DNA of 41,477 bases from an uncultured Caulobacterales bacterium (GTDB lineage: Bacteria > Pseudomonadota > Alphaproteobacteria > Caulobacterales > Caulobacteraceae): the NCBI GenBank assembly GCA_903874895.1, contig CAIQUG010000165.1, positions 1-41,477 of the forward strand. Reading direction: 5' to 3'. A program made the position numbers and the translations under genes. Below are positions 1 to 41,477 of this stretch, in pieces. Every line of letters begins with the position of its first letter. Within the stretch, counting starts at the first letter, position 1. The notes below the pieces were generated by a model that was not told the origin of the DNA, ran no database searches, and worked only from the letters and a program-made list of their open reading frames with translations.

Positions 1-198
1 GTCAGACGCATCAACATGGAAGCTTTCCCCGAAGGAGCCCATAACCGGAGCCAGAATAGGCCCCATTTCTGAAATGGCCGCCTTTACGGGTCCGCGGAGA
101 AGCTGTCCTCGTTCCTGCATTTCGGGTGTGTTGTCAGGCGAGTAGACTCCCTGGAGTTGGCAAATGCGCTTCAGGGCTGTGATTAGATCCTGGGACAT
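1..198 (-). CDS. Partial protein resembling MrcB-like N-terminal domain (restriction-associated)
   Basis: Reading the minus strand from an ATG at 198 gives 66 uninterrupted codons running off the left edge, so only the N-terminus is present. The segment NTPEMQERGQLLR (about residues 23-35) resembles, from memory, the conserved start of the MrcB-like N-terminal domain (DUF3578) of McrB-type and HNH restriction enzymes; the visible part ends at HVDASD, about where such domains continue with a G-x-G-x-K-T stretch. Codon use is AT-richer than in the genes to the right, which suggests horizontal transfer. If the family guess is right, the protein would sense or cut modified DNA, but no catalytic domain is visible. 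The open frame is solid; the family is tentative. Confidence 0.5.
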   Translation of the reverse strand, partial: MSQDLITALKRICQLQGVYSPDNTPEMQERGQLLRGPVKAAISEMGPILAPVMGSFGESFHVDASD

Positions 199-401
199 GA
201 CGCTTTGTGCCACAGGAACGGCAGACGAACCAGGTACCGGCTGTGCAGCGCTATTCCGGGCCCGCGATGTTCATTGCCATACCGAAGGCCACCGTCTCGA
301 AACCGACTCACCCCATTCGCCGATATGACGTTGTCGGATGAGCGGATTAGTATGTAGGGCAGCGCGTGGGTCCCATCTGGCGGAAATGGGGGGTGCCCGG
401 T

Positions 402-440
402 GGGTGGGGTCAAGGTCGGCAGGATTTTGATGCCCCACCC
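402..440. repeat. Imperfect hairpin
   Basis: GGGTGGGG (402-409) pairs with CCCCACCC (433-440). After a two-base bulge, TCAA (410-413) pairs with TTGA (427-430), giving about 12 pairs around a 13-base loop. There is no U-tract on either side, so an intrinsic terminator is unlikely. It could be a structured recombination site, a protein-binding site or chance. Confidence 0.35.
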
Positions 441-497
441 CCTGTTGCTTGAATACACCACAATTCCAACATCGCGCCCCGGATAGTAGCAATCAGA

Positions 498-521
498 ATG
501 TGGACCGGGATGTGGACCAGC
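498..521. repeat. 12-bp tandem duplication
   Basis: Two adjacent 12-mers, ATGTGGACCGGG (498-509) and ATGTGGACCAGC (510-521), share 10 of 12 bases. They are flanked by GGATAG (481-486) and CTATCC (521-526). This may be a remnant of an insertion or recombination site, or a small slippage product. Confidence 0.35.
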
Positions 522-635
522 TATCCAACCCCACCCGAATAGTGAATAAATACAACACTACTTGGCAGACACCTCATCCGCCACTCTGGCGCACCTCGGG
601 AACCGCCGGTGCCAGACCACCGGACAGGCGCGCGG

Positions 636-929
636 CTACCCGTCCGGCCATCGGGCGCTCAGCCGGATGTAGTGCGAGATCTTCGGGGTCTTGCCCCGGA
701 ACTCCACGACCCCGCCGCAGCCGATCCGCCGACACCGGGCCTGCCGGTTCCAGAGCACCGTCTGCGGGCCGCGCAAGGTGGCGATGACGTCGAGGTCGAC
801 CTTCATCGTCAGATGGCATGTCCGGCAGTAGGACAGCACGTCCCATCCCGCTTTCTGCATCTGCCCCACGGTTTCAGCGGTCCGGCGCCACTCTTCAGCC
901 GACCATCGGTCGTAGTTTCGGAAGCCCAT
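636..929 (-). CDS. Small conserved hypothetical protein with putative zinc-binding cysteines
   Basis: A 97-residue protein starting at ATG 929. It has a C-R-T-C-H motif near residue 35 and a second cluster C-R-R-I-G-C-G-G near residue 70, an arrangement that suggests a zinc-ribbon fold. Between them lies a hydrophobic, charge-alternating stretch (MKVDLDVIATLRGP). From memory such short CxxCH...CxxxxCGG proteins recur in Caulobacterales, but no function is assigned. GC content and codon use match the resident genome, unlike the segment to the left. The shadow frames over the same DNA are low-complexity and were not called. The product could be a nucleic-acid-binding or structural zinc protein; that is inference. 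Confidence 0.65.
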   Translation of the reverse strand: MGFRNYDRWSAEEWRRTAETVGQMQKAGWDVLSYCRTCHLTMKVDLDVIATLRGPQTVLWNRQARCRRIGCGGVVEFRGKTPKISHYIRLSARWPDG

Positions 930-990
930 GCACCGGATATGTTCCGGTTATGTTCCATTGCGCAAGGCCCGAGGCGCGACAGATTGTGGA

Positions 991-1428
991 TCACGACCGT
1001 CCCGGCCGCCCGCGGACCCAGAGATCGGCGGCCTCGAACAGGATCGCGGCCCGGGACAGGTCAGTGTGGACGCTGCCGATCAGGCGCGGAGCATCGGAAG
1101 CCGTACCGAACAGGAGCCGCACCGTCACACCATTGCCGTGGACCGTCCCGGCCCAGCTGACCCACGGGTCGGACCCGGGGCCCGGAGTCTCCGTCGCCCG
1201 TTCGCTCACCGTCTGGTTAAGGGCCGCCACCGTGCGCCCCGGCTCCCGGATGGGGGCACCGAGGGCCAGCAGGAGGGTCCGGTGAGGCGGTACCGTCCCT
1301 GCGGCGTGGACACGAAGGGCAGCGAGCACCCGCGACGCCACCCGGTCGAACCTGAGCCCGAGCCCGGCTGCCGTGAGACCGTGCGCTGTCAGGATGGTCT
1401 CGAGAACCGGATCCTGCACCTGTCGCAT
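991..1428 (-). CDS. Hypothetical protein
   Basis: A 145-residue frame starting at ATG 1428, with AGGA seven bases upstream as a plausible ribosome site. The sequence has a normal-looking composition, with alternating hydrophobic and charged residues (for example DPVLETILTAHGLTAAGLGL near the start), unlike the Arg/Pro-rich plus-strand frame across the same DNA. No signal peptide, membrane span or known motif is visible. It lies 61 bp upstream of the zinc-ribbon-like gene at 636-929 on the same strand and may be co-transcribed with it. I do not recognise the family; over-calling in GC-rich DNA remains possible. Confidence 0.5.
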   Translation of the reverse strand: MRQVQDPVLETILTAHGLTAAGLGLRFDRVASRVLAALRVHAAGTVPPHRTLLLALGAPIREPGRTVAALNQTVSERATETPGPGSDPWVSWAGTVHGNGVTVRLLFGTASDAPRLIGSVHTDLSRAAILFEAADLWVRGRPGRS

Positions 1429-1569
1429 CCGCTTGTCCTGTTGCTCCGCTCCATCAAAAGCGACCCGCTACTGTTTCTCCGACGCAAGCAGATGGCAACG
1501 GGCCGCTCGCCCCTTGTCCCGCCCCGCGGCGTGGGTGATGCTCGGACGTCGAGATCGGGGGACGCACGC

Positions 1570-1818
1570 ATGGGCACGCCATGGTTCGGGCCAAAGCGCT
1601 ACGGGATAGGTCTGGGTCCATCCTCGCCCGCGGGATGGCTGGCCGTGCTGGTCTATGCAGGACTCATGGCGGGGGCCCTGCCCCCTGTGCGCGCCCTGGG
1701 GTGGCCGGACTGGGCCTTTGCCGACATCCAGCTGACAGCCACGGTTCTGCTGCTGACGCGGGTGATGCTCAAGCGGGACCGGCGCCCCATGAAATGGCGG
1801 TGGGGTGACCGACGGTGA
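1570..1818 (+). CDS. Small membrane protein
   Basis: An 82-residue protein starting at ATG 1570, preceded by a GGGGGAC ribosome-site-like stretch. The N-terminus WFGPKRYGIGLGPSSPAGW (residues 5-23) is a recurrent motif of short bacterial membrane proteins. It is followed by two hydrophobic segments (about 22-38 and 50-66) and a basic C-terminus, which suggests an inner-membrane protein with two short spans. The function of this family is not known to me. The stop codon overlaps the GTG start of the hydrolase gene by four bases, so the two are probably translationally coupled. A longer upstream extension in the same frame is only the shadow of the minus-strand gene at 991-1428. Confidence 0.65.
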   Translation: MGTPWFGPKRYGIGLGPSSPAGWLAVLVYAGLMAGALPPVRALGWPDWAFADIQLTATVLLLTRVMLKRDRRPMKWRWGDRR

Positions 1819-2783
1819 TCACGCTCGACACGCTTGAACTGGCAAGCGGCATCCGGATCCGCGTGGCCTCCGAAGGTGAGGGCCCGCTGGTGCTGATGGT
1901 CCACGGCTTTCCGGAGAGCTGGTATTCGTGGCGGCACCAGATGGGCCCTGTCGCGGCGGCGGGGTTCCGGGCCGTCGCCATGGACGTGCGGGGCTACGGC
2001 GGCTCGTCCAAGCCCTTCGAGATCGAGGCCTATGACCTGGAGAGCCTGACGACGGACATCGTGCAGGTGATCGACCGATTGAGCCCCGCCGCGCCCGCGA
2101 TCCTGATCGGACATGACTGGGGGGCGCCTCAGGTCTGGAACACGGCCCTGGTGCACCCGGACCGGGTGCGTGCGGTCGCGGGCCTGTCCGTGCCGTATCT
2201 GGGTGTCCCGAAGGCCTCATTCTCGGTTCTGATCGAGGAGGTATTCACCCGTCGTGGAAAGTTCTTCTATCAGCACTATTTCCAGAAATCGCCGCAGGCG
2301 GAGCAGGACCTGGAGGCCGATCCCCGGGATTTCCTGCGGCGCTTCTACTACGCCATCAGCGGCGATGCCCCGGACGGGACGTGGCCCAACACCAAGGGTG
2401 TGGACGCAACCTTGATGGAGGGATTGCCCGATCCCGACCCGTTCCCGGCCTGGCTCACCGCCGCCGATCTCGACCACTACACGGCGGAGTTCCAGCGTTC
2501 CGGGTTTCGTGGACCGCTGAACCGGTACCGCAATCACGATCGGGACTTCCGGTGGCAATCGCAGTTTGCCGGTCGAAGGATCCTGCAACCGGCCCTCTTT
2601 GTCGGAGGCGATCGGGACCTGGTACTGTCCATGCTCGGGCGCGGGGATCTGGTGGCGATGATGAAGACGGAAATGCCGGACCTTCGGGGTGCGCATCTGC
2701 TGCCCGGATGCGGCCACTGGACCCAGCAGGAGCGGCCGGAGGCCGTGACCGCCCTGCTCCTCGAATGGCTGGCCGGCCTCTGA
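1815..2783 (+). CDS. Alpha/beta hydrolase, soluble epoxide hydrolase-like
   Basis: A 322-residue alpha/beta-hydrolase of the usual length for bacterial epoxide hydrolases. Visible motifs are the oxyanion-hole HGFPESW (about residues 31-37), the nucleophile elbow GHDWGA with Asp about residue 101, an acid residue in GGDRDL (about 260), and the catalytic His in GCGHWTQQERP near the C-terminus. An Asp nucleophile followed by Trp is characteristic of epoxide hydrolases (epoxide plus water to vicinal diol); haloalkane or fluoroacetate dehalogenases share the fold and are the alternative. It is predicted cytoplasmic, without a signal peptide. The start is the GTG at 1815, inside the stop of the preceding small membrane protein gene (GTGA overlap). 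Confidence 0.85.
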   Translation: MITLDTLELASGIRIRVASEGEGPLVLMVHGFPESWYSWRHQMGPVAAAGFRAVAMDVRGYGGSSKPFEIEAYDLESLTTDIVQVIDRLSPAAPAILIGHDWGAPQVWNTALVHPDRVRAVAGLSVPYLGVPKASFSVLIEEVFTRRGKFFYQHYFQKSPQAEQDLEADPRDFLRRFYYAISGDAPDGTWPNTKGVDATLMEGLPDPDPFPAWLTAADLDHYTAEFQRSGFRGPLNRYRNHDRDFRWQSQFAGRRILQPALFVGGDRDLVLSMLGRGDLVAMMKTEMPDLRGAHLLPGCGHWTQQERPEAVTALLLEWLAGL

Positions 2784-2825
2784 AGCGAACCGGATGGGCA
2801 GACGGCGGCGCCGCGGCTCCAGACG

Positions 2826-2836
2826 TGTGATCCCAG
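2826..2836. promoter_or_regulatory. Candidate operator, weaker copy
   Basis: TGTGATCCCAG differs at one base from the TGTGATCACAG found upstream of the TonB receptor. It lies 80 bp upstream of the better copy at 2906-2916, before the first polyamine operon. That spacing could allow looping or cooperative binding. The regulator is unknown. Confidence 0.3.
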
Positions 2837-2878
2837 TGGCGGGTCGGAGACGGAATGCCTCGACCACAGGCTTTCGCC

Positions 2879-2908
2879 TTGACAGGGCAAACGCCGCCTC
2901 CCGATAGT
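2879..2908 (+). promoter_or_regulatory. Candidate sigma-70 promoter of the polyamine operon
   Basis: TTGACA (2879-2884) matches the -35 consensus exactly. GATAGT (2903-2908) lies 18 bp downstream and matches the -10 element at four of six positions. The predicted start is near 2915, about 40 bp before the glutamine-synthetase-like gene. The 2784-2956 gap holds nothing else coding. Confidence 0.45.
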
Positions 2909-2916
2909 GATCACAG
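2906..2916. promoter_or_regulatory. Candidate operator palindrome
   Basis: AGTGATCACAG contains the perfect 8-bp palindrome GTGATCAC. It overlaps the end of the predicted -10 element, a position suited to repression. The same GTGATCACAG string occurs at 13596-13605 upstream of the TonB receptor and the second PuuA-like gene, which suggests one regulator for both units. GTGATCAC also occurs inside coding sequence in this window, so the 8-mer alone is weak evidence. Confidence 0.4.
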
Positions 2917-2956
2917 ATTTGACGGGGACCCGTATGCGCGGCGCGACTGACCGGAT

Positions 2957-4417
2957 ATGGATCAACAGGCTCCCCGGCGCGGCGTCCGCGTCAACGACAG
3001 CAAGGTCCGTCCCGTGACACACGACACGCCCATCGCCCGCGGCATGGCCGCCGATCCCGCCGAATGCCGGGCCTTCCTGCAGGACAACCCGGACATACGC
3101 TATGTGGAGATCCTGTTCACCGGGATGAGCGGCGTCCCCCGTGGCAAGCGGCTGCGGCGGCATGAACTGCAGGCGATCTACGACTATGGCCGCTTCCTGC
3201 CGGGCTCGGTTCAGGTCGTGGATATCACCGGACAGGACGCCTACGACACCGGCCTCGTCTGGGAGAACGGGGATGCAGACATGCTGGCCCGCCCGGCACC
3301 GGGGACCCTGGTCCGCGCCCCGTGGCTCGGGGACGACACCGCCCAGGTCCTCTGCTCCATGCACGAACTCGACGGAACGCCCTCGGACCTCGACCCCCGG
3401 GCCTTGCTGAAGCGGGTGATCGACCGGTTCGCCGCCGATGGACTGACCCCGGTCACGGCCTGCGAGCTGGAATTCTATCTGGTGGACGCCCAGCGCACGG
3501 CCGACGGCGGACTGCAGACGGCCCGGCACCGGGTCACCGGTGAGCGGGCGCGGCTGAACGGGGTCTACGGTCTCGACGAGATGGAGGAGATCGGCCCCTT
3601 CCTGCGGGACCTGTGGGAGACGGCGGATGTCCAGGGCGTGCCGCTGGAAGGGGCCATCGCCGAATACGGCGTGGGTCAGGTGGAGCTGACCCTGAAGCAC
3701 AAGCCCGATGCCCTGCGGGCCTGCGACGATGCGGTGATGTACAAGCGCCTGGCCAAGGGCGTGGCCCAGCGCCACGGCCTGGCCGCCACCTTCATGGCCA
3801 AGCCGTTTGCGGATCAGGCGGGCAGCGGGCTGCATCTGCATGTGAGCGTGGCCGACGGTCACGGACCCAACATCTTCGCCAGCGAGGCACCGGAGGGCGA
3901 CCCCCGGCTGAAGCAGGCGATCGGCGGAATGAAGGCGCTGCTGGGGCCGTCCATGGCGATCTTCGCCCCCAATGCCAATTCGTACCGCCGCTTCCGGGCC
4001 AACAGCTACGCCCCCGTGGCACCCACCTGGGGGATCAACAACCGTACCGTCTCCCTGCGCATTCCCGCCGGCCCCGCCTCCACACGGCATGTGGAGCATC
4101 GAGTGGCAGGGGCCGACGCCAATCCGTATCTGGCGGTGGCGGCGCTTCTGGCGGGCGTGCATTACGGCCTGAAGAACCACTGCGATCCAGGGGCGATGGT
4201 CACCGGGGACGGCTATGCGGCGGCCGCGAAGATGGATCTGCGCCTCCCCTCCAACTGGTTCGCGGCCATTGAGGCCTTCGAGCAGTCGGAGGTGATGGCC
4301 GACTATTTCGGCGAACGCTTCGTGAAGATGTTCTGCGCGCTGAAGCGGCAGGAGCAGGACCGCTTCTTCGAGGTGGTCACGCGCCTTGACCTCGACTGGT
4401 ACCTGCACAATGCCTGA
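2957..4417 (+). CDS. puuA: Glutamine synthetase-family ligase, PuuA-like (gamma-glutamylpolyamine synthetase)
   Basis: A 486-residue glutamine-synthetase-fold protein. It has an N-terminal beta-grasp part (about 40-140), then catalytic motifs: ELEFYL near 170, EYGVGQVEL with metal-binding glutamates near 235-243, GSGLHLHVS near 290, and NSYRRF...INNRT near 337-363. It lacks the C-terminal adenylylation-site region of GlnA I read from memory, and its neighbours are all polyamine genes, so ATP-dependent gamma-glutamylation of putrescine or another polyamine is the likely reaction. It opens an apparent operon with the Pot-type transporter; its stop overlaps the next start by eight bases. A GTG at 3014 is an alternative start, since no strong ribosome site precedes 2957. 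Exact substrate is inferred from context. Confidence 0.8.
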   Translation: MDQQAPRRGVRVNDSKVRPVTHDTPIARGMAADPAECRAFLQDNPDIRYVEILFTGMSGVPRGKRLRRHELQAIYDYGRFLPGSVQVVDITGQDAYDTGLVWENGDADMLARPAPGTLVRAPWLGDDTAQVLCSMHELDGTPSDLDPRALLKRVIDRFAADGLTPVTACELEFYLVDAQRTADGGLQTARHRVTGERARLNGVYGLDEMEEIGPFLRDLWETADVQGVPLEGAIAEYGVGQVELTLKHKPDALRACDDAVMYKRLAKGVAQRHGLAATFMAKPFADQAGSGLHLHVSVADGHGPNIFASEAPEGDPRLKQAIGGMKALLGPSMAIFAPNANSYRRFRANSYAPVAPTWGINNRTVSLRIPAGPASTRHVEHRVAGADANPYLAVAALLAGVHYGLKNHCDPGAMVTGDGYAAAAKMDLRLPSNWFAAIEAFEQSEVMADYFGERFVKMFCALKRQEQDRFFEVVTRLDLDWYLHNA

Positions 4418-5525
4418 GACCCCGGCCCTGCCCCGTCGTCGTCCCCACCGCCGCTCCCTGCTGGCGGCGCTGGGCGCGTCCGGGGCTGCGGCCGTCGGCT
4501 TGAGCTTCGGGCTGGACGGGTGTTCGGACAAGGTGCGCCGGGGTGCCAACGGCGAAGACGCGAAGCTCAACTTCTACAACTGGGACACCTACATCGGGAA
4601 GGACACGCTGAAGGACTTCCGCGCGGCCACCGGTGTCGACGTGAACATGAGCCTGTTCGCCAACAATGACGAGCTGTTCGCCAAGCTCCGGGCCGGCAAT
4701 CCGGGCTTCGACGTGATCGTGCCCACCAACGAGTTCGTCACCCGCCTGCGGGTCGCCGACCTGATCCAGCCCCTGGACCACGCCCGCATCCCCAATTTCG
4801 GCAACCTGCTGCCGGAATTCCAGACGGTGGTGTTCGATCCCGACCGCCGCTACTCGATCCCCTATACCTGGCTGGTGCTCGGGATCGGCTACCGCAAGTC
4901 CAGGGTGGACGGCGTGCCCGACAGCTGGAAATGGCTGTTCGATTCCGACCGCTACAGGGGCCGGATCGGTCTGTTCTCCGAGGCTGACGACCTCGTCCGG
5001 CTGGCGGCCAAGTACATGGGCCACTCCGTCCGCAATGTTCCGGAGAGCCTGCTGCCGGTGATCGAAGCCATGTACGTCCGGCAGAAGAAGCATGTCCGCG
5101 TCTTCCACGAGGACAACGGCCAGGACCTGCTGCTGTCGGGCGATATCGACATCGTGCTCGAGTACAATGGCGACATCGCCCAGGTGATGCAGGAGGACGA
5201 CGATCTGGCCTTCGTCGTTCCGAAGGAAGGCACCCTGATCAACTCCGACTGCCTGTGCATCCCGCGGGGGGCGCCGCGCCCGGACAATGCCCACCGGTTC
5301 ATCAACTACCTGCTGGATGCGAAGGTCGGGGCGGACATCTCCAACACCATCATGTACCCGACGCCGAACGGTGCGGCGCTCGCCCTCATGCCGGACAGCT
5401 ATCGGCAGAACAGGGCGATCTTCCCGCCGAAGGACCGGATGGCCGTCAGCGAATATGGCGACTTCGAAGGGGTCGAGCGGACCCACATGTTCGACGAACT
5501 TCTCACCCGCGTGAAGGCGGCCTGA
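4410..5525 (+). CDS. potF: Polyamine ABC transporter substrate-binding protein, PotF-like
   Basis: A 371-residue protein starting at ATG 4410, inside the end of the upstream ligase gene. The N-terminus has twin arginines (RRSLLAAL) followed by a hydrophobic alanine/glycine-rich stretch and L-D-G-C at about residue 33, so it is exported, possibly by Tat or as a lipoprotein with an atypical lipobox. The mature part begins LNFYNWDTYIG, the typical opening of PotD/PotF proteins, and continues with FDVIVPTNEFV and FIPRG-like segments expected for spermidine/putrescine binding. It delivers polyamine to the permease pair encoded next. Whether it prefers putrescine (PotF) or spermidine (PotD) cannot be decided by eye. 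Confidence 0.88.
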   Translation: MPETPALPRRRPHRRSLLAALGASGAAAVGLSFGLDGCSDKVRRGANGEDAKLNFYNWDTYIGKDTLKDFRAATGVDVNMSLFANNDELFAKLRAGNPGFDVIVPTNEFVTRLRVADLIQPLDHARIPNFGNLLPEFQTVVFDPDRRYSIPYTWLVLGIGYRKSRVDGVPDSWKWLFDSDRYRGRIGLFSEADDLVRLAAKYMGHSVRNVPESLLPVIEAMYVRQKKHVRVFHEDNGQDLLLSGDIDIVLEYNGDIAQVMQEDDDLAFVVPKEGTLINSDCLCIPRGAPRPDNAHRFINYLLDAKVGADISNTIMYPTPNGAALALMPDSYRQNRAIFPPKDRMAVSEYGDFEGVERTHMFDELLTRVKAA

Positions 5526-5543
5526 CCATGGAGAGATCGTCCC

Positions 5544-6458
5544 ATGGCTGAGAATGTGGAGGAGCCCTGGACCCAGGCCAGGGGCATGTTCGCGTCCCTT
5601 CTGGCGGGACCGGTGCTGTTCCTGTTCGCCTTCCTGCTGGCCCCGCTGGCGATCATCTGGGGCTATTCCTTCGGCCACACCCAGGGGCTGAAGGACATCG
5701 TCGTGGACGGCACCTTCGCAAACTATGCCCACGCCCTCAACCCGCTGTACCTGTCGATCCTGTTCAAGTCCTTGGTGTTCGCGGTGCTGACCACGGGCAT
5801 CTGCCTGGTGGTCGGGTTTCCGGTAGCGATGGCGATCACCTTCGCCAAGCCCCAGTCCCGGGCGTGGCTGCTGCTGCTGATCATGCTGCCCTTCTGGACC
5901 AACCTGCTGATCCGGACCTATGCCCTGATGGCGGTTCTGAGAACCCAGGGCTACATCAATGTATTTCTGGGCTTTTTATGGAACAGCTTGAGCCATCTTG
6001 TGGCCACCGCCCACCTGGCGCATCTGGCCCCGTTCCAGCCGCTGGACCTGCTCTACAACAACTTCGCCGTGATCCTCGGCCTGGTCTATGTCCAGCTGCC
6101 CTTCATGGTGCTGCCGCTCTATTCCGCCATGGATCGGCTGGATCGATCCCTGCTGGAGGCCAGCCTCGACCTCGGCGCGGGGCACCTGAGGACCCTGTTC
6201 CAGATCGTCGTGCCCCTGGCCATGCCGGGCATCGCCTCCGGCGTTCTGGTGACGCTGATCCCGTCCCTCGGCGCGTTCCTCACCCCTGACCTGCTGGGCG
6301 GTGTCGACAGCCAGATGATCGCCAATGTGATCGAGCGCCAGTTCAAGGCGGCCAATGACTGGCCCTTCGGCGCGGCCCTGTCGTTCCTCCTGATGTACGT
6401 GACCTTCGCCGCGATTGCGCTGCAGTCCATGTTCACGCCGAAGAGAGGACGCCGCTGA
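5544..6458 (+). CDS. potH: Polyamine ABC transporter permease, PotH-like
   Basis: A 304-residue inner-membrane permease with about six hydrophobic spans. The first is near residues 18-38, and the rest run from about 72 to 295. The EAA-type cytoplasmic loop that docks on the ATPase is visible as LDLGAGHLRTLFQIVVPLA near residues 209-227. It forms the transmembrane channel together with the next gene. The start at 5544 is preceded by GGAGAGA; an ATG at 5528 is out of frame. The stop (TGA 6456-6458) overlaps the next ATG by one base, so the two permease genes are translationally coupled. Confidence 0.88.
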   Translation: MAENVEEPWTQARGMFASLLAGPVLFLFAFLLAPLAIIWGYSFGHTQGLKDIVVDGTFANYAHALNPLYLSILFKSLVFAVLTTGICLVVGFPVAMAITFAKPQSRAWLLLLIMLPFWTNLLIRTYALMAVLRTQGYINVFLGFLWNSLSHLVATAHLAHLAPFQPLDLLYNNFAVILGLVYVQLPFMVLPLYSAMDRLDRSLLEASLDLGAGHLRTLFQIVVPLAMPGIASGVLVTLIPSLGAFLTPDLLGGVDSQMIANVIERQFKAANDWPFGAALSFLLMYVTFAAIALQSMFTPKRGRR

Positions 6459-7312
6459 TGGCCGAGACGCAGCGCCCTCCCCGCCCGAAGCCCGGCCCGC
6501 TCGACTACCTCGCCCGCTGGCCCCTGCGCCTGTGGGTGGCCGGGACCGTGGTGTTCCTCTACGCACCGCTGGCCACCCTGATGGTGTTCAGCTTCAACAA
6601 CTCCCGGCGCAACATCGTCTGGCGGGGCTTCACCCTCGACTACTACGCCCAGGTCCTGCAGGACGAGAGCCTGCAGCACGCCTTCGTCAACAGCCTGACC
6701 ATCGCGCTCGTTTCCACCGTGCTCAGCGTGATCCTGGGCGCAGCCACGGCGCTGCTGCTCTGGCGGTTCCGGTTTCCGTTCAAGCCGGGTCTGGAGGGGG
6801 CCCTCTCCATCCCCATCGTGGTGCCGGAAATCTGCATGGGCGTGGCCTTCCTGGTGTTCTTCACGAAGGTGGTGCCGTGGCCTACGGCCCTGCCCTGGCC
6901 CCTGAACCTGGGGGCCATCATCATCGCCCACGTGTCCTTCTCGTTCAGCTTCGTGGCCAGCGTGGTCCGTGCCCGCCTCGCGTCGTTCAACCGCGAGATG
7001 GAAGAGGCCGCCCGCGACCTGGGCGCCAGCGAGTGGCGAACCCTGATGGACATCATCGTGCCGCATATGCGCCCCGGCCTGTTCGCCGGCGGTCTGCTGG
7101 CCTTCACCCTCAGCCTGGACGATTTCGTCATCACCTTCTTCACCTCGGGACCGGACACCATCACCTTCCCGGTGAAGGTCTATTCCATGATCCGCTTCTC
7201 GGTGACGCCGGAGGTCAATGCCGCCTCCACCCTGCTCATCGTCATCACCGTGGCCCTCACCGCCATTGCGCTTCGGCTGCAGGGCAGTGATGCCGGCCAT
7301 GACGCCTTGTGA
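6458..7312 (+). CDS. potI: Polyamine ABC transporter permease, PotI-like
   Basis: A 284-residue second permease subunit with about six membrane spans. It contains the EAA-like loop ARDLGASEWRTLMDIIVPH near residues 183-201, followed by a conserved-looking SLDDFVITFF segment typical of PotI/PotC. It pairs with the PotH-like subunit. Start ATG 6458 overlaps the previous stop. The gene is nine bases from the ATPase gene, consistent with a single transcript. Confidence 0.88.
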   Translation: MAETQRPPRPKPGPLDYLARWPLRLWVAGTVVFLYAPLATLMVFSFNNSRRNIVWRGFTLDYYAQVLQDESLQHAFVNSLTIALVSTVLSVILGAATALLLWRFRFPFKPGLEGALSIPIVVPEICMGVAFLVFFTKVVPWPTALPWPLNLGAIIIAHVSFSFSFVASVVRARLASFNREMEEAARDLGASEWRTLMDIIVPHMRPGLFAGGLLAFTLSLDDFVITFFTSGPDTITFPVKVYSMIRFSVTPEVNAASTLLIVITVALTAIALRLQGSDAGHDAL

Positions 7313-7321
7313 GGCCCCGCC

Positions 7322-8446
7322 ATGACCGGACGCGCCATCATCACCTTCGAGAACGTCACCAAGCGCTACGGCCGGGTCGTGGCCGTGGACAACGTGTCCC
7401 TCAGCATCGACGAAGGGGAGTTCTTCGCCCTCCTGGGCCCGTCCGGCTGCGGCAAGACCACCCTGCTGCGCATGGTGGCAGGGCTCGAGACCCCCGATGA
7501 CGGGCGCATCCTGATCGATGGCCAGGACGTGACCCAGGTGCCCCCCAACCGGCGACCGGTGAACATGGTGTTCCAGTCCTATGCCGTCTTCCCGCACATG
7601 ACCGTGGCTGCCAATGTGGCCTATGGCCTGAAGGTCGAGGGCGTGGCCGAGGCCGAGATTGCGCCACGGGTGGAGCAGGCCCTGAAGCTGGTCAAGCTGG
7701 ACGGATACGGGGCGCGCAAGCCGGACCAGCTGTCCGGGGGGCAGCGGCAGCGGGTGGCGCTGGCCCGGGCCCTGATCAAGAAGCCCCGCGTGCTGCTGCT
7801 GGACGAACCCCTGTCCGCCCTCGACGCCAAGCTCCGGGAGCAGATGCGGTTCGAGCTGACCCAGTTGCAGGACCAGATCGGCGTGACCTTCCTGATCGTC
7901 ACCCACGACCAGGACGAGGCGCTCGCCATGGCATCCCGCTGCGCCGTGATGAACAAGGGCCTGCTGCAGCAGGTGGGCTCCCCGTCGGACCTGTACGAGT
8001 TCCCCAACAGCCGCTTCGTCGCCGACTTCATCGGCCAGGTGAACATCTTCGAGGGTCGCCTCGACATCGATGCCCCCGACCATGCCGTGATCTCATGCCC
8101 CGGGCTGCCGACCCCCGTCTACCTGGACCACGGAGTCACAGGGGCCACAGGGGCCACCGTCTGGGTCGCCCTGCGACCGGAGAAGATCGAGCTGTCCGGC
8201 CGCAAGCCCGGCTCCGAACCACCGAAGATGGAGGATGCCCCCCAGGGCGCGAATATCGTCGCCGGGGAGGTCCGGCACATCGTCTATCTGGGTTCGGAAT
8301 CCCTGTTCGAGGTGGAGCTGGACGGCGGGGCCCGGGTCAAGGCGCTGCGCACCAATCTCACCCGCTGGGACCAGGAGGATTTTGCCGTGGGCCAGCCGGT
8401 CTGGCTGGCCTGGCACGCCTGTTCCCCCGCCATCCTTCTGAATTGA
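7322..8446 (+). CDS. potG: Polyamine ABC transporter ATP-binding protein, PotG/PotA-like
   Basis: A 374-residue ATPase that energises import. Visible motifs are Walker A GPSGCGKTT (about residues 39-47), a Q-loop in VFQSYAVFPH (about 84-93), the signature LSGGQRQRVALARAL (about 138-152), Walker B VLLLDEPLSALD (about 158-169) and the H-loop VTHDQDEA. The C-terminal 120 residues form the TOBE-type regulatory region of this subfamily. It is the fourth transporter gene in the unbroken order binding protein, permease, permease, ATPase. The 70-bp gap after it is the longest inside the operon. Confidence 0.9.
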   Translation: MTGRAIITFENVTKRYGRVVAVDNVSLSIDEGEFFALLGPSGCGKTTLLRMVAGLETPDDGRILIDGQDVTQVPPNRRPVNMVFQSYAVFPHMTVAANVAYGLKVEGVAEAEIAPRVEQALKLVKLDGYGARKPDQLSGGQRQRVALARALIKKPRVLLLDEPLSALDAKLREQMRFELTQLQDQIGVTFLIVTHDQDEALAMASRCAVMNKGLLQQVGSPSDLYEFPNSRFVADFIGQVNIFEGRLDIDAPDHAVISCPGLPTPVYLDHGVTGATGATVWVALRPEKIELSGRKPGSEPPKMEDAPQGANIVAGEVRHIVYLGSESLFEVELDGGARVKALRTNLTRWDQEDFAVGQPVWLAWHACSPAILLN

Positions 8447-8516
8447 CCGGAAACGGACCTGAAGATCAGCCGAATAGGCATTCCCATTCAAACACCTACA
8501 CGAAGAAAGACACCCG

Positions 8517-9905
8517 ATGACCCTGCGCAATCACGATATCGCCGAGCTCCGCCGCCTCGACGTCGCCCATCACCTTCCCGCTCAGGCGGATCACGGCCTG
8601 ATGCAGCAGCTGGGCGGGTCGACCATCATCACCCGTGCCCAGGGCTGCCATATCTATGATGGCGAGGGGCGCGCCATCCTCGACGGCATGGCCGGCCTGT
8701 GGTGCGTGCAGGTGGGCTATGGCCGCGAGGAACTGGCTCAGGCCGCCTACGACCAGATGATCGAGCTGCCCTACTACAACACCTTCTTCAAGACCGCGAC
8801 GCCACCCGCCGTGAAGCTGGCCTCCAAGATCGCCAGCCTGATGGGCGGCAATCTCAGCCACGTGTTCTTCAACAGCTCCGGCTCCGAGGCGGTGGACACC
8901 ATCATCCGCCTGACCCGCTTCTACTGGGCGGCCAAGGGCCAGCCGGAGAAGCACGTGATCATCGCCAGAACCAATGCCTATCACGGGTCGACGCTGGGCG
9001 GGGTGAGCCTGGGCGGCATGGGCCCCATGCGCGGTCAGGGCGGACCTCTGGTGCCGGGCTTCGAGCACATCATGCAGCCCTATGCCTTCAACCTGGGCTT
9101 CGGCGAGGACGAGGAGAGCTTCTGCAACCGCGCCGTCCAGGAACTGGAGGACAAGATCCTTCAGGTCGGGCCCGAACGGGTGGCGGCCTTCATCGGCGAG
9201 CCGGTGCAGGGCGCCGGCGGCGTCATCATCCCGCCGGAGGGCTACTGGCCCAAGATCGAGGCCGTATGCCGCAAGTATGGCATCCTGCTGATCTGCGACG
9301 AGGTGATCTGCGGCTATGGGCGCCTGGGGGAATGGTTCGGCTTCCAGAAGTACGGGGTGAAGCCGGACCTGATCTCCATGGCCAAGGGTCTGTCCTCGGG
9401 CTACCTGCCGATCTCCGCCGTGGGCGTGGCGGACCATGTGGTGGAGGTCCTGCGGGAGGTCGGCACCGACTTCATCCATGGCTACACCTATTCCGGCCAC
9501 CCCACCTGTGCCGCCGTGGCCCTGGCGAACATCGCCATCCTGGAGCGGGAGCACCTGGTGGACCGCGTGCGGGACGACATCGGCCCCTATGCCCAGAAGG
9601 TGCTGGCTACCCTGGCCGATCACCCGCTGGTGGGCGAGGTGCGCATGACCGGGCTCCTTGGCGCGGTAGAGATCGTGTCCGAACCGGGGACCAACCATCG
9701 CTTTGGCGGCAAGGAAGGCAAAGCCGGACCCATCGCCCGCGATGCCTGCATCCGCAACGGCCTGATGGTCCGCGGGATCCGGGACAGCCTCGTGTTCTGC
9801 CCGCCCCTGATCATCACCGAGGCGGAAGTGGACAAGGCCGTCGCCATCATCCGCGCGTCGCTGGACGAGGTCACCCCGGTGCTTCGCGCCATCCCCGCCG
9901 CCTGA
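8517..9905 (+). CDS. spuC: Class III aminotransferase, putrescine-pyruvate aminotransferase-like (SpuC)
   Basis: A 462-residue PLP-dependent aminotransferase. The N-terminal HLPAQADHGLMQQLGG region and DGMAGLWCVQVGYGREEL are typical of the SpuC/omega-amine group. The PLP lysine is in SMAKGLSSGY (about Lys290), and an upstream CDEVICGYGR carries the conserved Asp that binds the pyridine nitrogen. It would convert putrescine to 4-aminobutyraldehyde with pyruvate as acceptor. The location right after a Pot-type transporter and before spermidine dehydrogenase supports this; other omega-amines are possible substrates. A weak GAAAGA ribosome site precedes the ATG. Confidence 0.82.
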   Translation: MTLRNHDIAELRRLDVAHHLPAQADHGLMQQLGGSTIITRAQGCHIYDGEGRAILDGMAGLWCVQVGYGREELAQAAYDQMIELPYYNTFFKTATPPAVKLASKIASLMGGNLSHVFFNSSGSEAVDTIIRLTRFYWAAKGQPEKHVIIARTNAYHGSTLGGVSLGGMGPMRGQGGPLVPGFEHIMQPYAFNLGFGEDEESFCNRAVQELEDKILQVGPERVAAFIGEPVQGAGGVIIPPEGYWPKIEAVCRKYGILLICDEVICGYGRLGEWFGFQKYGVKPDLISMAKGLSSGYLPISAVGVADHVVEVLREVGTDFIHGYTYSGHPTCAAVALANIAILEREHLVDRVRDDIGPYAQKVLATLADHPLVGEVRMTGLLGAVEIVSEPGTNHRFGGKEGKAGPIARDACIRNGLMVRGIRDSLVFCPPLIITEAEVDKAVAIIRASLDEVTPVLRAIPAA

Positions 9906-9931
9906 TCGCCACTCAAGACAAGGACGCGCCC

Positions 9932-11884
9932 ATGACCCACCGCTGGACCCGGGACGATCACATCCTCGGCATGGACCGGACGATCCAGCGGCGGGATTTC
10001 CTCAACGGGGCGGCGATCGCAATCGGCGTCCCGGCGACGGGCCTCGGCGTTGCCGGGACAGCGGCGGCGGCTGTGTCGGACGTCTGGCCACAGGATCGGC
10101 CGGACTACTACCCGCCGCGCCTGCAGGGCCTGAGGGGCAGCCATCCCGGGGCCTTCGAGGCGGCCCATGCCCTGCGGGACGGAACGCCGCACGCAAAGCC
10201 CAGGCCCCTGCGAGAGACCTACGACCTGATCGTCGTGGGGGCGGGGATCAGCGGCCTGGCCGCCGCCTGGTTCTGGCGGGAGAAGCACCCGGAAGCGAAG
10301 ATCCTGATCCTCGACAACCACGACGACTTCGGCGGGCACGCCAAGCGTAACGAGGTGGTGATGGCCGACGGCAGCGTGCGGCTGATGAACGGCGGCACGC
10401 TGATGATCGACAGCCCGTTCCCCTACAGTCCGGAAGCGGACGGGCTTCTGAAGTCGCTGGGCGTCGATCCCGTCGCCCTCTCGAAGCGGTGCGAGGATCA
10501 CGCCTTCTACCGCGAGCGGGGTCTGGGCCAGGGGATCTTCTTCGACCGGGAGACCTTCGGCGAGGACAAGCTGGTGGGAGGTCTGCCAGATCTCGGCGAG
10601 GACCTCCCCAGCATGGAGGCCGTGGACGGCTTCATCGAGGCGACCCCCCTGTCGCCTGCGGCCCGGGCCGACCTGCGGCGCCTGCTGACCCTCTTTCCCG
10701 ACCCCTGGCCGGACATGACCTCGGACGCCAAGAAGGACCGCCTGTCGAGGATCAGCTACCAGGCCTACATCCGCGACGTTCTGAAACTGGATCCCGCCGT
10801 CGTGGCCATGTTCCAGACCTTCACCCAGGGGGAGTGGGCAGCGGGGATCGATGCGGTCTCGGCTCTGGACTGCTGGGGTTTCGGCATGCCGGGCTTCCGC
10901 GGTCTGAACCTGGCACCGGGCGCGACGCCCCGGATGAGCTTCACCCCCCGGGGCTATTGCGTCGGCGCAAGCTACCGGTTCCATTTCCCGGACGGAAACG
11001 CCTCCATCGCCCGCCTGCTGGTTCGCGGACTGGTGCCAGGGGCTCTGCCCGGCACCTCGGCCGAGGACATTGTCACCGCGCGCTGCGATTATTCCCGCCT
11101 GGACCGGCCGGACAATGGCGTGCGCCTTCGCCTGTCCTCCACCGTCACGGCGGCGCGTCACTCCGGCGGCGACCCGGCGGCGGCGAGCCACGTGGAGGTC
11201 GACTACATTCGCGGCGACACGGCGTTTTCCGTGGCCGGCGCGAAGGTGATCCTCGCCTGTTACAACATGCTCATCCCGTATCTTTGTCCGGACCTGCCCG
11301 AAGAGCAGAAGGCGGCGCTGCACGAACTGGTGAAAGAGCCGCTGGTCTATACCACGGTCGCGCTGCGCAACTGGACGGCGCTGGACCGATTGAAGGTGTC
11401 ATCCGTCCGCGCCCCCGGCGGCTACTGGACGAGCTTCAATCTCGACCCGATCGTGAATATCGGGGGGTATGCTGGGGCTACGGACCCGACCCGCCCCACC
11501 CTGCTGCGCCTGACCCGCACCCCCTGCGCGCCTGGCCTGCCCGAACACGACCAGAACAGGGCCGGGCGCGCGGAACTGCTGGCCACCCCCTTCGAGACCT
11601 TCGAACGGGAGACCCGCCGGGAACTGGGCCGGATCCTCGGTCCCGGCGGCTTCGACCCCGCCCGGGACATCACTGCCGTCATCGTCAACCGCTGGCCACA
11701 CGGCTATGCGCCGGAGCGCAACTTCCTCTGGGAGCCGGAAGTTCCCGACGCCGCCCTGCCCCAGACCGTGGCCCGCCAGAGGTTCGGCCGCATCGCCATC
11801 GCCAATTCTGACTGCGGTGGCGGGGCCTACACGGACGTGGCCATCGATATGGCCCACCGGGCGGTGGAGGACCTGACCGGCTGA
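9932..11884 (+). CDS. spdH: Tat-exported FAD-dependent spermidine dehydrogenase-like oxidoreductase
   Basis: A 650-residue flavoprotein starting at ATG 9932. An in-frame opening that extends upstream over the aminotransferase gene is a shadow and was discarded. Residues 20-24 (RRDFL) followed by a hydrophobic Ala/Gly-rich stretch to about residue 48 form a twin-arginine signal, so folded, FAD-loaded enzyme is probably exported to the periplasm. The FAD-binding glycine motif GAGISG sits at 103-108, and the C-terminal SDCGGGAYTDVAIDMAHRAV is the second flavin-binding part. Length, signal and neighbours match SpdH, which cleaves spermidine to 1,3-diaminopropane and 4-aminobutyraldehyde. It is last in the plus-strand polyamine operon and ends 10 bp from the convergent second ligase gene. 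Confidence 0.8.
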   Translation: MTHRWTRDDHILGMDRTIQRRDFLNGAAIAIGVPATGLGVAGTAAAAVSDVWPQDRPDYYPPRLQGLRGSHPGAFEAAHALRDGTPHAKPRPLRETYDLIVVGAGISGLAAAWFWREKHPEAKILILDNHDDFGGHAKRNEVVMADGSVRLMNGGTLMIDSPFPYSPEADGLLKSLGVDPVALSKRCEDHAFYRERGLGQGIFFDRETFGEDKLVGGLPDLGEDLPSMEAVDGFIEATPLSPAARADLRRLLTLFPDPWPDMTSDAKKDRLSRISYQAYIRDVLKLDPAVVAMFQTFTQGEWAAGIDAVSALDCWGFGMPGFRGLNLAPGATPRMSFTPRGYCVGASYRFHFPDGNASIARLLVRGLVPGALPGTSAEDIVTARCDYSRLDRPDNGVRLRLSSTVTAARHSGGDPAAASHVEVDYIRGDTAFSVAGAKVILACYNMLIPYLCPDLPEEQKAALHELVKEPLVYTTVALRNWTALDRLKVSSVRAPGGYWTSFNLDPIVNIGGYAGATDPTRPTLLRLTRTPCAPGLPEHDQNRAGRAELLATPFETFERETRRELGRILGPGGFDPARDITAVIVNRWPHGYAPERNFLWEPEVPDAALPQTVARQRFGRIAIANSDCGGGAYTDVAIDMAHRAVEDLTG

Positions 11885-11894
11885 GCCTGCGACC

Positions 11895-13286
11895 TCAGAC
11901 GTTCAGCAAGAGGAACTCCCGCTCCCACGGGCTGATCACCCGCATGAAGGTGGCGAATTCGGCGCGCTTCACGGCGGCGAAGGTGGTGACGAAGCGACGA
12001 CCGAACGCCTCGTCCAGTTCCTCCGTATCCTCGAACAGGCGAACGGCCTCCAGCAGGCCGGACGGCAGGTCGAACTCCGATGCCCGGCTGGCACCGGCCA
12101 CCGGCTCGGACGCATTCAGCCCCTCCACAAGACCGAAATAGCCGCAGGCCAGCACGGCGGCGAGGGCCAGATACGGATTGGCGTCAGACCCCGGCGCCCG
12201 GCATTCCACCCGGCGGTTGGCGGCATTGGAGGGCGGGATCCGCAGGCCCGTGGTGCGGTTGTCATAGCCCCACTGGACGTTCACGGGGGCCGAGGAGTTG
12301 GACACCAGCCGCCGGTAGGAATTCACATACGGGGCCAGCATGCAGGTCACCGCCGGCACCAGCTTCTGCTGGCCGCCGATGTAGTGGAAGAACTCCGGGG
12401 TCGGGCGGCCCTCCTCGTCGGTGAAGATGTTGCGGCCGGTGGTAGCGTCCACCACGCTCTGGTGGATGTGCATGGCCGAGCCCGGCTCGTTGGCGATCGG
12501 CTTGGCCATGAAGGTCGCATAGATGTCGTGGGCCAGCGCCGCCTCGCGGATGGTGCGTTTCAGCAGGAACACCTGGTCCGCCAGTTCGATGGGATCCCCG
12601 TGACGCAGGTTGATCTCCATCTGCGCGGCCCCTTCCTCGTGGATCAGGGTGTCCACCTCCAGGTGCTGGGCCTCGGCAAATTCATAGATGTCCTCGAACA
12701 CCGCATCGAACTCGTTCACCGCAGAGATGGAGTAGGAGCGACGCCCCGCCTCTGCCCGGCCGGACCGCCCGATGGGCGGTTCCAGCGGATAGTCGGGATC
12801 GACATTGCGCTTCACCAGATAGAACTCGATCTCCGGCGCCACCACGGGCTTCCAGCCGCGCTTGGCATAGAGGTCGACGATCCGCTTCAGCACCTGCCGC
12901 GGGGCGATCTCCACAGGCCGACCATCGCGGAACATGGCGTCATGGATGACCTGGGCGGTGGGATCGGTGGCCCAGGGCACCTCGCACAGGGTCGAGAAGT
13001 CGGGCCGCAGCTCGATATCCCCGTCGGAGGGGTCGTAGCGGAACTCGTCCGTCTCGTCCGGATATTCCCCGGCAATGGTCTGCATGAAGATCGAGGACGG
13101 CAGGGCCATGGCCGTGTCGTCGAAGAACTTGGAGGCGGGCATGATCTTGCCCCGGGCCACGCCGGCGAGATCGGGCACCACGCACTCGATCTCGGTGATG
13201 CCGCGGCTGGCCGCCCAGGCCCGGGCCTCGGCGACGTTGGAGATGACCGGACGGACCGGAAGGTCGATGGATTTCTTCTTGGCCAT
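11895..13286 (-). CDS. Second glutamine synthetase-family ligase, PuuA-like
   Basis: A 463-residue paralogue of the 2957-4417 ligase, starting at ATG 13286 (MAKKKSID). A 49-codon upstream extension is Arg/Pro-rich and was rejected. Motifs include EIEFYL (about 145), EEGAAQMEINL with metal-binding glutamates (about 217-227), SAMHIHQS (about 266) and NSYRR...YDNRTTGLRIP (about 320-350). Divergence from the first ligase is large enough that the two probably act on different amines or at different steps. It faces the TonB receptor gene across 384 bp containing candidate operators, and converges on spermidine dehydrogenase. The substrate is inferred from context only; glutamylation of another amine is possible. 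Confidence 0.78.
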   Translation of the reverse strand: MAKKKSIDLPVRPVISNVAEARAWAASRGITEIECVVPDLAGVARGKIMPASKFFDDTAMALPSSIFMQTIAGEYPDETDEFRYDPSDGDIELRPDFSTLCEVPWATDPTAQVIHDAMFRDGRPVEIAPRQVLKRIVDLYAKRGWKPVVAPEIEFYLVKRNVDPDYPLEPPIGRSGRAEAGRRSYSISAVNEFDAVFEDIYEFAEAQHLEVDTLIHEEGAAQMEINLRHGDPIELADQVFLLKRTIREAALAHDIYATFMAKPIANEPGSAMHIHQSVVDATTGRNIFTDEEGRPTPEFFHYIGGQQKLVPAVTCMLAPYVNSYRRLVSNSSAPVNVQWGYDNRTTGLRIPPSNAANRRVECRAPGSDANPYLALAAVLACGYFGLVEGLNASEPVAGASRASEFDLPSGLLEAVRLFEDTEELDEAFGRRFVTTFAAVKRAEFATFMRVISPWEREFLLLNV

Positions 13287-13524
13287 GTGAGCGACTCTGC
13301 GGTTTTGGGCCGGTGCGGGTCTGGAAAGGGCGATCCGGCGTCTGGGATTGGGGGCGGGAATCAGGGGCAATCGACCCGCTAGTCGTCGGGTGCGCCGGCA
13401 ACGCGCCCTGCATCGGCCGGTCTGGGCCGACAACCGCCGCGGACGGCGGTGCGATCACTGAGGGGTCTGGGCTTGCCCATGCAGGGCGACGTGCATGCGC
13501 GTCGCCAAACGCTCCAACCTTGTG

Positions 13525-13537
13525 TGCAGTCGCTGCA
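13525..13537. promoter_or_regulatory. Inverted repeat, possible second operator
   Basis: TGCAG (13525-13529) and CTGCA (13533-13537) form a perfect inverted repeat around TCG. It lies centrally in the divergent region, in AT-richer DNA next to CATAACTTG. A dimeric regulator site is possible; chance is also possible for a 5-bp half-site. Confidence 0.25.
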
Positions 13538-13594
13538 AGCATAACTTGCCACCGTTTCAGGCGCCAGTGGGCTTCGCGCCACAGCCCGGGATTA

Positions 13595-13605
13595 TGTGAT
13601 CACAG
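13595..13605. promoter_or_regulatory. Candidate operator palindrome upstream of TonB receptor
   Basis: TGTGATCACAG contains the perfect palindrome TGTGATCACA (13595-13604). It lies just upstream of the TTGACA hexamer at 13610-13615 and shares GTGATCACAG with the site at 2907-2916 before the first polyamine operon. Confidence 0.4.
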
Positions 13606-13670
13606 CGCCTTGACAGGCTCAACCCGGGGACGGAACGTCACGTAACCATCACACGCCCGAGGATATGTAC

Positions 13671-16142
13671 ATGTCGCTTGCTTCGCACGGTCGCCGCTGG
13701 CTGACCGGCACGACCGCTCTGGGTGCCTGCTTCGCGGCGCTTTCCGTCAGTGCCACGGCTGCGGAACAGCCGGTCGCGGCCAAGGATGACGGCACCGTCG
13801 TCAAGGAAGTGGTGGTCACGGCGACCCGGACGTCCCAGGTCCTGTCGAAGGTGCCGATCTCCGTCAGCGCCTTCACCCAGGAGACGATGGACAAGCAGGG
13901 GATCAAGTCCTTCAGCGACATTGCCCGCTACACCCCCGGCGTGACCTTTGACGACAGCACCAAGGACGTCTCGATCCGGGGCATCGAGTCCAACGCCGGC
14001 GACGCCACCACGGGCATCTACATCGACGACACGCCCATCCAGCTCCGCAACCTCGGCTTCAACTCCAACAACACCCTGCCGGCGGTCTTCGATCTTGACC
14101 GGGTCGAGGTGCTGCGCGGGCCGCAGGGCACGCTGTTCGGCGCGGGCTCGGAGGGGGGCACGGTCCGCTACATCACGCCGCAGCCCAGCCTGACCAAGTT
14201 CAGCGTCTATGGCCGTGCGGAGACCGCCTATACCAGCGGCGGCGCGCCCAGCGTCGAGGCCGGAGTGGCCATGGGCGGTCCGATCATCACGGACAAGCTC
14301 GGCCTGCGGATCAGTGTCTATGACCGCCATGACGGGGGCTATGTGGACCGGGTGGATACGGTCACCGGCCAGAAGACCAAGTCCAATGCCAACTGGACCG
14401 ATACCTTCGTGTGGCGTGGAGCCCTGGCCTGGGCGGCAACGGACAAGCTGCTGATCACGCCGACGGTCCAGTTCCAGAGCCGCAATCAGCGGGACACGGA
14501 CGGCTACTGGGAGTCCCTGTCATCTTCCCCTCACGGGACACTCGGCCTGTCGCCGGGCCGCTACAACAACGGCAATCCTGGCCGCCAGTCAGACTATGAC
14601 CGCTTCTATCTCGCGTCGATCAAGGCCGAGTACGATCTGGGCAAGGCCAAGATCATCTCCAACACCTCCGGGTTCACCCGCCGGGAGTATCTGCTGAATG
14701 GCTATGAGGGCACGCTCTACAACCTGTCCTTCTTCGGCAGCTTCGTCAGTGCGGGCACGGATCCCCAGGGCCAGGCGTGCACCGGGGGTGTCTGCGGCGG
14801 CGGTGCCCTCACCGGCAATCCGTCCCCCCTGCTCAATGCCAACGGCCTGAACCTGCCCGGGTTCGGGCGGTATGCCTCACCCAACAGCATCACCAATGTG
14901 CAGCAGAACTTCACCCAGGAACTGCGCATCCAGTCCACCGATCCGGACGCCAAGGTGAGCTGGGTGACGGGGATCTTCTACAGCCAGAACCGCCAGGAAA
15001 GCATCGAGGAGATCCACGATCCGCAACTGGCGCCCCTGATGCAGTACCTGTTCGGCGAGACCATCGCCCAGGCCTGGATCGAGCCCACCCTGCTGCCGAA
15101 CGGCGATGACTACTACAACCGCAATGTCGGCCACTCGTCCCAGACGGCCCTGTTCGCCGACGTGACCTACAATGCGACGGACAAGCTCAAGGTCATCCTG
15201 GGCCTGCGCTATGCCCGGACCCATTTCGACATCGCCAACAATGCCGACGGACCGCAGAACACCGGTCCGTCCGGCGGCACCAACGGCAAGAACGACAAGC
15301 CGTTCACGCCGAAGATCAGCGTATCCTACCAGGTGACGCCCACCGACCTCGCCTATGCCACCGTCGCAAAAGGCTACCGGATCGGGGGCGCCAATGTGCC
15401 GCTGAGCGCAGGGCTGCTCAGCACCTGCAGCGACGACCTGGCGCTGCGCCACATCACCAGCACGCCGTCGACCTACAATTCCGACAGCACGATCAGCTAC
15501 GAGGTCGGATCCAAGAACAAGCTGTTCAACCGGTCCCTGCAGATCGCCACCAGCGTCTATCACGTGGACTGGTCGAACATTCAGTATCAGGATCTGCTGT
15601 CCACCTGCGGCATTCTCTACACGACCAATCTCGGGTCGGTCTCCAGCAACGGGTTCGACTTCCAGGGGACCTGGCTGATCAACCCCGATGTGGAACTGGA
15701 CCTGGCCGTGGGCTACACCGACGCCAAGTTCACCAAGACGGCCGGCGTGCCCGGCAGTCCGACCGTCCGCAAGGGCGACACGGTGGGCGGTTCTCCGCTG
15801 ACCATCACCGTCGGCGGCCGTTGGGACTTCACCCTGGCCGACCGGGCGGTCTATCTGCGGGTCGATGACCAGTATGCCAGCCAGAATACCGGCACGACGC
15901 CGATCCTGGACCCCCAGACGGCCGCCTATGACCCCAACCTGGTGAAGCCGCCCGCGACCAACTACCTGTCTGCGCGGCTGGGCACCCGGCTGGGCCCGTG
16001 GGATGTTTCGGTGTTCGGCAACAACCTGACCAATTCCCATCCGGAGCTCACCCGCAGTCACGCCACCGGGGCGTCGCCGATCTTCCAGCTGACCACGGCA
16101 CGGCCGTTGACCGTTGGTGTCACCGGCGTGCTCCGGTACTGA
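13671..16142 (+). CDS. TonB-dependent outer-membrane receptor
   Basis: An 823-residue outer-membrane receptor. Ribosome site GAGGA ends at 13663, which fits ATG 13671 (seven bases) rather than the in-frame ATG at 13665. A signal peptide (about residues 1-29, ending near SATAA) precedes EVVVTATR, the usual opening before the plug. Plug features include IARYTPGVTFD, VSIRGIESN and VEVLRGPQGTLFG (about 150). The rest is a 22-strand-type barrel rich in aromatic/polar alternation, ending in LRY. Such receptors import scarce substrates with TonB energy. The substrate is unknown; linkage to polyamine genes and a shared palindrome suggest a polyamine-containing compound, which is inference. A strong terminator follows. 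Confidence 0.9.
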   Translation: MSLASHGRRWLTGTTALGACFAALSVSATAAEQPVAAKDDGTVVKEVVVTATRTSQVLSKVPISVSAFTQETMDKQGIKSFSDIARYTPGVTFDDSTKDVSIRGIESNAGDATTGIYIDDTPIQLRNLGFNSNNTLPAVFDLDRVEVLRGPQGTLFGAGSEGGTVRYITPQPSLTKFSVYGRAETAYTSGGAPSVEAGVAMGGPIITDKLGLRISVYDRHDGGYVDRVDTVTGQKTKSNANWTDTFVWRGALAWAATDKLLITPTVQFQSRNQRDTDGYWESLSSSPHGTLGLSPGRYNNGNPGRQSDYDRFYLASIKAEYDLGKAKIISNTSGFTRREYLLNGYEGTLYNLSFFGSFVSAGTDPQGQACTGGVCGGGALTGNPSPLLNANGLNLPGFGRYASPNSITNVQQNFTQELRIQSTDPDAKVSWVTGIFYSQNRQESIEEIHDPQLAPLMQYLFGETIAQAWIEPTLLPNGDDYYNRNVGHSSQTALFADVTYNATDKLKVILGLRYARTHFDIANNADGPQNTGPSGGTNGKNDKPFTPKISVSYQVTPTDLAYATVAKGYRIGGANVPLSAGLLSTCSDDLALRHITSTPSTYNSDSTISYEVGSKNKLFNRSLQIATSVYHVDWSNIQYQDLLSTCGILYTTNLGSVSSNGFDFQGTWLINPDVELDLAVGYTDAKFTKTAGVPGSPTVRKGDTVGGSPLTITVGGRWDFTLADRAVYLRVDDQYASQNTGTTPILDPQTAAYDPNLVKPPATNYLSARLGTRLGPWDVSVFGNNLTNSHPELTRSHATGASPIFQLTTARPLTVGVTGVLRY

Positions 16143-16170
16143 TCGGCAGGGTCTGATCCCATACGCCAAG

Positions 16171-16196
16171 AGGCACCGGGACGGATCCCGGTGCCT
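16171..16196 (+). terminator. Intrinsic terminator after the TonB receptor
   Basis: AGGCACCGGGA (16171-16181) pairs perfectly with TCCCGGTGCCT (16186-16196) around a CGGA tetraloop. GTGTTTGG follows, giving a short T-run on the plus strand. It separates the receptor from the convergent alanine dehydrogenase gene. Confidence 0.75.
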
Positions 16197-16228
16197 GTGT
16201 TTGGTCTGGCGTGATGGGCCAGGCCGGG

Positions 16229-17317
16229 CTACTGCCCGGCGACCGCGGCTTCCACGGCGGGATGGGTGATCTTGCCGGCCTGCACGTTCAGACCCAGGGC
16301 AAAGCCCGGATCATCGGCAAAGGCCTGCGCCACGCCCTTGTCGGCCAGGGCGATCACATAGGGCTGGGTTGCGGCGTTCAGCGCGTAGGTGGAGGTCCGT
16401 GCCGCGGCACCGGGCATGTTGGCGACGCAGTAGTGCAGCACGCCGTCCACCCGGTAGGTCGGGTCCGCATGGGTGGTCGGGCGGCTGGTCTCGAAGCACC
16501 CGCCCTGATCGATGGCCACGTCCACCAGCACGACGCCGGGCTTCAGCTGGGCGAGGTCGGCCCGGCTGATCAGCTTGGGCGCCGAGGCCCCCGGGATCAG
16601 CACGCAGCCCACGATGAGGTCGGCTTCCCGGGCAGCGGCCAGGATGGCGTCATGGGTCGAGAAGACCGTCTTCACCCGGCCGTCGAAGCGGGCATCCAGC
16701 TCCGCCAGACGATGGGGATCGATGTCGAATATGGTCACGTCCGCCCCCTGCCCCACGGCGATCCGTGCCGCTTCGGTTCCGGAGACCCCGCCGCCGAGGA
16801 TGACGACCTTGCCCGGTGCCACGCCCGGGACGCCGCTGAGCAGCACGCCCGGCCCACCCCAGGGCTTGAGCATCAGGAGCACGCCCACATCCACGGCCAT
16901 CCGCCCGGCGACCTGGCTCATCGGAGTCAGGAGCGGCAGACGCCCGTCGCGACCGACGATGGTTTCATACGCAATGGCGGTGCAGCCGGAGGCCTGCAGA
17001 CCCCGGGTCTGGGGCACGTCAGCAGCCAGGTGCAGGTACGTGAACAGGATGTGGTGCGGCTTCAGGCGGGCCACTTCGACCGCCTGGGGTTCCTTGACCT
17101 TGACGATCATCTCGGCAAAGGCGAACACCGCATCCGCGTCAGGCAGGACGGTGGCGCCCGCCGCCATATAGTCTGCATCGGACGCGCCGATGCCCTGACC
17201 GGCGAGGGTCTCGACAGCGACCTCGTGTCCGCGGCGGACGAGGCCCTTCACCACTTCGGGGATCAGCCCCACCCGGTCTTCGAGGGTCTTGATCTCTTTC
17301 GGCACACCAATGCGCAT
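16229..17317 (-). CDS. ald: Alanine dehydrogenase
   Basis: A 362-residue cytoplasmic enzyme catalysing NAD-dependent interconversion of L-alanine with pyruvate and ammonia. It opens MRIGVPKEIKTLEDRVG, the classic family N-terminus. It has the pyruvate-site lysine in VKVKEPQ (about 72-78), a catalytic-His region HHILFTYLHLAAD (about 86-98), and an NAD-binding glycine motif ILGGGVSGTEAA (about 172-183). Length is standard. ATG 17317 is preferred over the adjacent GTG because AGGGAGA lies six bases upstream. It is divergent from an Lrp-family gene, the usual arrangement for an alanine-responsive activator. It provides pyruvate, the likely amino acceptor of the SpuC-like enzyme, and removes the alanine that reaction makes. 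Confidence 0.93.
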   Translation of the reverse strand: MRIGVPKEIKTLEDRVGLIPEVVKGLVRRGHEVAVETLAGQGIGASDADYMAAGATVLPDADAVFAFAEMIVKVKEPQAVEVARLKPHHILFTYLHLAADVPQTRGLQASGCTAIAYETIVGRDGRLPLLTPMSQVAGRMAVDVGVLLMLKPWGGPGVLLSGVPGVAPGKVVILGGGVSGTEAARIAVGQGADVTIFDIDPHRLAELDARFDGRVKTVFSTHDAILAAAREADLIVGCVLIPGASAPKLISRADLAQLKPGVVLVDVAIDQGGCFETSRPTTHADPTYRVDGVLHYCVANMPGAAARTSTYALNAATQPYVIALADKGVAQAFADDPGFALGLNVQAGKITHPAVEAAVAGQ

Positions 17318-17395
17318 CACCGATCTCCCTGATCCGCCCGACCTGTCGCGGGCGTGTTGAACCTGAAGCCGACGATACGCCGGTTCGGCTGGCGC

Positions 17396-17406
17396 TTTCG
17401 GTGAAA
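17396..17406. promoter_or_regulatory. Candidate Lrp-family site 1
   Basis: TTTC-GGT-GAAA is a perfect inverted repeat between ald and the Lrp-like gene. Its centre is 43 bp from that of site 2, about four helical turns, so both would face the same side of DNA. Confidence 0.45.
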
Positions 17407-17437
17407 CTCCGGCAAAGCTGGGGCTGGCGATGGCGGC

Positions 17438-17462
17438 TTTTCGGTGAAAACACCCATTTCAC
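17438..17462. promoter_or_regulatory. Candidate Lrp-family site 2 with overlapping repeat
   Basis: TTTTC-GGT-GAAAA (17438-17450) is a perfect inverted repeat and repeats the core of site 1. An overlapping pair GTGAAA (17444-17449) and TTTCAC (17457-17462) forms a wider palindrome. The region ends 17 bp before the regulator start, suiting autoregulation as well as ald control. Confidence 0.45.
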
Positions 17463-17478
17463 GACAGGATCTGCGAAC

Positions 17479-17934
17479 ATGATCGATGAATATGACAGGA
17501 ACATTCTTCGAGAGCTGCAGAAGGACGGTCGATCCACCAATGCCGAGCTCGCCCGCCGGGTCAATCTCTCCGAGAGTGCGTGCCTGCGCCGACTGCGCCT
17601 GCTGGAGCAGCGGGGAGTCATCGAGGGATACGCCGCCAAGGTCCATCCCGGCTCCGTCGGACTGCCCATGAGCGTATTCGTCACCCTCAGCCTGACCACC
17701 CAGTCCCAGGCCGCGCTCACCGCCTTCGAGGCGGCCGTGGCCCAGATCCCGGAAGTCATGGAGTGCTATCTGATGACCGGTTCGTCGGACTATCTGTTGA
17801 GGATGGTGGCCCGGGACGTGGATGATCTGGAGCGTCTGCACGCCCAGCGCCTGACGCGAATTCCCGGGGTCAGCCGCGTCACCTCAAGTATCGCCATGCG
17901 TACTGTCGTCAAACGAACGGGACTTCCGCTGTGA
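17479..17934 (+). CDS. Lrp/AsnC-family transcriptional regulator of alanine dehydrogenase
   Basis: A 151-residue regulator starting at ATG 17479. A 26-codon upstream extension reads through the operator region and was rejected. The N-terminus IDEYDRNILRELQKDGRSTN leads into a winged helix-turn-helix with recognition helix near NLSESACLRRLRLLEQ (about 30-45). A RAM/effector domain follows, with VMECYLMTGSSDYLLRMV (about 94-111), typical of amino-acid-sensing Lrp proteins. Divergence from ald and the paired TTTTC-GGT-GAAAA repeats suggest that it is an AldR-type, alanine-responsive regulator of ald and itself. Confidence 0.88.
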   Translation: MIDEYDRNILRELQKDGRSTNAELARRVNLSESACLRRLRLLEQRGVIEGYAAKVHPGSVGLPMSVFVTLSLTTQSQAALTAFEAAVAQIPEVMECYLMTGSSDYLLRMVARDVDDLERLHAQRLTRIPGVSRVTSSIAMRTVVKRTGLPL

Positions 17935-18079
17935 TGGCCATTTCCGTAAGTATTCATGTTGGATTAACCACGCGCAAGGCCTCACTTCAGACGCAGACGC
18001 CTTGAATATATGTTAGATAATCAACGGTTCATTCATTGCCGATCGCTATACATGCTATCTGGCAGTGTGACGGTTGAAA

Positions 18080-20407
18080 ATGATCGCTACGGAACCGCGA
18101 TTGACGCGAGACGGCGAGGCCCTGAGGCTGGTGCTGTCTGCGCGCATGGAATCCGCCCGCGCCCGCGCGGCGGCGGCGGTATTCCTGATGATGGGCGCGG
18201 AGTTTGTGTCCCTCAGCATCTGGCCCGTGATCTGGCTGGTGCTGGTGATGACCAGCTTTGTCGTGGATCGGGGCGTTGCCCGGGCCTGCCTTCGCCGTCG
18301 CGGGACCTTCCCAAGTGCGCTGGTCACTGCGCTCGGCCTGTGGATCCTGGCCTGCAGTGTGACCTATGCGTCGATCGCGCTCTATTTCTGGAAGTGGGGC
18401 GGCGAATTCGGACGGAGTTTCGCCCTGGTCCAGGCCGGCGCCGGACTGGTCCAGGCGGCCATCCAGCTGCGGTCGGTCCGGCGGCTGATGGTGCTGTCGA
18501 TGCTCGGGCACGGCTGGGTCATCCTGCTGATCCCCTCGGCCTCCGGCATTGCCCAGTTCGGACCTGTGGGCCTCGTCCTGCCGTTCGCCGGCTTCATGGT
18601 CTTCGTCTCCCTGCTCTTGCAGCTCGTCCGCCACAGTGCAGCCGAGCAGGCAGAGCTGATCCGCGCCAAGCGCGAGGCCGAGTCCCAACGGGCCTTCACC
18701 ACCTCCATCATTGAAAGCATCCCGAACCTCCTGTTCGTGATCAACGCCCGGACCGGGGCCTTCGAGCTGATCAACAAGGCGGCCGAACGGATCACCGGGA
18801 TCAGCCGCGCCGAGGCCGTCGGGCGTCGCTACGAGGACTTCTACCCCGCCGAAGCCGCCGCGCGCCTGCGACGCCTGGACGCGGAGGCCATGGCCTCCGG
18901 CCAGCCGGTGACCTTCGAGGACGAGTCGATCATCAGCGCGGACGGCGCGCTGCGGACCCTGCGCGGTCGCCATGTCTGTATCGCCGACGAGGACAACGCG
19001 CCGCGCTATCTCATCGGCGTGGCCGAGGATGTGACCGACGTCCGGGAGGCCGAGGCCCAGGTCGTCCGCCTCGCCCACTATGACAGCCTGACAGAGTTGC
19101 CGAACCGGGTCCTGTTCCGCGCCCGTCTCAACACGGCCTTCGATACGGCCACCAGCGGCGGCGACCGGGCTGCGCTGCTCTGGATCGATCTCGACCACTT
19201 CAAGGAAGTGAACGACACCCTCGGGCATCTGGTCGGCGATCAGCTGCTGATGGAGGTGGGCGAGCGCCTGAAGGGCACCGTGCGCGCCCAGGATACCGTC
19301 GCCCGCCTGGGCGGCGACGAATTCGCCATCGTCCAGACCGGCCTGATCAGAAACGGCGATGCCGAGGACCTGGCGGCGCGGGTGGTCCAGCTGATGAGCC
19401 AGCCCTTCCATCTCAGCGGCCGTGCCATCTGCATCGGTGCGAGTGTCGGCATTGCCTTCGCGCCGGAAGATGGACTGACGGCGGACGAGCTGATGATGCA
19501 TGCCGACATGGCCCTCTATCGCTGCAAGCAGACCGGCCGCGGCGGCTATCGCCTGTTCGAGCGCGAGATGAACGAGCGCCGCCGCGCCCGCCGCACCCTG
19601 GAGCAGGACCTGCGTCGCGCCTTTGCCGAGGACAGCTTCTCGGTGGTCTTCCAGCCGCAGCTGAATGTGAAGACGGACCGCATTTCCGGGTGCGAGGCCC
19701 TGATGCGCCTTCAGATTGACGGTCGCGCCGTGTCCCCCGCCGAGTTCATTCCGGTGGCCGAGGAAATCGGGCTGATCAATCAGATCGGGGAATGGATCCT
19801 GCGCCAGGCCTGCGCCGAGGCCGCGACCTGGCCTTCCGGCATGAAGGTGGCGGTGAACATGTCGCCGGCCCAGTTCAAGGATCCGAACCTGATCCGCATG
19901 GTGATCTCCGCCCTCGCCCATGCCGGACTGAGCCCGGACCGACTGGAGCTGGAAATCACCGAAGGCACGCTGCTGCAGAACAACGATGCCAATCTGACCA
20001 CCCTGTTCAGGCTGCGGGAGCTGGGCGTCCAGGTGGCCCTGGACGATTTCGGTACCGGCTTTTCCAGCCTGAACTATCTACGCCAGTTCCCGTTCACCAA
20101 GATCAAGATCGACAAGTCCTTCGTCAGCGACCTGTCCATGAGCCTGGAGTCGGTGTCCATCGTGAAGGCGATTGCGGGCATGGCCTCCAGCCTCGGCATG
20201 CAGACCACCGCCGAGGGCGTGGAAACCGAACGGCAGCTGGAGATGGTGAAGAGCTACGGCTGCACCGAGATCCAGGGGTACCTGATTTCCCAGCCCTGCA
20301 CCGCTGAGGAGCTGGCCGATGTTTTCGCGCGTTACGGTGGACAGACGTCGACCCGTGTCGGCACAGCCGCGGCGGGCGATCCGGAGCTGTGGCTCTCCGC
20401 CGGCTGA
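18080..20407 (+). CDS. Membrane-bound GGDEF-EAL cyclic-di-GMP protein with PAS domain
   Basis: A 775-residue protein starting at ATG 18080; the TTG two codons earlier is less likely. About five hydrophobic spans (residues 25-195) form a membrane sensor. A PAS domain (about 210-330) follows, then a GGDEF domain with intact GGDEF near residue 412 and an RAQD inhibitory I-site five residues upstream. The EAL domain starts near 535 (EALMRL) and keeps ELEITEG, DDFGTGFSS, KIDKSF and AEGVETE. Both cyclase and phosphodiesterase active sites therefore look complete, so net activity on c-di-GMP cannot be predicted. It stands alone and converges with the thiolase gene 19 bp away. The AT-rich leader 17935-18079 probably contains its promoter. 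Confidence 0.88.
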   Translation: MIATEPRLTRDGEALRLVLSARMESARARAAAAVFLMMGAEFVSLSIWPVIWLVLVMTSFVVDRGVARACLRRRGTFPSALVTALGLWILACSVTYASIALYFWKWGGEFGRSFALVQAGAGLVQAAIQLRSVRRLMVLSMLGHGWVILLIPSASGIAQFGPVGLVLPFAGFMVFVSLLLQLVRHSAAEQAELIRAKREAESQRAFTTSIIESIPNLLFVINARTGAFELINKAAERITGISRAEAVGRRYEDFYPAEAAARLRRLDAEAMASGQPVTFEDESIISADGALRTLRGRHVCIADEDNAPRYLIGVAEDVTDVREAEAQVVRLAHYDSLTELPNRVLFRARLNTAFDTATSGGDRAALLWIDLDHFKEVNDTLGHLVGDQLLMEVGERLKGTVRAQDTVARLGGDEFAIVQTGLIRNGDAEDLAARVVQLMSQPFHLSGRAICIGASVGIAFAPEDGLTADELMMHADMALYRCKQTGRGGYRLFEREMNERRRARRTLEQDLRRAFAEDSFSVVFQPQLNVKTDRISGCEALMRLQIDGRAVSPAEFIPVAEEIGLINQIGEWILRQACAEAATWPSGMKVAVNMSPAQFKDPNLIRMVISALAHAGLSPDRLELEITEGTLLQNNDANLTTLFRLRELGVQVALDDFGTGFSSLNYLRQFPFTKIKIDKSFVSDLSMSLESVSIVKAIAGMASSLGMQTTAEGVETERQLEMVKSYGCTEIQGYLISQPCTAEELADVFARYGGQTSTRVGTAAAGDPELWLSAG

Positions 20408-20426
20408 TCCGGGAACGGGTCCGGCC

Positions 20427-21635
20427 TCAGGCTCGCTCGAAGATCGCGGCCATGCCCTGGCCGCCGCCCACGCACATGGTCTCCAGCCCGTAGCGCTCGC
20501 CGCTGCGCTCGAGTTCATGGAGCAGGGTGGCGAGGATCCGCACCCCCGTCGCCGCGATGGGGTGTCCGAGAGAAATCCCGGACCCGTTCACATTGAGACC
20601 GGCCAGGCGGTCGTCGTTTTCGGCCCAGCCCCAGCCCTGCAGCACCGCCAGGACCTGGGTCGCGAACGCCTCGTTCAGCTCGACCCGCCCGATGTCCTTC
20701 CAGCCCATCCCGCTGCGGGCGAACAGCTTTTCCACCGCCGGCACCGGTCCGATGCCCATCATGGCCGGATCACAGCCGGCTGCGGCCCAGCCCACCATGT
20801 AGCCCATGGGCGTCAGGTTCATCTCGGCGAGCTTGTCCTCCGCCACCACGAGGACCGCGGCCGCCGCATCGTTCTGCTGGCTGGAATTGCCCGCCGTGAC
20901 GACGCCGTCCTTCATCAGAGCGGGCAACCGCGCCAGGCTCTCCAGCGTGGCGTCCGGCCGCACGCCCTCGTCCCGGTCGAAGATCAGGTCGGGCTTGCCC
21001 CGCACAGGCACGGACACGGGGACCAGTTCGTCGGCGAACCGGCCGGCCGCCCAGGCCTCCGCCGCGCGGTGCTGGCTGGCCACGGCATAGGTGTCCGACG
21101 CTTCCCGGCTGACCCCGTAGGCCCTGGCGAGGTTCTCCGCCGTCTCGATCATCCCGGAGATCTTGCCGAACCGCTCCACCGGCTGCGACCGCTCCCGCCC
21201 CCGCTCCAGCCGGTCATAGAGGGTGACAGATCCCGCCCGGGCCCCGCCGCGCATGTTCAGCGAGTAGTATTCCACCCGGCTCATGCTCTCCACACCGCCG
21301 GCAATGACGACGTCTGCCGCACCGGTCTGAACCATCATCGCCGCCGTGGCGATCGCCTGGAGGCCGCCGCCGCACCGTCGGTCCAGCTGGACGCCCGGCA
21401 CCTCGATCGGCAGTCCGGCCGCCAGCGCCGCCCACCGACCGGTGCAGGGCGTCTCGCCGTTCATGTAGCTCTGCGCAAACACCACATCGTCGATCCGCGA
21501 GGGATCCACGCCGCTGCGGGCCACGACTTCCTTGACCACGAGGGCCCCCAGCGTCTCCACCGGCACGGTCTGCAGAGCGCCCAGGAACTTGCCGACGGGC
21601 GTACGAACGGGGGCAACAAGAGCGGCACGGCGCAT
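20427..21635 (-). CDS. Acetyl-CoA acyltransferase (thiolase)
   Basis: A 402-residue thiolase starting at ATG 21635, with CGAGG upstream. A TTG-initiated extension of 13 codons was rejected. The nucleophilic cysteine is in DRRCGGGLQA (about residue 88-89). Further catalytic motifs are NEAFA, GHPIAATG with the catalytic His, and the C-terminal CVGGGQG with the second Cys. It performs the thiolytic last step of beta-oxidation or the reverse condensation of acetyl-CoA. No partner dehydrogenase is directly adjacent, so the physiological substrate is open. It is divergent from the secreted YceI gene. Confidence 0.9.
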   Translation of the reverse strand: MRRAALVAPVRTPVGKFLGALQTVPVETLGALVVKEVVARSGVDPSRIDDVVFAQSYMNGETPCTGRWAALAAGLPIEVPGVQLDRRCGGGLQAIATAAMMVQTGAADVVIAGGVESMSRVEYYSLNMRGGARAGSVTLYDRLERGRERSQPVERFGKISGMIETAENLARAYGVSREASDTYAVASQHRAAEAWAAGRFADELVPVSVPVRGKPDLIFDRDEGVRPDATLESLARLPALMKDGVVTAGNSSQQNDAAAAVLVVAEDKLAEMNLTPMGYMVGWAAAGCDPAMMGIGPVPAVEKLFARSGMGWKDIGRVELNEAFATQVLAVLQGWGWAENDDRLAGLNVNGSGISLGHPIAATGVRILATLLHELERSGERYGLETMCVGGGQGMAAIFERA

Positions 21636-21790
21636 GGGGAACCTCGGATCAGCTACAGTCGAGCTATTCGACAATCTGCCGGGCTTGTAAACACCGGCCG
21701 GGGTCGTGCGCAGGCCCGATGCCTAGGCGCGACGCATCCTGCGCCCCATATACCCGATACGACCTTCCCCATCTCCCTTCGGAGCCCGCC

Positions 21791-22402
21791 GTGTCTCGCA
21801 TCTTCCTCGCCCTGGCCGCCCTTGCCCTCGTGCTGACGACCCAGCCGGCAGTTGCCGCCGGCCCCACCACCCGGGATCCGGCCCGCCTTCCTGCCGGGGA
21901 CTATGTTCTCGACAAGAGCCATGCGAGCCTGGTGGCGCGGGTCAGCCACATGGGCTTTTCCCGCTACACCCTTCGCTTCACGAAGCTGGATGCCGGCTTC
22001 ACCTATGACCCCGCCGCGCCGGAAAAGACCCGCATTACGGTGGCCGTTGATCCGACCAGCCTCGATACCGGCTCCTCAAGCTTCAGCAAGGCGCTCGCCA
22101 ACGGCACCACCTGGCTGAATGCGGGCGCGTATCCGAAGATCACCTTCACCTCGACCGGTGTCACGCCGGGGGCCGATGGCATGGGCCAGGTGACCGGCGA
22201 CCTGACCTTCCTGGGCGTCACCCGTCCGCTGGTGATGGACGTCCACTGGAACGGCGTTGGCCCCGGTCTCTTCGGCGGCACGCGGACGGGCTTTTCCGCC
22301 ACGGCGCACATCAAGCGGTCCGATTTCGGCAACAGGACCGACCTGCCGGTGGTGGGGGATGACGTGGACTTCGAGATCGAAGTCGAGTTCTACAGAACCT
22401 GA
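21791..22402 (+). CDS. Secreted YceI-family protein
   Basis: A 203-residue periplasmic lipocalin-like protein. The start is the GTG at 21791, six bases after GGAG; it gives a clean signal peptide (VSRIFLALAALALVLTTQPAVAA), whereas the longer upstream reading gives a polar N-terminus. The mature part shows the YceI pattern: LDKSHASLVARVSHMGFSRY, a VDPTSLDTG segment, PKITFTST, and GDLTFLGVTRPLVMDV. YceI proteins bind isoprenoid-type lipids in a beta-barrel. It lies 19 bp upstream of the cytochrome b561-YceI fusion, so the pair is probably one operon. Confidence 0.85.
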   Translation: MSRIFLALAALALVLTTQPAVAAGPTTRDPARLPAGDYVLDKSHASLVARVSHMGFSRYTLRFTKLDAGFTYDPAAPEKTRITVAVDPTSLDTGSSSFSKALANGTTWLNAGAYPKITFTSTGVTPGADGMGQVTGDLTFLGVTRPLVMDVHWNGVGPGLFGGTRTGFSATAHIKRSDFGNRTDLPVVGDDVDFEIEVEFYRT

Positions 22403-22421
22403 TCCATTGGAGACCGTCCCC

Positions 22422-23723
22422 ATGTCCCGTTCGTCCGACCGTTACACAGGGGTCGCCGTCGCCCTCCACTGGCTGATCGCCGTCTCGATCCTGTTCCAGA
22501 TCATGCTGGGCTGGCGAATGGACGATCACGGGAACTCAGCGGTGACCTTCCTGGTCTTCCAGCTGCACAAGTCCATCGGGATCACCATCCTGCTCCTCAG
22601 CCTGGCAAGGCTGGGCTGGCGGCTCGCCAATCCGCCACCGCCCCTTCCAGCTCAACTGAAGCCTTGGGAACGCTGGCTGGCCCATGCCACGCACCTCGGC
22701 TTCTACGCCATCATGATCGGCCTGCCCCTGACCGGATGGCTGCTTGTGTCCGCATCCAAGACCAACATTCCGACCCTGCTGTACGGAGTCTTGCCCTGGC
22801 CTCACATCCCCGGCGTGGCGGAGCTGGCACCGCCGGCCAAGCTCGTCTGGCACAAGGTCGGCGAGCTCGGCCACGGCCTGCTGGCCAAACTGACCTATCT
22901 TCTGCTGGCCCTGCATGTGGCCGGTGCGCTGAAGCACCAGCTGGTCGATCGCGACGGAACCCTCGCCCGGATGATCCCGGGCGTTCGCGCGGGGGCCTGG
23001 TTTGATCCCCGGGCATTGATCGCTGCCGCCGCCGTGCTGGCCGCCCTCGCCGGGGGGCAGTGGGTCTTCCGGCAGACGGCGGCGCCCACCGTGCCCACCC
23101 CGGCCGCTCCGGCACCGGTGGTGCCTGCCGCGGCCGTCCCGACGCCGGCCACAATGACAACCCCGGCAACCCCGGCAACCGCCGCCACCGAAACGCCCGC
23201 CAAGGCCGCCGCACCGCATCCGGTCACGCCCTGGACGGTGGAAGCCGGCGGGAAGCTGGACTTTGCCACCAGCTGGTCCGGTCAGCCGGTGACCGGCCAG
23301 TTCAAGGACTGGACCGCAGACATCCGGTTCTCCGAGGACGCGCCGGCGGACTCCAGTGTCACCGTCACCGTCAATCCGACCTCCGTGGCCACCGGGGACG
23401 CCCAGCGGGACGCGACCCTGCCCACCGAGGACTGGCTGGACACCACGGGCTTCCCGAAGGCCACGTTCCATGCCGACGGCTTCCGCCGCCAGGGCCCAAT
23501 CTGGACAGCGGATGGCCAGTTGACCCTCAAGGGCGTCTCCCGGCCCCTGCGCCTGACCTTCACCCTCGAGCAGAAGGGCGACCGGGTCACGGCCCGGGGA
23601 CGAACTTCGGTCGATCGCATCGCCTTCGGCGTCGGCAAGGGCGATTTTGCCGCCACCGACCAGATCCCGGCCCAGGTGACGGTCAGCTTTGCCTTCAGCG
23701 CCCGCCGCAGGCCGGCACCCTGA
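22422..23723 (+). CDS. Cytochrome b561-YceI fusion protein
   Basis: A 433-residue two-domain protein starting at ATG 22422 after GGAG. Residues about 8-200 form a four-helix cytochrome b561 domain with candidate haem-ligand histidines at 16 and 49 and in HKVGELGHG and ALHVAGALKH. A further hydrophobic helix (about 193-212) is followed by a Pro/Ala/Thr-rich linker (about 221-268) and a C-terminal periplasmic YceI domain (about 270-433). The fusion suggests electron transfer between a membrane b-haem and a lipid or quinone held in the YceI barrel, which is inference. The stand-alone YceI gene directly upstream may supply a mobile carrier. Confidence 0.85.
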   Translation: MSRSSDRYTGVAVALHWLIAVSILFQIMLGWRMDDHGNSAVTFLVFQLHKSIGITILLLSLARLGWRLANPPPPLPAQLKPWERWLAHATHLGFYAIMIGLPLTGWLLVSASKTNIPTLLYGVLPWPHIPGVAELAPPAKLVWHKVGELGHGLLAKLTYLLLALHVAGALKHQLVDRDGTLARMIPGVRAGAWFDPRALIAAAAVLAALAGGQWVFRQTAAPTVPTPAAPAPVVPAAAVPTPATMTTPATPATAATETPAKAAAPHPVTPWTVEAGGKLDFATSWSGQPVTGQFKDWTADIRFSEDAPADSSVTVTVNPTSVATGDAQRDATLPTEDWLDTTGFPKATFHADGFRRQGPIWTADGQLTLKGVSRPLRLTFTLEQKGDRVTARGRTSVDRIAFGVGKGDFAATDQIPAQVTVSFAFSARRRPAP

Positions 23724-23808
23724 TCGCGGGAGCCTGACCCTGCGGCACGCTGGCGCCGGGTGAAGATCCGGGTCTAGGATGCACGTCCGACGACCGGGAG
23801 ACTGTGAC

Positions 23809-25011
23809 ATGGACCTGAACCTGTCCGCCGAAGACTGCGCCTTCCAGCAGGAGGTCCGCGCCTTTCTGGATGCCGAGCTCACGGCGGACCTGCGGGAGGC
23901 GGGGCGGCGGACCACCAGTGTCTTCACCGACCGGGACTGGAACCTGCCGTGGCACCGGATCCTGCATCGCAGGGGCTGGGTCGCCCCCGCCTGGCCGGTG
24001 GACCATGGCGGACCGGGCTGGACCGAGATGCAGAAGCACATCTTCGCCTCGGAATGTGCCCTGGCCGGGGCCCCGTCCCTGTCGCCCATGGGCCTGAAGA
24101 TGGTGGGGCCGTGCATCCAGCGCTTCGGCACCGACGCGCAGAAGGCCCATTACCTGCCCCGCATCCTGTCCGGCGACGACTACTGGTGCCAGGGCTATTC
24201 GGAGCCCGGCTCCGGCTCCGACCTGGCCTCCCTGCAGCTGCGGGCGGTCCGGGACGGAGACGACTACGTGCTGAACGGCTCCAAGATCTGGACCACCCAC
24301 GCCCACTTCGCCAACCGGATGTTCTGCCTCGTCCGCACCCGCTTCGACGGCAAGCCCCAGGCCGGGATCACCTTCCTGCTGCTGGACATGGACACGCCGG
24401 GCATCACCGTGAAGCCGATCATCACCATGGCCGGGGATCACGAGGTCAATCAGGTGTTCTTCGACGAGGCCCGCGTTCCCGTCTCCGGCCGCCTCGGCGA
24501 GGAGAACCAGGGCTGGACGGTGGCGAAGTACCTGCTCGAATTCGAACGCGGCGGCGGGGCAGCCGCAGGGTTGAAGCTGAGCGTGTCCCGCATTCGCGAC
24601 ATGGCCCGGGCCGAGGCGCTGGGGGACGGGCGACGGCTGATCGATGATCCGGATTTCGCAGCCCGGCTGATGGAAGCCGAACTCGCCGTGCAGGCGATCG
24701 AGATGACCGAGCACCGGGTGCTGAGCGCCATGGCGTCCGGCCGTGCGCCGGGGCCCGCCTCGTCCATGCTGAAGACACAGTCCACGGAGATGATGCAGCA
24801 GCTGGACACCCTCGCCGTTGAAGCGTCGCAGCACTATGCCGCGGTATTCCAGCCGGAGGCGCGGGCGGCGGGAGCCAATGTGGAGCCCATCGGTCCTGAC
24901 CACAGCCTGGTATCCATGGCGCGCTACCTGAACAACCGGGCCGCGAGCATCTATGGGGGATCCAACGAGATCCAGCGCAACATCATGGCCCAGCTGGTGC
25001 TGGGCCTCTAG
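23809..25011 (+). CDS. Acyl-CoA dehydrogenase family protein
   Basis: A 400-residue flavoprotein starting at ATG 23809, eight bases after CGGGAG. The N-terminal helical domain is followed by the beta-domain motif GYSEPGSGSDLASL (about 137-150) that binds FAD and acyl-CoA, then WTTHAHFAN. The C-terminal flavin segment is YGGSNEIQRNI. In medium-chain enzymes the catalytic Glu lies in Y-E-G-T at this point; here the position is Gly, as in many FadE-type paralogues, so the base must lie elsewhere or the enzyme acts on an unusual acyl group. No electron-transfer flavoprotein gene is adjacent. It probably oxidises an acyl-CoA of unknown chain type. Confidence 0.88.
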   Translation: MDLNLSAEDCAFQQEVRAFLDAELTADLREAGRRTTSVFTDRDWNLPWHRILHRRGWVAPAWPVDHGGPGWTEMQKHIFASECALAGAPSLSPMGLKMVGPCIQRFGTDAQKAHYLPRILSGDDYWCQGYSEPGSGSDLASLQLRAVRDGDDYVLNGSKIWTTHAHFANRMFCLVRTRFDGKPQAGITFLLLDMDTPGITVKPIITMAGDHEVNQVFFDEARVPVSGRLGEENQGWTVAKYLLEFERGGGAAAGLKLSVSRIRDMARAEALGDGRRLIDDPDFAARLMEAELAVQAIEMTEHRVLSAMASGRAPGPASSMLKTQSTEMMQQLDTLAVEASQHYAAVFQPEARAAGANVEPIGPDHSLVSMARYLNNRAASIYGGSNEIQRNIMAQLVLGL

Positions 25012-25045
25012 CCCCGTGGGCGCGTCACCGCTTCCCGGCCCGGAT

Positions 25046-25243
25046 CTAGACCGTCAGGGGCGAGGCCAGGGTCGAGTCCGTGGCGCAGCAGACGCAAACG
25101 CCGGTGTCGAAGAACAGCTCCCGCTCCTCGTAGGTGGGAGGCTCATGGCAGATCTGGCAGACCAGGCCCTGGGCCCGGGCGGCGCGCTGCCACAGATCGC
25201 GCGCGGGATTTTGCAGGTCAGCGGAGACGGTCGTCGAGTCCAT
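25046..25243 (-). CDS. Tiny zinc-ribbon-like protein
   Basis: A 65-residue protein starting at ATG 25243, with GGGAGG six bases upstream, which settles the start against a longer reading. Two cysteine pairs (CQIC near residue 37 and CVCC near 58) separated by about 17 residues suggest a zinc ribbon. The first half is polar and helical-looking. Function is unrecognised; small nucleic-acid or protein-binding adaptors of this type are common. It is convergent with the acyl-CoA dehydrogenase gene and divergent from the enoyl-CoA hydratase. The 25244-25431 gap holds no other gene I can see. Confidence 0.65.
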   Translation of the reverse strand: MDSTTVSADLQNPARDLWQRAARAQGLVCQICHEPPTYEERELFFDTGVCVCCATDSTLASPLTV

Positions 25244-25431
25244 GCGGAGCCTCCCGAGGCTGGGGTCAGGGGGATGAGGACATCCGGACGGCGCGATGTC
25301 GGCGCTGCCAGACAGTCTGTTAACGAAGGTGCACCACCCGGGCCGCAACACCAACGGCCGGATCATCACAATGCCGCGAACAGGCGGCGTCGCCGATGCC
25401 GCGCGGCGCTCAGACAGGGAGAGACGACCCC

Positions 25432-26238
25432 ATGACCCATACCCCCGAAACCCCCGCCGGCATCGGTGCCGAAGTGCTCTATGAACTGGTCGATGACCAT
25501 ATTGCCGTCATCACCCTCAACCGCCCGGACAAGCGCAACGCCGTGAATGGCGTCGTGGCCAAGGCGCTGGATCATCTCGTGAAACAGGTGGAGGCCGATC
25601 CCGCCGTGCGCGTGGCGATCCTGGCCAGTTCCAGTCCCGGTGTCTTCAGTGCCGGTGCCGATCTGGCGGAGGTCTCCGCCGGCCGGGGGGGAGAGCTGGG
25701 GACCCGGGACGGGGGCTTTGCCGGATTTGTCGATCACACGAAGATCAAGCCGTGGATTGCCGCCGTGACCGGCCCGGCGCTGGCCGGCGGGTGCGAACTG
25801 GCCCTCGCCTGCGACATGATCGTGGCCTCCGACGACTCCCGTTTCGGCCTGCCGGAAGTGAAGCGCGGGCTTTTCGCCGCAGCCGGCGGCGTGCATCGCC
25901 TGCCCCGGGCCCTGCCCCGGGCCATTGCCCTGGAATTGATTGCCACAGGGGAGCCGATGGACGTGACCCGCGCCCACGGTTTCGGCCTCGTGAATTATGT
26001 GGTGCCCAATGATCAGGTCCGCGACCGGGCCCTCGCCCTCGCCCGCGCCATCGCGGTCAATGCGCCCCTCTCCGTCCGCGAGAGCCTCAAGCTCGCGCGC
26101 CTGGCCCAGGAGCTCAGCGACGGGGAGATGCGGGAACGCTCTCGGGACGCGGGCCGGATCGTGATGACCAGCGAAGACGCCCGGGAAGGCCCCCTGGCCT
26201 TCGTGCAGAAGCGTGCACCGATCTGGAAGGGCCGCTGA
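25432..26238 (+). CDS. Enoyl-CoA hydratase/isomerase (crotonase) family protein
   Basis: A 268-residue crotonase starting at ATG 25432 after GGGAGAGA; a 12-codon upstream extension was rejected. The substrate-binding opening reads VITLNRPDKRNAVNG. The oxyanion-hole segment FSAGADL lies near 77-83 and TGPALAGGCELALACD near 112-127. Two acidic residues, one in GGCE and one in FGLPEVKRG, correspond to the two glutamates of true hydratases. It is likely to hydrate 2-enoyl-CoA in beta-oxidation or amino-acid/aromatic catabolism. Chain-length preference is not visible. Confidence 0.88.
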   Translation: MTHTPETPAGIGAEVLYELVDDHIAVITLNRPDKRNAVNGVVAKALDHLVKQVEADPAVRVAILASSSPGVFSAGADLAEVSAGRGGELGTRDGGFAGFVDHTKIKPWIAAVTGPALAGGCELALACDMIVASDDSRFGLPEVKRGLFAAAGGVHRLPRALPRAIALELIATGEPMDVTRAHGFGLVNYVVPNDQVRDRALALARAIAVNAPLSVRESLKLARLAQELSDGEMRERSRDAGRIVMTSEDAREGPLAFVQKRAPIWKGR

Positions 26239-26274
26239 CCCCGGCTTGTCGACGGCGGGTGACCTTGAAGGGCC

Positions 26275-26829
26275 TCAGGCCTGCGACGAGGGAACCCGCC
26301 CCAGCCGGCCCGTCACCAGCGGCCAGATGCTGATCATGCTGGCGACGAAGCCGATGATGGTCGCCACGACCTGAAAGCCGTTCCACAGGGCATCGATCAG
26401 ATCGGCATGGACCAGGCCGGCGCTGAGGGGAAACAGGATCTGCGCCACGTGGATGCGGAACTGGGCATAGACGGCCGAGTATTCGATGACCGCGCCGGTG
26501 AGCCATGCGGCGACCACGGACGCCAGCACGGGGGCCCAGAGCAGCGGCAGGAGCATGGCCGTTGCCAGGGCGGCATAGGTCAGCTTCCACAGGGCGCTGA
26601 CCCGATCGCTGAACACGGCCATGCCCACCGAGACGAACCAGCCGATCGCCAGGGAGATCAGGGCGATCACCAGCACCCGATCGGTGATGTCATAGAGGGA
26701 TGACCGCGCCCGGACCGCGGCTGCGAAAACCACGACCAGGGTGATCCCGAAGCTGGCAAACCAGGCCGCTGCGAAGTGTGAAAACCCGCGGCTGACCAAC
26801 CGACCGCCCGACACTGCCCCGACCGTCAT
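26275..26829 (-). CDS. Putative inner-membrane protein under a possible stress promoter
   Basis: A 184-residue protein with about five hydrophobic spans (approximate residues 22-42, 50-74, 82-112, 128-142 and 150-172). Start ATG 26829 has GGGGAGG five bases upstream. Apart from the spans it is almost featureless, with no catalytic motif or family I recognise. It is divergent from the small secreted protein at 27066, and the intervening DNA carries an EcfG-type promoter for that gene and a near-match pointing this way. A membrane-stress role is a guess from context. Confidence 0.7.
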   Translation of the reverse strand: MTVGAVSGGRLVSRGFSHFAAAWFASFGITLVVVFAAAVRARSSLYDITDRVLVIALISLAIGWFVSVGMAVFSDRVSALWKLTYAALATAMLLPLLWAPVLASVVAAWLTGAVIEYSAVYAQFRIHVAQILFPLSAGLVHADLIDALWNGFQVVATIIGFVASMISIWPLVTGRLGRVPSSQA

Positions 26830-26919
26830 CCCGACCTCCCCAAATCGTCATTTACCATAATGCCGCCCGCAGGCCCCGGGGTCGAGTCCCGCAGGGCGCA
26901 GACGGCCGATCGTGAGCAA

Positions 26920-26943
26920 AACGTCACGAAGATGAACGGTTCC
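26920..26943 (-). promoter_or_regulatory. Near-consensus EcfG-type promoter for the membrane protein
   Basis: On the minus strand GGAAC (26943-26939) is followed after 15 bases by CGTT (26923-26920). EcfG promoters usually have 16-17 bases, so this is one short. Its -35 element shares the palindrome GTTCCGGAAC with the plus-strand promoter. Confidence 0.35.
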
Positions 26944-26968
26944 GGAACAACCCGGTTCAGACGCCGTT
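26944..26968 (+). promoter_or_regulatory. EcfG-type general stress promoter
   Basis: GGAAC (26944-26948), 16 bases, then CGTT (26965-26968). This is the consensus recognised by the EcfG sigma factor of the alphaproteobacterial general stress response. The predicted start is near 26975, leaving a leader of about 90 bases before the secreted protein gene. Confidence 0.6.
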
Positions 26969-27065
26969 CAAGGCGGACAGATCAAGTTCCGTTCATCGGT
27001 TGAGGACACGCCTCACCGACCCCGACCCACCGCCCAACGGGCGATACCCAGCGAAGGACCACACC

Positions 27066-27401
27066 ATGACCCGCCTCAAGACCACTGCCGCCATCCTGTT
27101 CGCGGCCCTGACCCTCGGAGCCGGCATCGCGTCGGCCTCTGCCGAGACGCGCTTCCAGGAGGCACATCCCCGCCGTACCGAAGTGCTGGCCCGGGCCCGA
27201 GCGGAGAACCACCGCATCACCGAGGCCCGCAGGGAGGGCGACATCAACGGCGCGCAGGCTCATCGGCTCCGCGAGCACAACCGGGACATCGTCCGGCGGG
27301 AACAGCGCCTCGCCCGCCGCCAGGGGGGCATGATCACCCGGGGCGAGCAGGTCCGCCTGAACCACGCGGAAAACCGCCTTGCCCGCCATACCCCGGACTG
27401 A
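27066..27401 (+). CDS. Small secreted basic protein, likely stress-induced
   Basis: A 111-residue protein starting at ATG 27066, seven bases after AAGGA. A signal peptide (MTRLKTTAAILFAALTLG, cleavage after SASA near residue 26) leaves a mature domain of about 85 residues rich in Arg, His, Glu and Gln, with two similar helical repeats (HRITEARREGDINGAQAHRL and RRQGGMITRGEQVRLNHAEN). Each ends in a short G-x-I-x-x-x-E/Q turn, giving a heptad-like helical-hairpin look. No enzyme motif is seen. Similar short periplasmic proteins exist in other proteobacteria without a known role. An EcfG-type promoter lies upstream and a hairpin downstream, so it is probably monocistronic and induced in general stress. 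Confidence 0.75.
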   Translation: MTRLKTTAAILFAALTLGAGIASASAETRFQEAHPRRTEVLARARAENHRITEARREGDINGAQAHRLREHNRDIVRREQRLARRQGGMITRGEQVRLNHAENRLARHTPD

Positions 27402-27433
27402 TCCCCGTCAGGGGATGATGATCGGCTGATGCA

Positions 27434-27460
27434 CGGCGACGGAGCCCCCCTCCGTCGCCG
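27434..27460 (+). terminator. Hairpin after the secreted protein gene
   Basis: CGGCGACGGAG (27434-27444) pairs with CTCCGTCGCCG (27450-27460) around a CCCCC loop. The stem is strong, but the following CTTGCGT is not a clear T-tract, so it may be a terminator or an mRNA-stabilising hairpin. Confidence 0.5.
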
Positions 27461-27552
27461 CTTGCGTCCGGCGGCCGCCCATCCATCGCCTCAGATCTGC
27501 GCTAAGACTGGGCGTGCGTCCTTCCGACAGACCTCCTGATTCGCGTGACCCC

Positions 27553-30500
27553 ATGACCGGCCCCTCTCCGCATCTCATCCTGCCGGCCGCGCCGCCCTAT
27601 CCTGATGACCCCTATCTCCGGGACGACCTGCTGCACGAGATCTTTGCGGAAACGGCAGGTCGTTTTCCCGAGCGCACAGCCATACGCCTGGCCGAAGCCG
27701 ATCCCACGGGGGTTCGGCGCACCTCCCTGCCCTATGCCGAGCTGCGTCAGCGGGCCTCCCAGTTCGCGCGGTATCTGCGGCTGAGAGGGGTCGTTCGCGG
27801 AGACCGGGTCGTGATCTGCCTGCCCCGCAGCCTCGACCAGTACATGGCCATTCTCGGCGTCCTGGAAGCCGGGGCCGCCTATGTTCCCGTGGACTGGAGC
27901 TTTCCCCAGGATCGCGCGGACTACATCGCCGAGGAGTCGGCGGCCCGGGTCGTCGTGACCAGCCGCGACCGGTCGGACGCCTTTGCCGACGCGGGGGCCG
28001 AGGTGGTGAACCTCGACCGCGACCTCGGAGACATCGCCGCCTGTGAGACCGTGCCTCTGACCCGGGCGGATACCGGGGCCGATCCAGAGGACGCGGCCTA
28101 TCTGATCTACACCTCCGGTTCCACGGGAAAGCCCAAGGGTGCCATCATCCGGCACCGCAACATCGCCTTCGAGACCCGGTCCAACGGTGCCATCCTCGGC
28201 ATCACCTGCGAAGACCGGGTCTATGCGGGCGCGTCCCTCGCCTTCGACGTGTCGGTGGAGGAGATGTGGTGCGCCTTCCTGGCCGGGGCTGAACTGCTGG
28301 TCGGTTCCGAAGCCCTGTCCAAGGCCGGGCCGGATCTCGGGGCCACCCTGGCGCGGGAGGGCGTCACCGTCTGGGCCCCGGTACCGTCCCTGCTGGCCGT
28401 GATGGAAGAGGACATTCCCTCCGTCCGGCTGATCAATGCCGGGGGCGAGGCCTGCCCGGCCGATCTGGTCCGGCGGTGGGCCCGACCGGGGCGGCGCATG
28501 CTGAACACCTATGGTCCCAGCGAGACCACGGGCTCCTCCACCTGGAGCGAAGTCACGCCGGGCGAGCCTGTGACCATCGGCCGCCCTCTTCCCGGTTACT
28601 GGGCCGCCGTCGTGGGGGACGACCTGACCCCTCTGCCGCCGGGGACCGAGGGTGAACTGCTGATCGGCGGGCCGGGCGTCGGCGCAGGCTACCTGAACCG
28701 GCCGGACCTGACGGCGGACAAGTTCATCCAGACGACGTTTTCCGGACCCTCCGGCGGACCAGAGCTGGCCTATCGCTCCGGCGACCTCTGCCGCGTGACC
28801 ACGGGCGGGGACATCGACTATCTGGGGCGCATCGACACACAGGTGAAGATTCGTGGCTATCGTGTTGAATTAGGTGAGATCGAAGCCGTCCTGATGGAAG
28901 ATCCACAGGTGGCCCAGGCAGTGGTGGCCCTGTTCCCCGATCCGGGCGGCGCCGACCTGCTGGCCGCCTTCCTGACGCCGGTGCGGGATGGGATCATCGC
29001 CCTGGACAGCCTGCGCGCCCTGCTGCGGCTCCGCCTGCCGGGCTACATGCATCCCCACGCCTTCGAGATCCGCGACACCCTGCCGACCCTTGTCTCCGGC
29101 AAGGTGGACCGCAAGGCCTTGACGCGCCCGGCCCATGTGGAACTGGCCCAGCGGGAACTCGAGCTGCCCGAGACCCCCACCGAGGTCCTGCTGCACGACG
29201 CCTGGAGCCAGATCTTCGCACCGGCCCCCGTCTCCGTCAGCGACGATTTCTTCGAGGAACTGGGGGGGCACTCCCTGCGGGCGGCGAAGCTGGTCTCCCT
29301 GCTGCGCCGGGATCCGGCGATGAAGATGATCTCCATTCAGGATATCTATGCGGCCCCGACCATTCGCAGCCTGGCCGAACGCATGGATGCCGCCCGCCTC
29401 GGAGGCGATCGGGCCGCCAAGGTCGAGACGCCCTTCCATCCGCACAATCCGGTGTCCCGGGCCCTGTGCGTCATCGGCCAGACCCTCGCCCTCGTTCCGA
29501 TCTATGCTTTTTCCGGCCTGCAGTGGCTGTTGCCCTACCTTGTCTACAATGTGCTCACCACGGACGAGCCGGAGAGCCGCCTGCCGGCCCTGGGATTTGC
29601 GCTGCTCACCTATCTGGTCATGCCGCCGGCGATGATCGTGCTGTCCATCCTGGTGAAGTGGATGGTCATCGGCCGCATCAAGCCCGGCGACTATCCCCTC
29701 TGGGGGGCCTACTATTTCCGCTGGTGGTTCGTGCGGCGGTTCCTGGCGGTGATCCCGATCCAGTTCCTGTCCGGCACTCCGCTGATGCGGATCTACTACC
29801 GGGCGCTCGGCGCACGGATCGGGGAGCGGGTGCAGCTGCGCCTGTCAGACATCGACGCGCCGGACCTGGTGGAGATCGCCGACGACGCCATCATCAGCGA
29901 GGGTGCCAATCTGGCGACGTCCGGGGTCGAGCGCGGTGTGCTGCGCCTTGGCCGGGTATCGATCGGTGCCCGGGCCTTTGTCGGCACCATGGCCGTGGTG
30001 GGCCGGGACAGCACGATCGGTCCTGACGGTGTGCTGGAGGACCTTTCCATGCTCCCGGCCACCGAGCAGCTTGGCGCCGGGGAAGTCTGGTCCGGATCTC
30101 CGGCCCGCAGGATCGGCGAAGCACCCGCGCGCCCCCAGCCGACCCCGCCGGGGTTGATCCGGAAGGCGCTGGTGTCCACCGGGTTGGTCCTGGCAGCCCT
30201 GGTCCTGCCCGTGGCGGCGGTCCTGCCCATCGGGCCGGGCCTGATCATGATCATCGAGCTCGACTGGGCGACCACCGGCTACGGCTACATCGCCGTGACG
30301 CCGCTCCTGGCGGTGATCTACGTGCTGGCCATGTGTGCCCTTACGGTCGTCGTGAAGTGGGCGCTGATCGGTCGTGTGAAGCCGGGTACCTATTCTCTTT
30401 GGAGCGGCTTCTATGTCCGGCTGTGGTTCGTGCGCCAGCTGGGGGAACTGGCCCTGGACCTGCTGCATCCCCTCTACGCCACGCTGTATGTCCGGCCGTG

Positions 30501-31566
30501 GTATCTGGCCCTCGGGGCCAGGGTGGGAAAGCGGGCGGAGATCTCCACCGCAACCTCCGTAGTGCCGGACCTGATCGAGATCGGCGCGGAGAGCTTCATC
30601 GCCGATGGCGTGGTGTTCGGGGCACCAAGGGCCGTTCCCGGTGCGATCCAGCTGGCCAACACCCGGATCGGCCGCCGGACCTTTGTCGGCAATTCCGGTC
30701 TTCTGCCCACCGGAGCGGACCTGGGGGACGAGGTGTTGCTGGGCGTCCTGTCCAAGCCCCCCGCGGACGCCCATGCCGCGCTGGAGACCGGCTCCACCTG
30801 GTTTGGCTCCCCCGCGATCCGTCTGCCGCGGCGCCAGATCGCCACGGTGTTCGACGAGGGCGCGCGGTTCAAGCCCTCCCGGCGGCTGGTGGCCACCCGA
30901 CTGGCCATCGAGTCCGTGCGGATCACCCTGTCCCTGACGGTCTTCCTGTCCCTGTTCAGCGTCCTTCTGTCGATGATCAGCGACATATCGGATCTCCCCC
31001 ACGGCATCTGGTGGATCGCAGCGCTGTTTCCGCTCCTGTACATGGGCTTTGCCCTGGCCGCCGGCGGGTTCGTGATCGTGCTGAAATGGCTGGTCATGGG
31101 ACGCTACAAGCCCACCAACCAGCCCCTGTGGAGTCTGTTTGTCTGGAGGACCGAACTGGTCACCTCCACCTACGAGAACCTCGCAGTCCCTCTGCTGCTG
31201 GATCCCCTGCGGGGTACGCCCTACCTCAACATCTTCCTGCGCCTCCTGGGCTGCCGCATCGGCAAGCGGGTCTTCACCGACACCACGGACATCACCGAGT
31301 ACGATCTCGTGGAGGTGGGGGATGACGCCGCGCTGAATGATGGAGCCGGGCTCCAGACCCACCTCTTCGAGGACCGGGTGATGAAGGTCAGCGGCCTGAA
31401 GATCGGGGCCCGGGCCACGGTGGGGTCCCTGGCCATCGTGCTCTATGACGCGGTGATCGATGACGACGCCCAGCTGGGGGACCTGTCCGTCCTGATGAAG
31501 GGCGAGACCCTGCCCGCCGGGACGAGCTGGGAGGGGTCCCCCGCCCGCCCGGCCCGGGGCAGCTGA
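27553..31566 (+). CDS. Pls/PosA-family single-module nonribosomal peptide synthetase
   Basis: A 1337-residue membrane synthetase. An adenylation domain (about 20-530) carries IYTSGSTGKPKG (about 182), NTYGPSETT, YRSGDL, GYRVELGEIE and the catalytic Lys517 (SGKVDRK). A carrier domain follows with phosphopantetheine Ser574 (LGGHSL). The rest has three tandem modules, each two membrane helices, a K-W-x-x-x-G-R-x-K-P-x-x-x-x-L-W signature and a left-handed beta-helix part: about 637-860, 871-1090 and 1117-1330. This is the layout of the epsilon-poly-lysine synthetase Pls, which makes a homopolymer without a condensation or thioesterase domain. My hand-derived pocket (D, V, E, A, I, A, T, G, S, K) has an acidic residue at GrsA position 239, compatible with a cationic amino acid. 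ATG 27553 is chosen; a GTG at 27514 is the alternative. The product is unknown. Confidence 0.85.
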   Translation: MTGPSPHLILPAAPPYPDDPYLRDDLLHEIFAETAGRFPERTAIRLAEADPTGVRRTSLPYAELRQRASQFARYLRLRGVVRGDRVVICLPRSLDQYMAILGVLEAGAAYVPVDWSFPQDRADYIAEESAARVVVTSRDRSDAFADAGAEVVNLDRDLGDIAACETVPLTRADTGADPEDAAYLIYTSGSTGKPKGAIIRHRNIAFETRSNGAILGITCEDRVYAGASLAFDVSVEEMWCAFLAGAELLVGSEALSKAGPDLGATLAREGVTVWAPVPSLLAVMEEDIPSVRLINAGGEACPADLVRRWARPGRRMLNTYGPSETTGSSTWSEVTPGEPVTIGRPLPGYWAAVVGDDLTPLPPGTEGELLIGGPGVGAGYLNRPDLTADKFIQTTFSGPSGGPELAYRSGDLCRVTTGGDIDYLGRIDTQVKIRGYRVELGEIEAVLMEDPQVAQAVVALFPDPGGADLLAAFLTPVRDGIIALDSLRALLRLRLPGYMHPHAFEIRDTLPTLVSGKVDRKALTRPAHVELAQRELELPETPTEVLLHDAWSQIFAPAPVSVSDDFFEELGGHSLRAAKLVSLLRRDPAMKMISIQDIYAAPTIRSLAERMDAARLGGDRAAKVETPFHPHNPVSRALCVIGQTLALVPIYAFSGLQWLLPYLVYNVLTTDEPESRLPALGFALLTYLVMPPAMIVLSILVKWMVIGRIKPGDYPLWGAYYFRWWFVRRFLAVIPIQFLSGTPLMRIYYRALGARIGERVQLRLSDIDAPDLVEIADDAIISEGANLATSGVERGVLRLGRVSIGARAFVGTMAVVGRDSTIGPDGVLEDLSMLPATEQLGAGEVWSGSPARRIGEAPARPQPTPPGLIRKALVSTGLVLAALVLPVAAVLPIGPGLIMIIELDWATTGYGYIAVTPLLAVIYVLAMCALTVVVKWALIGRVKPGTYSLWSGFYVRLWFVRQLGELALDLLHPLYATLYVRPWYLALGARVGKRAEISTATSVVPDLIEIGAESFIADGVVFGAPRAVPGAIQLANTRIGRRTFVGNSGLLPTGADLGDEVLLGVLSKPPADAHAALETGSTWFGSPAIRLPRRQIATVFDEGARFKPSRRLVATRLAIESVRITLSLTVFLSLFSVLLSMISDISDLPHGIWWIAALFPLLYMGFALAAGGFVIVLKWLVMGRYKPTNQPLWSLFVWRTELVTSTYENLAVPLLLDPLRGTPYLNIFLRLLGCRIGKRVFTDTTDITEYDLVEVGDDAALNDGAGLQTHLFEDRVMKVSGLKIGARATVGSLAIVLYDAVIDDDAQLGDLSVLMKGETLPAGTSWEGSPARPARGS

Positions 31567-31634
31567 CGTCGGGAGACGCTTGGCGGCTCGCGCAAGGACG
31601 GCTAAGGAACGCATCGAGCAGACGGAGAATGTCC

Positions 31635-32135
31635 ATGCGTAGCCAGACCTGCCTTGCTGTCCTGATGATTGCCGCAGCCCTGACCGGATGCAGCCCCGGC
31701 AAGTCGGATACCAGTGGTGCCGCCTCGACCTCCGCCACCAGCGGCGACGCCTCGGCCCTCGACACGCCAGCCAACCGCAAGCTGGTGGAGGAGCTGGGCC
31801 CGGCCTATGCCAAGGCCGACCTCGCCAACGGTCAGGTGCGGTTCGCCCTGTGCCGCTCCTGTCATACCATCGCCAAGGGCGGGCCGAACATGACGGGTCC
31901 GAACCTCTATGGCCTGTTCGGCCGGGCCTCGGCCGCGGTGCCGGACTACTCCTATTCGGAAGGCATGAAGGCCGCCCACGTGGTCTGGGGGGCCGACACG
32001 CTGAACACCTGGATCAAGGATCCGAAGGCCATGGTGGCCGGTACCAAGATGAGCTACCCGGGCATGCCGGACGACAAGGACCGGGCCGATCTCATTGCCT
32101 ATCTCAAGGTGGCGTCCAGCGGCGGGGCGAACTAG
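31635..32135 (+). CDS. Lipoprotein class I cytochrome c
   Basis: A 166-residue cytochrome. The N-terminus MRSQTCLAVLMIAAALTGC ends in a lipobox (A-L-T-G-C), and a Ser/Thr/Ala-rich tether of about 30 residues follows, so it is membrane-anchored and periplasmic. The haem motif is CRSCH (about 76-80), and the axial methionine is probably in KMSYPGM near 140. It resembles small c2/c552-type electron carriers. ATG 31635 is preferred over ATG 31629 because GGAG lies seven bases upstream of the former and abuts the latter. Its stop interlocks with that of the convergent Coq10-like gene in CTAG. Confidence 0.88.
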   Translation: MRSQTCLAVLMIAAALTGCSPGKSDTSGAASTSATSGDASALDTPANRKLVEELGPAYAKADLANGQVRFALCRSCHTIAKGGPNMTGPNLYGLFGRASAAVPDYSYSEGMKAAHVVWGADTLNTWIKDPKAMVAGTKMSYPGMPDDKDRADLIAYLKVASSGGAN

Positions 32136-32593
32136 CTCGCGGACCGCGGGGTGTAGAGCGCGGCGGCCCGGGCTTCGAAGCAACTGATCAGCTTGTCCAC
32201 CGCCCGCTCGAAATTGGCTCGCAGCAGTCCCTCGAGCAGGGGTGACTTGAACTCGAAGTCGATGTCAAAAACAACTTTGACTCCAACGGGATGCTCCTCG
32301 AACCTCCACTGGTTCTCCAGGCGTCGGAACGGGCCACGGATCAGGTTGACCGTGATCACTCGCCCGTGCGGATCCCGGTGAATCCGGGTGGAGAAGGCCT
32401 CCTGCACGAAGGCGAAGCCGACACGCGCCTCGGCGCTCAGCCTGTCGCCGCCGTCGGGAGTCGGGACGGGCCGCGTGGCGATGAGGCTGGTGATCCAGGG
32501 GACGAATTCCGGATAGCGCTTCACGTCCCCGACCAGGTGGAACACCTCGTCAGGCGCGTACGGCAGGATGCGCTCCACATGATGGACCGGCAC
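32132..32593 (-). CDS. Coq10/RatA-like START-domain protein
   Basis: A 153-residue single-domain protein. It opens VERILPYAPDEVFHLVGDVKRYPEFVPW, the signature of the Coq10/polyketide-cyclase family, and contains LIRGPFRRLENQWRF and a C-terminal helix. Members bind ubiquinone or its precursors and aid respiration; the E. coli relative RatA was described as a toxin, but lipid/quinone binding is the more general role. The start is a GTG at 32593, nine bases after the lipA stop, so it probably follows lipA in the same transcript. No clear ribosome site is seen. Confidence 0.85.
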   Translation of the reverse strand: MPVHHVERILPYAPDEVFHLVGDVKRYPEFVPWITSLIATRPVPTPDGGDRLSAEARVGFAFVQEAFSTRIHRDPHGRVITVNLIRGPFRRLENQWRFEEHPVGVKVVFDIDFEFKSPLLEGLLRANFERAVDKLISCFEARAAALYTPRSAS

Positions 32594-32602
32594 GACGCGA
32601 CT

Positions 32603-33574
32603 TCAGACCGTGGCAGCGGGAGCGGAACGGACCTGAGCCTCCCGGGCCGCGCGAAGGCGCGCGAAGTCTTCCCCCGCATGATGGGATGAGCGGGTCAGGG
32701 GACTGGCGGAGACCATCAGGAACCCCTTGGCATAGGCGATGGCTTCCAGGGCCTTGAACTCGTCCGGGGTCCAGAACCGGTCGATGGGGGCGTGTTTGCG
32801 GGTGGGCTGCAGATACTGGCCGATGGTCAGGAAGTCGACGCCGGCGGAGCGCATGTCGTCCATGACCTGCATGACCTCCTCCTTGGTCTCCCCCAGGCCC
32901 ACCATCAGGCCGGACTTGGTGAACTGGGCCGGGTCCCGTTCCTTCACCCGCTCCAGCAGGCGCAGGGAGTGGTAGTAGCGGGCCCCCGGCCGGATCTTCA
33001 GATACAGCCGCGGTACGGTCTCGAGGTTGTGGTTGAACACGTCGGGGCGGGCGTCGATGATCTCTTCCGCCGCCGCCACCGGCTTGCGCAGGAAGTCCGG
33101 CGTGAGGATCTCCACCGTGGTCACCGGCGACGTCGCCCGGATCGCCCGGACCACGGCGGCAAAGTGCGCCGAACCGCCATCGTCCAGATCATCCCGGTCC
33201 ACCGAGGTGATGACCACGTGCGCCAGCCCCATCTCGGCCACGGCATCCGCCACCCGCTGGGGCTCGGTGGGGTCGAGGGCCTGGGGCTGGCCGGTGATCA
33301 CATTGCAGAAGGCGCAGGCCCGGGTGCAGGTGTCCCCCATGATCATCATGGTGGCATGCCGGATCGTCCAGCACTCCCCGATGTTCGGGCAGGCGGCCTC
33401 TTCGCAGACAGTGACCAGTCCCTTGGACTTCACGATGTTGCGGGTCTCGAGATAGCCCTTGGAGCCAGGAGCCTTCACACGCAGCCAGTCCGGCTTGCGC
33501 AGGACCTCCGTGTCCGGACGGTTGCGCTTTTCCGGATGGCGATGCGCGCGGGTGGTGTCGATCAGCGTGGCCAT
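32603..33574 (-). CDS. lipA: Lipoyl synthase
   Basis: A 323-residue radical-SAM enzyme that inserts two sulfurs into octanoyl groups on lipoyl domains. Both iron-sulfur motifs are present: [12 protein letters not shown] (about 57-68, the auxiliary cluster) and CTRACAFC (about 83-90, the CxxxCxxC SAM cluster). The auxiliary C-terminal [10 protein letters not shown] carries the conserved serine ligand region. Length is typical. Start ATG 33574 follows GAGGATCCC. It lies 63 bp downstream of lpdA, so the pyruvate dehydrogenase genes and the enzyme that matures their lipoyl domains are neighbours. Confidence 0.96.
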
Positions 33575-33606
33575 GGGATCCTCGTGCCTTGCCCCTAGAT
33601 CGGACG

Positions 33607-33622
33607 GCGCCGACGTCGGCGC
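33607..33622. repeat. 16-bp perfect palindrome between lpdA and lipA
   Basis: GCGCCGACGTCGGCGC reads identically on both strands and has no loop. It sits in the 63-bp gap between lpdA and lipA. It could be a protein-binding site (operator or restriction-type site) or, as RNA, a weak hairpin affecting lipA expression. Confidence 0.45.
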
Positions 33623-33637
33623 AAGCCGAACCTGAGA

Positions 33638-35044
33638 CTAGATGTGCAAAACCATGCCATAGGCGTCGAGGGTGGCCTCGTGCATGGCCTCCGACAGGGT
33701 GGGATGGGCGAAGACCGTCGCCATCAGCTCCGCCTCGGTGGCTTCCAGGGTCATGGCGACGACAAAGCCCTGGATCATCTCCGTGACCCCTTCCCCGATC
33801 AGGTGTGCCCCTATCAAGGCCCCGGTGGCATCATCGAACAGCACCTTGACGAAGCCGTCGGTCTCCCCCGATGCAATGGCCTTGCCGTTTACCCGGAAGG
33901 GGAAGCGGCCGATCTTGACCTTGCGTCCCTCTGCCCGGGCCGCCTGCTCCGTCAGACCCACCGACGCCACCTGGGGCTGGGCGTAGGTGCAGCCGGGAAT
34001 GGGCGAGTGGACCTTCACCGGGGCCTTTCCGGCGATATGCTCCACGCAGTGGATACCCTCGTGGCTCGCCTTGTGCGCCAGCCAGGGAGGACCCGCGACG
34101 TCGCCAATGGCATAGAGCCCCGCCACACCGGTTCCGCCATGGTCATCGGTAACCACGTGGCCGCGGTCGATCTTCACGCCGAGCGCCTCGAGGCCCAGGC
34201 CCTCGATATTGGCCTCTATGCCCACGGCGACGATGGCCCGCTCTGCGGTCAGGGTCTCGGCCTTGCCGCCGGCCTCGACGGTCAGGGAGACCCCGGTCGC
34301 GGTCTTGGCGAGCGCCGTCACCTTGACCCCGACCCGGAACTTCAGGCCACGCTTCTGGAAGGCCTTCAGGGCCGTGGCGGACACCTCCTCGTCCTCCACC
34401 GGCAGGATGCGGTCCATGGCCTCGATGACCGTCACCTCGGCACCGAGGGCCCGGTAGAAGCTGGCGAATTCGATGCCGATGGCCCCGGAGCCGATGACCA
34501 GCAGCGACTTCGGCATGGCCTTGGCGGTCATGGCATCCCGATAGGTCCAGACCCGGTCCCCGTCACTCACCAGACCGATGGCAGGAACCTCCCTCGCCCG
34601 GGCGCCGGTCGCGACGATCACGGCCCCGGCCTGCACGGTGCGGGTGGCGCCGGCCTTCAGGGCGATCTGCACCTTCGGCGCGGGGGTCCCCTTCTGCAGG
34701 CTGGCCACACCCTCGATCACCTCGATCTTGTGCTTTTTCATCAGGAAGCCGACACCGCCGTTCAGCTGCCTGGCCACGCCGCGGGAGCGCTCCACCACCT
34801 TGGCAAAGTCGAAGGCCGGCTTCTCCGCGCTCAGACCGTAGTCGCCCAGGTGGGACAGCTTCTCGAACACCTCGCCCGACTTCAGCAGGGCCTTGGTGGG
34901 GATGCAGCCCCAATTGAGGCAGATGCCCCCCAGGTTCTCCCGCTCGACAATGGCCGTCTTCAGGCCCAGCTGAGACGCCCGGATCGCCGCCACATAGCCG
35001 CCGGGACCGGAACCAATGACGATGAGATCGAAGTCGACGGCCAT
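33638..35044 (-). CDS. lpdA: Dihydrolipoyl dehydrogenase (E3)
   Basis: A 468-residue flavoprotein that reoxidises dihydrolipoyl groups with NAD. Motifs are the FAD-binding GSGPGGYVAA (about 12-21), the redox disulfide GGICLNWGCIPTK (about 39-51), the NAD-binding GSGAIGIEFA (about 180-189), the flavin-site GDVAGPPWLAHKA and the catalytic HPTLSEAMHE near the C-terminus. AGGAGG seven bases before ATG 35044 is the best ribosome site of the block. It follows pdhC and serves the pyruvate dehydrogenase complex. Confidence 0.96.
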   Translation of the reverse strand: MAVDFDLIVIGSGPGGYVAAIRASQLGLKTAIVERENLGGICLNWGCIPTKALLKSGEVFEKLSHLGDYGLSAEKPAFDFAKVVERSRGVARQLNGGVGFLMKKHKIEVIEGVASLQKGTPAPKVQIALKAGATRTVQAGAVIVATGARAREVPAIGLVSDGDRVWTYRDAMTAKAMPKSLLVIGSGAIGIEFASFYRALGAEVTVIEAMDRILPVEDEEVSATALKAFQKRGLKFRVGVKVTALAKTATGVSLTVEAGGKAETLTAERAIVAVGIEANIEGLGLEALGVKIDRGHVVTDDHGGTGVAGLYAIGDVAGPPWLAHKASHEGIHCVEHIAGKAPVKVHSPIPGCTYAQPQVASVGLTEQAARAEGRKVKIGRFPFRVNGKAIASGETDGFVKVLFDDATGALIGAHLIGEGVTEMIQGFVVAMTLEATEAELMATVFAHPTLSEAMHEATLDAYGMVLHI

Positions 35045-35098
35045 GGGCGGTCCTCCTGAAACGAAGTCTGTAGCATCCGGTCGGGATCGCGACGGCGA

Positions 35099-36367
35099 TC
35101 AGGCCAGCAAGGTCACCGGGTCTTCCACGAAGCCCTTGAACGCTGTCAGGAACCGAGCGCCGATCGCCCCGTCCACCACCCTGTGGTCGCAGGTCAGGGT
35201 CACGCTCATGACGGTCGCGATGGCCAGCTGGTCCCCGCGGACCACGGGGCGCTTTTCCCCAGCCCCCACGGACAGGATGCAGCCCTGCGGCTCGTTGATG
35301 ATCGAGGCGAAGGACCGGATGCCCATCATGCCGAGATTGGAGATGGAGAAGGTGCCGCCCTGGAACTCCTCCGGCTTCAGCTTGCGGGTCCGCGCCCGAT
35401 CGGCGAGGTCCTTCATGCTGACGGCGATGTCGGCCAGGGACCGGTCCTCGGCATGGCGAATGATCGGCGTGATCAGGCCCCCATCGATCGCCACGGCGAC
35501 GGCGATATCGGCGTGATGATGCAGGGCGATCCCGTCTGGGGTGAAGCTGGCATTGGCCTCTGGCACCCCTTTCAGCGCCGCGGCCGCAGCCTTGATGATC
35601 AGGTCATTGACGCTGACCTTGATCTTCCGCGCCTCGAGGGCCCCGTTGATGCGGGCGCGGGCATCGAGCAGACGGTCGATCTCGAGGTCGATGTTCAGGG
35701 GGAAGTGGGGCACGTCCCGGAAGCTGTCGGTCAGCCGCCGGGCGATGGTCCTGCGCATCCCGTCCAGGGGCACGAGGTCGTAGCTGCCCGGCGCAATGCC
35801 CATCTGCTCCAGCGACAGCACCTGGCGCGACGCGGCGGCTGCGGGGGTGGCGGAGACCGCTTTCGCCGGGCCCGGTGACGCGGCCGCGATGTCGGCGGCA
35901 ATGATGCGGCCATGCGGACCGGTGCCCGTCACGGACGCAAGGTCGACACCCTTCTGCCCGGCGAGCCGACGGGCCAGCGGGCTGGCGAAGACGCGGGGGG
36001 CACCGATCGCCACGGCGGCGGCAGCCGGCGCCTTGGGAGCCGCAGGGACGATCGGCGCAGGCGCTGGCGTCGAAGCTGCGGCTGTCGGTGCCGCCACCGG
36101 TGCCACGGCGGCGGGTCGGGCCGCCTCCCCGTCCGCCTGCAGGCGGGCGATCGGGGTGTTCACCTTCACCCCCTCGGTCCCGGCGGCCACGAGAAGCTCG
36201 GTCACCACGCCCTCGTCCACGGCCTCCACTTCCATGGTGGCCTTGTCCGTCTCTATCTCGGCGATCACATCCCCGGCCGAGACCGTATCCCCCACCTTGA
36301 TATGCCACTTGGTCAGGACGCCGTCTTCCATGGTGGGCGACAGGGCGGGCATGAGGATGTCAGTCAT
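35099..36367 (-). CDS. pdhC: Pyruvate dehydrogenase E2, dihydrolipoamide acetyltransferase
   Basis: A 422-residue core subunit that transfers acetyl from lipoyl to CoA. One N-terminal lipoyl domain (about 1-80) has the modified lysine in [11 protein letters not shown] (about 43). An Ala/Pro linker, a peripheral-subunit-binding domain ([16 protein letters not shown], about 128-143), a second linker and the catalytic domain (about 195-422) follow, with the active-site DHRVVDG near residue 400. The ATG overlaps the stop of the GFA-family gene (ATGA), so translation is coupled to it rather than directly to pdhB. Confidence 0.95.
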
Positions 36368-36760
36368 GCGGGGTCCTCACTCAGATGGGCGAGACCCGCG
36401 GCATGGGCCTCCCAGTTTTGACCGTCGAAGGCCTCGATGCGCAGGTCCAGCGTCTGGCGCGCATCCAGGCACCGGGCATTCACCGACCAGCCGTCGGGAT
36501 TGGAGCGGGGGCGGTAGAAGCTCTTCACGCCGCAGGTGCGGCAGAACAGATGCTTCGCCACACCAGTGTTGAAGGTGTACTCGGTCAGGGTCGCCGGATC
36601 GGTCAGAAGACGGAACCGACGTTCCGGCACGATGGCGTGCAGGAAGCCCACCTTGTCGCACATGGAACAGTTGCAGGCGTGGACCTCGACCACCTCGGGC
36701 AGGTCCACCTCGAAGCGCACGGCACCGCAGTGACAGCCGCCCGTCCGGGAGAACATCGGC

Positions 36761-36768
<8 letters not shown>
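36364..36768 (-). CDS. GFA-family (CENP-V/GFA domain) zinc protein embedded in the pdh operon
   Basis: A 134-residue single-domain protein of the GFA fold, named after glutathione-dependent formaldehyde-activating enzyme. Zinc-binding cysteines appear as [10 protein letters not shown] (about 11-20), CNCSMC (about 32-37) and FCRTCG (about 75-80). Family members have diverse or unknown functions, and glutathione/formaldehyde activity should not be assumed. The gene overlaps pdhB by eight bases and pdhC by four, so it is co-translated with the complex. A role with carbonyl or thiol adducts near pyruvate metabolism is only a guess. Confidence 0.88.
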
Positions 36769-38107
<1,339 letters not shown>

Positions 38108-38118
38108 GCGGCTCGGCC

Positions 38119-39129
38119 TTACAGATAGACGTCAGTGTAGAGCTCGGACGGATCCGGCTCGGGGGCAGTACGGGCGAATTCGGCACTTTCGGCCACGATC
38201 TTCTTCACGTCCGCGTCGAGGGCCTTCAGCGTCGCCTCGTCGGCATAGCCCAGGGCTTCCAGACGCTCGCGGAAGTGATCGATGGGATCGCGGGCCTTCT
38301 TGACCGCGTCCACCTCTTCCCGGGTCCGGTACTTGGCGGGGTCCGACATGGAGTGGCCGCGATACCGGTAGGTCTTCATCTCGAGGATGTAGGGACCCTT
38401 GCCCGAGCGCGCATGGTCCGCGGCCCGGGCTCCGGCCACCGCCACCGCCTCCACGTCCATGCCGTCCACTTCCTCGCCGGGGATGTTGAACGACACGCCC
38501 CGCTTGTAGAGGTGGGTTTCCGCCGACGCCCGCTCCACGCTGGTACCCATGGCGTACTGGTTGTTCTCGATCACGTAGACCACCGGCAGCCGCCAGAGCT
38601 CCGCCATGTTGAAGCTTTCGTAGACCTGCCCCTGGTTGGCGGCGCCGTCGCCGAAATAGGTGAAGCTGACATTGGCCGCACCCCGATAGTGATTGGCGAA
38701 ACCGAGGCCGGTTCCCAGACTGACCTGCGCGCCCACGATGCCGTGACCGCCGAAGAACCCGGCCTCCACGTCGAACATGTGCATGGACCCGCCCTTGCCC
38801 TTGGCGACACCGGCCGCCCGACCGGTCAGTTCGGCCATGACCGCCCGCGGGTCCATGCCGGCTGCCAGCATGTGTCCGTGGTCGCGATATCCGGTGATGA
38901 TCTGGTCGCCCGGGTGCTTGATCGCCTGCATGCCCACGGCAATGGCTTCCTGGCCGATGTAGAGATGGCAGAAACCGCCGATCAATCCCATGCCGTAGAG
39001 CTGGCCCGCGCGCTCCTCGAAGCGGCGGATGAGCAGCATGCTCCGGTACCACTCCAGCATCTGATCCCGAGAGGGCGCGTCGATCTTGCTGGCAGCAACC
39101 GCCGCCTTGGACGCCTTGGGACGAGCCAT
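38119..39129 (-). CDS. pdhA: Pyruvate dehydrogenase E1 alpha subunit
   Basis: A 336-residue ThDP-dependent subunit starting at ATG 39129, six bases after AGGAAGG; ten upstream codons were rejected. Motifs include [14 protein letters not shown] near residue 30-43, [19 protein letters not shown], the ThDP/Mg motif [17 protein letters not shown] (about 160-176), and [15 protein letters not shown], the loop corresponding to the regulatory phosphorylation region in mitochondria. It is the first gene of the pdh run, after a 155-bp gap from ftsB. Confidence 0.95.
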
Positions 39130-39251
39130 GTCACACCTTCCTGACCGCATCATGCGCACCGGAACGAGACCAAGTCACCGTGCCGGCACCGCTGTCTTAA
39201 TCAGCCGCCTGTCTGGCGTCCAATTCCTTTTTGAGCCTCGAAATCCGGGGT

Positions 39252-39280
39252 TGTGTCGCGCAAATGCAAACGATTGTCAA
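39252..39280 (-). promoter_or_regulatory. Candidate promoter of the pdh operon
   Basis: On the minus strand TTGACA (39280-39275) matches the -35 consensus. A poor -10 (GACACA, 39257-39252) lies 17 bp downstream. The AT-richer context between ftsB and pdhA makes a promoter likely; the exact elements are uncertain. Confidence 0.3.
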
Positions 39281-39284
39281 AAAC

Positions 39285-39608
39285 TCAGTTCGCGCGCCGG
39301 ATGACGTAATCCCGGGGGTCGGAATAGCCGAGCATAGTCTGTGCCCGCTCCTCGAGATAGTCCCTGGAAAGGTTGGTTTCGGACATCAGCTTGATGCGCG
39401 CCGCAAGGTCAGCGTGGCGCCGGCGCAGACTGGCCAGTTCACGCTCCCGTTGCGCCAGGACGGCGTCCCGCCGGGCATGGGTCAGCAACCCTCGATCCCC
39501 GGTCAGGGCGTTGATTCCGAAATAGAAGATCAGGCCAGCAATCAGCGCCGCCGGGACATACGGGCGGATATTCACGGACAAGATCTCACTCCGACGCCAA
39601 GCCAGCAC
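39285..39608 (-). CDS. ftsB: FtsB/DivIC-family septum formation protein
   Basis: A small bitopic divisome protein, up to 107 residues. A short cytoplasmic tail, one membrane helix (YVPAALIAGLIFYFGINALTG, with its break about residues 17-37) and a periplasmic coiled coil (AVLAQRERELASLRRRHADLAARI) are the family hallmarks. The tail ends ERAQTMLGYSDPRDYVIR, as in alphaproteobacterial FtsB. It links FtsL and FtsQ at the septum. The start is uncertain: GTG 39608, TTG 39581 and GTG 39575 are all in frame, and a GGAG sits seven bases before the TTG. It lies between eno and pdhA. Confidence 0.85.
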   Translation of the reverse strand: MLAWRRSEILSVNIRPYVPAALIAGLIFYFGINALTGDRGLLTHARRDAVLAQRERELASLRRRHADLAARIKLMSETNLSRDYLEERAQTMLGYSDPRDYVIRRAN

Positions 39609-39609
39609 G

Positions 39610-39626
39610 GCAAGAGCCCCTCTTGC
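39610..39626. repeat. Hairpin at the ftsB 5' end
   Basis: GCAAGAG (39610-39616) and CTCTTGC (39620-39626) form a perfect 7-bp stem around a three-base loop, directly upstream of the GTG at 39608. It would sequester the GAGGGG ribosome site of that start, so either it regulates ftsB or a downstream start is used. It could also be part of the transcript end of eno. Confidence 0.35.
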
Positions 39627-39728
39627 GAAAGAGCCACATTGCTGCCGGATTGTCCTTAATATCCGCTTAAAATACCGCCACTTGATCGGTGGGAAGCGGC
39701 GCCGGAGGGATCGCTGCCGGGGCGGAAT

Positions 39729-41072
<1,344 letters not shown>

Positions 41073-41157
41073 TCAACCGCGGGCGCTTGACGTTGCAGAC
41101 GGAAGTGGATCAGGTCGGCACCATATCCATCCGGAACGCTCCCCTGACGAGGTCCCC

Positions 41158-41477
41158 ATGCTGCTGATCGCCATACAGGACGGCATCGCTGTTCTGACCC
41201 TGAACCGTCCCGAAGCGATGAACGCCCTCTCCCGCGACCTGCGCCGGGCCCTTTATGACGGGCTGAAGGCGGTGGAGGCTGATCCGGAGGTCCGCGTCAT
41301 CATCCTCACCGGTGCCGGCGACCGGGCCTTCACTGCGGGACTGGACCTGAAGGAGCTCGGCTCCGATCCCGGCGGCATGTCGGCGGCCAATGCCGCAGGG
41401 GCCGAGGCCAACCCGGTCAAGGCCATCGAGATGTGCGTCAAGCCCGTGATCGGGGCCATCAACGGGGTCGCCATCAC
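41158..41477 (+). CDS. Enoyl-CoA hydratase/isomerase family protein, 3' truncated by window edge
   Basis: ATG 41158, five bases after GAGG, opens a frame of 106 codons running off the right edge. The sequence VLTLNRPEAMNALSRDLRRAL is the standard crotonase N-terminus, and FTAGLDLKEL is the first half of the oxyanion hole (Gly in place of the usual Ala-Asp pattern, LDLKEL after it). VKPVIGAINGVAI at the edge leads into the second half. The catalytic glutamates lie beyond the window, so hydratase and isomerase cannot be separated. It is divergent from eno across 142 bp. Confidence 0.88.
   Translation, partial: MLLIAIQDGIAVLTLNRPEAMNALSRDLRRALYDGLKAVEADPEVRVIILTGAGDRAFTAGLDLKELGSDPGGMSAANAAGAEANPVKAIEMCVKPVIGAINGVAI

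Follow-up and report, generated by a model that had tools for sequence, protein, structure and literature searches.

A predicted Pls/PosA-type cationic-polymer synthetase with an altered adenylation pocket in an uncultured Caulobacterales bacterium

We identified a gene encoding a Pls/PosA-family non-ribosomal peptide synthetase (ORF, Pfam and NCBIfam) at 27553..31566 (+) of the window, the whole 41,477-nucleotide stretch of DNA analysed here. The frame runs uninterrupted from an ATG at 27553 to a stop at 31566 and encodes 1337 residues arranged as A-PCP-[2TM-LbH]x3. An in-frame GTG lies further upstream, at 27514. Pfam matches comprise AMP-binding (residues 31-381), AMP-binding_C (442-517), PP-binding (548-610) and Hexapep. 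The adenylation (A) domain (27628..29130 (+); Pfam, NCBIfam and structure model) scores 405.4 bits against the amino-acid adenylation family TIGR01733 (cut-off 317.4). The carrier (PP-binding) domain (29191..29382 (+); Pfam and motif) has an intact Ser574 (codon 29272-29274) in the motif GGHSL. No condensation or thioesterase family is among the four families matched in the Pfam scan (E <= 0.001), and residues 643-1331 match TIGR02353 ('Pls/PosA family') at 752.7 bits (NCBIfam cut-off 423.1). The complete A domain, the carrier with its serine, the missing condensation and thioesterase domains and the Pls-type layout had all been proposed in a preliminary description, and all were borne out.

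The C-terminal region is predicted to comprise three tandem modules, each a pair of transmembrane helices followed by a beta-helix. Module 1 spans 29455..30171 (+) (helices 638-656 and 683-701; hydropathy and AlphaFold2). Module 2 (30172..30882 (+); helices 873-891 and 915-933), which contains a conserved Asn1047, and module 3 (30883..31563 (+); helices 1124-1142 and 1158-1176) were delimited by hydropathy, AlphaFold2 and conservation. The modules were expected from the first reading, and three results agree with them: six hydrophobic helices fall into three pairs by hydropathy, the modules are 33-43% identical to one another (E 3e-21 to 3e-38), and the last 724 residues, modelled with AlphaFold2 (mean pLDDT 94.2, pTM 0.93), show three times over a pair of long helices and, after it, short helices and numerous short strands. 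Of 22 C-terminal columns that show 97% or higher conservation across 66 family rows from beyond the synthetase's clade, 21 are retained (the exception is R985 -> L), so the residues conserved in the tandem domains, whose loss had been named as a point against the assignment, are kept with that one exception. We propose the conserved module 3 residues Gln1268, His1270, Glu1273 and Lys1316 as a putative active site.

A sequence search of solved structures with the C-terminal region returned weak beta-helix matches alone (best E 6e-4), and Foldseek with the model gave single-module transferases and similar chains, with no whole-region relative among the matches listed. Among solved structures, beta-helix acetyltransferases match the model best (VIA Z <= 8.0 over ~140 residues, a level that the tool rates as common). 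Left-handed beta-helix acyltransferases such as maltose/galactoside O-acetyltransferase and AntD share the fold of the C-terminal beta-helix, but they are soluble, have one module and lack the membrane-helix pair. The PosA model in the literature has six membrane helices, on which three beta-helices are packed into a single body resembling an acyltransferase (PMC10522769).

The gene looks, from sequence comparison, to be under constraint. Its dN/dS is 0.10-0.18 against four genus-mates (dS 0.55-1.39), and it is found in 6/6 searched genomes of the host genus, and so is no chance frame. Of the 64 A+PCP columns that are highly conserved, 62 are retained. As judged by sequence, the protein is a further member of the recognised Pls/PosA kind.

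Pls, reportedly the epsilon-poly-L-lysine synthetase described by Yamanaka and colleagues in 2008, shares with our synthetase the TIGR02353 family and the A-PCP-three-tandem-domain arrangement. We take 7wew to be the A-domain structure paired with Pls. The Pls comparison was made through lysine-code rows, which share 5/10 code positions with the synthetase; the synthetase falls outside these rows in both the A-domain and the C-terminal trees. NAPAA (non-alpha poly-amino acid), presumably the antiSMASH label for the Pls/PosA gene type, is an annotation class that covers this gene; it labels a class and is not itself a characterised enzyme. The class is named in PMC13291983 and PMC9716278.

PosA of the Gram-negative Acinetobacter baumannii was reported in 2023 to make delta-poly-L-ornithine in vitro, with homologues over many phyla (PMC10522769). 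A Gram-negative product of this class, which the preliminary description had regarded as new, is therefore already on record. The string 'caulobacter' has 0 occurrences in the main text of that paper, and our literature search gave no paper on a Pls/PosA-type gene in Caulobacterales among the matches listed. PosA was compared through its homologue L057 (CP040041.1) and through PosA structures PDB 8G95-8G98. Our synthetase shares with PosA the whole layout, the Asp/Glu/Thr/Ser pocket ligands, a single-gene locus and a Gram-negative host; the A domains of the synthetase and L057 are 43.5% identical and their C-terminal regions 36.3%. The synthetase's clade is alphaproteobacterial and lies outside the PosA clade. 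Gram-negative cationic-polymer synthetases are already recognised, and it is the altered pocket that distinguishes this one.

The A domain carries the pocket residues D232, V233, E236, A275, N295, G297, T319, G327, S328 and K517 (code DVEANGTGSK), with Asp232 and Glu236 at code positions 1 and 3. Glu236 (28258..28260 (+)), the acidic residue on which a basic substrate had first been proposed and presumably the equivalent of GrsA position 239, aligns with PosA Glu221. The PosA ligands Asp217, Glu221, Thr304 and Ser313 are matched (four of five), and the fifth, Met218, is replaced by Val. The A-domain model superposes on the PosA core (8g95-8g98; TM (target) 0.94-0.95, rmsd ~2 A, ~400 residues), including PosA with bound ornithine or lysine (8g96, 8g98; rmsd ~2 A). 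A neutral-substrate A domain was ruled out as the leading reading, both acidic and both hydroxyl PosA ligands being matched. The cationic substrate is thus supported, and the earlier view of the pocket is refined to a PosA-type cage with three changes common to one group of relatives.

The code agrees with PosA (DMEHNGTVSK) at 7/10 positions, differing by M -> V, H -> A and V -> G, and it departs from the PosA-subgroup pattern DMEHNGTV[ST]K; PosA F212 is also replaced by Ala. It departs likewise from the lysine code DAESIGTV[VI]K (5/10 positions identical). Val233 stands where poly-Dap and poly-Dab synthetases are marked by Phe (code position 2); for comparison, L061, whose gene adjoins a Dab transaminase, has the code DFECLSAVTK. 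The exact code DVEANGTGSK has no match among the characterised enzymes of the literature consulted. At three pocket positions the side chains are smaller than in PosA (Phe -> Ala, Met -> Val, His -> Ala), and the widened pocket may take lysine besides ornithine. Phe is kept in 8/10 lysine-code rows where the synthetase has Ala, so this change is not a lysine feature. Given this and the 7/10 versus 5/10 code agreement, we rate L-lysine and L-ornithine level, each a tentative assignment, and some other substrate as slightly less probable than either; we infer that L-lysine or L-ornithine, or both, are used.

Published work on PosA bears directly on these substitutions (PMC10522769). Glu221 holds the side-chain amine of the substrate, as mutagenesis indicates. 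The M218A variant has a nearly 10-fold higher kcat/KM for L-Lys with minimal loss for L-Orn. PosA itself activates lysine weakly without polymerising it, so the polymer is not fixed by the A pocket alone. His260 of PosA, altered in our synthetase, makes no substrate contact, and part of the pocket widening may therefore be neutral.

The genus-mates of the synthetase have A domains 70-90% identical to its own. The nearest outgroups (L054, L055, L056, L142, L143 and L148) carry DMEHNGTVTK. Rows with altered codes (DVEANGTGSK, DVEADGTVSK, DIEADGTVAK, DVEFNGTVAK, DIECNGTVTK and DIESIGTVAK) form one group in the A-domain tree (SH-aLRT 96), and the C-terminal tree places two ornithine-code rows among them. 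Eighty-three A-domain columns are invariant in 21 ornithine-code rows (of 24, chosen partly by code), and just three of these are changed in all 10 altered rows (of 11 in the tree; among the code rows, L096/L051 and L062/L147 are each one contig twice). Two of the three are code positions (with a modest hypergeometric p of 0.02-0.04), and the third corresponds to PosA Phe212, five residues ahead of the key Asp.

These changes would be neutral if the enzyme were a plain delta-poly-L-ornithine synthetase that kept the substrate of its PosA-code outgroups, a possibility that we take seriously while leaning against it. It is favoured by the four retained PosA ligands, by Asn at code position 5, by the outgroup codes and by the small effect of M218A on ornithine use; the concentration of the all-changed columns at code positions argues against it. 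Alternatively, within one group of the host family (Caulobacteraceae), an ancestral ornithine pocket may have been remodelled and then diversified, so that the cationic polymers of close relatives differ, one or more of them being built from an amino acid or mixture new as a natural isopeptide polymer. We consider this rather unlikely.

The genes around the synthetase offer few clues to its product. No tailoring, export, protease or acetyltransferase gene is found among its annotated neighbours, and no acceptor-modifying gene is conserved beside it over genera among the clade loci compared. The former is consistent with a product other than a free homopolymer, such as an oligomer that is capped or of mixed composition, or a lipid or envelope acceptor to which a diamino acid or a short chain has been added. 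A Pls/PosA-type gene described inside a hybrid PKS-NRPS-PUFA cluster (PMC13291983) points the same way, as the terminal domain is thus not confined to stand-alone loci. The lack of a conserved acceptor-modifying gene speaks against such a product, as do the characterised members named in PMC10522769, which each build their polymer from a single diamino acid, with branching in one case; we consider such a product improbable. A cytochrome c gene (31629-32135) lies 63 bp behind the synthetase, and one follows on the same strand at 10 loci in four genera; homologues occur in 381/390 family genomes, so its presence is uninformative and it was set aside as a functional partner. In L048, L050, L051 and L054 a gene for a LacI-type regulator lies near the synthetase at varying distances; it is absent at this locus and was not used.

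We also identified a phosphopantetheinyl-transferase-like gene directly behind the synthetase in 12/17 clade loci (this locus, where it is absent, included; half-gene L053 not counted). The transferase cluster had 13 members, from which L154, an ORF overlapping the synthetase and lacking the motif, was dropped. Eight of the 12 cis genes were Pfam-scanned for PF01648 (cut-off 25 bits): L056, L062, L063 and L150 clearly reach it, L048 is barely over (25.4), and L050 (24.2), L051 (15.3) and L054 (13.3) are below. Those of L055, L151 and L152 have a PF01648 match in a 61-genome count, and that of L091 was assigned through 51% identity to L056. The KEA-motif Lys is kept in L056, L063, L091, L150 and L151 (5/12), is Arg in L062 and L152, and is another residue in the remaining five putative transferases.

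The host genome encodes an unlinked Sfp-type transferase (L158:1147-1839, contig C85), with a 98% identical relative in G004 and two copies at 33-35% identity in G002. The preliminary description thus holds for tailoring and export neighbours; its view that the gene lacks a partner does not extend to these transferases. L158-like transferases (E <= 1e-15) occur in 6/16 family genomes with the synthetase versus 1/374 without (Fisher p 1e-8). At least two PF01648 matches (E <= 1e-5) occur in 11/16 synthetase genomes versus 7/45 others (p 2e-4; the 61 genomes counted comprise every one of the 16 synthetase genomes plus 45 hand-picked over genera from the 374 that lack it). By a post hoc grouping, 6/6 synthetase genomes without a cis transferase have a trans copy and 0/10 others do; one of the ten, G561, lies outside the clade and has a single PF01648 match, on a different contig. 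The synthetase is the sole one of 15 adenylation-domain matches in the host genome over the family cut-off, and two of three PP-binding matches lie outside it in short frames (124 and 86 aa), so the L158 transferase has few other visible clients. This cis-or-trans pattern suggests a helper gene for co-expression with the synthetase.

Genus-mates L048, L050 and L051 carry a transferase-like gene in the gap between synthetase and cytochrome c, which is 63 bp here, as might be expected if the gene were decaying, its carrier unprimed after loss of the neighbouring transferase. The low dN/dS, the retained conserved residues and the Sfp-type transferases of the host, G004 and G002 make this highly improbable.

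We therefore favour, with a probability of roughly 0.8, a self-contained, membrane-bound enzyme of Pls/PosA type that is primed in trans and converts a long diamino acid into a homopolymer that is short, cationic and joined by isopeptide bonds. Ser574 would be primed by a phosphopantetheinyl transferase whose gene lies at another place in the genome, and the A domain would adenylate the diamino acid and load it onto the carrier. Asp232 would hold the alpha-amine, and Glu236, Thr319 and Ser328 the side-chain amine. The C-terminal region would link the carboxylate held on the carrier to a side-chain amine, either of a free residue or of the growing chain, yielding the short cationic polymer. The isopeptide linkage, the module 3 active site and the use of the polymer are likewise our suppositions.

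If the substrate has not shifted, the gene would be one more predicted cationic-polymer synthetase of a class known in Gram-negative bacteria. If it has, close relatives with differing pockets and a largely similar polymerising part would form a natural experiment on monomer choice by Pls/PosA enzymes and on the tolerance of the membrane domain for a different monomer.

We identified in the window a 1337-residue frame (27553-31566, + strand) that encodes an adenylation (A) domain followed by a carrier domain; its terminal domain is TIGR02353, which NCBI names 'Pls/PosA family non-ribosomal peptide synthetase' (Pfam and NCBIfam profiles; TIGR02353 score 752.7 bits, NCBIfam cut-off 423.1). Pfam and NCBIfam scans found no match to condensation or thioesterase families in the protein. 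Its three C-terminal modules share 33-43% identity with one another, and each has one pair of hydrophobic helices. Modelling with AlphaFold2 as two separate halves gave confident models of both (mean pLDDT 88.8 for the A-carrier half; pLDDT 94.2 and pTM 0.93 for the C-terminal half). Domain matches, module repeats, helix pairs and models thus bear out the stand-alone Pls-type layout proposed in the preliminary description. The dN/dS is 0.10-0.18, base composition is that of the flanking DNA, and the gene appears to be intact and belongs to an established synthetase family.

The preliminary description took a Gram-negative product of this class to be new. An Acinetobacter baumannii member, PosA, already makes delta-poly-L-ornithine in vitro (PMC10522769), and that claim therefore falls. 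PosA homologues are reported from many phyla, and the PosA C-terminal region has been modelled as three beta-helices on six helices (PMC10522769). The corresponding beta-helices of the window's synthetase resemble acetyltransferases with a VIA Z of at most 8.0, a common level that indicates fold likeness only. In 66 reference rows, polar positions that are at least 97% conserved include Q643 and R723 (module 1), N1047 (module 2), and Q1268, H1270, E1273 and K1316 (module 3). The module 3 set is a putative catalyst of the step in which the side-chain amine would attack the carrier thioester.

TIGR02353 exceeds its cut-off in 6/6 genomes of the window's genus, 5/249 of the order and 10/385 of the class; within the family, probably Caulobacteraceae, 16 of 390 genomes have a match at E ≤ 1e-60 (15 over the cut-off). 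The position of the synthetase is conserved in five genus-mates as far as contigs extend, followed there by genes for a cytochrome c lipoprotein, a polyketide-cyclase-like protein (PF03364), LipA and 2-oxoacid-dehydrogenase-complex-like proteins. The cytochrome c lipoprotein gene (31629-32135) lies 3' of the synthetase on the same strand at 10 loci in four genera, and is the only close match to a window gene near the synthetase in L055 and L062; cytochromes of this type occur in 381/390 family genomes. Upstream, a small protein with no Pfam match (27000-27401) has 44-74% identity to counterparts at three other loci (L048, L049, L050). A single frame at 22257-23723 matches cytochrome b561, with YceI in its C-terminal part. 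Putrescine/spermidine-type ABC transporter genes (2957-9905) lie further upstream, some 18 kb from the synthetase, and are bordered by genes for a class III aminotransferase and a gamma-glutamylputrescine-synthetase-like protein; most best scores here are below equivalog cut-offs.

Other synthetase loci were also recorded. A Sphingomonas parapaucimobilis plasmid (L056, 6090-11205) encodes an ornithine-code synthetase, followed by a phosphopantetheinyl transferase plus an acetyltransferase of the GNAT type, the latter possibly serving self-protection. On a Streptomyces plasmid (L061, 1934-8653), a synthetase with code DFECLSAVTK adjoins diaminobutyrate transaminase and aspartate kinase, and this is likely a poly-Dab locus. 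In L054, a regulator gene of LacI type, as judged by eye (12571-13659), ends 50 bp ahead of the synthetase on the same strand. A divergent synthetase in the same family (L149/L157, genome G561) has the code DSECYGGVTK, which is reported for a protein from the Bdellovibrionales that is modestly active with arginine (PMC10522769). A member from a 1.8 Mb alphaproteobacterial genome (L190) has DFEHSGTCSK, which was not found among the codes in the consulted sections of the PosA paper (PMC10522769).

At 12 of 17 loci of the alphaproteobacterial clade, a phosphopantetheinyl-transferase-like gene lies directly 3' of the synthetase on the same strand (clear matches in eight, weak in four). This adjoining gene is absent at the window, its two nearest relatives (G004, G002), and G266, G407 and G408. 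Among synthetase-bearing genomes, exactly these six carry an unlinked transferase like L158 of the window's genome (E ≤ 1e-15), found in only 1/374 family genomes without a synthetase (Fisher p 1e-8, with a cut that rests on likeness to L158). Two or more PF01648 matches of any kind (E ≤ 1e-5) occur in 11/16 synthetase-bearing genomes versus 7/45 chosen others. In the window's genome, three PP-binding matches were found, and no other A domain is over the family cut-off. The view that the synthetase has no partner thus holds at the locus; given the unlinked transferase and its few potential clients, a partner probably exists elsewhere in the genome, the helper gene having probably been relocated.

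Pocket positions were assigned by the PosA homologue L057 (CP040041.1), whose residues 217, 218, 221, 260, 280, 304, 312 and 313 are those of the paper. Against L057, the window's pocket is D232, V233, E236, A275, N295, G297, T319, G327, S328 and K517. It matches PosA at Asp217, Glu221, Thr304 and Ser313 but has Val for Met218, the residue that the PosA authors propose limits substrate length (PMC10522769). An M218A change in PosA raised lysine efficiency nearly 10-fold and minimally lowered ornithine use (PMC10522769). The PosA code occurs in 24 of the 86 family rows in the alignment (the window plus 85 ORFs). The window's code occurs in five rows, one of which (L096) is a repeat of L051, and these represent four species of a single genus; the remaining two genus-mates have DVEADGTVSK and DIEADGTVAK.

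Trees of 46 rows were built for the C-terminal region and, without pocket columns, for the A domain. They place the window in a 19-row alphaproteobacterial clade comprising 11 altered-pocket rows (10 distinct genomes) and eight with DMEHNGTVTK. The altered rows form one group on the A-domain tree (SH-aLRT 96); on the C-terminal tree, ornithine-code rows L054 and L055 nest among them, so a single pocket change, several changes or a domain exchange may each account for the pattern. A comparison of 368 A-domain columns showed 83 without variation across 21 ornithine-code rows; 16 of these 83 vary in the altered group. Three are changed in 10/10 altered rows (PosA numbering): Phe212 to Ala, Met218 to Val/Ile, and His260 to Ala/Phe/Cys/Ser. 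Enrichment at code positions is modest (p 0.02-0.04). The window has Ala, Val and Ala, each smaller than the ornithine-code residue.

Superposed on PosA structures that hold ornithine or lysine, the A-domain model fits at an rmsd of about 2 A. Ala occupies position 212 in 21/21 DLED-code rows. Phe212 is kept in 8/10 lysine-code rows, which counts against a simple lysine reading, and for this reason we assign lysine and ornithine the same tentative probability as substrate, roughly one in three each. These observations suggest that the pocket of the window's synthetase is widened and may admit lysine besides ornithine.
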